A program made the position numbers and the translations under genes. From contig JAFSGY010000057.1 of assembly GCA_017440575.1 (NCBI GenBank), positions 1 through 54,155 on the forward strand: a DNA stretch of 54,155 nucleotides, written 5' to 3'. Shown piece after piece: positions 1 to 54,155 of this stretch (positions within the stretch are counted from its first letter, which is position 1; each line of letters begins with the position of its first letter). The notes under the pieces were generated by a model. It saw only the letters and a list, made by a program, of their open reading frames with translations. It was not told the DNA's origin and did no database searches. The DNA is from Lachnospiraceae bacterium (GTDB taxonomy: Bacteria > Bacillota > Clostridia > Lachnospirales > Lachnospiraceae).

Positions 1-34
1 CAATAATAATAATCGCTTCGATTACATATAGCAT
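1..34 (-). CDS. rny: Ribonuclease Y, N-terminal start only (partial)
   Basis: Only the first 11 codons lie in the window; they read MLYVIEAIIII, the start of a membrane anchor. An AGGAGGT ribosome site lies 10 bases before the ATG. RNase Y is a membrane-anchored endoribonuclease that begins mRNA decay, and in Firmicutes rny commonly follows recA-recX, as here. The call rests on that order and on the hydrophobic start. Another membrane protein cannot be excluded from 11 codons. Confidence 0.55.
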   Translation of the reverse strand, partial: MLYVIEAIIII

Positions 35-135
35 GTACAGGAGCACCTCCTTATTTAATTTTCATTGTACACTATCTCGCCAAAGAACCCTTTGGCTATA
101 TATGATTCAATTGCGTGACAAATTACAACACTACA

Positions 136-164
136 ATTTTACCCTTTATTGCCTATTATGTCAA
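136..164 (-). promoter_or_regulatory. Sigma-A promoter of rny
   Basis: Minus-strand -35 TTGACA (164-159), a 17-base spacer and -10 TAAAAT (141-136). The predicted leader of about 95 bases contains a perfect 7-bp hairpin (GCCAAAG / CTTTGGC, 79-96). The position between recX and rny makes rny independently transcribed. Confidence 0.7.
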
Positions 165-202
165 GCTTAAAGGGCGAATCTACGTAAAAAGCTTTCAAAA
201 AA

Positions 203-817
203 TTATTCACTTTCACCGACAACTTTATAGATTTTATCCAAAGAAAATCCTTTTCTATACAAAAATCCTATGATTTTTCTACGTTCTTCTAGATTGGCAT
301 TTTCATTTTTATAGTGCTTTTTCACAAGCAACGCCCGAATCAGACTCTCTTCTGGCTCCAATGACTCTGATTCCGCCAGTTCATCGAATGCATCTGCAAT
401 ATCTACCTTAGATACTCCCTTTTGAATCAAATCATATTCAATCTGTTTTCGGCTCTTGGTTTTGCCTGCATAGCTTATATAGGCCCTTGCATAGCGTCTG
501 TCATCAACATATCTATAAGAAACAACATACGCTATAGCTCTTTCAATGATTTCCTCCGAGTAAAATTCCTTTCGAAGCTTCTCTTCCAATCCATGCTGTG
601 TATAATCACGGCTCTTAAGCAAATACATGCAGCGCAACTTTGCTCTCTTGGTAAGAACCTCATCAACAATTACGTTATAAGTTTCTTCCTCCAATTCTTT
701 TTCTTCACTAATTCCATATGTGCGAAGTTCGCCTTTGTATAGCACAAAGGCGAACTCATAATCAATAAACACTTTAACTTTTGCTTTTGTTAATTCCTGT
801 ATTCCAGTTATAATCAT
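203..817 (-). CDS. recX: Regulatory protein RecX
   Basis: The 204-residue protein has the helical RecX composition, with the conserved stretch [15 protein letters not shown] in the second half and a basic N-terminal region. RecX binds RecA filaments and modulates recombinase and coprotease activity in the cytoplasm. Its ATG overlaps the recA stop as ATGA, a 4-base overlap that implies translational coupling and shared LexA control. RecX is about 150 residues in proteobacteria and about 200-260 in Firmicutes, so the length fits. Confidence 0.9.
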
Positions 818-1875
818 TCAGCATCTGCTTCCTTCTTCGCAGCTTTCTTAGTGTCTGCAGGCTCTTCCTTCTTCTCTACGCCCTGCAATTCATAATACTC
901 ACGTACCTTGTTCTCTACTTCCTTACAAATCTCTGGATTATCCTTCAAGAACTGCTTCGCATTCTCTCTACCCTGACCAATCTTATTGCCTTCATAAGCA
1001 TACCATGCACCACTCTTTGCAATAATATTTACATTAGCTGCAAGGTCAAGAATATCACCAACAATTGAAATACCTTCGCCGAACATAATATCAAATTCTG
1101 CTTCCTTAAATGGAGGCGCAATCTTATTCTTTACAACCTTTACCCTTGTTCTGTTACCGGTTACCTCTCCGCTCTGTTTCAAGGATTCAATCCTACGAAC
1201 ATCAAGACGCACTGATGAGTAGAACTTCAATGCACGTCCACCCGTTGTAGTCTCCGGATTACCAAACATAATACCAACCTTCTCTCGAAGCTGGTTAATA
1301 AAGATAACGGTACAATTGGACTTACTGATAACTGCTGTCAGCTTACGAAGAGCCTGAGACATTAATCTAGCCTGCAGACCGACATGAGAATCTCCCATAT
1401 CTCCATCGATTTCTGCCTTAGGAACCAATGCTGCAACAGAGTCAACAACAACAATATCAATTGCGCCGGAACGTACCATTGTCTCTGTAATCTCTAATGC
1501 CTGCTCTCCGTTATCCGGCTGTGAAATATAGAGATTATCCACATCAACACCGATATTTTTAGCATATACAGGATCTAATGCATGCTCTGCATCAATAAAG
1601 CCTGCAATACCGCCTCTCTTCTGTACTTCTGCAATCATATGTAAAGTAACCGTTGTCTTACCAGAAGATTCCGGTCCATATATCTCAACAATTCTTCCCT
1701 TAGGAATACCACCTAAGCCTAATGCAATATCAAGACTTAATGAGCCTGTCGGGAATGTCTCAACGTTCATCTGAGCAGCAGGATCACCTAACTTCATAAC
1801 AGCACCCTTACCATACTGTTTCTCAATCTGCACTAACGCAGCATCCAATGCTTTTAATTTTTCTTCTCTTTCCAT
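814..1875 (-). CDS. recA: Recombinase RecA
   Basis: ATP-dependent strand-exchange protein and LexA coprotease. The Walker A motif GPESSGKT is at residues 67-74, the Walker B region reads IDIVVVDS near residues 139-146, and the DNA-binding loop contains GVMFG-like text ([15 protein letters not shown]). The C-terminal tail is rich in Lys and acidic residues, as usual. The 353-residue length is normal. GGAG ribosome sites lie upstream of the ATG. The gene has its own promoter with two LexA-box-like operators and is coupled to recX downstream. Confidence 0.98.
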
Positions 1876-1902
1876 ATCTTATCTGGTCTCCTTCTCCTTT
1901 TA

Positions 1903-1914
1903 GAACAAACGTTC
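1903..1914. promoter_or_regulatory. LexA (SOS) box 1 upstream of recA
   Basis: GAACAAACGTTC is a perfect match to the Firmicute LexA half-site pattern GAAC-N4-GTTC. It lies between the -10 element and the recA start, where bound LexA would block transcription. Confidence 0.85.
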
Positions 1915-1925
1915 ATCATATAATT

Positions 1926-1954
1926 ATGATAAAACATCTGTTCGGTTTTGTCAA
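1926..1954 (-). promoter_or_regulatory. Sigma-A promoter of recA with a second LexA-like box in the spacer
   Basis: -35 TTGACA (1954-1949), 17-base spacer, -10 TATCAT (1931-1926) on the minus strand. The spacer carries GAACAGATGTTT (1943-1932 on the minus strand), a LexA box with one half-site mismatch. Together with the perfect box at 1903-1914 this gives two operators flanking the -10. Confidence 0.8.
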
Positions 1955-1991
1955 TAAAAATATTATTCCTTTATAATTACGGGGGAAATTC

Positions 1992-2084
1992 GGGAAGAGC
2001 TCCCATAGACTGACATCTTACTGTCACTATGTAAACATATTTCGTTTACTTTTCTACCATATCACAACTTATAATTTACGGCAA
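1992..2084 (-). ncRNA. Candidate structured RNA / long leader upstream of recA
   Basis: A possible promoter (TTGCCG at 2084-2079, 17-base spacer, TATGGT at 2061-2056) is followed on the minus strand by three consecutive stem-loops: GTAAAC/GTTTAC (2031-2049), a CATAG..TGACA/TGTCA..CTATG stem with a 2-base bulge (2004-2031), and a GGGA/TCCC stem (1992-2004). No T-tract terminator follows, so the transcript could run into recA. No known RNA family was recognised. Confidence 0.3.
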
Positions 2085-2121
2085 GAACAACCTCCTCCAT
2101 TTTAAAAATATTTTATAATTT

Positions 2122-2142
2122 CGCAGAAGCTATGCTTCTGCG
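2122..2142. repeat. Perfect 9-bp inverted repeat
   Basis: CGCAGAAGC, a 3-base loop, then GCTTCTGCG, in the pgsA-recA gap. Neither side has a clear T-tract, so it is not called a terminator. Confidence 0.5.
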
Positions 2143-2194
2143 ATGCTTAAATCATCACACTTGCGACATTTTCCACGGCTTCAGCATGCGCATA

Positions 2195-2238
2195 AAAAAC
2201 GACTTTGAATTCGTTTACCCCGAATCCAAAGTCGTTTT
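2195..2238 (-). terminator. Terminator after pgsA
   Basis: The stem AAAACGACTTTG..CG pairs with CG..CAAAGTCGTTTT around a loop at about 2212-2220, followed on the minus strand by a T-tract. It begins 3 bases after the pgsA stop and closes the yicC-to-pgsA gene run. Confidence 0.85.
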
Positions 2239-2240
2239 AC

Positions 2241-2816
2241 TTACATCTTGCCATCCAGCAAAACATTCTTATTCTTTACTACATAATCAACCAGTGAAAT
2301 AATAGTTAATGCAGTTGCAATCCACATAATAATCTGTGTCACAATCTCTAATGCCGGAATATTTACCAGCATCAGACATACCATAATCATTTGGAAGGTT
2401 GTCTTGAATTTTCCCCAATAGCTTGCTGCAATTACAACATTATTATCCGCTGCCACCGTTCGAAAACCACTGATAATAAATTCTCTGCTGATGATAATAA
2501 TCACAATCCATGATGGAATTCTCCCCATTTCAATCAGACAGATTAATGCAGCACAAACCAAAAGCTTGTCAGCGAGAGGATCCATAAACTTTCCGAAGTT
2601 CGTAACCAGATTGTACTTTCTCGCAATCTTACCATCCAGTAAATCTGTAAGACTTGCGATAATAAAAATAACAAGTGCAATATAATCGGTATATGCAATA
2701 GCACCACCTAAAATAGCCGAAAGCCATCCCCACTGTGCATATCCGCCAAGCAGCAACAATACAAACGGTACAATCAATATTACTCTGAAAACAGTAAGTT
2801 TATTCGGTAAATTCAT
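2241..2816 (-). CDS. pgsA: CDP-diacylglycerol--glycerol-3-phosphate 3-phosphatidyltransferase
   Basis: This membrane enzyme makes phosphatidylglycerophosphate, the first committed step to phosphatidylglycerol and cardiolipin. The CDP-alcohol phosphotransferase motif D-x2-DG-x2-AR-x8-G-x3-D-x3-D is complete (D58, D61, G62, A65, R66, G75, D79, D83). Several hydrophobic segments flank it. The ATG at 2816 was chosen over an in-frame TTG two codons earlier because AGGAG lies 9 bases before this ATG but only 3 before the TTG. The start lies inside the end of rimO, a 17-base overlap. Confidence 0.93.
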   Translation of the reverse strand: MNLPNKLTVFRVILIVPFVLLLLGGYAQWGWLSAILGGAIAYTDYIALVIFIIASLTDLLDGKIARKYNLVTNFGKFMDPLADKLLVCAALICLIEMGRIPSWIVIIIISREFIISGFRTVAADNNVVIAASYWGKFKTTFQMIMVCLMLVNIPALEIVTQIIMWIATALTIISLVDYVVKNKNVLLDGKM

Positions 2817-4137
2817 ATTCAATCTCTCCTATCAAGTCGTATTCATAAGATCCTGTAATCTTAGCACGTACAAAATCTCCTGTCATCAGTTCCTCACTCG
2901 TCTGGATGAATACAAAGCCATCTACATTCGGCGCATCCTTATAGGTACGAGCTACATAGGCATGCTCATCCGGCACCTTTCCTTCAATCATGGCAAGAAC
3001 CGTTCTTCCTATCATGTCTTCTGCTCTTTCAAAGGCAATCTCTTGCTGAAGCTCCATAAGCTCAGCCTGTCTGTCCGTTTTTACCTCTTCCTCCACCTGC
3101 TCTGCGAAGGTTGCTGCCGGTGTATCTTCTTCTGGCGAATAGGTAAATACACCTAGCCTGTCAAATTCCATTTCATCCACGAATGCAAGAAGCTCCTCAT
3201 GATCCTCCTGCGTTTCACCCGGGAATCCGGTAATCAGTGTTGTTCTAAGACAGATATCCGGTATCGCTTCACGAAGCTTTGCTACCATATTGCGCAACTC
3301 CTGCTGATTCGTTCTTCGTCCCATACGCTTCAATATACGGTCTGATGCATGCTGAATTGGAATATCCAAATAATTGCATATCTTTTCTTCTGTACGAATT
3401 GTTTCTATGAGTTCGTCGGTAATCTCCTCAGGATAACAATATAAAATACGAATCCAATACAGGCCATCTATTTGACATAGATTATGAAGCAGCTTCGGCA
3501 AGCTCTTTTCACCATATAAATCCTTACCATAAAGCGTCGTTTCCTGCGCTACCAAAATCAATTCCTTGGCACCGAATTCCACAAGCTGTTTTGCCTCTTT
3601 TACAAGGCTTTCCATCGGAATACTTCTATAATTACCGCGCACCTTAGGTATAATACAATATGAACAGTGCTTATCACACCCTTCTGCAATCTTCAGATAT
3701 GCATAATGTCCACCTGTAGTAACCATTCGCTTCTTATCATAAACCGGCTTACGGTTAATGTCCTCTATATGATTCTGTTTCTTTCCTTCCAAAACCTCTT
3801 CTAAAGCTTCTACAATACTATCGATTGCGGTTGTTCCAACAATCGCATCAACCTCAGGAATCTCTGTCTGAATCTCTTCCTTATAACGCTGTGCAAGGCA
3901 ACCTGTAACCAAAAGAGCCTTAATGTTTCCGCTCTTTTTCAGCTCTGCCATTTCAAGAATTGTATTAATACTCTCTTCCTTTGCATCATTAATGAAGCAG
4001 CATGTGTTGATTACAACCACATCTGCTTCATTTTCATCATTCGTTATGGAATAACCTTTACCCGTCAGCATTCCCAACATCATTTCTGTATCTACCAGAT
4101 TTTTATCGCATCCCAGCGAAATAAATAATATCTTCAT
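2800..4137 (-). CDS. rimO: Ribosomal protein S12 methylthiotransferase RimO
   Basis: Radical SAM enzyme that methylthiolates the conserved aspartate of ribosomal protein S12. The N-terminal UPF0004 domain carries the auxiliary cluster cysteines C10, C46 and C80; the radical SAM motif C-x3-C-x2-C is at C154, C158 and C161; a TRAM domain forms the C-terminus. The 445-residue length fits. RimO is preferred over MiaB because of the MKILFISLGCDKNLVDTE start and the location between rpoZ and pgsA. It starts 8 bases after the rpoZ stop, in an operon. Confidence 0.93.
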   Translation of the reverse strand: MKILFISLGCDKNLVDTEMMLGMLTGKGYSITNDENEADVVVINTCCFINDAKEESINTILEMAELKKSGNIKALLVTGCLAQRYKEEIQTEIPEVDAIVGTTAIDSIVEALEEVLEGKKQNHIEDINRKPVYDKKRMVTTGGHYAYLKIAEGCDKHCSYCIIPKVRGNYRSIPMESLVKEAKQLVEFGAKELILVAQETTLYGKDLYGEKSLPKLLHNLCQIDGLYWIRILYCYPEEITDELIETIRTEEKICNYLDIPIQHASDRILKRMGRRTNQQELRNMVAKLREAIPDICLRTTLITGFPGETQEDHEELLAFVDEMEFDRLGVFTYSPEEDTPAATFAEQVEEEVKTDRQAELMELQQEIAFERAEDMIGRTVLAMIEGKVPDEHAYVARTYKDAPNVDGFVFIQTSEELMTGDFVRAKITGSYEYDLIGEIEYEFTE

Positions 4138-4145
4138 AAACTTCC

Positions 4146-4376
4146 TTAATCTTCCGGTACAATCTTAATCTGTCCCTTGTTTAATTCATCAATCGCTACG
4201 GACAATGGCTTAGTCTGCTTTGTAATAACTAACGGATCCTCTCCACCAATTAACTGTCTTGCTCTCTTTGAAGTAGCCATAACAATCGAATAACGGCTAT
4301 TAACAACCGGAGCCTCTCCCGGCTCAACCTCACTATTTACTACTTTCATTAAATCTGTGTATGATGGATGTAACAT
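4146..4376 (-). CDS. rpoZ: RNA polymerase omega subunit
   Basis: A 76-residue protein with the omega signature: N-terminal HPSYTDL, then NSRYSIVMATSKRARQL, which supports folding of the beta' subunit. The gene lies in the yicC-remA-rpoZ-rimO run. The guanylate kinase gene normally directly upstream of rpoZ is missing here; only 33 bases separate it from remA. Confidence 0.92.
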   Translation of the reverse strand: MLHPSYTDLMKVVNSEVEPGEAPVVNSRYSIVMATSKRARQLIGGEDPLVITKQTKPLSVAIDELNKGQIKIVPED

Positions 4377-4409
4377 ATCTATCCCTTTCCTTTCTCTTTT
4401 TATTTCTTT

Positions 4410-4691
4410 CTATTCCTCAACACTATGTTCCTGACTATCTGCCGAATCTCCTAAATCTGCCTGTGCTCTACCGGCTATTGTCTCCGGAAGCAACGCAGAT
4501 AACACAACCTGACAATTCTCCATAACAAGAACAGCCTTCGTCTTACGTCCCTGCGTCGCATCAATGACTCTGCCCTCTTCCTTCGCCTTCTGTACTAGGC
4601 GCTTTACCGGTGCAGAATCAGGTCCAACAATTGCTATTATCTTTGCTGTATTAACAATATTTCCAAATCCAATATGAATCAGCTTATCCAA
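4410..4691 (-). CDS. remA: RemA-like extracellular matrix regulator (DUF370)
   Basis: Small DNA-binding regulator of the RemA/DUF370 family, which in Bacillus activates matrix and osmoprotection genes. The family start (LIHIGFGNIVN) and the segment IDATQGRKTKAVLVM are visible. At 93 residues it has an acidic, low-complexity tail beyond the conserved 75. The start codon is TTG, preceded by GAGG 7 bases away. It follows yicC by 17 bases, the usual Firmicute pairing. Whether it regulates matrix in this organism is not shown by sequence. Confidence 0.85.
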   Translation of the reverse strand: MDKLIHIGFGNIVNTAKIIAIVGPDSAPVKRLVQKAKEEGRVIDATQGRKTKAVLVMENCQVVLSALLPETIAGRAQADLGDSADSQEHSVEE

Positions 4692-4708
4692 TGTTGTTCC
4701 TCACTTAT

Positions 4709-5587
4709 TTATTCAATATTCTGAATCTGCTCACGTACCTTCTCAATCTCTGTTTTGAGTTCAATACCTCTGTTGGAAATATCAAGGTCATTTGCCTTAG
4801 AGAGAATTGTATTCGCTTCCCTGTTCATCTCCTGCGCAATAAAATCAAGCTTACGACCAATGCTGCCACCATCAATCAATGTCTGCTTGGTAGTCTCAAT
4901 ATGGCTCTTCAAGCGAACGATTTCCTCATCCACACATACCTTATCCGCAAAAATAGTAACTTCTGTAAGAAGTCTGCTTTCATCTATGTTTGCATCACCA
5001 AGCAGTTCCTTCACTCTATCCTCAAGCTTCTTACGGTACTCATCCATAAGCTGTGGCGAACGCTCTTCAATAAATGCCACATGTTCCAACATATTGTCAA
5101 GCTTTGCAATTAAATCCTCTGCAAGATTCTTGCCTTCCTTGATTCTAGTCTCAACAAAGTTCTCTGCTGCGCCATCAATCGCCTTGGACAATACTTTCCA
5201 GATTTCTTCCTCATCCACCATCTGCTCTTCCATCGAAAATACTTCCGGATATCTTGACAAGGTAGATACTCGAATATCATCATCTAAGCCGAATTCCTCT
5301 GACATATCTCTCAGATACTTCAAATATTCAGCAGCCAGATCTTTATTGTATTTAATGCATACATTATTCTCCGAAAAATCTTCATAAGTAATGAAAATAT
5401 CGATTTTTCCTCTTTGTACATAATTCTTTAATTCGTTACGAATAGAGCTCTCGAAAAAGCTCAGCTTCTTAGGCATCTTGATATTTACATCAAGATATCT
5501 GTGATTCACTGACTTCATCTCGACAGTAATCTTGCGATTACTCTCTTCCATCTCACATCTGCCGAATCCTGTCATACTTTTTATCAT
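4709..5587 (-). CDS. yicC: YicC/YloC family endoribonuclease
   Basis: The 292-residue protein starts MIKSMTGFGR, the family hallmark, and ends with the conserved EIEKVREQIQNIE. YicC proteins are endoribonucleases implicated in stress RNA turnover. The C-terminal DUF1732 region contains IGRKLDFIAQEMNREANTI, also conserved. It is the first gene of the run reaching to pgsA and has a strong promoter about 110 bases upstream. Confidence 0.92.
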   Translation of the reverse strand: MIKSMTGFGRCEMEESNRKITVEMKSVNHRYLDVNIKMPKKLSFFESSIRNELKNYVQRGKIDIFITYEDFSENNVCIKYNKDLAAEYLKYLRDMSEEFGLDDDIRVSTLSRYPEVFSMEEQMVDEEEIWKVLSKAIDGAAENFVETRIKEGKNLAEDLIAKLDNMLEHVAFIEERSPQLMDEYRKKLEDRVKELLGDANIDESRLLTEVTIFADKVCVDEEIVRLKSHIETTKQTLIDGGSIGRKLDFIAQEMNREANTILSKANDLDISNRGIELKTEIEKVREQIQNIE

Positions 5588-5705
5588 GTCAATCCCCCTG
5601 ACTTCGGTAAGAACGTCAAGTCATCATGGTCTTTTGGTGACTTCACTTTGTTATTTTAGAACATGCCTCGACCAATATAACATACATGTTCGCATACTCT
5701 AAGTC

Positions 5706-5734
5706 ATTATAGAATAATCCGACCTCATAGTCAA
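5706..5734 (-). promoter_or_regulatory. Sigma-A promoter of the yicC-remA-rpoZ-rimO-pgsA run
   Basis: -35 TTGACT (5734-5729), 17-base spacer, -10 TATAAT (5711-5706). The predicted leader of about 110 bases contains short complementary segments around GACTT/AAGTC close to the yicC start, but no recognised riboswitch. Confidence 0.75.
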
Positions 5735-5905
5735 CAAATTTCGTTACTGTTCACTCTATTCCAATAACAGGCATTTCTTCTGAAATTCCTTATAATAGCT
5801 TGAAAGAATACCCCAAAAATGCTATTGTTATCTAGCTGTGTTCAATTACATTTTAACTTTATTATTATATTGATTGTCGCAGAACATAAAGGAGTATTGA
5901 TAATT

Positions 5906-7783
5906 ATGTCTAAAAAAAGAGCAAAACAACATACAAAAAAAAATACACATCGTTCTAAAAACTATACGCATCAGTATGTGGCAAAAACTAATGAAAAAAA
6001 ATCCATTAACTGGTCTGGTTATTTACCTAAAATTATTTGGTTTATCCGAAATCTCATTCCTATGATACTTTTTCCGATTGTAACCTTCTATCTTTTTGAA
6101 TGGTATACCCACAATCCTTTTGAGACAATGAAAATACGTATTCAATTCCTGAATATCTTTTTCTTTGAACTGATTATGATTATTTTATTTATGTTATTTG
6201 GAATACTAAAAGCAGCACTGCTTACAGAAACCGTATTCTTCATGATATACGGTCTTGCTAACTTTTATGTCCTTTCCTTCCGTTCCGCACCAATTATGCC
6301 ATGGGATATTTACTCTATCAAAACAGCTGCCAGTGTTTCTGGTGACTTCAGCTATGCATTGGAAAAAGAAACCATCTTTGTATTACTTGGCTTTGCCGTT
6401 CTGATACTCTTAGAATGTTTTACTACATGGAAAGTTAACAAAAGCCTAAAAGTCCGAATTGGTGGTTTCTTAGCCTCTGTTTGTGTTTTAATCGGTTTTG
6501 TAAACATGCTTCATCTAGACAGTACGGTTACCCGTTTTAAATTATATGACAAGCTGTTTACCCCTACAGTTATGAGTAAGCGCGATGGAACTGCCATTGC
6601 TTTTCTCATGGAATTAGAATATCTGACCATCGACAAACCAGACAATTACAGTCCAAAGACTGCCGAAGAAATGCTTGCTTCTTATGCTTCCGACTCCACA
6701 GCAGAGCCCGAAAACAAACCAAATATCATTGTCATCATGAACGAAGCCTTTTCCGATCCGGCAATCCTTGGCGAATTTGAAACCAATGAAGATTACATGC
6801 CTTTAGTACATTCCCTTATAACAGAAGGGAATGACAATACTATATCCGGTAATCTGAATGTATCTGTTCTTGGCGGTAACACTGCCAATACAGAATTTGA
6901 ATTCTTAACTGGAAATACCATGGCTTTTCTTCCACAGGGAAGTGTTGCATATCAGCAGTACGTACACGGAGAGCTTCCTACAATGGCTTCTCTTCTACGC
7001 GATTATGGTTATAAGACCATTGCCATGCATCCATATAACAGCACCGGTTGGGAGAGAAACACCGTATATCCCAATTTTGGTTTTCAGGAATCCTTTTTCA
7101 TCCGTGATTTCAAGAATCCTGAAAAAATCCGTAAATATGTAAGCGACCTTGCCTGCTATGAAAAGATTGTAGAAGAATTCCATAACAAAGAAAAAGACAC
7201 ACCACTCTTTGTTTTCAATGTAACGATGCAGAACCATTCTTCCTATACCGAAGAATTCGATAATTTCACACCAGATATCACAGTAAACAATGCAAAATCA
7301 AAGACATTAAACAATTATCTTTCTCTCATGAAAATATCTGATGAAGCAATAAAAAAGCTTGTGAATTATTTTTCCGAGCAAGATGAAGATACGATTATCG
7401 TATTTTTCGGTGATCATCAGCCTACCAACTCTGTCATATCACCGATTTGGAAGCTGAATGGTAAATCCTCAAGCACACTTTCCTTAGAGGATGAAACTCT
7501 GCGCTATAAGGTTCCATTCTTCATCTGGGCAAATTACGATATTGCAGAGGCATCCAATATAGAAACAAGTCCTAATTTTCTCGGAAATAAGGTATTAGAA
7601 GCAGCAGGTATTCCATTATCTGATTTTCGTGGCTACCTTGCTGAGTTAGAACAGAGCTATCCTGTTGTATCTTCCATTCGTGCTGAGGATGCTTCCGGTA
7701 ACAGCTACGAAATCAAGGAAGTCGAAGACTCACTGAATGATTACGCCATTCTTCAATACTACTATTTATTAGATAGTGAATAA
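5906..7783 (+). CDS. LTA synthase-family (sulfatase-fold) membrane phosphotransferase
   Basis: A 625-residue membrane protein with a Lys-rich cytoplasmic N-terminus, about five hydrophobic segments (residues 40-190), then an extracellular sulfatase-fold domain. The metal-site motif NIIVIMNEAF and the nucleophile region GGNTANTEFEF (Thr326/Thr329) match the LtaS family, which transfers glycerol phosphate from phosphatidylglycerol onto surface polymers. FFGDHQP carries late metal ligands. The ATG at 5906 was chosen because AAAGGAG lies 11 bases upstream; an earlier in-frame start has no site. It is paired with the YfhO gene. The exact polymer made is not knowable here. Confidence 0.85.
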   Translation: MSKKRAKQHTKKNTHRSKNYTHQYVAKTNEKKSINWSGYLPKIIWFIRNLIPMILFPIVTFYLFEWYTHNPFETMKIRIQFLNIFFFELIMIILFMLFGILKAALLTETVFFMIYGLANFYVLSFRSAPIMPWDIYSIKTAASVSGDFSYALEKETIFVLLGFAVLILLECFTTWKVNKSLKVRIGGFLASVCVLIGFVNMLHLDSTVTRFKLYDKLFTPTVMSKRDGTAIAFLMELEYLTIDKPDNYSPKTAEEMLASYASDSTAEPENKPNIIVIMNEAFSDPAILGEFETNEDYMPLVHSLITEGNDNTISGNLNVSVLGGNTANTEFEFLTGNTMAFLPQGSVAYQQYVHGELPTMASLLRDYGYKTIAMHPYNSTGWERNTVYPNFGFQESFFIRDFKNPEKIRKYVSDLACYEKIVEEFHNKEKDTPLFVFNVTMQNHSSYTEEFDNFTPDITVNNAKSKTLNNYLSLMKISDEAIKKLVNYFSEQDEDTIIVFFGDHQPTNSVISPIWKLNGKSSSTLSLEDETLRYKVPFFIWANYDIAEASNIETSPNFLGNKVLEAAGIPLSDFRGYLAELEQSYPVVSSIRAEDASGNSYEIKEVEDSLNDYAILQYYYLLDSE

Positions 7784-7812
7784 ACAAAAACGATGGAGGT
7801 TTGAGAAATATT

Positions 7813-10491
7813 ATGACAAAAAGCAAAATGCAAAACAAAAAATCTCTAGACATACTATATCTGACAGCTTTTCTGCTGCCAGTACTTGTTATGCTGATTA
7901 TATTTGCCGTTCAGAACATTTTTCCTTTTGGAGACCGTTCTTTTTTGAACATAGACATGTATCATCAGTATTTTCCATTTTTGACAGAGTTCTATCATAA
8001 GGTTAAAAATGGTGAAAGCCTATTTTATTCATGGAATACTGGAATCGGTTCGAACTTTTTGGCGTTATATGTATACTATCTTGCTACTCCAACCAACTGG
8101 CTCGCTCTTCTTTGTCCGGAACAATACCTGATGGAATTCATCTCCTATATGGTCATTATTAAAATTGGACTTTGCGGTTTTTCCTTCACCTACTATATCA
8201 GAAACCACTTCAAGAACAACAGCCCTATTATTCTTTGCTTTGCTACTATGTACGCCTTATCAGGCTATATGGCTGCTTACAACTGGAATGTTATGTGGCT
8301 TGATTGTATCGTACTTGCTCCTGTCATTATCTGGGGACTTGAAAAACTTGTAAACGAGGGAATCAGCCGATTATACTGCCTCACTCTTGCACTTGCTATT
8401 CTCTCGAACTACTATATTTGTATTATGATTTGTATTTTTTTGGTACTATATTTCTTCGTTTTGTTAATCGGAAGAAATCCTATTGCCGAAGATACCTCTA
8501 GACCAATTACCTTTCCTGTTCTTTGCAGGATACGTTCCTTCTATGGAAAGGCAATCGTACGATTTGGAATCTATTCGCTCCTTGCAGGCGGCATGTCTGC
8601 CATTTTACTCCTCCCAGAGATTGCTGCGCTTAGGTTTACGGAGTTTACAGCCTTTAATTTTCCTGATGAAGTAAAGACTTACTTTTCTGTTATCGATATG
8701 CTCGCAAGACACTGCTTTAACGTTGAAATCGAAACAGGCCTAGGACATTGGCCTAATATTTACTGCGGAGTTGCCGTCTTCCTTCTGCTACCACTTTATA
8801 TTATGCAGAAAAAGATTCCTATCCGTGAAAAGGCTGCAAAGCTGATATTACTTGCATTTATCCTAATCAGCTTTTCTACGAACACACTGAACTTTATCTG
8901 GCATGGACTTAATTACCCTGACTCCTTACCTGCAAGACAGTCCTTTTTATATATTTTCCTTGTCTTAATCATGTGCTTTGAGGCATTTCTATATATTAGG
9001 GAACAGTCACGTACCGAAGTTATGAATGTATTTTTAAGCATCCTGTTTTTCATATTGTTATTGGAAAAACTCATCACGGATGATGCCTTTACGGGAGTAA
9101 GCTTTCTAGTTACCGGAATCTTCCTAATCTGCTACGGTGCCTTGATTCATATGTATCGAAGTCAGGAAAAGATGGTAAAACAGCTTGCTATTATCGCAAT
9201 TGTGCTGGTAGTAACGGAAACTGGTCTTAACACTTATCTGACCAGCTGTTCTACCGTATCAAGAACAACCTATTTATCCAATTACGATTCGTATCAGGAA
9301 TTAACCTCCAGAACCATGGAGGAAGAAGATGACTTCTTCCGTTTTGAGAAATTTGCACGTAGAACGCAGAATGATGCCATGTTAATCGGCTTCCCTGCCG
9401 GTTCCTATTTCTCTTCTGTCTCAAATGCGCTTGTGAAAGATTTTTATGAGAAATACGGCATGAAGAGCAGCAAGGTATATTATTGTTATGATGGTGCAAC
9501 ACCTGTTACAGCAGCACTTTTAGCAAATCGCTATATGCTCTATACACTTGACCGTGGCTATGATAATCTCTTTGAACTTGCTGAAACAGAGGGCAAACTG
9601 TATATGTACCGCAATAATTACAGCCTTCCTCTAGGCTATATGGTTGCTGAGGCTCAGGTTTCTTCTACAGACATGGATATCATCACAGCACATCACAATG
9701 CATTAACGCAAGATACTGCTACTACTTCCACAGACATCAGTACCAGTATCGAAGAGGATGCTTTTGAAGAACTATTCACAAGTGCTGATGAAATAGAGGA
9801 CAGCCTTCATGATGGTGCTGACTATAATAAATCTATCAATCCTCTGGAACGTCAGAACGAACTGGTTCATCAGCTTGGTGTAAGCTCTAATGTTTTTATC
9901 CCTGTTACCGTGGATCAATCCGGCGACAGTGCCACAATAACGGTTCAAAGCTCTGGTCATTTCTACGCATATACGCGTAACACAAAGATTGATACCATTA
10001 AAATGGCCGGCGAAGAAAAATCAAAGGATTATAAGGATATTAAGAAAAAATATATTCTTGATTTGGGCTACCATGAAGCAGGAACTACGATTTCTCTTTC
10101 TTCTAAGAATAAGGAATCATTAAACCTCTCCGCATACGTAGTAAATGAACCTGCACTTGCTGAATTCATCAATATTCTCAGTGCCCAAACCATGACCGTT
10201 GATTCCTATGATGAAACGCATATCAATGGACACATTACGGTTACCAATCCGGGACAGTTAGTATTATCCGTTCCTTATGAACCAGGTTGGACATTATTTA
10301 TTAACGGAAAAGAGACCCCGATAGATTTATTTGAAAATACCTTTATCAGTGTATATCTTCCAGAGGGTGAACATACCATATCCCTTTCCTTCTTCCCTAA
10401 AGGCTTTATACCGGGAGTTATTGTTTCTCTCCTCTGCCTTGCTATTTACATTGCAATTGAACTTTTTCATAAATACAAAAGTAACAAATAA
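7813..10491 (+). CDS. YfhO-family polytopic membrane protein
   Basis: An 892-residue protein with about 12 membrane segments over the first ~480 residues, a large outside domain, and a final membrane helix ending in a basic tail. The motif NIDMYHQYFPFL near the N-terminus and SWNTGIGSNF are typical of the YfhO family (GT-C-like fold), which is linked to glycosylation of teichoic acids and other surface polymers. The ATG at 7813 follows GGAGGT by 12 bases; an upstream TTG abuts the ribosome site. It lies 29 bases after the LtaS-like gene and is cotranscribed. Confidence 0.85.
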   Translation: MTKSKMQNKKSLDILYLTAFLLPVLVMLIIFAVQNIFPFGDRSFLNIDMYHQYFPFLTEFYHKVKNGESLFYSWNTGIGSNFLALYVYYLATPTNWLALLCPEQYLMEFISYMVIIKIGLCGFSFTYYIRNHFKNNSPIILCFATMYALSGYMAAYNWNVMWLDCIVLAPVIIWGLEKLVNEGISRLYCLTLALAILSNYYICIMICIFLVLYFFVLLIGRNPIAEDTSRPITFPVLCRIRSFYGKAIVRFGIYSLLAGGMSAILLLPEIAALRFTEFTAFNFPDEVKTYFSVIDMLARHCFNVEIETGLGHWPNIYCGVAVFLLLPLYIMQKKIPIREKAAKLILLAFILISFSTNTLNFIWHGLNYPDSLPARQSFLYIFLVLIMCFEAFLYIREQSRTEVMNVFLSILFFILLLEKLITDDAFTGVSFLVTGIFLICYGALIHMYRSQEKMVKQLAIIAIVLVVTETGLNTYLTSCSTVSRTTYLSNYDSYQELTSRTMEEEDDFFRFEKFARRTQNDAMLIGFPAGSYFSSVSNALVKDFYEKYGMKSSKVYYCYDGATPVTAALLANRYMLYTLDRGYDNLFELAETEGKLYMYRNNYSLPLGYMVAEAQVSSTDMDIITAHHNALTQDTATTSTDISTSIEEDAFEELFTSADEIEDSLHDGADYNKSINPLERQNELVHQLGVSSNVFIPVTVDQSGDSATITVQSSGHFYAYTRNTKIDTIKMAGEEKSKDYKDIKKKYILDLGYHEAGTTISLSSKNKESLNLSAYVVNEPALAEFINILSAQTMTVDSYDETHINGHITVTNPGQLVLSVPYEPGWTLFINGKETPIDLFENTFISVYLPEGEHTISLSFFPKGFIPGVIVSLLCLAIYIAIELFHKYKSNK

Positions 10492-10501
10492 TATGCACAT
10501 A

Positions 10502-10530
10502 AAAACCAGGCGAACATCGCCTGGTTTTCT
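10502..10530. terminator. Bidirectional terminator between convergent genes
   Basis: The 12-bp stem AAAACCAGGCGA / TCGCCTGGTTTT with a 3-base loop serves the plus-strand YfhO gene and the minus-strand secreted-protein gene that ends at 10536. Confidence 0.9.
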
Positions 10531-10535
10531 TAATC

Positions 10536-11552
10536 TTACTTATAAACTAATGCATATGCTGTAGTTGGCTTATCTGTTGCAAAAGTAATTGTTTCATCAG
10601 ATGTATCCAAATCATCGTATATATCTACAACACCTTGACCAATTGCTAATAATCTAAAGCTTCTTCCCACCTGTCTATATTTCTGAGGGATAGTAATAAT
10701 ATACTTTAACGTATTAGTTGTTGTTGTAAGCTTCTTTCCTTCTTTCTCTACAACAATATTATATGTTGTTGCCAAAGTATAGTCTCCAATAAATGCTGCA
10801 TATGCTTCATAACAAGCCTTACCTGGGAATCGTCTCTGTGCTGACAACTTTAATGTATAATCAGGTGTTTCAGCAGACAATTTTACAATTGGAGTCATAA
10901 CGTTTCCATTACTATTTCCACTAAGATCTACATTTTGCCAAGGAGCTTTTTCATCTGTTGACACAAAAACATTACAGATTGATGGATTTACACTACACTG
11001 AAACTCTGTTGCCATTTTCTGATCATCAAGAATATAAGAAGCTCCCATTGAATTAACCTGTGCAAATGCCTCTATACTTTCAAGACTAGTATACGGAATC
11101 GTTCCATACATCTTAGTAGTTGTCTCTTTACCCGTAATTCTGAATACCGGCTTATATGCAATTCCCTGAAAAACTGTAGTATCTTCTATAAAAGTCTTTG
11201 TACTCATAATTATATGCTTAATATTCTTCATTTCATAAAAAGCATACTTTCCAATGGATGTAATCGTATCATCAATCATTACATAATGACAATTAGAAGT
11301 TGCCCATGGGCGTTCATACAAATACCAGTAATCAAAGTCCGGTATTTCTCCTGTTCCAGTAAAATGAATAATATCATTTGCAATCTGTACTTTTACGTCT
11401 GTTCCCTGTAAATAGTGCCAACCATTCCCCTGATTAACCCAAGTCTGATGCTGTGCAACCTCTGCTGCCTCTGTTGGCACAACAGGTGCTACTGAAAATG
11501 TCAATGCCGCTGCCAAAGCCACAGCCATAATCTTTTTAAATTTTCTTCCCAC
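10536..11552 (-). CDS. Secreted protein with one BspA-like leucine-rich segment
   Basis: A 338-residue protein with a clear Sec signal peptide (basic start, hydrophobic core, cleavage expected near PTEAA-EV at about 30). Residues ~95-130 (DDTITSIGKYAFYEMKNIKHII) resemble one BspA/LRR_5 repeat; the rest is beta-rich and unrecognised. The start codon is GTG with AGGAG 8 bases upstream; a nearer ATG is out of frame and stops after seven codons. It is monocistronic, with its own promoter and terminator. A surface or secreted role is inferred; function is unknown. Confidence 0.7.
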   Translation of the reverse strand: MGRKFKKIMAVALAAALTFSVAPVVPTEAAEVAQHQTWVNQGNGWHYLQGTDVKVQIANDIIHFTGTGEIPDFDYWYLYERPWATSNCHYVMIDDTITSIGKYAFYEMKNIKHIIMSTKTFIEDTTVFQGIAYKPVFRITGKETTTKMYGTIPYTSLESIEAFAQVNSMGASYILDDQKMATEFQCSVNPSICNVFVSTDEKAPWQNVDLSGNSNGNVMTPIVKLSAETPDYTLKLSAQRRFPGKACYEAYAAFIGDYTLATTYNIVVEKEGKKLTTTTNTLKYIITIPQKYRQVGRSFRLLAIGQGVVDIYDDLDTSDETITFATDKPTTAYALVYK

Positions 11553-11582
11553 TTTTCATTCTCCTTTCCTCTTTCGAACACT

Positions 11583-11603
11583 AAGCTACTTTAAGTGTAG
11601 CTT
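11583..11603. repeat. Inverted repeat overlapping the -10 of the secreted-protein gene
   Basis: AAGCTAC, a 7-base loop, then GTAGCTT. The repeat straddles the -10 element at 11599-11594, a placement typical of a repressor operator. Confidence 0.5.
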
Positions 11604-11622
11604 CAAATACTAAATTTGTCAA
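11594..11622 (-). promoter_or_regulatory. Promoter of the secreted-protein gene
   Basis: -35 TTGACA (11622-11617), 17-base spacer, -10 TACACT (11599-11594). Confidence 0.6.
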
Positions 11623-11644
11623 TAAAACCAATGAATTCCATATC

Positions 11645-13387
11645 TTATTTTTCTTCTGCAAGCCTCAACACACTAATGTCCGAATCTATTATCAGAGAAT
11701 AATTTGTGTAATAAACAACAAATCCCGGCTTAGAACCATTCGGTTTTTTTACATTTTTCTTCTGCACATAATCAATCTCGACCTTTTCCTGTCCTCTTGA
11801 CTGTGAATAATATGCTGCAAGCTTTCCTGCCTCTTCATATGCTCTGTCTGTCATCTCTGCACCATTTGTTTTGACAATAACATGTGACCCCGGTATTCCC
11901 TTGGCATGAAACCACCAATCATTACCTGTAGCAAACTTAAAGGTCAACTCTTCATTTTGCAGATTGTTCTTCCCTACATAAATATCAAAGCCATCACTGC
12001 TAATATAATGAAACGGCTTACTGGTAATCTTCTCCTTCTTCGTTCCACCTTTTCTGCGGATATAACCGCTTTCAATCAATTCCTCCTTAATCTGTACCAA
12101 GTCTTCTTCTCGCAATGCAATATCAAGGGACGTATTCACAGACTGTAAATGGTCTATCTCCGCCTTTGTTTCCTGCGTAAGAGTTGTCAATGCTTCATAG
12201 GTTCTCTTTAATTTCTGATATTTATCAAAATATTTCTTGGCATTTTCTCCAGTCGAAAGAGTCGGGTCAAGCGGAATCGTAATCATTTCATTCGTATAAT
12301 AATTCAAAGCCTCCATGGACTTTGCTCCCTGCTCTACCCCATATCCATATGCATTTAAAAGTTCACCATAGACACGGTATTTTTCCCTCTTATCCGTATC
12401 CTGAAGCTGCTTTATCTGTAAATCATACTTTTTGATATTTCGTTCCAGTGCTGTCTGTACGATTCTTCGCAAATCAACGGAACGCTGTCTGATTCTCGTT
12501 ACCAGATTCTTTTCTGCATAGTAATGTTCCAGAAGCTCAGACATACTCTCATAGCAAACCGTCTGTTTCTCTGTATAGGAAGTTAGACGAATGGCAGCAT
12601 ATTCCTTTGGCTGTTTGTTCTCATACACAACATTTGGACTAAAATTTCCCGCCTTAATATCCTGCAGAATATTCCAAAAGGCTCCTGATAATGCAGCCAG
12701 CTCTTCCACTGTCATATCACCTGTCGGCTTATCTGAATCTACCCTCGCACGATAACACACCTCATGCGCAATACAAGGTGAAATCCCTGTGAACCCAAGA
12801 TACACCGCTTTAAAGGCCGGCGTACTATTTTTGCGGAAGCTTTCTTCTATCACTTCCCTAGTTACCTGCATGGGATCTAACTTATCCTGTGTCTGTGGTA
12901 TAAAATATTCCCTTCCCGGAAGCACCTCACGTACAGAGCTTACCATACCTGAAATATGCTTGATACTGTCAATAATCATATTCTTATCATCATAAAAGAT
13001 AATGTTACTATGCTTGCCCATAAGCTCAATAACCAGATATTTACGACAAATATCACCCATTTCATTCAAATGCTCAAGTTCAAGCTTAACGATTCTCTCT
13101 AGTCCCGGCTGTGTAACCGAAATAATCCTTCCATTCTGCAAATGCTTTCTTAACAGCATACAAAAATTCGGAGCCGTCATAGGGCTAGGCTTATTGGCAT
13201 CTGTCATATAAATCAATGGAAGCGATGCGTCCGCAGACATCAAAACTCTTACCTGCCCACCATTATTTTTAATTGTCAGAAGGAGTTCATCCTTTTCCGG
13301 CTGTGCTATCTTATAGATTCTTCCTCCTGTTATCTTTTCATCCATTTCCTTTACGATTCCTGCAATCGTTATTCCATCAAACGCCAT
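11645..13387 (-). CDS. rqcH: Ribosome quality control protein RqcH (NFACT family)
   Basis: A 580-residue NFACT protein of the Rqc2 family. It binds stalled 50S-peptidyl-tRNA complexes and directs C-terminal alanine tailing of nascent chains. Visible parts are the NFACT-N domain (start MAFDGITIAGIVKEM), a long coiled-coil middle (about 290-430), and the NFACT-R domain with GNDWWFHAKGIPGSHVIVK. The ATG at 13387 follows AAGGA by 6 bases and is preferred to a TTG two codons upstream. Older annotations call this family fibronectin-binding proteins. Confidence 0.92.
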   Translation of the reverse strand: MAFDGITIAGIVKEMDEKITGGRIYKIAQPEKDELLLTIKNNGGQVRVLMSADASLPLIYMTDANKPSPMTAPNFCMLLRKHLQNGRIISVTQPGLERIVKLELEHLNEMGDICRKYLVIELMGKHSNIIFYDDKNMIIDSIKHISGMVSSVREVLPGREYFIPQTQDKLDPMQVTREVIEESFRKNSTPAFKAVYLGFTGISPCIAHEVCYRARVDSDKPTGDMTVEELAALSGAFWNILQDIKAGNFSPNVVYENKQPKEYAAIRLTSYTEKQTVCYESMSELLEHYYAEKNLVTRIRQRSVDLRRIVQTALERNIKKYDLQIKQLQDTDKREKYRVYGELLNAYGYGVEQGAKSMEALNYYTNEMITIPLDPTLSTGENAKKYFDKYQKLKRTYEALTTLTQETKAEIDHLQSVNTSLDIALREEDLVQIKEELIESGYIRRKGGTKKEKITSKPFHYISSDGFDIYVGKNNLQNEELTFKFATGNDWWFHAKGIPGSHVIVKTNGAEMTDRAYEEAGKLAAYYSQSRGQEKVEIDYVQKKNVKKPNGSKPGFVVYYTNYSLIIDSDISVLRLAEEK

Positions 13388-13463
13388 TACCAATCCTTGC
13401 CTTTCTTAAACGAACATCGAGCCACCTCACTGGGAAGCGGCCCGTTTTTATCTTTTTATTCTT

Positions 13464-14912
13464 TTATCCAATTAACCAATCATACATTTCCTGATACTTA
13501 GAAGCTGATACCTTCCAAGAATAATCGGTTGCCATCGCTCTGTCAATGATTTTATTCCATTCGCGCTTCTTATCATAATAAATCTTTTCTGCATAACGAA
13601 TGGTTGCAAGCATCTCATGAGCATTATAATTCGTAAAGCTAAAGCCAGTACCCTTGCTTTCATATTCATTATACGGCTCTACGGTATCTTTCAGTCCACC
13701 AGTCTCACGCACAATAGGAATCGTTCCATAACGTAAAGACATTAACTGGCTTAATCCGCAAGGCTCAAACAAGGATGGCATTAAGAATGCATCACAGGAA
13801 GCATATACCTTATGTGAAAGTTCCTCTGAATAGTAAATATTCGCAGAAACTTTTCCATGATATTTCCAATCAAAATGACGGAACATATTCTCATACTGTT
13901 CCTCACCTGTTCCAAGAACAACAAGCTGTACATCATCCTGACTAAGCATCTCATCCATGATATAAGACACAAGATCCATACCCTTCTGGTCTGTCAATCT
14001 TGATACGATACCAATCATCATCTTCTTATCATTCTCAACAAGACCTAACTGCTTCTGCAAATCTCTCTTATTCTTAATCTTCTCTTTTCTGAAGTTGCTT
14101 GCATTATACTTACGAACAATGTATGGGTCTGTTTCGGGATTATACTCATCATAATCAATACCATTCACAATGCCTCTTAAATCATTGCTTCTGGCATTCA
14201 ATAATCCTTCCAGCTTCTCTCCATAGAATGCAGTCTTAATTTCTTCTGCATAAGTCTGGCTTACAGTTGTAATAGCATCTGCATAAGTAAGCCCACCCTT
14301 TAACAGGTTTCCATCCTTAAAATATGCCAGCTTATCCGGTGTAAAATAAGAATTATCCAACCCGGTGATACGCTGAATGGTTTTAATATCATAAATACCC
14401 TGGAATTTCAGGTTATGAATCGTCATAACAGACTTCATACCCTGATAAAATTCTCCAGCTGCGAAACGCTCCTTTAAATATACAGGAATGATAGCCGTCT
14501 GCCAGTCATGACAGTGAACCACATCCGGTCTGAAATCAACCACTGGTAGAATAGATAATGCCGCCTTTGAGAAAAAGACAAACTTAGATAATTCCTCTAC
14601 CACATTATCTCCATACGGCTTTAATCCATTAAAATATTTCTCATTATCAATAAAATAATAAGTAATGCCTTCATACTGTGTCTCAAGTACACCTACATAC
14701 TCATCCTGTCCAAGAAAATCCATATAAAAATGCGTTTTATACTGCATCATGGACTTCATTTCTTCCTTCATACACATATACTTTGGCAGAATTACCCTTG
14801 CATCAAAATATCTCTTATCATAGTACTTAGGGAGCGAACCTACAACATCTGCAAGTCCTCCTGTTTTAATAAATGGTACTCCTTCTGATGCCACAAACAA
14901 AATTTTTTTCAT
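13464..14912 (-). CDS. glgA: Glycogen synthase (ADP-glucose)
   Basis: GT5 glucosyltransferase that extends alpha-1,4-glucan from ADP-glucose. The ADP-glucose site KTGGLADVVGSLP lies at residues 16-28, and the C-terminal Rossmann half carries the GT-B motif MPSLFEPCGLSQL. The 482-residue length is standard. It stands alone with its own promoter; no other glg genes are in the window. The product implies storage glucan synthesis. Confidence 0.95.
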   Translation of the reverse strand: MKKILFVASEGVPFIKTGGLADVVGSLPKYYDKRYFDARVILPKYMCMKEEMKSMMQYKTHFYMDFLGQDEYVGVLETQYEGITYYFIDNEKYFNGLKPYGDNVVEELSKFVFFSKAALSILPVVDFRPDVVHCHDWQTAIIPVYLKERFAAGEFYQGMKSVMTIHNLKFQGIYDIKTIQRITGLDNSYFTPDKLAYFKDGNLLKGGLTYADAITTVSQTYAEEIKTAFYGEKLEGLLNARSNDLRGIVNGIDYDEYNPETDPYIVRKYNASNFRKEKIKNKRDLQKQLGLVENDKKMMIGIVSRLTDQKGMDLVSYIMDEMLSQDDVQLVVLGTGEEQYENMFRHFDWKYHGKVSANIYYSEELSHKVYASCDAFLMPSLFEPCGLSQLMSLRYGTIPIVRETGGLKDTVEPYNEYESKGTGFSFTNYNAHEMLATIRYAEKIYYDKKREWNKIIDRAMATDYSWKVSASKYQEMYDWLIG

Positions 14913-14981
14913 AATATTCCATCGAATCCCTTCTTATTGGAGACTTCCTATTGGAAATCCAAATTATATTATAGATACTTT

Positions 14982-15010
14982 ATTATACAACATATATGGT
15001 TGTAATGTAA
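14982..15010 (-). promoter_or_regulatory. Promoter of glgA
   Basis: -35 TTACAT (15010-15005), 17-base spacer, -10 TATAAT (14987-14982). Confidence 0.65.
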
Positions 15011-15046
15011 AGAAGAGACTCTTTGTTAAATTGTAAAATCTGTTTT

Positions 15047-15559
15047 CTATTCCCGATAATGCAATCTGATTTTATCTGTGATGAGCGCGATAAATTCTGA
15101 ATTTGTAGGTTTTCCCTTTCCTATGCTAATAGTATATCCAAATAACGCATCCAAAGTTTCCATATTACCTCTACTCCATGCTACTTCTATCGCATGCCTG
15201 ATAGCACGCTCTACACGGCTTGAAGTCGTCTGATATTTCTTGGCTATTGTCGGGTATAAGACCTTTGTAATAGAATTCAACATTTCTCCGTCTCTTACCG
15301 ACATCATAATCGCCTCTCGTAAGTACTGATATCCCTTAATATGTGCGGGTACTCCTATCTCATGAATCATATCAGTAACATCCTTCTCCAAATCATGCCC
15401 CTGATCTAACCTTTTTTCCTGCGTGTCTTCGATTCTATTCTGTTTTCCTGAAGGTACGGTTATCATAATCTGAAATTCTTTATCCTTAGTGATTAATTCG
15501 CTCAGTATTCGAAACATTCTCTCATTGTCCTGTGTTGTCATTACCTTTACCTGTTCCAT
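15047..15559 (-). CDS. Spo0A-type DNA-binding protein lacking a receiver domain
   Basis: A 170-residue protein whose residues ~55-170 are the Spo0A C-terminal (0A-box binding) domain, including [20 protein letters not shown] and the recognition-helix segment [20 protein letters not shown], almost unchanged from sporulation Spo0A. The roughly 50 residues before it are far too short for a phosphoreceiver and contain no phospho-Asp motif. The ATG at 15559 was chosen because GGAGG lies 7 bases upstream; an earlier in-frame start adds 19 residues without a ribosome site. It probably binds 0A-type sites without phosphorylation control. Confidence 0.8.
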
Positions 15560-15615
15560 ACTTCTGCCTCCATTCTCACTAATCCATTCAAATCTGCTAA
15601 GATTTGGCAAGGTCA

Positions 15616-15645
15616 ATTATATAAGAATGTCAAATTATCCTGCAA
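15616..15645 (-). promoter_or_regulatory. Promoter of the Spo0A-like gene
   Basis: -35 TTGCAG (15645-15640), 18-base spacer, -10 TATAAT (15621-15616). No convincing 0A box was seen. Confidence 0.5.
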
Positions 15646-15746
15646 CCGTTACTTTTCGCAGTATTCTTACATTTTACGCACATTCCGCCCATTTCTGCCA
15701 AAAAGCGAAAAATAACCATATGTATTGCTGTAATATAAAGTCAACC

Positions 15747-15791
15747 ATAAGAAAAAAAGGTCTCAAGAAACAAACTGTTTCCTAAGACCTT
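15747..15791 (-). terminator. Terminator of the chemoreceptor gene
   Basis: A 16-bp stem on the minus strand (two G-U pairs; AAGGTCT at one base, AGACCTT at the other) with a 3-base loop, followed by a run of seven T residues. Confidence 0.92.
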
Positions 15792-15805
15792 CCTCTATTC
15801 TGCCC

Positions 15806-17242
15806 CTATTCAGCAAAGTTCTTTAAATCTTGTGCAAGCATATAGGTAGCATCAATTACACTTCTTACATTACCCATCTCTCGCACCGCATTTTCTGCTG
15901 TCTGTTGCCCTTCTGTCGAAGACGCTGCAATCTCCTGACTAGTTGCTGACAGATTGGAAATATTCTCTGAAATGGTATTGGTGCTTTGTAAAATGGCTGT
16001 AATAACGCCCTCCATTGCTGTTACCACCTCTGTAAGAGATTCCATTTCCACATTAATCGATTCGAACTTATCCTTTGTGGTATCAATCATTTCGCTTTGT
16101 TCCTTAATGGAATTTGCAGAGTGTTCCATACTTTCCACTGCCTTTTCTGCATCCGCATTAAGCACATTTATAATATCCGTAATCTTGTTCGTTGCTTCCT
16201 TCGTCTGCTCTGACAGCTGTCTAATCTCATCTGCGACAACTGCAAAGCCTTTTCCTGCTTCTCCTGCTCTTGCAGCCTCAATCGAAGCATTCAGCGCCAA
16301 CAGATTGGTCTGACTCGAAATACTCAGAATCGTTGCCACAATTCCCTTTACTTCTTCTGCTCTGTTATTCACCTGCTTGGTAGATTCCGCTGCAAGATTA
16401 CTAGCCTGCTCTACATTCGCAGCCTGTTCCTTTAAACCTGCAACCAGCTTAGCTCCCTCAGCAACCGTTTCCATAGTAAGTCTTGACTTATCGAGCATCT
16501 TGGCAGTCTCTTTCTCTGCCACATCCGTATTACTCTGAATCTCCGTACACATCATTGCCTGCTCCTGAATTGCCTCAGCGGAGCTTCCTGTACTGTCCGC
16601 AATATTCGACATGGATTCATTATTGCTCTGCACAACCTCAGAAAGCGTATCCAGCTTATCCTTCACTTCATCAAAATGTTTAACAAGATTATCTGCCACC
16701 AGAATCATCTTATCCGAAGCATCCTTCTGAACCTGAAGGTTCTCTTCATTAAATGCCGTCAAGGTAATACTTACGTTGTAAACAACACAAATAACAATAA
16801 CAACAATAATAAAATTAAATAACATATCACCTGCTGCCGCATTGCCAGTCACAAACATCACTATGATATGAATAATGTTACCAACTATCGAAATCGCTCC
16901 ACCATAATACAAGAATCTCACATTCAGATAAATAGTACTTGCTGCCATTAGTGGAAGTGCATAGGCATATACCGTAGCTGTATCACTCAACAAGAGATAG
17001 ATAAAATAAACGCCCGCTGCTGTTCCAAGCAAACCAATTGCACGCTGCTTCCCCTTTAACTCAGCCTTCATCACATATCCCAAAATAAAAATTCCGATTA
17101 TCGAAACAATTACCATGATAATATTTGGTATTGTAATTCCCAGCATCAGTTTTAGGATAGTCACTCCCGTCATAATAACCAACTGTAATAATACTACCGG
17201 ATATACCTTCCGATTGGCTCGATCATATTGTGATTCTGTCAT
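15806..17242 (-). CDS. Methyl-accepting chemotaxis protein with an all-membrane sensor
   Basis: A 478-residue chemoreceptor. Residues ~15-165 form about six membrane helices with almost no outside domain and no clear HAMP domain. The cytoplasmic signalling hairpin contains the conserved tip [20 protein letters not shown] and then [15 protein letters not shown]. It controls CheA and so flagellar rotation; the ligand is unknown. Sensing membrane energy state or small hydrophobic molecules is plausible from the lack of a sensor domain, but this is inference. It is a monocistronic gene with its own promoter and terminator. Confidence 0.93.
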
Positions 17243-17281
17243 GATACATTACCTCCATCTTCAAAATACCTATATAATATA

Positions 17282-17310
17282 ATTTTACTCTCATTATCAG
17301 TCATTTTCAA
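17282..17310 (-). promoter_or_regulatory. Promoter of the chemoreceptor gene
   Basis: -35 TTGAAA (17310-17305), 17-base spacer, -10 TAAAAT (17287-17282). It resembles sigma-A rather than sigma-28. Confidence 0.6.
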
Positions 17311-17366
17311 TATTTTTCTGTCAATATTCATTCTCGCTTTTATTTGATTTTTTTTGCAAAAAGTAG

Positions 17367-17395
17367 TTGACATTTTCTGTAATAACGTGTATATT
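17367..17395 (+). promoter_or_regulatory. Promoter of the tRNA pair
   Basis: -35 TTGACA (17367-17372), 17-base spacer, -10 TATATT (17390-17395), about 40 bases before tRNA-Val. Confidence 0.85.
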
Positions 17396-17435
17396 AAACA
17401 AGTCGGTTGCGTTAGTAACTGTCATTACTGAATGT

Positions 17436-17508
17436 GGGGTCTTAGCTCAGCTGGGAGAGCATCTGCCTTACAAGCAGAGGGTCACAGGTTCGAGCCCTGT
17501 AGGCCCCA
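17436..17508 (+). tRNA. tRNA-Val (anticodon TAC)
   Basis: A 73-base cloverleaf. The acceptor stem GGGGTCT pairs with AGGCCCC (one G-U), the anticodon loop CTTACAA sits in a CTGC/GCAG stem, the T-loop is GGTTCGAGCC, and the discriminator is A. The 3' CCA is not encoded. Confidence 0.97.
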
Positions 17509-17530
17509 TCACATTCCTTTAATTTAATAT

Positions 17531-17604
17531 GGCGAGATGGCTCAACTGGCTAGAGCATTCGGTTCATACCCGGAGGGTTGAGGGTTCGAGTCCCCCTCTC
17601 GCTA
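17531..17604 (+). tRNA. tRNA-Met (anticodon CAT, elongator type)
   Basis: A 74-base cloverleaf. The acceptor stem GGCGAGA pairs with TCTCGCT, the anticodon loop TTCATAC sits in a CGG/CCG stem, and the T-loop is GGTTCGAGTC. The paired first base and overall resemblance favour elongator Met over initiator; a CAT-anticodon Ile cannot be fully excluded. No CCA is encoded. Confidence 0.92.
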
Positions 17605-17610
17605 CTAAAG

Positions 17611-17637
17611 CTTCTAGGAAACTAGAAGTTTTTTTAT
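17611..17637 (+). terminator. Terminator of the tRNA pair
   Basis: Stem CTTCTAG / CTAGAAG with a GAAA tetraloop, followed by seven T residues. Confidence 0.92.
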
Positions 17638-17684
17638 TTTAAGGATAAGGATAATCCTTCACTTTGATAAAACAAATAATAAAT

Positions 17685-17724
17685 AAGCGAGTTGTGACCC
17701 TGTAAGTATACAACTCGCTTTCTT
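17685..17724 (-). terminator. Terminator after the MATE remnant
   Basis: Perfect 11-bp stem AAGCGAGTTGT / ACAACTCGCTT around a 14-base loop, between the tRNAs and the MATE remnant. Confidence 0.75.
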
Positions 17725-17728
17725 AATT

Positions 17729-18342
17729 TTAAAATTTCTTCCATTGTTTTATCAATAGTGGAACTTCAGCAAGCAACATAGCTAGCCACCCACACAGATA
17801 AGAAAAATCTCCTATCACATTCAACACTGAGCTTATCGCAAGAAAATATAACGGCGTTCTACTGTCTCCCAATACTCTTAATACACTGGCATAAAAATTG
17901 TAAATAAAAGTAAAAGCAAGCCCCATTAAAACAATTCTCAAATACCCTATTGCAATCTTCATGACACTTTCATCAGCCTGCATGATTGTAAGCAAGACCG
18001 GCGCAAGAATAATCGCTAGTATTGTAATTATGACAGAAAAAAGAAGCCCTCCTATCATGCTAGAACTAATCTGCCTATGAAGTTTCTCATAATCCTTTGC
18101 TCCATATAACATCCCCATGAGAACTCCTGCTCCCATGCATAAGCCACTGATAAAAAGAATAATAAGTGTTACTAGGGATTACTAGTTCCTACTGCTGCTA
18201 GCGCTTCTTCACCTACAAATTTACCAACGATAATGCTGTCTACTGCATTATATAATAACTGAAAAATATTACCCATTACTAATGGAATTGAAAATGAAAT
18301 CAGTAACGGTGTAATCTTTCCCGTTGTCATATCTTTTGCCAT
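17729..18342 (-). pseudogene. MATE family efflux transporter remnant (frameshift plus large internal deletion)
   Basis: The minus strand starts at ATG 18342 (AGAAGG upstream) and reads MAKDMTTGKITPLLISFSIP up to ..AAVGTSNP, then hits TAG. The continuation (LVTLIILFISGLCMGAGVLM..) is in the next frame: one C appears lost from a C-run at 18175-18177. Downstream the protein reaches NVIGDFSY and then jumps to what looks like the extreme C-terminal tail (GWLAMLLAEVPLLIKQWKKF), missing roughly 230 residues of a ~450-residue family. The product would be non-functional. A 15-base gap separates it from the methylase gene. Confidence 0.85.
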
Positions 18343-18356
18343 AATTACCTTCTTCC

Positions 18357-19526
18357 CTATTGAAGTAATAAATAGAAATATTCTTTTTCCAAAATCGAAT
18401 CCTCAAAATTCTCTTCCCAATACTCTGCCATTCCATCTGTGTTATGGCCTATCATACGAATAAACAATGACACATAATTATGAAGCATCTCATGAGAAAT
18501 ACGCTCTCCTGACATTTCCTGCTGCATAAATACCGTAATTCTTGTCATGACATATTCCATCATGATACTTTGGAAGGCTTCCGTTAAGTACACCAAATCT
18601 TCGCTGATGCAATCTGCAAAAATTTCTGATACCAATACATTCTCCCAATAGGTATCGTACTTCTCCCAGTCCTCTTTAAAACACTTCCAGTCAGAAAGCA
18701 GCTTTGCAAGGAAATTCCTATCAGAATCTGCCCGCTCTACAAAATCCGCCAGTTCCTTGAGATATGGGCGATACATTTCCTCTTCCTTGTAAAAGACCGT
18801 CACATCAAGCCATGTCTCACAGACCTCTACAAAGGCTTCCCCCTCATCAAAGGTCATATTCTGCCACATAGCAATCGTATCTAAGAGATTTTCCTTATCC
18901 TGATATACTGCAATACAGTCGTAGACATCATCTTCCCATTCACAGGCAAGACATTCATGTAACAACGAGAACGACAGTATCAGCCTTTCCTCCAGTGTAT
19001 ATTCTCTTTTCTGCATTAACTCAATAACGGCATTTCTGACCCGATATTCCATAGGAAAATCTTGGTTATCTCTGCATTTTTCAGGAATCGCAAGAATCGG
19101 TGCAGTCTCTAGATTCTTTATCAACTCTAATACAGCCGGACACGCCCCTGACATCGAGTATTCATCCATCATAACCGATTCGTCGTTCCCCTCATCCTCA
19201 GACAAAATCGTAATCTGATTATGCTTTCTCGGGAAGCTTGCACAGGTATCCGATAAATACTCATCACCATGTCTTTTTACAATCTCACATAAGCCCTTTT
19301 CGTCCAACATAACACATGCCTTGCAGGAATCTGCTTTCATGTGATAAACAGAGTCTCCATCCTCTTTCTTATAAGTTACCTGCTCACACAAATAGGAAGT
19401 CTCTTCCTGAGACTTCCATTTTTCATAAACACCACCATCTGCTCGAATCGCCCAGCCTCTACAACAGGTCATTGGGCATTTATCTGCTATGCAGTGAAAT
19501 TCATCATATATCCTAGTCTTAATCAT
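18357..19526 (-). CDS. fliB: Flagellin lysine-N-methylase (FliB-like)
   Basis: A 389-residue protein with the family's N-terminal cysteine cluster (C12, C17, C21, C22 in CIADKCPMTCCRGW) and further cysteines near residues 68-95 (CKAC, GLC, DTCASFPR). FliB-type proteins methylate lysines on surface-exposed flagellin and are thought to bind an Fe-S cluster; residues after ~110 are alpha-helical and poorly conserved. It starts 28 bases after the unknown gene at 19555 and probably shares its promoter, which resembles sigma-28. No flagellin gene lies in the window. Confidence 0.8.
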   Translation of the reverse strand: MIKTRIYDEFHCIADKCPMTCCRGWAIRADGGVYEKWKSQEETSYLCEQVTYKKEDGDSVYHMKADSCKACVMLDEKGLCEIVKRHGDEYLSDTCASFPRKHNQITILSEDEGNDESVMMDEYSMSGACPAVLELIKNLETAPILAIPEKCRDNQDFPMEYRVRNAVIELMQKREYTLEERLILSFSLLHECLACEWEDDVYDCIAVYQDKENLLDTIAMWQNMTFDEGEAFVEVCETWLDVTVFYKEEEMYRPYLKELADFVERADSDRNFLAKLLSDWKCFKEDWEKYDTYWENVLVSEIFADCISEDLVYLTEAFQSIMMEYVMTRITVFMQQEMSGERISHEMLHNYVSLFIRMIGHNTDGMAEYWEENFEDSILEKEYFYLLLQ

Positions 19527-19554
19527 GATCCTTTTCTTTCTTCATTGTCAGCAT

Positions 19555-20055
19555 TTATCTAGCAATCTTTTCTTCGTCAATATCATCACCTATGCTGTTT
19601 TCCATTTCCTCAATTTCTAACAGCTCCTTTTGTGCTTTCTGATCATCTGCAATGGCACGAAGAATTCGATTAATGTCCTCTGGCGTAAACATAGTTATCG
19701 CATTTTGAAGTTCTGAGAAATTATTTCGATTCACCATCAGTCTTCCACCATTTTCTAGCTCTATCGAAATAACATTTTTACGGTCATTCATATCTCCAAG
19801 GCAAATCGCCTGATTCACCTCATCACATACAAAAATAACCCCATTGTATTCAATCACACCATCTTTCGCAAGATGACTATAAGGAACATTTGATTCCTTA
19901 TAAGTTCCATTCAACTTTTCTGCTAATACAGAAGAGAATGAATCTTCCTCTTCTTTTTTTATACTTTGCATCCCCTGTTGACCATTGAAACTGCTTACTA
20001 AATCACTTCTGGAAATCTGAAACATATCATTCGCCTGACAAATGCCCATATACAT
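19555..20055 (-). CDS. Conserved protein of unknown function, probable flagellar regulon member
   Basis: A 166-residue soluble, acidic protein without signal peptide. The first ~65 residues look disordered and polar; residues ~68-115 (VIEYNGVIFVCDEVNQAICLGDMNDRKNVIS...) look beta-rich; the C-terminus is helical and acidic. Family not recognised. AGGAGG lies 7 bases before the ATG but is buried in a 12-bp palindrome. A sigma-28-like promoter upstream and the flagellin methylase directly downstream suggest a role in flagellin handling or motility; that is inference. Confidence 0.7.
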   Translation of the reverse strand: MYMGICQANDMFQISRSDLVSSFNGQQGMQSIKKEEEDSFSSVLAEKLNGTYKESNVPYSHLAKDGVIEYNGVIFVCDEVNQAICLGDMNDRKNVISIELENGGRLMVNRNNFSELQNAITMFTPEDINRILRAIADDQKAQKELLEIEEMENSIGDDIDEEKIAR

Positions 20056-20062
20056 AAAAACC

Positions 20063-20135
20063 CCTCCTGCTGACTTAATATACTATTTGGATTTTATTAC
20101 CTTACATACTTAGTATATATATCGTCAACAGGAGG
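20063..20135 (-). repeat. Long imperfect palindrome covering the ribosome binding site of the 19555-20055 gene
   Basis: Outer arms at 20124-20135 and 20063-20074 pair over 12 bp on the minus-strand RNA (one G-U), and inner arms TAGTATA/TATACTA (20111-20117, 20079-20085) add 7 bp. The downstream arm contains the AGGAGG (20068-20063), and GGTTTTT follows immediately before the start codon. It could act as an argS terminator, an RBS-sequestering switch, or both. Confidence 0.7.
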
Positions 20136-20145
20136 ATTATTGTTA
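20119..20145 (-). promoter_or_regulatory. Sigma-28 (FliA/SigD)-like promoter
   Basis: -35 TAAC (20145-20142), 15-base spacer, -10 GACGATAT (20126-20119). The consensus is TAAA-N15-GCCGATAT, so there is one mismatch in each element. Predicted start is near 20112, about 55 bases before the ATG. No sigma-A -10 accompanies the TTGACG that lies here. Confidence 0.55.
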
Positions 20146-20181
20146 ACCTACATCATTACTATTTACAGCAACACCTTTTCA

Positions 20182-21948
20182 TTACATACGTTCTGGAACC
20201 TTAAAGCCAAGCAAGTAAGCACATGTTTCCAAAACATCTCTTGTTAATGTAAGAAGTGCAATCCAGCCTGCCTTCTTTGCCTCATCCTCTTCTGTGAGAA
20301 TCTTTGTCTCATGATAGAAATGATTGAATGCATTAGCAAGATCATAAATGTAAGAACATACCTTATGCGGTGCTGTTTCTTCATAAGCTGCTTCCATGCT
20401 GGTATTGAACTTAGCAAGCTCCATCATAAGCTGCTTTTCACTCTGATTTACCGGAGTCTGAATGGCAGCTGCTTCCACATTTCCGCCATTTTCCATATAC
20501 TTATTCAAGATAGACTTGATACGAACCGTTGTATATAAGATATATGGACCTGTATCTCCTTCAAAGGAAGTAAATCTGTCAATATCAAAGATATAATCCT
20601 TGCTTGCCTGATTGGATAAATCGCCATATTTTAATGCAGACAAACCGACAATCTTAGCTGTCTCTCTAGCCTCTGCCTCTTCTACGTCACGGTTCTCGAT
20701 AATCTTCTTGAACATTTCTTCATTGATTTCCTTAATGAGATTTTCAAGACGCATAACGCCACCCTCACGGGTCTTGAACGGCTTGCCATCCTTGCCATTC
20801 ATGGTACCAAAGCCTAGGAACTTCATTTCGGTATCTTCATTTACCAGCTTAGTCTTTCTTGCGCAGCGGAATACCTGGTCAAAATAAAGCTCCTGACGCT
20901 TGTCTACTACATAAATCAATTCATCCGGCTTATTCTGCTCCATACGCATCATAATCGTAGCAAGGTCTGTTGTATTATAAAGAGCCGCACCGTCTGACTT
21001 CAAAATCATACATGGTGGCACTTCCTTCGTATCTGTCTCTTCCTTAACATCAACAACAAGAGCTCCATCGCTAAGATAAGCGTAGCCCTCTTTCTTCATA
21101 TAATCAACCATGCCCGGAATCAAGTCATGAACCGCAGATTCACCATTCCAAAGGTCAAACTCTACATTTAAGTTCTCATAGTTCTTTTTCAAATCTGTTA
21201 CCGATACTGCAATAATGTGATTCCATAACGCTCGATATCCTCTTACTCCACTCTGAAGCTTGAAGGTACATGCCATCGCATTTTCTTTATATCCATTATC
21301 TTCCTTAGAACGCTTGCTTGCAAAAGGATAGATTTCTTCTAATTCTGAAATGGTAAATGGTGGCTCTTCCGGATATTCTCCTGTATAGCTTTCATCAAAA
21401 TATACCAGCTCAGGTTTTCTAATTTTTAACTCATTCATAATGAGTCCCATAGGCTGTCCCCAGTCCCCAAGATGGATATCACCAGTCACATTATGTCCCA
21501 TATATCTTGCAATTCTCTTTACACTCTCACCGATAACAGCGGAACGAAGATGTCCAACATGCAAAGGCTTTGCTACGTTTGGTCCACCGTAATCAATGAC
21601 TATTTCGCGAGCTTTCTCCGGCTCTTCTACACCAAACTTTTCTGCTGCTCGCATTTCCTTAATGTATTCACCAACAAATGCATTCTCTAAGGTAAGATTT
21701 AAAAATCCCGGTGCAACTGCTTCTACCTTAGAAAACACCTTGCTTCCCTCAAGCTTTGTAGCAACATCATTTGCAATCATAATCGGTGCTTTCTTATACT
21801 GTTTTGCACCAGCCATAGCACCATTACACTGATATTCACACAGGTCAGGTCTGTTTGAAATCGTAACCTTTCCTAATTCACGGTCATACCCTGCTGCCTC
21901 AAATGCGTTTTTCATTTCTTCGGAAATACATTCCAGAATTTTTTTCAT
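20182..21948 (-). CDS. argS: Arginyl-tRNA synthetase
   Basis: A 588-residue class I synthetase. The N-terminal Add1 domain (1-110) recognises the tRNA D-loop; the catalytic HIGH-type motif is HVGH (130-133) in NVAKPLHVGHLRS; the C-terminal DALR anticodon-binding domain includes NAFNHFYHETKIL and ends in LLGFKVPERM. There is no canonical KMSKS, which is common in ArgRS. It has its own promoter about 60 bases upstream and no ordinary terminator after the stop except the palindrome at 20063-20135. Confidence 0.96.
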   Translation of the reverse strand: MKKILECISEEMKNAFEAAGYDRELGKVTISNRPDLCEYQCNGAMAGAKQYKKAPIMIANDVATKLEGSKVFSKVEAVAPGFLNLTLENAFVGEYIKEMRAAEKFGVEEPEKAREIVIDYGGPNVAKPLHVGHLRSAVIGESVKRIARYMGHNVTGDIHLGDWGQPMGLIMNELKIRKPELVYFDESYTGEYPEEPPFTISELEEIYPFASKRSKEDNGYKENAMACTFKLQSGVRGYRALWNHIIAVSVTDLKKNYENLNVEFDLWNGESAVHDLIPGMVDYMKKEGYAYLSDGALVVDVKEETDTKEVPPCMILKSDGAALYNTTDLATIMMRMEQNKPDELIYVVDKRQELYFDQVFRCARKTKLVNEDTEMKFLGFGTMNGKDGKPFKTREGGVMRLENLIKEINEEMFKKIIENRDVEEAEARETAKIVGLSALKYGDLSNQASKDYIFDIDRFTSFEGDTGPYILYTTVRIKSILNKYMENGGNVEAAAIQTPVNQSEKQLMMELAKFNTSMEAAYEETAPHKVCSYIYDLANAFNHFYHETKILTEEDEAKKAGWIALLTLTRDVLETCAYLLGFKVPERM

Positions 21949-22007
21949 TCCTTATACCTCATTTCTATTTCTAAATCCACAAAACTATGGAAAACATACC
22001 TTTTCCT

Positions 22008-22036
22008 ATCATAATGTTTTTTTCCTTGCTGTGCAA
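22008..22036 (-). promoter_or_regulatory. Promoter of argS
   Basis: -35 TTGCAC (22036-22031), 17-base spacer, -10 TATGAT (22013-22008). It overlaps the end of the queH gap. Confidence 0.6.
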
Positions 22037-22042
22037 TAGGTT

Positions 22043-22735
22043 TTACAGATTTTCATCCTGATTCTTTTCCTGTTTTATACGCTCTCTTTCCTGTATAGAA
22101 TAAATGCATCCACAATAATCCTGACGATACAGGTCATACTCTGCAGATAATTCAATAGAACGCTTATACCCATTTTTCTTCTTAAAATCAGACACCAGCC
22201 AAGGTATCTGATATTCTAAGGAAAGTCGTTCACCTATCTCATTTAACTTCTGCGCATTTTTTAACGGACTAATCGTAAGTGTTGTAGAAAAATAGTCATA
22301 TTGTCCTTCCTGTGCTAGAATTGCAGTTTTCAGAAGACGCAGCTCATAACAGGCAAAGCAACGCTCGCCACCCTCAGGACACTGCTCTAGCCCCTTTGCA
22401 ATCTCATAAAATGTTGCAGGCTCATAGTCCCCCTCGATTACATCGATCTCATAGCCTTTTCCTTCTAAAGCATTGTATTTTGCAATTAAACGTTTCTGCT
22501 CCTCAACACGCTTTCGATATTCCGGCTCCATGGAGATATTGGGATTATAATAGAATACCGTGATTCTGAAATATTGTCTTAGATATTCGAGGACATAGCT
22601 GCTGCATGGTGCACAACAGCTATGTAATAATAAGCGCTGTCCTTTCTCGCTTTCATCTTTGGTTATTTGCTCCAAAATCTTATCTAGTTCTTTTTGGTAA
22701 TTGCGTGTGTTGTTACCTTTTGCTTGTTGTATCAT
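22043..22735 (-). CDS. queH: Epoxyqueuosine reductase QueH
   Basis: A 230-residue protein that performs the last step of queuosine synthesis, reducing epoxyqueuosine on tRNA, as the non-homologous replacement for QueG. The DUF208 cysteine pattern is complete: HSCCAPCS (C40, C41, C44), C119, C126-x2-C129 and CGC (C208, C210), which hold an Fe-S cluster and nearby metal site. The ATG at 22735 was chosen because GAGGAG lies 7 bases upstream; an earlier ATG overlaps that site. It follows the DUF188 gene by about 20 bases, probably in one transcript. Confidence 0.9.
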   Translation of the reverse strand: MIQQAKGNNTRNYQKELDKILEQITKDESEKGQRLLLHSCCAPCSSYVLEYLRQYFRITVFYYNPNISMEPEYRKRVEEQKRLIAKYNALEGKGYEIDVIEGDYEPATFYEIAKGLEQCPEGGERCFACYELRLLKTAILAQEGQYDYFSTTLTISPLKNAQKLNEIGERLSLEYQIPWLVSDFKKKNGYKRSIELSAEYDLYRQDYCGCIYSIQERERIKQEKNQDENL

Positions 22736-22755
22736 AAAAAGTCTCCTCATTCTTT

Positions 22756-23205
22756 CTATTCCACTAACACTCTTGAAATAAGCCTTCGAAACGACTCTTC
22801 AAAGCGTTCATCATCATCCTTTGTTCTTTTCTTCGGTCTCTTTAAATGATTCTTGGAAGATGCTCTTCTTGCCACTTTTGCCATGTGCCGTTCCATAAGT
22901 AATTGGTCTATGTTCTCATTCGTATACCAACGTCCTGACTGATGGATGCCAAAACAGCCTTTCCCAAGAGCCATTGCCGCAACTCCATAATCCTGCGTCA
23001 CAACAATATCGCCACGCTTTGCCAGATTGATAAGAGCAAAATCAACAGCATCCGCACCCGCTCCAATGATCTTAATCTCACTATAATCCGACTGTAGCAC
23101 ATGATTCGTATCACATAAAAGGCATACTTCTATCTCTTTTTCTTTTGCTACTTTTTCTACAATTCTTACTACTGGACATGCATCGGCATCGACGAATATT
23201 TTCAT
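22756..23205 (-). CDS. YaiI/YqxD (DUF188) family protein
   Basis: A 149-residue protein with a PIN-like fold start (MKIFVDADACPV) and acidic residues in TQDYGVAAMA, matching the UPF0178/YaiI/YqxD family, whose members are putative nucleases without an established substrate. The C-terminal third is very basic (KNHLKRPKKRTKDD), compatible with nucleic acid binding. GAGGAG precedes the ATG. It is likely cotranscribed with queH downstream. Confidence 0.85.
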   Translation of the reverse strand: MKIFVDADACPVVRIVEKVAKEKEIEVCLLCDTNHVLQSDYSEIKIIGAGADAVDFALINLAKRGDIVVTQDYGVAAMALGKGCFGIHQSGRWYTNENIDQLLMERHMAKVARRASSKNHLKRPKKRTKDDDERFEESFRRLISRVLVE

Positions 23206-23287
23206 AAATAAACTCCTCGCTATCTTATCCTAACTTATACAATATCACTTTTCGTCCCAAATTAGAACTGCTCATCTTTCACATTAC

Positions 23288-23385
23288 GAAAAAGAGCAGA
23301 TACATTTGTACCTGCCCTTATCTATGTTATCCCTTTACACTTGCAAAATAATTCATTCGCTCATCTTATAAATCATTTTCCAATT
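23288..23385 (-). ncRNA. Candidate ~98-base small RNA bounded by promoter and terminator
   Basis: The strong promoter at 23392-23420 would start a transcript near 23385, and an intrinsic terminator (10-bp stem with G-U pairs at 23294-23317, T-tract at 23293-23287) would end it. It could encode a 9-residue peptide (MNYFASVKG), but the ribosome site is weak. Alternatively it is an attenuated leader of the DUF188-queH genes. Confidence 0.4.
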
Positions 23386-23391
23386 GTTGTA

Positions 23392-23420
23392 AGTATATAC
23401 ATCAATCCTCATAAAGTCAA
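23392..23420 (-). promoter_or_regulatory. Strong promoter in the purL-DUF188 gap
   Basis: -35 TTGACT (23420-23415), 17-base spacer, -10 TATACT (23397-23392). Confidence 0.65.
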
Positions 23421-23475
23421 TGCATGTATGCATTTTTATACATCTTGTGTCATAATTATAGATAAAAATTCATTT

Positions 23476-23608
23476 TTAGTATCTTCTACCAAAAGATATC
23501 ATCTGCCCTTTCATAAAGGTATAACCAGCTTTCGGATTCTTCTCAAAAAACTCCGTTATTTTGATATTTCTACTACAATATTCTTCTGCTTCCTGCGACT
23601 AACTCCAT
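23476..23608 (-). pseudogene. Possible short coding remnant
   Basis: The minus strand carries a 40-codon open stretch without a start codon (23598-23476) that looks protein-like (NIKITEFFEKNPKAGYTF, then MKGQMISFGRRY, stop), preceded by a different-frame fragment beginning ATG at 23608 (MELVAGSRRIL). Together they suggest the decayed 3' end of a gene. No family was recognised. Confidence 0.25.
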
Positions 23609-23635
23609 ACGACACAAACTGCGCAATTAATAAGT

Positions 23636-23678
23636 ATATAAAAACCCCAAAACAGACTCTCGCCCATTTTGAGGTTTT
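23636..23678 (-). terminator. Terminator of purL
   Basis: The 12-bp stem AAAACCTCAAAA / TTTTGGGGTTTT (minus-strand reading, one G-U) with a 14-base loop is followed by T residues, 13 bases after the purL stop. Confidence 0.85.
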
Positions 23679-23690
23679 CATCCATACTAT

Positions 23691-26600
23691 TTATTTAAAG
23701 TACTCAACACCTGACTCGAAAATCATCATATCCTGTTCGCCATAGATATTCATAGCAACAGCATCATCACGACGTTCTACGTGAGCCATCTTACCAAGAC
23801 ATCTTCCGTCTGGAGAGGTGATACCTTCGATTGCTGCGTAAGAACCGTTTACGTTCCACTCCTCATCCATAGAGAGGTTGCCATCGAAGTCAGCATACTG
23901 AGTAGCTACCTGACCGTTAGCAAAGAGCTTGTCAATCCACTCCTTAGGAGCTACAAAACGTCCTTCACCGTGAGAAGCAGGTGTTACATAGGTCTTACCA
24001 AGCTCTGCCTTCTGTAACCAAGGAGACTTGTTGGAAACAACCTTTGTATAAACCATCTTAGAGATGTGACGGTTAATGGTATTGAAGGTAAGTGTTGGAG
24101 AATCTTCCTTTTGTCCAACGATTTCGCCGTAAGGTACAAGACCAAGCTTGATGATAGCCTGGAATCCGTTACAGATACCTAATGCAAGACCATCTCTCTC
24201 ATTTAAGAGCTTCATAACAGCTTCCTTCATCTTAGCATTCTGGAATGCAGTAGCGAAGAACTTAGCACTTCCGTCTGGTTCGTCACCGGCTGAGAATCCA
24301 CCCGGGAACATAATAATCTGTGCCTGGCTGATTGCCTTCTCGAACTCATCAACAGACTCTCTGATATCAGAAGCTGTCATGTTACGGAATACCTTTGTTA
24401 CAACATTAGCGCCTGCACGCTCAAATGCCTTTGTACTGTCGTACTCACAGTTTGTACCTGGGAATACAGGGATGAATACAGTAGGTTTTGCAATCTTATT
24501 CTTGCATACATAAATATCAGAAGCCTTGTACAGCTTTGTTTCAATTGGATCAATAGCCTTTACAGCCTTTGTAGGGAATACCTTCTCAAGCTTGCTTGTC
24601 CATGCCTTTAACGCTTCATCCATAGTAACGGTTACATCTTTATATACAAATCCTGCATTTTCTTCTAATACAGTACCAACAACTTCGTAAGCTACACCGC
24701 TTGCCTGTAATGCTTCCATACCCTCAGCGGATACTTCTGCGATGATATCACCGATTCTGTTGGTGAACAATGCGTTTGCCTCTAAGTCATTAGAGAACTC
24801 AACGCCCATCTTATTACCGAATGCCATCTTAGCAACAGCTGCCATGATACCCTTGGAATCTAATGCATAAGCAGATACGATTGCTTTCTTAGCGATTAAT
24901 GCGTGAACTGCATCGTAGAGCTTCATAACCTCATCATAAACAGGGATATCGAACTCATCCTTCTTTAATGCAAAGGTAACAAGCTTATTTCCTGCTGCCT
25001 TAAGCTCTGGGCTAATAATATCCTGCTTCTTTGCAACATCTACTGCAAAGGAAACTAATGTTGGAGGTACATCAATCTCGTTGAAGGAACCTGACATAGA
25101 GTCCTTACCACCGATAGAAGCAAGACCAAATCCCATCTGTGCATCATATGAACCAAGTAATGCTGCAAATGGCTGGCTCCATCTAGCAGGATCTTCTGTC
25201 ATTCTTCTGAAGTACTCCTGGAAGGTTAATCGAATCTTAGAGTAATCACCACCGTTTGCAACGATTCTGGAAATAGACTCTGTTACTGCATAAACTGCTC
25301 CATGATATGGACTCCATGTAGAAAGATATGGATCAAATCCATAGCTCATCATCGTTACAACATCTGTCTTACCCTTAAGAACAGGAAGCTTTGCAACCAT
25401 TGCCTGAGTTTCTGTTAACTGATACTTTCCACCATAAGGCATAAATACACTGCCTGCACCGATAGAAGAGTCGAACTTCTCTACAAGTCCCTTCTGAGAA
25501 CATACATTTAGGTCATTTAATTCTGCAAGAACGGCTGCCTTCACATCACCCTCATTCAGAGCATCTTCAACCTTCTCGATTGCAATCTTATTGAAATAAT
25601 TATCTTCCTTAACAGGAGTATCTACATAGACAGAGGTCTCCTGATGAGCACCATTTGTATCAAGGAATGCTCTGGATAAGTTAACAATTTCTGTACCTCT
25701 CCACTTAAGAACAAGTCTTGGCTCTTCTGTAACAACAGCAACCTCAACTGCCTCAAGGTTCTCTTCTGCTGCGTAGCCAAGGAATTCCTGAACATCCTTA
25801 GGGTCTACAACAACTGCCATTCTTTCCTGTGACTCAGAAATAGCAAGCTCTGTACCGTCAAGACCTGCATACTTCTTTGGCACCTTGTCCATATCTACAA
25901 CGAGACCATCAGCAAGCTCACCGATAGCAACGGAAACACCGCCTGCACCGAAGTCATTACACTTCTTGATTAACTTACTAACTTCTTCTCTTCTGAATAA
26001 TCTCTGAATCTTACGCTCTGTAGGTGCATTACCCTTCTGAACCTCAGCACCACAGGTCTCAATAGAAGCCTCTGTATGTACCTTAGAAGAACCTGTAGCA
26101 CCGCCACAGCCGTCACGTCCTGTACGACCACCTAAAAGGATAATGATATCGCCCGGATCGGAATCCTCACGGATAACACTTGCTCTAGGCGCTGCACCCA
26201 TAACAGCACCGATTTCCATTCTCTTAGCAACGTAGTTTGGATGATAGATTTCCTTAACGTATCCTGTTGCAAGACCAATCTGGTTACCATAGGAAGAATA
26301 TCCATCAGCAGCACCACGAACAAGCTTCTTCTGTGAAAGCTTACCCTTCATAGTCTCTTCTACCGGAACAGTAGGATCAGCTGCACCTGTTACACGCATA
26401 GCCTGATATACATAGGTACGTCCTGACAATGGATCACGGATAGCACCACCAAGACATGTTGCAGCACCACCGAAAGGCTCGATTTCTGTAGGATGGTTAT
26501 GAGTCTCATTCTTGAAGTTAACAAGCCACTCTTCTGTAATAACACCCTTTCCATCTTCCTTATCAATTTCAACAGGAACAACAATAGAGCATGCATTGAT

Positions 26601-27500
26601 TTCGTTAGAAACTTCCTTATCATTAAGCTTTCCATCTTTTTCAAGCTTACGCATAGCCATAAGAGCAAGATCCATCAGACAAACATACTTGTCCTTTCTT
26701 CCTCGGAAAATCTCTTCTCTTGTCTCTAAATAATTCTTATAAGTAGTCTTGATAGGCTCTGTATAGTAACCATCTTCAAATGCAACATCCTTTAATTCTG
26801 TAGAGAATGTTGTATGACGGCAGTGATCAGACCAGTATGTATCAAGCACTCTGATTTCTGTGATGGAAGGATCTCTCTTCTCTTCATTCTTGAAGTAGTT
26901 CTGAATATGCTGGAAATCCTTAAAGGTCATAGCAAGACCAAAAGAATCATAAAGTTCCTTTAAATCTGCCTCAGTCTTATCTACAAATCCCTCAACAATG
27001 GCAACATCATCCGGCTCCTCAAACTTTGTAACCAAAGTCTCAGGCTTAACCATATCTGTCTCTCTGGAATCAACTGGGTTGATACAGTAAGACTTTATCT
27101 TCATGAACTCATCATCGGAAATATTACCAATTAAAAGATAAGTAACTGCTGTCTTAATAATCGGCTCTTCATCTTCCTTCAAGAATCTTACACACTGTAC
27201 CGCAGAGTCTGCTCTCTGGTCATACTGTCCAGGAAGGAATTCCACAGAAAAGCACTTTCCGTTTTCAGGAATGTCAAATGTCTCATGGAAAAGAACATCT
27301 ACAGGTGGCTCTGAAAATACACAATTACAAGCCTTCTCAAAGGTTGCGTCAGATAAATTCTCCACATCATAACGAATGAAGATTCTTACCTTCTCTAAAC
27401 CGGAAATACCAAGGTATCCCTTAATATCTTCTTCCAGCTCTCTTGCCTTAACAGCAAAGGAATCTTTTTTTTCTACGTAAATACGTTTTACATTTCCCAT
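23691..27500 (-). CDS. purL: Phosphoribosylformylglycinamidine synthase, single-chain form
   Basis: A 1269-residue enzyme for step 4 of purine synthesis, using FGAR, glutamine and ATP to give FGAM. In order: N-terminal PurS-like domain, linker, two AIRS-type ATP-binding/catalytic halves (NFKTETHNHPTEIEPFGGA; GIGGKDSMSGSF-like ASIGGKDSMSGS), and a class I glutaminase at the C-terminus with nucleophile C1110 in LGICNGFQAI after FPGGFSAGDEPDGSA. This is the large fused form found in proteobacteria and many Clostridia, unlike the PurS/PurQ/PurL set of Bacillus. No other pur genes are near. Confidence 0.97.
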   Translation of the reverse strand: MGNVKRIYVEKKDSFAVKARELEEDIKGYLGISGLEKVRIFIRYDVENLSDATFEKACNCVFSEPPVDVLFHETFDIPENGKCFSVEFLPGQYDQRADSAVQCVRFLKEDEEPIIKTAVTYLLIGNISDDEFMKIKSYCINPVDSRETDMVKPETLVTKFEEPDDVAIVEGFVDKTEADLKELYDSFGLAMTFKDFQHIQNYFKNEEKRDPSITEIRVLDTYWSDHCRHTTFSTELKDVAFEDGYYTEPIKTTYKNYLETREEIFRGRKDKYVCLMDLALMAMRKLEKDGKLNDKEVSNEINACSIVVPVEIDKEDGKGVITEEWLVNFKNETHNHPTEIEPFGGAATCLGGAIRDPLSGRTYVYQAMRVTGAADPTVPVEETMKGKLSQKKLVRGAADGYSSYGNQIGLATGYVKEIYHPNYVAKRMEIGAVMGAAPRASVIREDSDPGDIIILLGGRTGRDGCGGATGSSKVHTEASIETCGAEVQKGNAPTERKIQRLFRREEVSKLIKKCNDFGAGGVSVAIGELADGLVVDMDKVPKKYAGLDGTELAISESQERMAVVVDPKDVQEFLGYAAEENLEAVEVAVVTEEPRLVLKWRGTEIVNLSRAFLDTNGAHQETSVYVDTPVKEDNYFNKIAIEKVEDALNEGDVKAAVLAELNDLNVCSQKGLVEKFDSSIGAGSVFMPYGGKYQLTETQAMVAKLPVLKGKTDVVTMMSYGFDPYLSTWSPYHGAVYAVTESISRIVANGGDYSKIRLTFQEYFRRMTEDPARWSQPFAALLGSYDAQMGFGLASIGGKDSMSGSFNEIDVPPTLVSFAVDVAKKQDIISPELKAAGNKLVTFALKKDEFDIPVYDEVMKLYDAVHALIAKKAIVSAYALDSKGIMAAVAKMAFGNKMGVEFSNDLEANALFTNRIGDIIAEVSAEGMEALQASGVAYEVVGTVLEENAGFVYKDVTVTMDEALKAWTSKLEKVFPTKAVKAIDPIETKLYKASDIYVCKNKIAKPTVFIPVFPGTNCEYDSTKAFERAGANVVTKVFRNMTASDIRESVDEFEKAISQAQIIMFPGGFSAGDEPDGSAKFFATAFQNAKMKEAVMKLLNERDGLALGICNGFQAIIKLGLVPYGEIVGQKEDSPTLTFNTINRHISKMVYTKVVSNKSPWLQKAELGKTYVTPASHGEGRFVAPKEWIDKLFANGQVATQYADFDGNLSMDEEWNVNGSYAAIEGITSPDGRCLGKMAHVERRDDAVAMNIYGEQDMMIFESGVEYFK

Positions 27501-27534
27501 CTAATGAGTCCTCCGTAAATCTAATAATAAGATT

Positions 27535-27562
27535 ATTATATCGTTTTTATGACTTTTTTCAA
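27535..27562 (-). promoter_or_regulatory. Promoter of purL
   Basis: -35 TTGAAA (27562-27557), 16-base spacer, -10 TATAAT (27540-27535). No purine riboswitch or PurR box was recognised in the short leader. Confidence 0.7.
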
Positions 27563-27684
27563 CCGTCTAAATATACGAAAAAAAGCATAAAATCGACCTT
27601 TGTATCTACAAATTACTTTTTAAATCACTTTTTCTATGCTAAAATACCCCTATATGTGTTATCGAAAGGGGGAAAAGTCTTTCT

Positions 27685-28632
27685 ATGGAAGACCAGAAAT
27701 TTGCATTATTAATTGACAGTGATAACATCAGTGCTGACTATATCAAGATTATTTTACAAGAATTATCTAAGTACGGCACGATTACCTATAAACGAATCTA
27801 CGGGGACTGGACACGTTCCACATCGAATAAATGGAAGGATGTTCTGCTTGCCAACTCTATCAATCCAGTTCAACAGTATAGCTATACAACCGGGAAAAAC
27901 GCAACCGATTCAGCGATGATTATTGATGCTATGGATATTTTATATTCCGGACACGTAACCGGTTTCTGCCTTGCGTCCAGTGACAGCGACTTTACACGTC
28001 TTGCCATGCGTTTACGTGAATCTGGTATGTACGTCATCGGTATGGGTGAGCGAAAGACACCGGAGCCGTTCCGCTCTGCCTGTGAAAAGTTTGTATTACT
28101 TGACCTAGTTTCTAATGTGGATACACCTGCAAAGAATGCTCAGAAGGTTTCAGCGGTAGCAGCAACTGATGCCCTGACTCCATTATCAGAAATCGAGCAG
28201 GCTCTTGTAAAAATCATTACAGACAACGGAAACGATGGAACTTCTATGGATATTGGTGAACTTGGAAGCAGACTTTCGAAGATGTATCCATCTTTCGATG
28301 TGCGAAATTATGAATACACGAAATTTTCCAAGTTCTTAGAAGCTGCTGAATTTAAGAAGTCTATTTCTTTAAAATATACAGAAACAACAGTTACAGCATT
28401 TTTGCTAGATGCAGACATTACCTTAGAGGACATTCACAATGAGGTTCTTGCCATCCTAAAGCAAACAGAAAAGCATTCCATGAATGTCGGAGAATTAAAT
28501 CAGAAGCTATGCAAGAAATTTCCAGAGTTCAATATCTCCAATTATGGCTATGCCAAGCTATCTAAAATGCTCGGTGATTTCAAAGAATGTAAGCTGAGCA
28601 ATTTCGGAAAAATTATTACCTTAAAACAGTAA
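27685..28632 (+). CDS. NYN-domain putative RNase with two LOTUS/OST-HTH domains
   Basis: A 315-residue cytoplasmic protein. Residues 1-145 form a NYN/PIN-like (LabA-type) domain with acidic residues D11 and D13 (LLIDSDNIS), D75, and D100/D102 (SSDSDFTRL), the usual metal-binding set. Two LOTUS/OST-HTH repeats follow (about 165-240 and 250-315), recognisable by the parallel segments YPSFDVRNYEYTKFSKFLE and FPEFNISNYGYAKLSKML. LOTUS domains bind RNA, including G-quadruplex RNA in some proteins. An RNA-cleaving role is inferred. AAAGGGGG precedes the ATG; it is a lone gene with its own terminator. Confidence 0.85.
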   Translation: MEDQKFALLIDSDNISADYIKIILQELSKYGTITYKRIYGDWTRSTSNKWKDVLLANSINPVQQYSYTTGKNATDSAMIIDAMDILYSGHVTGFCLASSDSDFTRLAMRLRESGMYVIGMGERKTPEPFRSACEKFVLLDLVSNVDTPAKNAQKVSAVAATDALTPLSEIEQALVKIITDNGNDGTSMDIGELGSRLSKMYPSFDVRNYEYTKFSKFLEAAEFKKSISLKYTETTVTAFLLDADITLEDIHNEVLAILKQTEKHSMNVGELNQKLCKKFPEFNISNYGYAKLSKMLGDFKECKLSNFGKIITLKQ

Positions 28633-28652
28633 AAATATGTTTTATAATCATG

Positions 28653-28684
28653 AAAAAGGGATGTATCCACATACATCCCTTTTT
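28653..28684. terminator. Bidirectional terminator between NYN-LOTUS and TetR genes
   Basis: Perfect 14-bp stem AAAAAGGGATGTAT / ATACATCCCTTTTT with a 4-base loop. Confidence 0.93.
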
Positions 28685-28692
28685 AACACCAC

Positions 28693-29259
28693 TTATTCCA
28701 CTGCCAGTCCAAGTGTTCCTAATACATATTCTATTTCCTGGTTAATCTCCGTTTCTGTAATATCTCCTGTCTGCGCAGCAATACGCAAACCATCCATTAC
28801 ATACACAATATTTTTTGCAGCCACAGCCGGATTCTCACATACCATCCATTCCTCAGCAACACCATCTGCAATGAGCTTCTCAAGACCTGCTAACGTTTCT
28901 TCCCTAGTAGTTTTCGTCGCGTTTTTCTGTTCAAACAGATATTCAAAGGTTGCCGCTACCAGACTATCCTGTTGCAAAATAGTCTTCTTCTGCGCTTCCA
29001 AATATGCAAGCAACGTCTCTCCCGGTGTCAATCCATCCTCACACACAGCCGCTAGAATATCCTTATCCACATGCTCCTCCTGCAATACTGCCTCAAAAAG
29101 CGATCTCGTATCCGAAAAGTAAAGATACAAACCTCCACGGCTAATGTCACATGCCTCAACAATATCCTTCATCGTTACCTTTCTATAACCATTTTTACAG
29201 AATACCTCTTTAGCTCTCTCTACAATATATTTTTTCTTCTGTACCGACTTGTTTCCCAT
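28693..29259 (-). CDS. TetR/AcrR family transcriptional regulator
   Basis: A 188-residue protein. The N-terminal helix-turn-helix spans about residues 10-55 (FCKNGYRKVTMKDIVEACD, then ISRGGLYLYFSDTRSLF). The C-terminal ligand domain does not point to a specific inducer. It lies 34 bases after the hypothetical gene at 29294 and probably shares its transcript. No transporter gene is adjacent, so the target is unknown. Confidence 0.9.
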   Translation of the reverse strand: MGNKSVQKKKYIVERAKEVFCKNGYRKVTMKDIVEACDISRGGLYLYFSDTRSLFEAVLQEEHVDKDILAAVCEDGLTPGETLLAYLEAQKKTILQQDSLVAATFEYLFEQKNATKTTREETLAGLEKLIADGVAEEWMVCENPAVAAKNIVYVMDGLRIAAQTGDITETEINQEIEYVLGTLGLAVE

Positions 29260-29293
29260 CCTTCGTTACCATGCCTTTCCATATCAAGCCAAT

Positions 29294-29764
29294 TTATGCA
29301 TCACACTTCTCACCCTGAAACTGTTCTATCAATTCTTTCATCTTCAAAAGAACTGCTAAAAACACTCCATTTTTCACGCCTTCAGACCAAAAAGCACCCT
29401 TTACTTCTCCCTTTAACACATATTTTGATAAAATGTCACCAAGCGCTTTCATATCCTGCAAGGTACTGCCTTCAATAAACTCATGCTCATCCTTTGCAGT
29501 ATTGAGACGATACTGTGAAAAAGTATATACATAATTACGATTCATAAATACCGTCGTTTTTGCTTCACGTACAAAGCTTAATAACGTAGAATCATAAACA
29601 GGAACAGGCATTGAAGTCTCTTCTATTCCTTCCCCTTTATAAATATCTGATGTATTCTGACCATTCATCTTTTCCAGCCAGCTCACATATCTTAACAATT
29701 TTATCACGTCATCCTTATATACAATTACTACTTCCTCATTCGACAATTTTTCATTTTTTAGCAT
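29294..29764 (-). CDS. Conserved hypothetical protein (possibly DUF6508-like)
   Basis: A 156-residue soluble protein without signal or membrane segment. The C-terminal part DILSKYVLKGEVKGAFWSEG, followed by a helical segment, resembles small conserved Clostridial proteins of the DUF6508 type; that assignment is from memory and uncertain. A weak purine-rich site precedes the ATG. It lies directly upstream of the TetR gene, so it may be coregulated, and is divergent from vanZ. Confidence 0.6.
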   Translation of the reverse strand: MLKNEKLSNEEVVIVYKDDVIKLLRYVSWLEKMNGQNTSDIYKGEGIEETSMPVPVYDSTLLSFVREAKTTVFMNRNYVYTFSQYRLNTAKDEHEFIEGSTLQDMKALGDILSKYVLKGEVKGAFWSEGVKNGVFLAVLLKMKELIEQFQGEKCDA

Positions 29765-29840
29765 ACAGTCACACCCTCTCTACACGACATTCTTATTTAT
29801 ATTGTAACATGTCTGTCAGAAAAGTACACACATTTTTTGC

Positions 29841-29869
29841 TTGAGATATTGTTTTTCGGATATTATAAT
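29841..29869 (+). promoter_or_regulatory. Promoter of the VanZ gene
   Basis: -35 TTGAGA (29841-29846), 17-base spacer, -10 TATAAT (29864-29869). Confidence 0.75.
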
Positions 29870-29877
29870 ATATGTCT

Positions 29878-29923
29878 ATTCAGAGCCAAGCAAATAGACT
29901 TCATTTCGAGATTGGCTCTGAAT
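29878..29923 (+). repeat. Perfect 12-bp inverted repeat in the vanZ leader
   Basis: ATTCAGAGCCAA (29878-29889) and TTGGCTCTGAAT (29912-29923) with a 22-base loop, starting at or just after the predicted transcription start and ending about 20 bases before GGAG. It could be a 5' stabilising stem or a downstream operator. Confidence 0.65.
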
Positions 29924-29956
29924 AATTATCATAATTTACAGAATGGAGAAATCATT

Positions 29957-30490
29957 ATGACAGCTCAGTCTTTTTTTATAACCTTAGCACGTATTATCTT
30001 GAAGCCTTTATCTTTTGTTCCTGCATTAGTTATTATGTACTGCATCTATTCCTTCTCCGCACAGGATGGAACAACCAGTTCACAGCTAAGTCTTTCCGTT
30101 TCTCATAAGGTCATTCATGTGGTAGACCGCGTATTTGATTTTGGTTTAACCGAAGAACAAGTTGATAAAGGTGTCGAAAGAATACATTATTATATCCGCA
30201 AAACAGCACACTTTACGGAATATTTCATATTAGCGGTTGCTATCTCTCTTCCTCTATATGTATACGGTATTCGGGGAATATGGCTTATGCTCACTTCCTT
30301 AATTCTATGTATCGGCTTTGCCTGTCTCGATGAGTACCATCAGCTGTTCGTTTCCGGACGCGGAGCCTCGAAGAAAGACGTATTGATTGACACTTTTGGT
30401 TCTCTTACCGGAATTGTATTTACAAGAATTATTGGGTATATTTCGCGTAAATCTTTCTTTGAGCCCATCTTTAAAAAACGTTGCTTTTAA
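29957..30490 (+). CDS. VanZ family membrane protein
   Basis: A 177-residue membrane protein with about four hydrophobic helices and the VanZ-family segments RKTAHFTEYFILAV and CLDEYHQLFVSGRGAS, followed by KKDVLIDTFGSLTG. VanZ homologues are linked to teicoplanin tolerance, but most have unknown function. The ATG at 29957 follows GGAG by 8 bases; longer in-frame starts overlap the promoter. It is monocistronic. Confidence 0.85.
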   Translation: MTAQSFFITLARIILKPLSFVPALVIMYCIYSFSAQDGTTSSQLSLSVSHKVIHVVDRVFDFGLTEEQVDKGVERIHYYIRKTAHFTEYFILAVAISLPLYVYGIRGIWLMLTSLILCIGFACLDEYHQLFVSGRGASKKDVLIDTFGSLTGIVFTRIIGYISRKSFFEPIFKKRCF

Positions 30491-30546
30491 TCAATATAGT
30501 TTTATTTTAACGCAATATAGTTATATACAAATTTTAATATACAGTG

Positions 30547-30657
30547 TATTATAAATACATGTTTAGCAGAGATGCTAGACTTGCTAATTAGCAATTCCGG
30601 AAGAATTCCCCTTTTACACAAACAGGAAGCCTGATTTTATCAGGCTTCTTTGTTTTT
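30547..30657 (+). ncRNA. Structured 3' region or small RNA after vanZ, ending in a terminator
   Basis: A hairpin with a GAGA (GNRA) tetraloop (GTTTAGCA / TGCTAGAC, 30561-30580) is followed by the palindrome TTGCTAATTAGCAA (30581-30594), TTCCGGAA, and an intrinsic terminator. A -10-like TATTAT (30547-30552) lies upstream without a clear -35. It could be a vanZ 3' UTR or a separate small RNA. Confidence 0.3.
30626..30657 (+). terminator. Terminator downstream of vanZ
   Basis: 9-bp stem GAAGCCTGA / TCAGGCTTC with a 5-base loop, followed by TTTGTTTTT. Confidence 0.88.
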
Positions 30658-30680
30658 ATGTAATAGGAAATTGCTATATA

Positions 30681-30728
30681 AAAAAGATTAACGTCTACAA
30701 GTAAGCTTGTTTCTGTTAATCTTTTTTA
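30681..30728 (-). terminator. Terminator of the pectin-oligosaccharide operon
   Basis: 12-bp stem AAAAAGATTAAC / GTTAATCTTTTT with an inner ACAAG/CTTGT stem, T-rich on both exits, just after the GH112 gene. Confidence 0.85.
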
Positions 30729-30758
30729 TTATCTTTATTACAAATCAAGTACCAATCA

Positions 30759-32918
30759 TTAAATGGTCTTAATTAATGTATCAAACGCTTCCAGAGTTAC
30801 CGTTTCTACACCATACTCCGTCTTAACAGTCGTCTCCTGTGTCTTCTCTGAATTATTGATTACTACTAAGGTTCTGCTCTCTGGATAGAATGCACATTCC
30901 ATATCAGGATTATCTGTGAGATAATATCCATCTGTTGCTTCCTTACCAGCTTCCAGAATCAGATTTAACAGCATCTTGGTATTTGCATTATTTACTTCGA
31001 AGGAAGACATGTAGATTCCCTGTCCCTTACCAAATGCATTCTTAGTAAGCAATGGATTATTACCATTTGCAACAAGTACCTGTGCCTTACCATCTGTTAA
31101 ATGACACTTCTGCTTCTCTGATACAAAGGAATCCTTAACCATTACCGCCTTTGCTGCTTCTTCATCTACTTCAAAGCTCCATTGACCATGACATACTCTG
31201 TCAACAATATCCTTATCAACACCAAGAACATGTGCCATTCTGAAGTAAGAATCATATCCAGCAACCGCAGATGGCTCATTTACACCGATAAACGTTCCAC
31301 CTTCGTATACCCACTTTGTCAGAGCTTCTACTAAGTCAGCATCCTTCCATGCATCGCCACCGCTCCATGCACTTGTTGCTGCTCCGGCATTAATAATAAC
31401 ATCAACATGCTCTAAAGCACCATTCTTCACATCTTCGAAGTTTAAGAAGCTTACTTCTACTGGAAGTCCACTCAATGCTTCATTGATATGAATCAGCTCA
31501 TGCATATATGTCTCATGGAAATGACCAGAAAGTGTCCATGAACGTAAGCTTCCCCAATAATGAAGAACACCAACCTTCGTCTTACAGCAATATGGATTAC
31601 CTGCCTTATGAAGTACCTTTAAGGTTCTGAATTCATCGGAAATCTTTGCAATATAATCTACAAAATCAGGGAAATCCTGCACAAGATGCAGATATCCACC
31701 AAGTCCGATTCTATCAATTGGTGCTCTAAGAAGAGCTCTTCTTACACTATTCCAATATTTCTTTGCATCTAAGGTTGGATTACCACCCTCCATAAAGGTT
31801 GGCGCTCCACCAAGTCCTACCGGGAACAGATATGGATGTAATCTTAACTCATGCGTTTCTACATCAACACCGGAACAAAGTCTTGCTTCGTAACCAGAGA
31901 ATACACACTTAATCAATCCATCAAAACCAAATTCCTTGAACTCTGGCTTATACGGCTCGATTCCTACCCAACTGTCATCATAGAATACATATGCCTTCTT
32001 GCCATATTTATGTACGATGTCAATCAATTCCTTACCAAAATCAATAACAAAACGATTGATGAAATTCATCCAATCTGTTTTCTTCTGATTTCCAGGCATA
32101 TGAGTTACATGAAGCTTACCCTGATTAATAAAATCTTCTGCCGTAAGCTCATATCCATATTTTTCTGCAAAATCATCCAACATCTTTGGACTTACAGTAA
32201 AATCATAAGAAGCCCAGTCAGAATATAAGTGTCTGTTCTTCTCACTACTTCCCCAAATCCATACAAAGTTATAGAACATAGAGGTAAAACGAACAACTGT
32301 TGTTGTCGGGTGTGTCTCACACCAGTTTACCATCCAATCCTTCAAATACTCTCTTGTCTCAGAGTAAACTGGATCGATCTGCATAATATGCTCTTTATCC
32401 CAATTATTGGTTGTATGGTTATACATGGAAATCTCTTCCCAAATACGATAAGCCAAAAAGCTTACTGTATAATTGTGCCATGGAGTAATTCCAGCTACAT
32501 GTACCGTCTGAGAGCACTCGTCATAGCTCCATTTCGCTCTATCAACCAACTCATCTGTGGTTCTGTCATAAACCTGCCAATACTTTAAAGAAGCATTGCT
32601 GCTGTTTACTCTAAACTGCTCATCAAAAAAGTCCTCCATTAATGCAATATCTATGCTATCGCAAGCTGCAACCTTAGGAGCTGTCATCAAGAATGTCTGC
32701 TGAAGTTTATCAAGGTTCTTCTTAGCCCATTCATTATGATCTCTGATAATACAAATCGTAGAATAAATACCATAACCAGCATTTGTAATCTCATCTGAAA
32801 GAACAGTACCATCACTATCACGGATTACATCTGCTCCCCATTTATCTGCCAACTCTAATGTCAGTTTCTCAAAACCTGCCTCACCAGGCAACGTAAAACT
32901 ACCTTTTTCCACTTTCAT
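30759..32918 (-). CDS. GH112 phosphorylase, probable D-galactosyl-1,4-L-rhamnose phosphorylase
   Basis: A 719-residue family GH112 enzyme. Members phosphorolyse beta-galactosides (galacto-N-biose/lacto-N-biose or galactosyl-rhamnose) to alpha-galactose 1-phosphate. The barrel shows VVRFTSMFYNFVWIWG and YDDSWVGIEPYKPEF, where the general-acid Asp is expected in YDDSW. There is no signal peptide, so it acts inside the cell. The neighbours (GH105, AraC, importer, rhamnose mutarotase) belong to rhamnogalacturonan I use, which favours galactosyl-rhamnose as substrate over host glycans. GGGAGG precedes the ATG by 4 bases. Confidence 0.85.
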   Translation of the reverse strand: MKVEKGSFTLPGEAGFEKLTLELADKWGADVIRDSDGTVLSDEITNAGYGIYSTICIIRDHNEWAKKNLDKLQQTFLMTAPKVAACDSIDIALMEDFFDEQFRVNSSNASLKYWQVYDRTTDELVDRAKWSYDECSQTVHVAGITPWHNYTVSFLAYRIWEEISMYNHTTNNWDKEHIMQIDPVYSETREYLKDWMVNWCETHPTTTVVRFTSMFYNFVWIWGSSEKNRHLYSDWASYDFTVSPKMLDDFAEKYGYELTAEDFINQGKLHVTHMPGNQKKTDWMNFINRFVIDFGKELIDIVHKYGKKAYVFYDDSWVGIEPYKPEFKEFGFDGLIKCVFSGYEARLCSGVDVETHELRLHPYLFPVGLGGAPTFMEGGNPTLDAKKYWNSVRRALLRAPIDRIGLGGYLHLVQDFPDFVDYIAKISDEFRTLKVLHKAGNPYCCKTKVGVLHYWGSLRSWTLSGHFHETYMHELIHINEALSGLPVEVSFLNFEDVKNGALEHVDVIINAGAATSAWSGGDAWKDADLVEALTKWVYEGGTFIGVNEPSAVAGYDSYFRMAHVLGVDKDIVDRVCHGQWSFEVDEEAAKAVMVKDSFVSEKQKCHLTDGKAQVLVANGNNPLLTKNAFGKGQGIYMSSFEVNNANTKMLLNLILEAGKEATDGYYLTDNPDMECAFYPESRTLVVINNSEKTQETTVKTEYGVETVTLEAFDTLIKTI

Positions 32919-32950
32919 TTTGCCTCCCTATCGCCAAATATCTATTGGCT

Positions 32951-33907
32951 TTATGATACTTCATGCCATTCCAGCGTATCCACACGCTCCTTTAATGCGC
33001 CTGCTAATCTGGAATAAGCATCCAATTTCGCCCTCTGAAACATACTCTTATATTCACGCACAATCAGTCCCGCCAGACCAAAAGCCGTGTCTTCACTATG
33101 TTTTTGAATATCCACTACCGGAACATGATAGCGCACACCAAGCTCTCTGCATATATCAGAATCTGCTTTCACACACTCAAGCATTACTCCCTGCTTTCCT
33201 TTCTCTGCCGGTGTCACCAGAATCGGGTGAGCTCCTCGTGCTCTTGTCTCATCTATATATCGTAACAAGCTGTCACGATAAGAAGCATTCGACGCATCAT
33301 CAGGCACCTTTTCTTCCTCTCTCGAAAATTGAAGCATCAGATAATCTCCAATTTTCAAATGAGCCTGAATTAGTGCATAGTGTCCTTCTGTCTGAAACAC
33401 ACACATCGACATACCTGCATTCACATGATCAGAAACAGCCACGCCTTTTTCCACAAAGGCCGGAAATATTCTGCCCCATTCCATTAACGAAACCTCTACG
33501 TCCTGTTGCTCTGTCAGCGATTGTTTGGTAACCCCGGCATCCCCTACCGCATATAAGGTAGGACATTTTGCCTGTTTTATGGTTATCCGATGCAGCTCCA
33601 GTTCTTCACCATGAATTCTGATATCAACACTGCGCTTCTCATATAAACATTTCATACCCTCAGGAATCACATCACATACATTTAACGAAAAGCTTCCATT
33701 TATTGTCTCTCTGCCTATCATATCATGCTTATATACAAGCTTTCCGGTATCGGTATAAACTACAACTGTTCCACTTCCGGTCAGTTCCATACCAATCTCA
33801 TAATTTCCGATTCTTGGAACCTCTTCCCGGAAGCGAATCTCCTCTACCAGACAATCTGTATTCACTTTTTCATCCGTTTTTGAAAATACAAATGTCCTAG
33901 AATACAT
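32951..33907 (-). CDS. SGNH/GDSL rhamnogalacturonan acetylesterase homologue without catalytic residues
   Basis: A 318-residue protein. Residues 1-110 form a beta-rich domain; residues 115-290 match YesT/RhgT-type acetylesterases block by block. Each key block is altered: GDS is GDA (A124, codon GCC), the Asn of GHND is replaced in QFSREEEK (196-198), and the terminal D-x-x-HF reads EDTAF, with D to E272 and H to A275. Surrounding framework (GDYLMLQF, LVTP) is intact, and the frame is undamaged. It is therefore a pseudoenzyme or binding protein, not a decaying frame. It starts 2 bases after the GH105 stop, so it is probably translationally coupled. Confidence 0.75.
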   Translation of the reverse strand: MYSRTFVFSKTDEKVNTDCLVEEIRFREEVPRIGNYEIGMELTGSGTVVVYTDTGKLVYKHDMIGRETINGSFSLNVCDVIPEGMKCLYEKRSVDIRIHGEELELHRITIKQAKCPTLYAVGDAGVTKQSLTEQQDVEVSLMEWGRIFPAFVEKGVAVSDHVNAGMSMCVFQTEGHYALIQAHLKIGDYLMLQFSREEEKVPDDASNASYRDSLLRYIDETRARGAHPILVTPAEKGKQGVMLECVKADSDICRELGVRYHVPVVDIQKHSEDTAFGLAGLIVREYKSMFQRAKLDAYSRLAGALKERVDTLEWHEVS

Positions 33908-33909
33908 TT

Positions 33910-34962
33910 TTACAGCGCACCATCTTTCTCCGTCTGATTAGCAATCAAAAGCTGAGAGAAGAAAGCAAGTGCAAGTCCTTGTCCCCAACCCTGAATCCAA
34001 TCTCTTGATATATTTCTGTATCCGTCTCTGTCATTCATAACTGCTGTACCACCGGATACATTTAGAACTCTTCCATCCTCACTGATATTAGCAAGTAATC
34101 CCTTAATTGATTTATTGATATATTTTGTATGTAAAGGATTGCCTCTTGTAACCATTGCCGCTGCAATACCTGCTGAAGCAGAGATTTCTTCATAAGAGCC
34201 TTCATCATCCAGAATCGTTCTCCATAATCCATTGTCAGTCTGTACAAGCTTCAATGCCGCAAGCTGCTCATTTAAAGAACCCGCAACATCCATAAACTTA
34301 GGATACAGATAACACTGTGGCAGAATTCCTCCTACCTGTGACATCGTAAATGCAGCCCATGCATTGGCACGTCCCCAGTAAAAACCTGACATATGATCCT
34401 TATTGATATTATTATATCCATGATAATAAAAACCTGTATTCGCATCCTGAAGATACTTGATATGCCAGTAATACTGATTTAACGCATCCTCAATCAGTTC
34501 TTCATCCTTTAATTCAACACCCACTCTTAACAGGAAGAATGCTGCCATAAATAAAGTATCTGCCCAACACTGCTCTGGAAAATCATTGTTTGCAGAAACA
34601 GTATGCTGTAATACACTATCACCAAAACGAAGTGCATCATTTCGGATATAGTTAATCTTGCTCATTACAAGATCCCAATATTTCTGCTCTCCTGTTGCCT
34701 TATAAAGAGAAACAAGGCAATGTCCCATAGCACAGGCATTTACTGTCCATACACTTGGAAGTCCCAGCTCAATTAGTTCATCCACTCTATCCTTTAAGAG
34801 CTTTAAATACTCTTCATTTCCAGTCTTTTCGTAAGCATCTGCAATACCATAATAAGCAACACCACATGGCCAATCCCATGTAAGATCCATCTTCATGGTT
34901 CTCTTTACAATTTTATCAATAGTTTCCAGTATCTCTTTCTCATCGAACTCAAGTTTTAACAT
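33910..34962 (-). CDS. GH105 unsaturated rhamnogalacturonyl hydrolase (YteR/YesR type)
   Basis: A 350-residue (alpha/alpha)6-barrel enzyme that removes the unsaturated galacturonate from rhamnogalacturonan oligosaccharides left by lyases. The catalytic Asp is D135 in QCWADTLFMA; GFYWGRANAW and DWIQGWGQGLAL line the barrel. No signal peptide, so cytoplasmic. The ATG at 34962 was chosen because AGGAGG lies 8 bases upstream; an earlier in-frame ATG has none. First gene after the terminator at 35137-35177, with its own promoter and putative AraC operator. Confidence 0.92.
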   Translation of the reverse strand: MLKLEFDEKEILETIDKIVKRTMKMDLTWDWPCGVAYYGIADAYEKTGNEEYLKLLKDRVDELIELGLPSVWTVNACAMGHCLVSLYKATGEQKYWDLVMSKINYIRNDALRFGDSVLQHTVSANNDFPEQCWADTLFMAAFFLLRVGVELKDEELIEDALNQYYWHIKYLQDANTGFYYHGYNNINKDHMSGFYWGRANAWAAFTMSQVGGILPQCYLYPKFMDVAGSLNEQLAALKLVQTDNGLWRTILDDEGSYEEISASAGIAAAMVTRGNPLHTKYINKSIKGLLANISEDGRVLNVSGGTAVMNDRDGYRNISRDWIQGWGQGLALAFFSQLLIANQTEKDGAL

Positions 34963-34989
34963 AATAAGTTCCTCCTCACATGAATACTT

Positions 34990-35018
34990 TTTATACATTA
35001 ACATTTTTGTTTCGTAAA
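34990..35018 (-). promoter_or_regulatory. Promoter of the GH105-SGNH-GH112 operon
   Basis: -35 TTTACG (35018-35013), 17-base spacer, -10 TATAAA (34995-34990). The poor -35 suits an activator-dependent promoter. Confidence 0.55.
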
Positions 35019-35029
35019 AGTGAACTTCA

Positions 35030-35058
35030 GCACGAATAGTAGTCCCTTACGCACGAAT
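35030..35058 (-). promoter_or_regulatory. Candidate AraC-family operator: two 8-bp direct repeats 21 bp apart
   Basis: ATTCGTGC (minus strand) occurs at 35037-35030 and 35058-35051, start-to-start distance exactly 21 bp, two helical turns, with further similarity after each copy (GTAAG / TGAAG). The nearer copy begins 12 bp above the -35. AraC activators typically bind such repeats on one DNA face. The locus regulator at 39378 is the likely binder. Confidence 0.6.
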
Positions 35059-35136
35059 TGCATCACTTCACTTTACTTTCGTAAAAATTTTATAGAGTCC
35101 ATAAAACTCTTAAGAAAATAATGTGAAACACTTCTT

Positions 35137-35177
35137 TTTAAAACAGTCCCCCAGCCAAGCCGGGGGACTGTTTTAAA
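35137..35177. terminator. Strong bidirectional terminator after the binding-protein gene
   Basis: Perfect 16-bp stem TTTAAAACAGTCCCCC / GGGGGACTGTTTTAAA with a 9-base loop, 30 bases after the stop of the sugar-binding protein gene. Confidence 0.92.
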
Positions 35178-35207
35178 TTAGCATTTATGCTATTAATATC
35201 ATCTCAA

Positions 35208-36983
35208 TTACTGAAGACGAGTTGTTAAACCATCATTTAACTTCTCAAGTCTCTCATCGATAACTGCCTGATATCCCATATCTAAGTATTCCTGACTTAA
35301 TGTGTCATATAATGCGTCGAACTCTTCTTCTGAACACATTGTTAACTCATCACGATACTGAGGATATACTTCTTCCTTAAGAGATGTACCATACTCTGTT
35401 ACTGCATCGATAGCTGCTGCGAACAGACAGTCACTGTTTGCATATCCAGCATTGTAAAGAGCAAGCTGACCATAGTAGTTATCAAGAATATCCTGAGTAA
35501 AGTCTTCTGGAAGTCCCTGTGGAGCGATTGCTGCAACGTCCTGCTCTACGTTACCAAATGACTTAGAAGCTGTTACAAGCATCCAGTAGTCAACGTTGTT
35601 GTTGTGTCCCTGCTGCTCTGCAAGACCAGACTGATCACCAACAGCTACAGGATTTCCATCCTCACCTACAGTATAGTTAACGCCTTCAAGACCCCATGTC
35701 ATTGTGAATAAGTTCTCTTCCTGTGCTAACCACTCTAAGTACATCATAGCAGCCTTCATTTCGTCTTCTGTTGCATCGTTAGCGAAACCAACCATTGCAC
35801 CGAATACGTTGTTAGGTCTGTAAGAGTTAGAAACTCCCCATGTCTCATCATATGTGAACTCACCGCTACATACGATTACACCAAGATCTCCATCTGGATT
35901 CTTCTCATAGAATGAGTTAAGTACGTTCATAGTAGAAGATACATAACCAGACCACTGGAATGCATTACCATTAATGAAGTCAGCTTCTACTTCAGATGCA
36001 TCTCTTAAGTAGTACTCTGGATTGATAATGCCATTATTGTAGTAGTAGTTCTGAAGCTTTAATAAGTTCTTCTGTGCTTCTGTAGAAAGAGCTGGAATCT
36101 GGTAATCACCAGTTGTAGCCCATGTAGTCTCATCCTGTGGATAGCTTCTGTAGCTGTAGTTCTGGTCAGCACCTGCACCGGAAACCTTAGAACCACTAAG
36201 CGGTTACTGATGTCCATTCTCGATTAACTTAAGATATAATTCATTTAACTCTGTCTGAGTCTGTGGATACTCTGTGAATCCAGCTTCCTTTAACCAGTCT
36301 TCACGATACCATGTAACGAAAGCATAGTTTGTGTTACCATATGGTCTCTGACCAAGTAATAAATAGTCATCTCCACCTAACTGCGTATAGCCTGTTAAGC
36401 CGTTAGCTTCCATATTTGCCCAATATGTAGGAGCAACCTGCTTGAATGTTTCGATATCGTATGGCTGAAGATATCCATCTGCCTGCCATGTAGCTAATTT
36501 GTCATAGTCGTACTCAGCACAGATAGTAGGTAAATCCTGAGCTGCTGCTAATAAAGAGTAATCTGTCATAACGTCAGAACGTGTAATTCCTACATATTCT
36601 ACAGTAACGTTATACTTGTTACCAAAGTTCTCCTGAACCCAATTTGTCCAGTAGTTGTTCTCAACGTCAGAACATCCATTACCAGAGTCACCACGATCAT
36701 AAACTGGAATCTGAAGAGTAACGTTCTCTGCGAATGGCTCCCATCCTTCGATACCAGCTACTGCTGGAGCTGCCTCAGCTTCTGTCTCTGCCTTTGGAGC
36801 TTCCTCTGCCTTTGTGTCTGCAGCAGGTGCATCTGTCTTTGTATCAGCTGCTGCTGTTTCTGTCTTTGTGTCAGTTGTAGTGTTTGCTGCTTCCTCGCTG
36901 CCGCCACATCCTGTCAAAGCTGTCATTGCCATTGCTCCTGTTAATGCAAGAGCCACTGTTTTCTGAAGAGTATTCTTCTTCAT
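35208..36983 (-). pseudogene. LplA/YtcQ-type sugar-binding lipoprotein interrupted by one in-frame stop
   Basis: The reading frame would encode 591 residues. It starts with a lipoprotein signal (MKKNTLQKTVALALTGAM, lipobox LTGC, Cys26), then a Thr/Ala/Lys/Glu-rich linker (to about 75) and a family 1 solute-binding domain. One TAA codon at 36206-36204 (after ..IENGHQ) cuts it; the same frame then continues without further damage (PLSGSKVSGAGADQNYSYRS... to ..LTTRLQ). There is no ribosome site for a restart. It would be the binding protein of the adjacent permeases, so import may be impaired unless the stop is read through or is a sequencing error. Confidence 0.85.
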
Positions 36984-36995
36984 AATGAAATCCTC

Positions 36996-37036
36996 CTTTT
37001 TAGTAAAACTTTAATTATATAGTTTTTTAAAGTTCT
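36996..37036 (-). repeat. Hairpin in the permease/binding-protein gap
   Basis: AACTTTAA / TTAAAGTT arms lie just upstream of the GGAGG of the binding-protein gene, and a second small CCCG/CGGG stem lies near 37050-37060. Such intercistronic stems often protect the downstream binding-protein mRNA from decay. Confidence 0.4.
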
Positions 37037-37071
37037 GTTTTATGTATAACCCGAACGGGCTGATACCGCTA

Positions 37072-38004
37072 TTAACCCTTAACCGCACCAATCATTGTAC
37101 CCTGTACAAAATACTTCTGTAAGAAAGGATAAATAATGATAATTGGAACAGTTACAAACATAATACTTGCTGCCTGTAATACCTCCGGAGCAGACTGGCT
37201 GATACCACCGGTGTCTGCAAGAGAAGCTGTCTGTGCTTCTGATGCAGAAGCAACTAACTGATATAACTTAAACTGAATCAACTTCAACTTTGAATCTCTT
37301 GTATAGTACATATTATCAGAATATGCATTCCAACGTCCTACTGCATAGAACAGAGAAAGTGTTGCAATAATCGGCTTTGATAAAGGAATTACAATCTTTC
37401 CAAGAATCTGGAAATTTGTTGCACCATCAAGGAATGCTGACTCTTCCAAACTATCAGGAATCGTACTCTGGAAGAAGTTCTTCATAATCAACATATTATA
37501 TGGTGAATAAATCAAAGGCAGAATCAATACCCATAACGTATCAAGGAGATTCAACTGCTGATATAACAGATACTGTGGAATCAAACCCGCACTAAAGTAC
37601 ATAGGTACCATTAAAATAAATGTGAAAAATGTTTTACCCTTTAATCTCTTCTTAGAAAGCGGATATGCTGCACATGTACATACCAACATACCAAGAACGG
37701 TAAATATTAATGTAATAATCACTGAGAAAATCATAGAGTATGTCATAGACTCATCACCAAATACTCTCTGATAAGCTTCCAGTGTAACGTCCTTCGGAAT
37801 AAAATAAACTTGTTTAGCCATAACTGCCGCATTACCTGAAACAGACTTCGCTGCTACATGCACAAACGGAAGGACACAAGTCAAACACAATATCACGATA
37901 ACTGCCATCATTACAAAATCACCGATACGGAACTTATTAATGGCTCGTGTACCACCTGCCGCATGTGATTCATCGTTATTATTCTTCTTACCCAACTTGG
38001 TCAC
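37072..38004 (-). CDS. Carbohydrate ABC transporter permease, LplC/YtcP type
   Basis: A 310-residue permease with six membrane helices and the EAA-loop EESAFLDGATNFQILGKIVI, followed by PLSKP, which docks the ATPase. The extended N-terminus is typical of the LplC/YtcP group serving complex pectin oligosaccharides. It starts 3 bases after the LplB-type gene. No ATPase gene is nearby, so a shared MsmX-like ATPase is expected. Confidence 0.92.
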   Translation of the reverse strand: MTKLGKKNNNDESHAAGGTRAINKFRIGDFVMMAVIVILCLTCVLPFVHVAAKSVSGNAAVMAKQVYFIPKDVTLEAYQRVFGDESMTYSMIFSVIITLIFTVLGMLVCTCAAYPLSKKRLKGKTFFTFILMVPMYFSAGLIPQYLLYQQLNLLDTLWVLILPLIYSPYNMLIMKNFFQSTIPDSLEESAFLDGATNFQILGKIVIPLSKPIIATLSLFYAVGRWNAYSDNMYYTRDSKLKLIQFKLYQLVASASEAQTASLADTGGISQSAPEVLQAASIMFVTVPIIIIYPFLQKYFVQGTMIGAVKG

Positions 38005-38007
38005 CTC

Positions 38008-38958
38008 CTATAACAATCCATCTTCGCCAAGCTTCTTGGCAATCTTATCAGATAAGAGTACTAATATCAGACCAATCAGAGACTGGAACAAACCAACTGC
38101 TGTTGCCATACTGAATCGTCCATTTCCAAGACCTTTGTTGTAAATATATACAGCCAACTGGTACTGGAATTCCTTAACCTGAGTATTTTCAAAAGCACTC
38201 AGACGCTCTAAGTTACTACCCATTACTCGACCAAGGTTCATAATCAACAGCGTAACAATGGTACTCTTGATACCCGGAAGAGTGATATGCCACATACGTT
38301 TCCATCTACCAGCACCGTCAATCATAGCCGCTTCATAAAGCTCGCCATTAATACCAGTGATTGCTGCCAGATACATGATGGTTCCCCATCCCATTGTCTG
38401 CCATACATTGATTAACAGATAAGTAACCGCCCAATGCCACTTCTCATTTAAGAAAGGGATACCTTCTTCAATGATTCCTGCATTCATCAATGCGATATTG
38501 ACCAAACCGGAAGATGGCTTGAACATGGTAAGTGCAACACTACCGATAATCGCCCAAGAAAGGAAATGTGGCAGATACAGGATTGTCTGCGCTGCCTTCT
38601 TGAATTTTACATAACGTAACTCATTCAACATCAATGCCAATACAATCGGCATCGGAAATCCAAGCAATAAATCTCCTAAGTTAAAAACAATAGAATTACG
38701 CAAAGCACGGATAAAGTCTCTATCCTTAAATATTTTAATAAATGTTTCCATGCCTACCCATTCACTGCCATCATAACCCTTTGCCGGCTTATAATCCATA
38801 AATGCAATTCTAAGACCCGGATATGCTGCATAGCTGAATACAACTACCATCACTATCGGGAACAGAAGCAAAAGATATAACTGCCAGTCTCTCTTAAGAG
38901 CATTTGCCCAGCTCGTTGTTGTGACAATCTCATTGCCACGTTTTTTTACTTTACTCAT
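38008..38958 (-). CDS. Carbohydrate ABC transporter permease, LplB/YteP type
   Basis: A 316-residue permease with six helices and the EAA-loop YEAAMIDGAGRWKRMWHITL, then PGIKS. LplB/YteP proteins pair with LplC/YtcP and a long lipoprotein binder, as here. GGAGG precedes the ATG by 11 bases. First gene of the importer operon, divergent from the AraC regulator. Confidence 0.92.
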   Translation of the reverse strand: MSKVKKRGNEIVTTTSWANALKRDWQLYLLLLFPIVMVVVFSYAAYPGLRIAFMDYKPAKGYDGSEWVGMETFIKIFKDRDFIRALRNSIVFNLGDLLLGFPMPIVLALMLNELRYVKFKKAAQTILYLPHFLSWAIIGSVALTMFKPSSGLVNIALMNAGIIEEGIPFLNEKWHWAVTYLLINVWQTMGWGTIMYLAAITGINGELYEAAMIDGAGRWKRMWHITLPGIKSTIVTLLIMNLGRVMGSNLERLSAFENTQVKEFQYQLAVYIYNKGLGNGRFSMATAVGLFQSLIGLILVLLSDKIAKKLGEDGLL

Positions 38959-39029
38959 TCTTAATGGAACCTCCCAACTATCTATATCATCGTCAATATG
39001 TATAGTTTGTTAACTTTTATGAGTATATT

Positions 39030-39035
39030 ATTATA
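39030..39035 (-). promoter_or_regulatory. -10 element of the importer operon
   Basis: TATAAT on the minus strand (39035-39030) without a good -35 at 16-18 bases, about 65 bases before the LplB-type start. The missing -35 fits activation by the divergent AraC protein. Confidence 0.4.
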
Positions 39036-39094
39036 CATCTTTAAAACTTTTTCTATTCATGGCACTAAAAATACTATGCAATTCCGACCATTTA

Positions 39095-39103
39095 TGCTAT
39101 AAT
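39095..39103 (+). promoter_or_regulatory. Extended -10 promoter of the AraC gene
   Basis: TGCTATAAT: extended TG motif plus perfect TATAAT at 39098-39103, with a poor -35. It implies a leader of about 270 bases before the AraC start. Confidence 0.5.
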
Positions 39104-39177
39104 CGTTTTTAGAAGTGATATAACTTCTGCATATCAACAAGTGTTTTTTAGCTTTTTAACTGTACATTATGCCCATC

Positions 39178-39232
39178 AAACCTTGAAATTGTTTTTATTT
39201 TTGATAAAATATTTCAATTTCTTCAAGGGTTT
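39178..39232 (+). repeat. Long imperfect inverted repeat in the AraC leader
   Basis: AAACCTTGAAATTG pairs with CAATTTC-TT-CAAGGGTTT around an AT-rich middle that itself folds (ATTTT..AAAAT). A T-rich segment (CCTTTTTTAT) follows, so it may act as a leader attenuator. Confidence 0.45.
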
Positions 39233-39377
39233 ATGGCCTTTTTTATCGTATTGTTTTGGTTATTTTTGAGAAATTAGTTATCTTTTCAATTCAGATATCT
39301 TATTTTTCTCCGCAAAAATGACCATTTATGTTAATAACATTCGTGATTATTACCAAACAGCTCAGGAGGTTACCTAT

Positions 39378-40337
39378 ATGGCAAAGCCAAAAACAAGCGT
39401 TGCAGAATACCGCAACTACTATCTACCATTTGATTTTCCGGTACTACTGTTATCCGGTGAACACTGGAAGATTTCTAACGTTCCAAGTAAGAATCTTCAT
39501 TTTCATAACTGCTTAGAAATAGGAGTATGTCACTCCGAAAGCGGATATATGGAATTCAACGGAAGACAGGAGCGTTTATTTTTCAAAGAAGGAGATATTA
39601 CCTGTGTTCCACGAAATATCCCACATACAACATACAGCTCACCAAATACCGAGAGTCATTGGTCATACCTGTTTATCGATCCGGGGGAGTTGTTCCGAAA
39701 TGTATTACCAAGCATGGCAAGAGAATTAGACTTATCCATTTCTGCCTATGAGGAATATAAATACATCTTTAGCCGTGACGAGTATCCTCAGGTTTATCAG
39801 CTTACCATGACGATTATTCATGAAATGGAAGAGAAGAAGCCACATTATCAGACCAGTGTTCTTGGACTACTTCTTTCCTTATGTATAGAGCTTCACCGCA
39901 TCCAAAGTGAAAGCGGTCAGAAGATTACACAGACAGGAAATACTCCCGAAAATGCGATGGTTATTTCTCCGGTACTTGATTATATAGAAGATAACTATGC
40001 ACAGCAGTTTGATATTAACTACCTTGCGGATATCTGTCGTCTAAGTCCCACCCACTTTAGAAGACTCTTCCACTCCATTATGGGAACGAGTCCTCTGGAC
40101 TTTGTCAATAACACTAGAATTACCAAGGCTTGTAATTTACTACGAAGCACAGAACATTCTATCTTAGAAATCTCTGAAATGGTTGGTTTCCGTTCGGTAT
40201 CAAGCTTCAACCGCCATTTCATGGACGTGATGCAGATTACACCACGAAACTATCGTAACGAGACCTTAATCGCCAAGGAAAGTCAGGAAAAGCTCTCTAT
40301 TATGGAATATAAGGGATGGATGTATCCTGAAAAATAA
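39378..40337 (+). CDS. AraC family transcriptional regulator of the pectin locus
   Basis: A 319-residue regulator. The N-terminal cupin domain (about 20-150; NLHFHNCLEIGVCHSESGY, FKEGDITCVPRNIPHTTY) senses sugar; two helix-turn-helix motifs lie at about 215-310 (FDINYLADICRLSPTHFRRLF; ILEISEMVGFRSVSSFNRHF). The ATG at 39378 was chosen because AGGAGG lies 8 bases upstream; a start 60 bases earlier lacks a site. Divergent from the importer operon it likely controls, and a candidate binder of the 21-bp-spaced repeats at 35030-35058. Confidence 0.92.
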   Translation: MAKPKTSVAEYRNYYLPFDFPVLLLSGEHWKISNVPSKNLHFHNCLEIGVCHSESGYMEFNGRQERLFFKEGDITCVPRNIPHTTYSSPNTESHWSYLFIDPGELFRNVLPSMARELDLSISAYEEYKYIFSRDEYPQVYQLTMTIIHEMEEKKPHYQTSVLGLLLSLCIELHRIQSESGQKITQTGNTPENAMVISPVLDYIEDNYAQQFDINYLADICRLSPTHFRRLFHSIMGTSPLDFVNNTRITKACNLLRSTEHSILEISEMVGFRSVSSFNRHFMDVMQITPRNYRNETLIAKESQEKLSIMEYKGWMYPEK

Positions 40338-40370
40338 AGAAATCGGGCAAATGCCCGATTTCTTTATTTT
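40331..40370. terminator. Bidirectional terminator between AraC and esterase genes
   Basis: Perfect 18-bp stem AAAATAAAGAAATCGGGC / GCCCGATTTCTTTATTTT with a 4-base loop; it overlaps the AraC stop codon. Confidence 0.95.
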
Positions 40371-40378
40371 TCTGCTAT

Positions 40379-41254
40379 TTAATCTTCGATAAAATTATAC
40401 TTTATCCAATTCTTACATAACTCAATCCACTGTGGTATCTGTGGATCAATTTCTTTTAAGGAAGGCACACACGCTGTTTCCTTCGTACCGAGTGAATAGC
40501 CATGTCCACCGTTTGGAAATACATGGTATTCAAACTTTACGCCTGCTGCCCTAAGAGCAGAAGCAAAGAACAAGGAATTCTCTAATGGAACTGCGCCATC
40601 CTCAAAGGTATGCCACATAAATACAGGCGGCATATTTGCTGTTACCTGATTCTCAAGGCTAAGCTTTGCTTCTAGTTCCTTTCCACTCAAGCCTGTACAT
40701 TCACAACCTTCTACTGCCTTCTTGCCCACCACATTTTCAAAGGAACCTCTGTGTGCAAACTCTCCAGCAGTAATAACCGGATAAGCCAGAATCAAACCAT
40801 TAGGCTGATAGCTTTCCTTAGTCACACCTAATTCCTTCTTCATAAGTGTTTCTAACCATTCCTCATGCCAGAAGCATCCCAAACTCGCCACCAAATGTCC
40901 TCCGGCAGAAAAGCCTCCTACGATAATCTGATTCGATGCAACCGTTAACTCCTCTGCATGCTCTCTGATATAAGAAACCGAAGCCGCAAGCTCTAACAAA
41001 TGCTGTGGGAATACAACACCATGCTCCGCAATATCATATCGCAAAACTGCCGCATGACAACCTGCTGTCAGCAGCTGCATGGCAATCGCCTCTCCCTCAC
41101 GAGGAGATACATGCCCATATCCGCCTCCCGGACAGATTAACACCATTGGACGTTTTCTGTCACCATATACCTCAGGATATTGATCCTGAATATATAAGGT
41201 AAGATTTGCCTGCACAGACTGTGCAATCTTTATATCAATCACTTCATATTTCAT
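40379..41254 (-). CDS. Alpha/beta-hydrolase esterase, probable carbohydrate acetylesterase
   Basis: A 291-residue intracellular esterase of the BD-FAE/acetylxylan-esterase-like group. The oxyanion segment CPGGGYGHVSPREGE, nucleophile elbow GFSAGGH, Asp in TFEDGAVP and His in NGGHGYSLG make a complete triad. Its location behind rhamnose mutarotase suggests deacetylation of pectin oligosaccharides. It may supply the activity lost by the SGNH homologue at 32951-33907; that link is inference. Confidence 0.85.
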   Translation of the reverse strand: MKYEVIDIKIAQSVQANLTLYIQDQYPEVYGDRKRPMVLICPGGGYGHVSPREGEAIAMQLLTAGCHAAVLRYDIAEHGVVFPQHLLELAASVSYIREHAEELTVASNQIIVGGFSAGGHLVASLGCFWHEEWLETLMKKELGVTKESYQPNGLILAYPVITAGEFAHRGSFENVVGKKAVEGCECTGLSGKELEAKLSLENQVTANMPPVFMWHTFEDGAVPLENSLFFASALRAAGVKFEYHVFPNGGHGYSLGTKETACVPSLKEIDPQIPQWIELCKNWIKYNFIED

Positions 41255-41269
41255 GAAACAATACCTCGA

Positions 41270-41581
41270 TTAATCCAGATGGAATACATTCTGTAAGTCA
41301 ATAGAAACGGGACTGTTATCCGGATTCGTCTCCATAATGTCCGCCATAAAATCCCACCACTTGCGGTTAATCGCTGTATCAGCTCCCTTTGCCCAGAGCT
41401 CTTCATCCTCGATTTCGATATAGCCGAATAAGGTCAAGGTCTCCTTATCAAGGAAAATAGTATAGTTCTTTCCACCATGTTCATGAATCATGTCCTGCAT
41501 CTCAGGCCATAACTCATTATGTCTCTTTTCATACTCTGCTTCCTGTCCTGGGAATAATTTCATCTTAAATCCTTTAATCAT
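41270..41581 (-). CDS. rhaM: L-rhamnose mutarotase
   Basis: A 103-residue RhaM-family protein that interconverts alpha and beta anomers of L-rhamnose. The family pattern KLFPGQEAEYEKRHNELWPE is present, with candidate catalytic His21, and WWDFMADIMETNPDN near the C-terminus. GGAGGG precedes the ATG. Its presence is the strongest evidence that rhamnose is released by this locus. No rhaA, rhaB or rhaD gene lies in the window. Confidence 0.93.
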   Translation of the reverse strand: MIKGFKMKLFPGQEAEYEKRHNELWPEMQDMIHEHGGKNYTIFLDKETLTLFGYIEIEDEELWAKGADTAINRKWWDFMADIMETNPDNSPVSIDLQNVFHLD

Positions 41582-41611
41582 TGTGTAACCCTCCTATAAA
41601 TAAATTGTTTA

Positions 41612-42697
41612 TTAGTTATAAAGCACTGGTCTACCCTTTTGCGCCACTGCAATATAAGTTTTTCCTTCATTTAACTGAATCTCGTTTCCAAAGTCATCAT
41701 AGTAAACAGTTGGTGTATAATCTCCTGTCTTCTGCCATGTGACATGAATGCATTTTCCCTTAGTAAAGAAATAGCCATCCTCTGTGGCATCATAATTTTG
41801 GAAATAAAGATATCCGTTCTTGTCAAGCTGACACCACTTTGTATTCTGTACGATGACATTGGCAAAAGCAAGCTGCTGTCCTGTTAACGCATCTACCTGT
41901 GGAGCTCCATGAAGTGTCTTATAATATAAGCCATCTGCTGGATTATAGGCCAATGCACTCTTTGTATATGTAAAAATCTGTGATAAATCAATCACATTTG
42001 CAGTCTGTGCTGCAACACCATACTGTTCTAAAGTATTGACTCCTTCTGCGAAGGTAAAATTCTTTTGATTATAAAATCCCTCACGGTTAAATAAGGAGTA
42101 GCCAAGCTGCGCACATACATTCATAACTCCCTGACCGCTGGTATACGCATTATGTGGTGCCTTCTTATCTGTTGTTCTGAAAAATGCAGCAGCTCCAACA
42201 GTACCACCACCTACGCCGTACTGCGCTGAGCCTGAAAGATTATTAATATCCGGCGCTGTAATTCTATCCTTCATATACACTACGCCGCCAAAGTGAACAA
42301 GAATCGGATCCCATTCCGTTGCCTCTGGAATATAATAAGCTCTACAGCTTCTGATATTACCAATCTGTGGCAAGCCATGCCAATTATCAATAATAGCAAG
42401 CTGTCTGGAAATTTCTCCCTCTTCCATAATCTCATATAAAATCTTGGCATTACCGATTCCATAAGACGGCTGTGCCTTTTTATCTGTCGGCATCATAATA
42501 GCAAGTGGTCTTAAAGCTGCCTGTTCTGCCGGTATCCATTCATTTGTATATTTACTTCTTACATATCCCGGCATTTCTTCTGCATGAACACTCATAACAG
42601 GAGCAAGACTTCCTCCTACCATTGCAAGCGTCATAGCAAGCGTCGTACCTACCAATGCTAATTTCTTTCCAATTTTCCCTAATTCTTTCTTCTTCAT
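41612..42697 (-). CDS. Secreted DUF3048 (YerB-like) protein
   Basis: A 361-residue protein with a Sec signal peptide (cleavage expected near VHAEE, residue ~40) and a DUF3048 domain (RPLAIMMPTDKKAQPSYGIG, KILYEIMEEGEISRQLAI), then a YerB-like C-terminal domain. Family function is unknown. Unlike YerB it shows no lipobox. The ATG at 42697 follows GGAGG closely; an ATG four codons earlier lies before that site. It is 30 bases upstream of rhaM, so read-through into rhaM is possible. Confidence 0.8.
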   Translation of the reverse strand: MKKKELGKIGKKLALVGTTLAMTLAMVGGSLAPVMSVHAEEMPGYVRSKYTNEWIPAEQAALRPLAIMMPTDKKAQPSYGIGNAKILYEIMEEGEISRQLAIIDNWHGLPQIGNIRSCRAYYIPEATEWDPILVHFGGVVYMKDRITAPDINNLSGSAQYGVGGGTVGAAAFFRTTDKKAPHNAYTSGQGVMNVCAQLGYSLFNREGFYNQKNFTFAEGVNTLEQYGVAAQTANVIDLSQIFTYTKSALAYNPADGLYYKTLHGAPQVDALTGQQLAFANVIVQNTKWCQLDKNGYLYFQNYDATEDGYFFTKGKCIHVTWQKTGDYTPTVYYDDFGNEIQLNEGKTYIAVAQKGRPVLYN

Positions 42698-42827
42698 TTT
42701 TCCTCCCATTTACGCAATTACATTTTTATCCATTTACATAAATCATTTTACCGTTCCTGCCATCTTTGGTCAATTGTTAAAACCTTCCATTTTGAAACGG
42801 ATTTATACAGAAAACAACCTTTTATGT

Positions 42828-44735
42828 TCAAAAACGTATTTTTGCTCTAGCTTTTGGTGCACTTATCTCTTCACCATGATCCATTTTATAATCTCGAATC
42901 ACTGCCATAAACTGTTCTCCGTATTTCTCGTATTTTGCTTGCGCCACACCGGTAATTGCAAGCATTTCCTCTCTGGTCACCGGAAGATAGCCACTCATTT
43001 CCAATAACGTCCTATCCGTAAAAACAACATACGCAGGAACATGCATTTTCCTTGCTGTTTCATTCCTAAGTTCTCGAAGTCTCTCATAAAGTGCCGGATG
43101 ATCAGCCATCATACGTTTTGCATTACCAGTCTGTGCCTTAACAAGCTTCTTCCTTGTACTTTCTACCACAGCTGCTGCCGTTTCCTTTGGAAGCTTCATC
43201 AGGAGCTGCTCACCCTTAACGGTCAAATGATAAGAGTTTTCTGTCAGCTTCAATACCGCATACCCATCATCCGTCTGCATGAGATAGCCTCTTGTCAGCA
43301 TAAACCGAATGATTTCACGCAAACGCTGCTGACTCACCTCACGCACCGTACCATAATAACTGTTCTCATTCATACGATAACGTTCTACCTTTTCATTCCT
43401 GCTTCCACGTAAAGTATCGATAATAACTGTCATTCCATAGCGTTCTCTACTCTCCTCAATGCAACCTAAAATAATCCTTGCATATTTTGATACATCCACT
43501 TCTTCAAAGTTTTTCAAACAGTTACTACAGTTCCCACAGTAATTCCCCGTCTGTTCTCCAAAATAGCGAAGCATATATGCCCTCAGACAATCATTGGTGT
43601 AGCAATAATAGGTCATTTTCTTCAAACGCTCCCTATCCTTTGCCATAACATCTTCTAACTCTACCTCACTTAACTCTTCATTTTCCCTGTTGTTCTCAAT
43701 AAAAAATTGATTGGTATGTACATCCTGGGCACTATAGAGAAGTATACAATCCGAATCCTCACCGTCTCTTCCAGCTCTGCCAGCCTCCTGATAATAGCTC
43801 TCCATATTTTTCGGCATATTATAATGAATGACAAACCTAACATCCGGCTTGTCAATTCCCATACCAAAGGCATTTGTTGCAACCATCACTCGTGTTCTGT
43901 CATAGATAAAATCATCCTGATGCTCCATACGCTCCTGATCTGACATTCCTGCATGGTACTTCGAAACCGATACTCCATATCCCTTTAAGCTCTCATATAC
44001 CTCTTCCACAAGCTTTCTGGTAATGCAATAGATGATTCCGCTTTCCTTCTGATATTCTGTAAGAATCGATAATATCTCCCGTTTTTTATCCTTCGGTGTT
44101 CTCACCGCAAAGGACAGATTCTTGCGGTCAAAGCCTGTTGTAACAACTTTCGGATTCTGTAGCTGTAAAATACGCATAACATCATCTCGAACAGCCTGTG
44201 TTGCAGTAGCTGTAAACGCACCGACTACCGGGCGTCTTGGTAATCTCTGGATAAACTCTACTATTTTTAAATAGCTTGGGCGAAAATCCTGTCCCCACTG
44301 TGATACACAATGTACCTCATCCACACTGACAAAGGAAATATCCGCCTGCAATGCAAATCCCAAAAAGGATTCCGTTAACAAACGCTCAGGCGCTACATAG
44401 ATAATCTTATATTTTCCTGCCTTGGCAAATTCCAAAGCCTTAAAATACTGCCCCTGAGTCAATGAACTATTAAGATATGCCGCATAGACACCTGCCTGGT
44501 TTAATGCTGCCACTTGGTCTTTCATTAAACTGATTAATGGAGAAATCACCAAAGTAATTCCCGCAAACATCAGCGCCGGTACTTGATAACACAGTGACTT
44601 TCCGGCTCCCGTCGGCATAATTCCAAAAACATCTTTTTTACATAACAGCGTATCTATCAGATCTTCCTGTCCCTCACGAAAGGACTCATATCCAAAATAT
44701 CTTTTTAAAACCTCATACTTCTCTTCCTTATACAT
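42828..44735 (-). CDS. recQ: ATP-dependent DNA helicase RecQ
   Basis: A 635-residue 3'-5' helicase. Walker A GAGKS is at 43-47; motif II reads DEVH (139-142) rather than the usual DEAH; the RecQ zinc domain cysteines are visible in CLRAYML..YCGNCSNCL; the winged-helix RQC domain and a C-terminal HRDC domain (VPAYVVFTDRTLLEMSGYLP) follow. It acts in recombination and replication-fork repair. It is a single gene. Confidence 0.94.
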   Translation of the reverse strand: MYKEEKYEVLKRYFGYESFREGQEDLIDTLLCKKDVFGIMPTGAGKSLCYQVPALMFAGITLVISPLISLMKDQVAALNQAGVYAAYLNSSLTQGQYFKALEFAKAGKYKIIYVAPERLLTESFLGFALQADISFVSVDEVHCVSQWGQDFRPSYLKIVEFIQRLPRRPVVGAFTATATQAVRDDVMRILQLQNPKVVTTGFDRKNLSFAVRTPKDKKREILSILTEYQKESGIIYCITRKLVEEVYESLKGYGVSVSKYHAGMSDQERMEHQDDFIYDRTRVMVATNAFGMGIDKPDVRFVIHYNMPKNMESYYQEAGRAGRDGEDSDCILLYSAQDVHTNQFFIENNRENEELSEVELEDVMAKDRERLKKMTYYCYTNDCLRAYMLRYFGEQTGNYCGNCSNCLKNFEEVDVSKYARIILGCIEESRERYGMTVIIDTLRGSRNEKVERYRMNENSYYGTVREVSQQRLREIIRFMLTRGYLMQTDDGYAVLKLTENSYHLTVKGEQLLMKLPKETAAAVVESTRKKLVKAQTGNAKRMMADHPALYERLRELRNETARKMHVPAYVVFTDRTLLEMSGYLPVTREEMLAITGVAQAKYEKYGEQFMAVIRDYKMDHGEEISAPKARAKIRF

Positions 44736-44804
44736 CTCTTTACCTCATAATTGAGAACTTATAAACTGATTTACTTGCTAAAATCATTATAAACTGTACC
44801 ACAT

Positions 44805-44838
44805 AATAAGAAGCAGCCCAATGGGACTGCTTCTTATT
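44805..44838. terminator. Terminator between recQ and the membrane-anchored protein gene
   Basis: 12-bp stem AATAAGAAGCAG / CTGCTTCTTATT with an inner CCC/GGG pair. Confidence 0.8.
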
Positions 44839-44916
44839 AGCACACTAATCTATATTCCCTTTTCCCAGTGTAACCTAAGCCATAACACTTTACAAGACTT
44901 GAATTTATACCTATTT

Positions 44917-46200
44917 CTATTCTTTCGCTTCCTTATAATACAAATACATAATACCTGCAAGAGCCATCACTATTAACAATGCAATTACTGTCATTTTATA
45001 TAACATTCTTGCAATATTTTTATAATACTGCCCATCCTCCAATAACAGTTTGGGCTCCTGATAAGTAACACCTTGTATCATTTCTTTATAATCCGTTTCA
45101 TGAAGATTTCCATCCTCATAATAGCCATATTGATATGCATACAAAATTCCATTCTGTATCGTTACCACACTTTTTTGCAGATACACACCCTCTATACTAT
45201 CACTCTCAACCTGCAACGGACTCTCACATGTCAAATACCAGAAATCTCCTATCCTTTCAAAAGACACTTTCTGATAATCATCAAAAAAACCGGAAACATA
45301 GGATTTATATTTTTTCTTATCCGCTTCCACCATACCATCTGTCATAGTCAGTTCTTCTCTCGTATTCATGAGCTGATGCAACGAACTCATATTTCCCCAT
45401 AAATCCATACAAAAGAACTGAATACTCTCACCCAATTCATTTGTATGCATGTATTGCGCCTGAACATACTGCTCATCCTGCTTGTTTGCTACTCTTGTCC
45501 ATCCTTCTGCAACATGGAAAGTCACACCATTCTCTTCATTATGATATGTAACCTCCTGATTCTCTCCTCCAAAAGAAATACTGTCAACAACACTACCGAT
45601 TATAGTCTCCAACTGTGCTGTAATCTCGCCAAGATAGCTCCTCAGTGTAATATTATAGATTTTGCTGTCTCTTATCGTATAATATTGATAACATTGTACA
45701 ATCTGCTCTTCATAAAGCTGTTGAAAACGAAACAGCACATAAGAAGCCGTATCCGTCTCATACAACTCATAGCCATCGACCTCATACCCATAAGAAGCAT
45801 ATGCTGACTGAACCGTATCTGCAAACTCCCGTATCTGCTCTTCCGTAAGCGATTGCATGCTATAGATATAGTCAATGTTGCTGTTTTCATTCATAGTTAC
45901 TACAATCTCATAGCTGTTATCCTGTGCAATTGCATTTAAAATGATTCCTGCTCCTTTGTAGTAGTCCTGAATTTTCTCACGGTCTCCACCAACCTTTTTC
46001 AGATATGGGTCATCCTCAGCAATGTTTTGTCCTAACACATAACAAGTAATCGGAAGCATCATCGATATATCTGCTTCTTCCACTGTGACCTGTGTCATAT
46101 CTGCCTGTGCTGCTTTTATCCCTGTCTTCGGCGTAATTAAGAAAAGCCAAAGAATCCCTAATAAAAACCAGCATATGAACTGTTTTTTTCTTATTTTCAT
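44917..46200 (-). CDS. Membrane-anchored extracellular protein of unknown function, in the sigH operon
   Basis: A 427-residue protein with an N-terminal signal/anchor segment (residues 8-28), a ~350-residue outside part, and a C-terminal membrane helix (about 398-420) with a short basic-acidic tail. The outside part seems to contain two similar halves (YYKGAGIILNAIA..; VTFHVAEGWTRV..), reminiscent of DcrB/PsbP-like folds, but no family was recognised. It starts 9 bases after sigH, so it is cotranscribed. A role in stationary phase or sporulation onset is a guess from position only. Confidence 0.7.
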   Translation of the reverse strand: MKIRKKQFICWFLLGILWLFLITPKTGIKAAQADMTQVTVEEADISMMLPITCYVLGQNIAEDDPYLKKVGGDREKIQDYYKGAGIILNAIAQDNSYEIVVTMNENSNIDYIYSMQSLTEEQIREFADTVQSAYASYGYEVDGYELYETDTASYVLFRFQQLYEEQIVQCYQYYTIRDSKIYNITLRSYLGEITAQLETIIGSVVDSISFGGENQEVTYHNEENGVTFHVAEGWTRVANKQDEQYVQAQYMHTNELGESIQFFCMDLWGNMSSLHQLMNTREELTMTDGMVEADKKKYKSYVSGFFDDYQKVSFERIGDFWYLTCESPLQVESDSIEGVYLQKSVVTIQNGILYAYQYGYYEDGNLHETDYKEMIQGVTYQEPKLLLEDGQYYKNIARMLYKMTVIALLIVMALAGIMYLYYKEAKE

Positions 46201-46209
46201 TTGTCTCCT

Positions 46210-46833
46210 CTATTTTTTCTGCACTGCCCTCTTTAGCTTTGCTTTCATTCTCTGCAAGGCATTATCCGTTGATTTTTCATCTCTCCCTAATACCTTGGCA
46301 ATCTGTGAATAAGACATCCCAGTAATATACAGATCTAACACTTGTTTTTCAAAAATACTTAGCTGTTTATCAATCAACGCCTCCATATCAGCAACGTTTT
46401 CCTTATCTATAAAAAGCTCCTCGGGATTCGTTTCTGTTTGTGAAGCTAATATCTGTATTAACTCTGCCTCTCCACCTTCATGCTCTCCCTCTGTCATATC
46501 TGCATACAAGGATATGTAAGAATTCAGCGGTGCATGCTTCTCTCTCCGTGATGCCTGAACTGCCGTATACATCTGCCTAGATACACACAAATCTGCAAAA
46601 GTATAAAAGCTGGCGTCTCTCCCTGCATCATAATCACGAATTGCCTTAAAAAGACCAATCATCCCCTCCTGAATCAAATCATCATTGTCTGCCCCTAGGA
46701 TATACATAGATTTCGCCTTTTTTCTTACCAGATTCTTATATTTATCCATAATATAGTCTGTAATTCGATTCTCACCTTCACGTAATCGGTCTATCAGTTC
46801 TTCATCTGTATATACTTCGTACAATTGTCTCAC
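46210..46833 (-). CDS. sigH: RNA polymerase sigma-H (Spo0H-type)
   Basis: A 207-residue sigma-70 family factor. Region 2 includes DDLIQEGMIGLFKAIRDYD and the promoter-melting segment; region 4 has YSQIAKVLGRDEKSTDNALQ and RMKAKLKRA. The HAPLNSYISL segment matches SigH. In spore formers SigH starts early sporulation transcription. The start is GTG with a poor ribosome site; a TTG three codons later after GGGGTGA is an alternative. The order cysS-mrnC-rlmB-sigH is classic for Firmicutes. Confidence 0.9.
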   Translation of the reverse strand: MRQLYEVYTDEELIDRLREGENRITDYIMDKYKNLVRKKAKSMYILGADNDDLIQEGMIGLFKAIRDYDAGRDASFYTFADLCVSRQMYTAVQASRREKHAPLNSYISLYADMTEGEHEGGEAELIQILASQTETNPEELFIDKENVADMEALIDKQLSIFEKQVLDLYITGMSYSQIAKVLGRDEKSTDNALQRMKAKLKRAVQKK

Positions 46834-46842
46834 CCCACATTT

Positions 46843-46905
46843 CGCGAATTTGTGTCTTACACAAATTTGCCAATCGCAAAAACTTCCATATATGGTTTTT
46901 GCGAT
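46843..46905 (-). repeat. Two tandem hairpins between rlmB and sigH
   Basis: One stem AATTTGTGT / ACACAAATT (46853-46871 region) and one stem ATCGCAAAAA / TTTTTGCGAT with an inner CCAT/ATGG (46873-46907 region). There is no T-tract, so they are more likely mRNA processing or stability elements than a terminator. Confidence 0.5.
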
Positions 46906-47643
46906 TTAACCTCTTTGGCGCACAATTTCATAGGCAAGCACTCCAGCTGCAACAGATGCATTCAATGAATCAATATCTCCTTTCATCGGAATCGAAGCTA
47001 TAAAATCACACTTTTCCTTAACCAGTCTGCCAACGCCCTCTCCCTCGTTACCGATAACAAGTCCAATAGAACCTGTCAGATTCAGGTCATACATAACGGT
47101 TCCACCCATATCAGCGCAGACGAACCACATTCCTTCCTTCTTCAATTCCTCAATGGTCTTAGCCATATTGGTTACTCTTGCAACAGGAGTATAATTCAAC
47201 GCTCCGGCTGATGTCCTTGCTACCGTAGCGGTTAAACCAACTGCACGATTCTTCGGAATAATAACACCATGTGCTCCCGCAAGATTTGCTGTTCTGATAA
47301 TCGCACCAAGGTTATGTGGATCTTCAATATTGTCCAATAAAAAGACAAAAGGTGCTTCTCCTTTTTGTCTTGCTACCTCTAAAATATCATCTACCTCTGC
47401 ATACTCATATGCAGCCGCATAAGCAATAACACCCTGATGTTTGCCTGTCTCACTTAACTGGTCCAAACGCTCTTTTGTGACAAACTTTACCATAGTATTA
47501 TGCTTTTTCGCCTCTCGCTTAATCGTCTGCACCGGCCCATCCTGCACGCCATCCTGAATGAAAATCTTATCAATCGGCTTTCCTGAACGAAATGCTTCAA
47601 TCACAGCATTTCTTCCTTCTATTGTAAATTCCTCGTATCTCAT
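46906..47643 (-). CDS. rlmB: 23S rRNA (guanosine-2'-O)-methyltransferase RlmB
   Basis: A 245-residue SpoU/TrmH-family methyltransferase that modifies G2251 of the 23S P-loop. The N-terminal substrate-binding domain is followed by the knotted SPOUT domain with LLDNIEDPHNLGAIIRTA, LVIGNEGEGVG and SLNASVAAGVLAYE, the three family motifs. It lies in the cysS-mrnC-rlmB-sigH run. Confidence 0.94.
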   Translation of the reverse strand: MRYEEFTIEGRNAVIEAFRSGKPIDKIFIQDGVQDGPVQTIKREAKKHNTMVKFVTKERLDQLSETGKHQGVIAYAAAYEYAEVDDILEVARQKGEAPFVFLLDNIEDPHNLGAIIRTANLAGAHGVIIPKNRAVGLTATVARTSAGALNYTPVARVTNMAKTIEELKKEGMWFVCADMGGTVMYDLNLTGSIGLVIGNEGEGVGRLVKEKCDFIASIPMKGDIDSLNASVAAGVLAYEIVRQRG

Positions 47644-47738
47644 ATTACTATATCCTTCTTCCGATTTTTCTCCTTGTAAACTTCTCTATGATACTGTACA
47701 CTCTGTTTCAGTATCATACACAATCCATACTAGTGTAA

Positions 47739-48179
47739 TCAAATATCAATTCCTGTCTTTTTGATTCCTAATTCAATCAATTCAACAATACGCTTTGTAT
47801 TCCCTAACAGGTACAGATAACCACATACTGCCTCAAAGCCTGTAGCTTTTCGATAATCTGATAATGATGCATTCTTTGCAGAGGAATGAAGCTTGGTGTT
47901 CTTCCCTCTACGATAAATATCCTGTTCTTCCTCTGTCAAATCATCCATGATTGCTTCTATAATAGCCGCCTGTGTTCCTGCACATACAATCTTAGTGGTG
48001 TGTTTATGCAGTGTATTAGCGGCTCTCTGTCCACGCTCAACAATCAGTGTCCGGATTACCATTTCAAAAATAGCATCACCGATATAAGCAAAGGTCAGTG
48101 GAGAGTAGGTTCTCAAATCAACCTCACTCTCTCCAAATGCCTGATGAATTTGTGATAATAAACTTACATTTTCTTCCAT
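47739..48179 (-). CDS. mrnC: Mini-ribonuclease III
   Basis: A 146-residue dsRNA endonuclease that lacks the dsRNA-binding domain of RNase III and matures 23S rRNA. The RNase III signature is LTFAYIGDAIFEMVIR, with the catalytic Asp in YIGDA, and KATGFEAVCGYLYLLG near the C-terminus. Its start overlaps the cysS stop by 16 bases, indicating coupling. Confidence 0.93.
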   Translation of the reverse strand: MEENVSLLSQIHQAFGESEVDLRTYSPLTFAYIGDAIFEMVIRTLIVERGQRAANTLHKHTTKIVCAGTQAAIIEAIMDDLTEEEQDIYRRGKNTKLHSSAKNASLSDYRKATGFEAVCGYLYLLGNTKRIVELIELGIKKTGIDI

Positions 48180-49585
48180 TTTACACCCTCACGTGTATCC
48201 TCTAATACAATACCTTTTTCTAACAGTTCGTTTCTGATAGCATCGGCCTTTGCAAAGTCTTTTTCCTTCTTTGCTGCCTTTCTTTCTTCTATCTTGGCAA
48301 GTACATAGCTTTCTAACTCTGCATCAATATTATTATCCTGTTCTTTTTCGCCATGAGCTGTCGTAAGGTTCAGAGAAAGTACCTCATCATAACTCTTTAC
48401 TAATGCAAACTTGGTTGCATCTGTCATATCGGCCTTCAGCATATCATATAAAACGGTAACAGCCATGGAAGTATTCAAGTCATCACATAAAGCCGCTTCA
48501 AATTTTGCTCTGTATTCGTTATACTTATTCTCTTCTATGGCTCCATCCTGTTGTAAAGAAGCAATTCTCTTTACCAGTTTTTCATAAGCTGCCACCATAT
48601 TGTCCAATACCTCATAAGAGAATTCAAGTGGCTTACGATAGTGTGACTGTAAGCAGAACAAACGATATACTAATGGATTATAGCCCTTTTCAAGAAGCAG
48701 GGAAACCGTAAGGAAATCCCCCTTAGACTTACTCATTTTTCCAGACTTATCATTTAAATGATGTACGTGGAACCAGTAATTACACCACTTATGTCCTACA
48801 TAGGACTCACTCTGGGCAATTTCATTGGTATGGTGCGGGAAAATATTATCTACACCACCACAATGAATATCCATATATTCCCCAAGATGCTTCATACTAA
48901 TGCAAGAGCACTCAATGTGCCAGCCCGGATATCCGACACCCCATGGGCTATCCCACTTCAACTCCTGGTCATCAAACTTAGACTTCGTAAACCAGAGTAC
49001 AAAATCGCTCTTGTTCCTCTTATTCTCATCCTCATCTACATCATCTCTTACACCAACAAGAAGTTCCTTCTCATTCTGGCTTGAAAATACATAATAGTCA
49101 TCAAGCTTAGAAGTATCAAAATAGATATTTCCACCACTCTCATATGCATATTCCTTCTCCAATAAAACCTCTATCATGTGGATAAACTCAGCAATACAAT
49201 TTGTAGCAGGCTCAACTACGTCAGGTGTCTTAATGTTAAGCTTTGCGCAGTCTGCAAAGAAAGCATCAGTATAGAACTTTGCAATCTCCATAACGGTCTT
49301 CTTCTCTCTCTTGGCACCCTTAAGCATCTTATCCTCACCAGTGTCAGCATCACTGGATAAATGGCCAACGTCTGTGATGTTCATAACTCGCTTTACGTCA
49401 TAACCAACATAACGTAAGGTCTTTTCCAGAACATCCTCCATAATATAGCTTCTCAGATTTCCAATATGTGCAAAGTGATAAACAGTTGGTCCGCAGGTAT
49501 ACATAGCAACCTTTCCATCCTCATTCGGAATAAACTGTTCCACCTTTCTTGTTAATGTGTTATAAAATGACATCTTGTTTTCCAT
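48164..49585 (-). CDS. cysS: Cysteinyl-tRNA synthetase
   Basis: A 473-residue class I synthetase. The zinc ligand C31 lies in TCGPTVYHFAHIGN, which includes the HIGH-type motif HIGN (40-43); the conserved GWHIECS segment carries the next zinc ligand; and the KMSKS loop is SGKMSKSKGDFLT. The C-terminal anticodon domain is present. It lies 95 bases after cysE with no promoter or terminator seen between them, so T-box control of both genes is likely. Confidence 0.97.
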   Translation of the reverse strand: MENKMSFYNTLTRKVEQFIPNEDGKVAMYTCGPTVYHFAHIGNLRSYIMEDVLEKTLRYVGYDVKRVMNITDVGHLSSDADTGEDKMLKGAKREKKTVMEIAKFYTDAFFADCAKLNIKTPDVVEPATNCIAEFIHMIEVLLEKEYAYESGGNIYFDTSKLDDYYVFSSQNEKELLVGVRDDVDEDENKRNKSDFVLWFTKSKFDDQELKWDSPWGVGYPGWHIECSCISMKHLGEYMDIHCGGVDNIFPHHTNEIAQSESYVGHKWCNYWFHVHHLNDKSGKMSKSKGDFLTVSLLLEKGYNPLVYRLFCLQSHYRKPLEFSYEVLDNMVAAYEKLVKRIASLQQDGAIEENKYNEYRAKFEAALCDDLNTSMAVTVLYDMLKADMTDATKFALVKSYDEVLSLNLTTAHGEKEQDNNIDAELESYVLAKIEERKAAKKEKDFAKADAIRNELLEKGIVLEDTREGVKWKKM

Positions 49586-49680
49586 ACGAATACTACCTTT
49601 CTAATTGATATCTGTATTTTATTACTACTGTATCTTTTCCGTTATTTTTCCAACTTTTATAGCTCTGGTTTTGCTTACGC

Positions 49681-50364
49681 TTATTCTTTCGCAGCATCAA
49701 GCTCTTTTTTTAACTGCTTTAATGTCTGCTCTAATTCCAAAATTCGATTTGTCATCTGAGAATTTGCATGTTGTAATTCCTTGATATCTTCATTAATCGG
49801 ATCCGGTAAATCTACCTGATTCATATCTTCACGTACCAACTTTTGATTATTACGTTTAACCACTCTTCCCGGAACACCAACAACAGTACAGTTTGGAGGA
49901 ACTTCCTCAATCACAACGCTTCCTGCACCAATCTTAGAATTCTCACCTACTGTAAAAGATCCAAGCACCTTTGCCCCTGCACTAATCATGACATTATCAC
50001 CAATGGTCGGATGACGTTTGCCGTGCTCTTTACCTGTACCCCCAAGCGTCACTCCCTGATATAACGTTACGTTATTTCCGACAATTGCCGTTTCTCCAAT
50101 AATAACACCGTTTCCATGGTCGATAAAGAAATTTTCTCCTATCTGTGCACCCGGATGAATCTCAATTCCAGTCTTTCTAACTGCACGTTGCGAAATCCAT
50201 CTTGCTAAAAAATAATGTTTTTTTTGATAAAGCTTGTGCGCCACACGATAATGAAGCATTACTTTAAAGCTCGGATACAAAAACACCTCCATATCTGAAT
50301 GGATTGCCGGATCTCGCTCCCTGATTACATTTATCTCATTTCGTATACTTTTCAGCCATCCCAT
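49681..50364 (-). CDS. cysE: Serine O-acetyltransferase
   Basis: A 227-residue left-handed beta-helix enzyme that makes O-acetylserine for cysteine synthesis. It has a short helical N-terminal domain (EpsC type), hexapeptide repeats including IHPGAQIGENFFIDHGNGVI and IGDNVMISAGAKVLGS, and catalytic His in the DHG segment. The C-terminal ~45 residues form a helical, coiled-coil-like tail (ELQHANSQMTNRILELEQT) beyond the usual end. GGGAGG follows directly after the T-box terminator. Confidence 0.94.
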   Translation of the reverse strand: MGWLKSIRNEINVIRERDPAIHSDMEVFLYPSFKVMLHYRVAHKLYQKKHYFLARWISQRAVRKTGIEIHPGAQIGENFFIDHGNGVIIGETAIVGNNVTLYQGVTLGGTGKEHGKRHPTIGDNVMISAGAKVLGSFTVGENSKIGAGSVVIEEVPPNCTVVGVPGRVVKRNNQKLVREDMNQVDLPDPINEDIKELQHANSQMTNRILELEQTLKQLKKELDAAKE

Positions 50365-50378
50365 CTTGCAGCCTCCCT

Positions 50379-50640
50379 AAAAAAGAAAGCGGATTTATTC
50401 ATCTTAAGAGACGAATAAATCCGCGGTTCCACTCTTTTGAAGGACAAAAGTCCAACACTCTGACACTTAACGCGTGTGAAACGTATCCCGCTACCTGCCA
50501 GTGGCACTCACGACATCAGCTCCCGGATGCACTTGGGTAATCTTATTCACAGAAATGCTCTCAGCCGGTGACATTTCCTCTCTGTATGGCTTCCAATTAC
50601 TTACTCTTCCGTTCTAAGCTTTTCTCAATTCATTATAAAA
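50379..50640 (-). promoter_or_regulatory. T-box leader specific for tRNA-Cys
   Basis: The minus strand has the T-box sequence TGGAACCGCGG (50431-50421), which forms the antiterminator, and a competing terminator stem GCGGATTTATTC / GAATAAATCCGC (50424-50389) with a T-tract. The Stem I specifier is read as TGC (50531-50529) followed by A, i.e. cysteine. Uncharged tRNA-Cys would turn on cysE and probably cysS. Confidence 0.93.
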
Positions 50641-50713
50641 GCAATCATATATCTTACGAGAAATAACTACAGCTTTTAAGTAATTTCTTCGTTCCTATTG
50701 CTTTTTCTATTAT

Positions 50714-50742
50714 AGAATATGCAATTTCCTTGATTTTGTCAA
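50714..50742 (-). promoter_or_regulatory. Promoter of the T-box cysE-cysS operon
   Basis: -35 TTGACA (50742-50737), 17-base spacer, -10 TATTCT (50719-50714). A TATAAT overlaps a few bases downstream but at 22-base spacing. Confidence 0.65.
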
Positions 50743-50786
50743 TGATTTACTTATTTTACCACAAACAGAAATGCCTTGCCAATCTA

Positions 50787-51515
50787 CTATTTTTCAAGAG
50801 AAACAGCTGTATTCAATGCAATTTCCATCATCTGAGTAAAGGATGTCTGTCTCTCTTCTGCAGTTGTCTCCTCACCGGTAATCATATGGTCTGATACGGT
50901 AAGAATAGCCAGTGCATTCTTGCCTGCTCTTGCAGCATTCATATACAATGCAGCTGCTTCCATCTCAATACAAAGAACTCCCATCTTCTTCCAGCCTTCA
51001 TTTGCAATCTTTCCATTATCCGTATAAAAACTGTCAGAAGATAATACATTACCAACATGATAAGTTGCATTCAGCTTGTCTGCCTGAGCAATCGCTTCTT
51101 TCATTAGCGGATAACTTGCAATTGGTGCAAAGGTTCCAGCTAAATCATACTGACTTGCATAATTGGAATTTGTACATGCTCCCATTCCAAAAACAATATC
51201 TCTTACCTTAACCTGCTCCTGTAGTGCTCCGGTTGAACCTACACGCATAATGTTTTCAACACCAAAGAAATTATAAAGCTCATGGGAATAGATTCCAATC
51301 GTAGGCATACCCATTCCACTTGCCATAACGCTAACCTTCACACCCTTATATATACCGGTATAGCCCTGAATGCCTCTGACATTATTAACAAGCTGTGCAT
51401 TTTCCAGATAATTCTCTGCAATAAACTTAGAACGCAACGGATCTCCCGGCATTAATACGGTCTTTCCAAAAGCATCTGCCTCTGCATTAATATGTGGTGT
51501 TGTAATCATAGCCAT
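50787..51515 (-). CDS. deoD: Purine-nucleoside phosphorylase DeoD
   Basis: A 242-residue hexameric-type phosphorylase that splits purine (deoxy)nucleosides to base and (deoxy)ribose 1-phosphate for salvage. Visible motifs are the phosphate site MPGDPLRSKFIA, GMGMPTIGIYSHEL, RVGSTGAL, the base-site Glu in CIEMEAAALY, and Asp in LTVSDHMITGE. There is no riboswitch upstream. Confidence 0.96.
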   Translation of the reverse strand: MAMITTPHINAEADAFGKTVLMPGDPLRSKFIAENYLENAQLVNNVRGIQGYTGIYKGVKVSVMASGMGMPTIGIYSHELYNFFGVENIMRVGSTGALQEQVKVRDIVFGMGACTNSNYASQYDLAGTFAPIASYPLMKEAIAQADKLNATYHVGNVLSSDSFYTDNGKIANEGWKKMGVLCIEMEAAALYMNAARAGKNALAILTVSDHMITGEETTAEERQTSFTQMMEIALNTAVSLEK

Positions 51516-51636
51516 AAATTTTTCCTCTTTTCTTTGTATTTTTTAATTTGTTGTTAACACATTCATGATTGCCTGCCTTTGCATTCTTCCTGCTCATTCT
51601 ATTTCTGTCTGCTCATGCATTCTCTGCAATTTTCCA

Positions 51637-52179
51637 TTACTGCATATTCTTACATCCTGTACAACTGTCACAGCCTCTTGCCGCTCTGTCCTCAGAATAC
51701 AACTCTCTTGGTGAAGTCAACATACAAATTGCCTGTGCTGATATCCCCTTTCCCTCTCCGGTAAATCCAAGCCCTTCTTCTGTTGTTGCCTTTATATTTA
51801 CCTGTGAAATATCTATTTTCAGGGCATCTGCAATGTTCTTGCGCATCAAGTCAATATGCGGACGCATCTTAGGTGCCTGCGCTATAATCGTAGCATCAAT
51901 GTTCTCAATCAAAAACATATTTTCATCTAACAATGCACCTACTCTTTCTAGCAGGATAAGGCTAGAGATTCCCTTGTACGCTGGATCCGTATCTGGAAAA
52001 TGTTTCCCGATATCCCCCAACGCTGCCGCTCCCAACAATGCATCAGAAATTGCATGCAGAAGCACATCTGCATCTGAATGTCCTAACAAGCCAAGCTCAT
52101 ATGGAATCTCTACACCACCGATAATCATCGGTCTTCCTACTACCAGCTTATGCACATCATATCCCATTCCGATTCTCAT
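51637..52179 (-). CDS. ispF: 2-C-methyl-D-erythritol 2,4-cyclodiphosphate synthase
   Basis: A 180-residue enzyme of the non-mevalonate isoprenoid pathway. Metal ligands D8, H10 and H42 are in [10 protein letters not shown] and [18 protein letters not shown]-like [15 protein letters not shown] is present. IspF is normally ~157 residues. This one adds about 20 residues ending in [13 protein letters not shown], with three cysteines as CxxCxxC, absent in the family as a rule. The gene stands 48 bases after the phosphohexomutase stop. Confidence 0.93.
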
Positions 52180-52227
52180 AACGATTTTCTCCTCTCTTTG
52201 CTATTATCCTTCTATCCAATGTCATTA

Positions 52228-53730
52228 TTACACTTGTGGCATTACAAGACGATCAAAACCTTCTAATAATTCTGTCACAATCTGATACAGGCGGTCACAA
52301 TCACCAACTCTAACACCTTCTACATTTAATGGCATCTGTGGATCGTGAAGTGACATACGAAGTAACAGCCAGCCCTTTACTTCCTCTGTATCAAAGGTAA
52401 TTCTTACACCTTCATAGGAATTTGGAGCTATCTGATATCCTTTTTCCTTGGCTCTTTCTTCAAATGTATTTAATGCATCCAAACCATATGACTTAAAGTC
52501 ATCACCCTGAATCTTAAAACGATACTCTCTCTCCTCAAAGCCCTTTTCTAACGTTTCAATAAAGGATGCTAATGCTTTTCCTTCCTTCGCAGCCTTCGCC
52601 AATGCAATCAAAAGTTTAACAGCCATATAAGCACCATCATCCAGGAAATAGTTCTCACTTAATGCGCCATGACCTGAAGTTTCAATCGCAAGTGGAGACA
52701 CAATACCTTCTTTATTCAAACGAATGGATTCATTAATAACATTCTTATAGCCACGCATATATCTATGCTGCTTCATTCCAATGCTTTCGATAAACCTGGT
52801 AAGTCTGTCACTAGTAACGGAGTCCGTAACAATCGTTCCACCTGGATAATCCTTTGCTATAATCGCAGTCATCATTGCAATAATCGCATCTCTGTTTACT
52901 TCCTCACCATTTGGAAGTACCGCTGACATTCTATCTACATCTGTATCAAAAATAATACCTAAATCTGCCTTATTGCTTAATACTGCATTTTTAATTGCTT
53001 CCATTGCCTGCTTATTCTCTGGATTTGGAATATGATTAGGAAAATGTCCATCCGGTTCAAGGAACTGACTTCCTGAAGTATCAGCACCAAGTGGTTTTAA
53101 AACCTTCTCTACAAAGAAACCACCTGCACCATTTCCAGTGTCAACAACCACATGTAATCCTTCTAATGGCTTTTCATAATTGTCTGCCTGTATACTCTTT
53201 CTTATCTTATCCTGTAAAAAGTTACAATATACAGAAATACTATCTACCTTTTCTACACATGATAAGTCAGCCTCTGTATATTCAAGTCCTGATGCAATCT
53301 TTAATATCTCTGCAATATCATCATGCTCTAAGCCTCCATCACGGTCAAAAAACTTATATCCATTTCGGTTAAATGGAAGATGACTTGCAGTAATCATAAT
53401 GGCACCATCAAACGCAAATTCTTCAAATACTGTTGTCATAAACATAGAAGGCGTAGATACTAATCCGCAATAAAATACCTTTACTCCTACTGCTACCATT
53501 CCCATTGCAGCGGCCTGAAACAGACTATCTGCTGTAATTCTAGAATCATGACCAATTCCAATTCTAAGTTCTGTAACATCCTTGCCTTTTTTCACAGCAA
53601 GCCACTTTGCAAATGCACCACCTATCAAATTACCCGCTTCTTCTGTCAAATTAACAGCTTCACCAGCAACACCTTCACAAGCAATTCCTCTGATGTCACT
53701 ACCATTTTGTAACTTCATTAAATTCTGCAT
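52228..53730 (-). CDS. Phosphoglucomutase/phosphomannomutase
   Basis: A 500-residue alpha-D-phosphohexomutase. The phosphoserine is S116 in MITASHLPFNRNGYKFF, the metal loop is DTDVDR (~263-268), and the sugar-binding loop contains ETSGHGALSE. It interconverts hexose 6- and 1-phosphates for surface polysaccharide or storage glucan synthesis; glucose versus mannose preference is unresolved. The ATG at 53730 was chosen because GGAGGA lies 5 bases upstream; an upstream in-frame start lacks a site. Confidence 0.9.
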   Translation of the reverse strand: MQNLMKLQNGSDIRGIACEGVAGEAVNLTEEAGNLIGGAFAKWLAVKKGKDVTELRIGIGHDSRITADSLFQAAAMGMVAVGVKVFYCGLVSTPSMFMTTVFEEFAFDGAIMITASHLPFNRNGYKFFDRDGGLEHDDIAEILKIASGLEYTEADLSCVEKVDSISVYCNFLQDKIRKSIQADNYEKPLEGLHVVVDTGNGAGGFFVEKVLKPLGADTSGSQFLEPDGHFPNHIPNPENKQAMEAIKNAVLSNKADLGIIFDTDVDRMSAVLPNGEEVNRDAIIAMMTAIIAKDYPGGTIVTDSVTSDRLTRFIESIGMKQHRYMRGYKNVINESIRLNKEGIVSPLAIETSGHGALSENYFLDDGAYMAVKLLIALAKAAKEGKALASFIETLEKGFEEREYRFKIQGDDFKSYGLDALNTFEERAKEKGYQIAPNSYEGVRITFDTEEVKGWLLLRMSLHDPQMPLNVEGVRVGDCDRLYQIVTELLEGFDRLVMPQV

Positions 53731-54039
53731 AGTTATCCTCCAAAAATTCTTTTGTCTCAATTATCTTCCCCGTAATGTTATCATAATTAAGCTGGAATGA
53801 CAATCATTCGTTTTATTGCTCAAGCAAACATGGCAGTAAATGCTAAATGTATAAGAAAATATAATATATTCAAATCTATCCCATTTCCCCAGTAACTTTA
53901 TAATATAAGAAAAAAGCCTTGCAAATTATTACAAGACTTCACTTACTATTTCTATTAAATACATTGTATTCCTTCAAAACCGAACACACAAATCTTTCAA
54001 ATCTTCCGAACTAAACAATTCTTCCTTTACCTTCCAGGA
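53731..54039. other. Gap between phosphohexomutase and 23S rRNA gene, without 5S
   Basis: It holds the rRNA terminator (53909-53938), small palindromes (GAATGA/TCATTC and TTGCTCAAGCAA near 53800-53830) and AT-rich DNA. No 5S rRNA sequence and no protein gene were seen. A clear promoter for the phosphohexomutase was not found. Confidence 0.6.
53909..53938 (-). terminator. Terminator of the rRNA operon
   Basis: Stem AGTCTTG / CAAGGCT (one G-U) with a 10-base loop, followed by six T residues on the minus strand, about 100 bases after the 23S 3' end. Confidence 0.75.
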
Positions 54040-54155
54040 TAAGCCCTCGACCTATTAGTGACATTCAGCTTAATACATTACTGTACTTACACCCATGCCC
54101 TATCTACCTCGTAGTCTTCAAGGGGTCTTACTTGCTTCTAGCAAGGGATATCTCA
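54040..54155 (-). rRNA. 23S ribosomal RNA, 3' end (partial)
   Basis: The minus strand gives the conserved 23S tail: TGAGATATCCC, then AAGTAAGACCCCTTGAAGAC, TACGAGGTAGATAGG, and CACTAATAGGTCGAGGGCTT. About 115 bases of the 3' end are present; the 3' boundary near 54040 is approximate. Confidence 0.95.

Follow-up and report, generated by a model that had tools for sequence, protein, structure and literature searches.

Why would an operon keep the gene for an enzyme that has lost its active site? The question is raised by a gene of a Lachnospiraceae bacterium (contig JAFSGY010000057.1), located within a 54,155-nucleotide stretch of DNA that was analysed as a whole and is referred to here as the window. 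By alignment with canonical relatives, the encoded protein is a CE12-like SGNH protein without an SGNH active site or a C-terminal tail and with much of the N-terminal domain gone, whose reading frame, hydrophobic core and operon position are preserved. We hold with moderate confidence that it is a retained pseudoenzyme with a non-catalytic role, probably in protein–protein contacts. Its predicted pseudoenzyme character is the firm part of this reading; the naming of GH105 or GH112 as binding partner is a guess.

The operon around the SGNH gene

The gene is a single open frame of 318 codons with an ATG start (32951–33907, minus strand). Directly upstream is a GH105 gene (33910–35004, minus strand; Pfam Glyco_hydro_88), whose stop lies 2 bp from the start of the SGNH frame, and directly downstream, after 32 bp, is the gene for a GH112 phosphorylase (30759–32918, minus strand; Pfam Lact_bio_phlase and NCBIfam TIGR02336). 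The intact frame and its coupling to GH105, as described in an earlier sequence-only reading of this DNA, are thus confirmed.

Preceding GH105 on the same strand are the genes of an ABC importer, comprising a solute-binding protein (35208–36983), identified by its position and its similarity to relatives, and two permeases (37072–38004 and 38008–38958), identified by the Pfam domain name BPD_transp_1. The relative of the solute-binding protein in the congener G417 has no Pfam match at 1e-5. In the window this gene is full length and 76% identical in product to the G417 protein apart from one in-frame stop (36204–36206, minus strand), which fits a recent change in selection, a polymorphism or an assembly error. 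Beyond the importer are a divergent AraC-type regulator (39318–40337, plus strand), an alpha/beta hydrolase (BD-FAE; 40379–41254, minus strand) that is a candidate alternative acetylesterase with a weak PaeX-like match below the cut-off, and a member of the L-rhamnose mutarotase family (41270–41581, minus strand), which fits a rhamnose-containing substrate.

The operon probably serves the use of rhamnogalacturonan-I fragments, a substrate suggested by GH105, the rhamnose mutarotase and the CE12 relatives. Galactosyl-rhamnose phosphorylase activity occurs in GH112. As the GH112 protein of the window scores 673 bits against the curated NCBIfam model for 1,3-beta-galactosyl-N-acetylhexosamine phosphorylase (cut-off 560), its substrate could instead be galacto-N-biose.

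The neighbours evolve slowly. Among the window and the congeners G417 and G406, GH105 and GH112 are 82–91% identical (GH105 of the window is 89% identical to that of G417 and 91% to that of G406; GH112 of the window and G417, 82%) and one permease 78–85%, compared with 38–45% for the SGNH proteins and 38% for the SGNH proteins of the window and G417.

A CE12-type framework

Searched alone with phmmer, the window protein matches YxiM (2o14) with an E-value of 1.3e-6. Its match to NCBIfam PaeY has an E-value of 3.5e-6, yet scores 26 bits where the cut-off is 1000, and that to Pfam Lipase_GDSL_2 (E = 0.016) is below the gathering score; a first contig scan using the window protein alone found no relatives. 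A profile built from the window protein and 47 relatives finds 2o14 with an E-value of 4.8e-43 and the Aspergillus rhamnogalacturonan acetylesterase (RGAE; 1deo) with one of 4.7e-14, which places the protein in a CE12-type family, and the canonical relative in G406 matches it with an E-value of 2.3e-67. Homology is significant along the domain, making the protein a member of the SGNH fold family by descent. The RGAE-type framework recognized in the sequence-only reading is therefore real, though weak when the query is used alone.

Loss of the active site and of flanking residues

In block I, the family motif GDS, present in 88 of 88 canonical rows, is GDA at residues 122–124, with Ala124 in place of the nucleophilic Ser. 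Block III, [AG]HND in the family, reads SREE at residues 195–198, HND being replaced by R196-E197-E198. Gly165 of block II is retained, so not every SGNH letter is lost. From block V about 25 residues are deleted, including the entire D-x-T-H (Asp-x-x-His) loop. The sequence-only reading had reported the first two changes correctly; the third it had taken for a substitution of D-x-HF by E272-T-A275-F, a misalignment, given that the region of the loop is deleted. Of its broader claim that Ser, Asn, Asp and His had been lost together, the first three parts stand. His270-Ser271 aligns with the catalytic His-Ser in one alignment and lies beside a gap in others; the Asp-containing stretch is missing whichever of these alignments is used, whether His is lost varies among them, and His270 may correspond to the former catalytic His.

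Could the protein still be an esterase, with an active site that has migrated or is of a different kind? His270 would suit such an enzyme, and SGNH enzymes that lack the block-V acid exist, CE2 and an esterase of S. scabies being named in a passage of PMC9487903. The nucleophile of the window protein is Ala, however, and its oxyanion-hole Asn is Glu, and the same two positions are replaced otherwise in two further proteins described below (Glu and Thr in G417; Thr and Gly in a second copy in G425), making this explanation very improbable. The catalytic residues are lost as far as the sequence tells, which supports the proposed loss of SGNH catalysis. A homology-based CE12 or GDSL label can thus mislead about activity, and the gene is to be removed from the acetylesterase count of this species.

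Outside the active site, 114 residues precede the SGNH domain in the window protein, compared with 177–195 in five intact congeners (a shortfall of 63–81), 180 in G417 and 154 in the G425 copy. All three proteins lack the C-terminal tail of the congeners' slot enzymes, which has similarity to SLH domains: the tail in L071 matches Pfam SLH (E = 4e-6), two other canonical proteins (L091 and L102) have no Pfam SLH match, and the family profile hits SLH structures from S-layer proteins at 2e-4. The canonical protein at L071:7269–9056 and its relatives carry this SLH-like tail, yet show no obvious signal peptide by eye.

Among 58 positions of the SGNH region that are at least 90% conserved in canonical rows, the window protein retains 23, G417 36 and the G425 copy 25. 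An enrichment of losses in the catalytic blocks was considered and is not significant for the window protein, which keeps 10 of 28 conserved positions in the blocks and 13 of 30 outside (Fisher P = 0.60); the corresponding figures are 13 of 28 and 23 of 30 for G417 (P = 0.03), and 9 of 28 and 16 of 30 for the G425 copy (P = 0.12). With losses reaching so far beyond the catalytic blocks, straightforward binding of the former substrate is disfavoured, and the suggestion in the sequence-only reading that acetylated oligosaccharides are bound through the old site is weakened.

A broader version of that suggestion is a substrate-binding or sensing protein that still binds sugars, by its N-terminal domain or in the former active-site cleft, and serves as a buffer or sensor of acetylated oligosaccharides. 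YxiM has a jelly-roll domain related to galactose-binding domains, according to a section of PMC9487903, and what remains of the N-terminal domain in the window protein is as similar to G406 (45 of 114 residues) as is the rest of the SGNH region once the catalytic blocks are set aside (58 of 138). We nevertheless consider such a role unlikely, owing to the shortened N-terminal domain and to the conserved positions that survive, 2 of 5 in that domain and, as noted, 13 of 30 in the non-block SGNH part.

Site loss in other genomes

Relatives were collected by a scan with two motif patterns that allowed S, A or E at the nucleophile. At least 593 stretches were found and 479 confirmed, and the best 80 were used, so the sample is not unbiased and other forms could be missed. 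Among these best 80 of 479 loci, 52 have the order GH105–SGNH–GH112, 7 have GH105 only and 21 have neither neighbour. The main alignment has 98 rows, of which 10 were dropped: four pseudoenzyme rows (the window; L075 and L084, which are one G417 contig; and L063), five same-contig duplicates and a short second SGNH frame on L092. All 88 distinct canonical sequences that remain, including six pairs that share 95% identity or above and some that lie outside the operon slot, have Ser, Gly, Asn, Asp and His. An earlier alignment of 62 rows, inspected by eye in blocks I–III, gave residues missing only in the window, L075 and L063; in it, the frame of L048 begins after block I.

At the five positions, the window protein has Ala, Gly, Glu, a deletion, and a deletion or shift. 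The slot protein of G417 has Glu, Gln, Thr, Asp and Arg, keeping the Asp, and the second copy of G425 has Thr, Gly, Gly and two deletions, keeping the Gly. The latter (L063:5404–6456) lies directly behind an ABC importer, with neither GH105 nor GH112 nearby within the 12.5 kb examined. With the G417 protein as query, 397 family genomes were searched, and 24 of the other 396 gave matches at 1e-30. Outside the source genome there are 25 such places, which comprise 24 open frames of 434–667 residues and one of 328. Chance or an assembly artefact is rejected as the source of the window protein: its changes are numerous, and the loss of the active site recurs in the same slot in a second genome, which makes an assembly error unlikely.

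On whether the losses in the window and G417 are shared or parallel, the SGNH tree and the neighbouring genes conflict. In the SGNH tree the two proteins group together (97% with L063 included, 98% without); the alternative that joins the window to G406 has a p-AU of 0.046, a p-KH of 0.054 and a p-SH of 0.080, and the topology of the neighbour genes a p-AU of 0.008. Codon fits were compared for two arrangements, the window with G417 and the window with G406: with free branch lengths the SGNH gene favours the former by 20.0 lnL units, and the neighbour genes favour the latter by 21.5. Neighbour trees likewise join the window to G406 (80% with outgroups, 91% for protein, 74% for first and second positions), except that all nucleotide positions together place it with G417 at 44%. 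Long-branch attraction can be the source of the grouping of the window with G417 in the SGNH tree. The G425 copy is placed next to L095 (73%) among other canonical enzymes, in a clade with 100% support, which suggests a separate origin of its site loss.

Slot content across the genus

Of 38 genomes of the genus searched, 15 could be scored for the slot between GH105 and GH112; in the other 23, one of the two close enzymes was missing, the two lay on different contigs (G430) or only more distant enzymes were present. The slot gene is intact in seven (G406, G413, G425, G428, G432, G427 and G429, the contigs of the last two ending before GH112), has lost its site in two (the window and G417) and is absent from six (G400, G411, G414, G419, G422 and G424). 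In these six, GH105 and GH112 are less than 130 bp apart with no gene between them, and the six species form a clade of their own, apart from the window. The slot gene is also absent from L158. Because six congeners lack it, the gene is not essential for GH105 or GH112; it is dispensable for the pathway and could be in the process of being lost.

Selection on the window protein

In pairwise dN/dS the synonymous sites are saturated, and omega was estimated as a branch average. In one set of fits, synonymous branch lengths were tied to those of the neighbour genes, with a common scale that was fitted or set to 1 or 2. With the scale fitted, omega is 0.33 for the window, 0.26 for G417 and 0.063 for the background; with a scale of 1, the values are 0.68, 0.53 and 0.126. 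The alternative topology gives 0.29, 0.22 and 0.068 with the fitted scale, and 0.59, 0.45 and 0.135 with a scale of 1. Taking together the fits with the scale fitted or set to 2, omega is 0.28–0.33 for the window, 0.22–0.26 for G417 and 0.06–0.07 for the background. With tied lengths the window protein therefore evolves about 4–5 times faster than its active orthologues (0.28–0.68 versus 0.06–0.14). With free lengths there is no rise (window 0.07–0.09, G417 0.06–0.08, background 0.10, both branches at the bound), and how strong the acceleration is therefore depends on the clock used. All fits, with free as well as tied lengths, reject an omega of 1; the lowest 2ΔlnL is 20.2 (window, scale 1).

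Neutral evolution was also simulated in 2,000 runs that started from the codons of G406, took all divergence from G406 as neutral and redrew stops. The hydrophobic core is retained at 91.9% in the window protein, 91.3% in G417 and 88.2% in the G425 copy, against 71%, 75% and 65% under neutrality and 99.3% in the intact protein of G428; for each of the three proteins, none of the 2,000 runs reaches the observed value. Replacements are more conservative than in the neutral runs, again with 0 of 2,000 reaching the observation, and polar columns carry a weaker signal (8, 33 and 28 of 2,000 runs for the window, G417 and the G425 copy, respectively). The frame of the window protein stays free of stops after a neutral phase of 0.03, 0.06 or 0.1 substitutions per site in 26%, 7% and 1.5% of runs, and that of G417 in 15%, 2% and 0.4%. 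Core retention alone allows a neutral phase of 0.1 in 49% and of 0.15 in 13% of window runs.

A neutral pseudogene over the entire branch is rejected by the omega below 1 in all fits, the core retention and the open frame. The protein has been kept by selection through most of its divergence, as had been proposed from the sequence, although selection may have ended recently, within the last ~0.1 substitutions per site. The sequence-only reading had held that the same changes in only one genome, with dN/dS near 1, would mean simple decay; instead, the site is lost in G417 as well, and an omega of 1 is rejected.

The simulations bear on the notion of a frame-keeping spacer, in which the open frame alone would let translation reach GH112 without polarity and the residues would be irrelevant. 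The tight packing, with its gaps of 2 and 32 bp, would suit a spacer, but both core retention and conservative replacement exceed what the runs with redrawn stops produce, and the six gene-less congeners join GH105 to GH112 without anything between; we give this idea hardly any credence.

Slow decay is a more serious alternative. According to it, the esterase has become redundant and its constraint relaxed, and the gene, with no present function, is an intermediate on the way to loss. The three states of the slot within one genus (seven intact, two with the site lost, six without the gene), the omega raised 4–5-fold in tied-length fits, the in-frame stop in the adjacent solute-binding gene and the spread of losses beyond the catalytic blocks are all consistent with this. 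It is harder to reconcile with omega below 1 throughout, with core retention that no neutral run attains, with a frame open in two divergent species and with the separate clade formed by the six gene-less species. We regard slow decay as possible but doubtful.

A proposed role, and other esterases of the genome

As a retained pseudoenzyme, the window protein would derive from a CE12-type acetylesterase of the kind frequently encoded between GH105 and GH112 in Lachnospiraceae operons. It would still fold, and selection would keep it because it serves the same cytoplasmic pathway in a non-catalytic way. Most likely it would contact a partner whose gene shares its messenger, either GH105 or GH112, and act as an accessory, stabilizing or regulatory subunit. 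Deacetylation would fall to other esterases of the cell, either an SGNH enzyme encoded on contig C14 or the alpha/beta hydrolase of this locus.

More tentatively, the window protein may belong to a bacterial CE12 pseudoenzyme lineage that, having lost catalysis, the C-terminal tail and much of the substrate signature, has specialized as a non-catalytic subunit, or as a regulator, of the GH105/GH112 pathway, with the site lost at least twice in the genus, pointing to recurrent use of the dead fold. The two losses counted here are that of the operon-slot proteins (the window species and G417) and that of the separate G425 paralogue behind its importer.

The SGNH enzyme on contig C14 of the same genome (L170:4978–5682) has 234 residues, with Ser, Asn and D-x-x-H present, and is encoded by the last gene of a different ABC-importer operon. 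A weak SGNH match (L003, contig C11:41385–41804; E = 2.5e-5) lies inside an open frame of 2,925 residues.

The alpha/beta hydrolase, which the sequence-only reading had put forward as the true esterase, may have that activity, but its gene also adjoins the operon in four congeners with an intact slot enzyme (L079–L082). Compensation by this hydrolase for the lost activity was considered and is not supported, its gene standing beside intact operons too; with a second SGNH enzyme in the genome as well, it is not a species-specific compensation.

Comparison with known systems

One genus offers, in one slot, a gene that is intact, has lost its site or is absent, flanked by slowly evolving genes that serve as a clock, and this combination makes the question of why dead enzymes are kept directly testable in a sugar pathway of gut bacteria. 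Among the papers listed in searches of the openly licensed PMC literature, no bacterial CE12 pseudoenzyme appeared.

Among the closest known systems are the enzymes that occupy the same operon position in other Lachnospiraceae (L071–L074 and L076). They are 24–42% identical to the window protein, mostly have about 550–650 residues and, unlike it, keep Ser, Gly, Asn, Asp and His. The CE12 RGAEs of Aspergillus (1deo) and Bacillus (YxiM, 2o14) share the homologous SGNH domain and, in the case of YxiM, the N-terminal domain as well, and a pectin context is plausibly common to them and to the window, with its GH105, rhamnose mutarotase and ABC importer. In contrast to these enzymes, the window protein is without the nucleophile, the oxyanion Asn and the block-V loop, and its N-terminal domain is shortened.

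Pseudoenzymes that may have taken a similar path are found in eukaryotes. For the plant GDSL pseudoenzyme At1g54030, an SGNH protein, a passage of PMC4757993 claims a new cellular function; like the window protein, it has been kept after loss of activity, but it belongs to a different subfamily. In beetles, inactive GH28 pectinases have been kept in the pectin pathway and influence it, as stated in the abstract of PMC6549527; these insect proteins are of an unrelated family.
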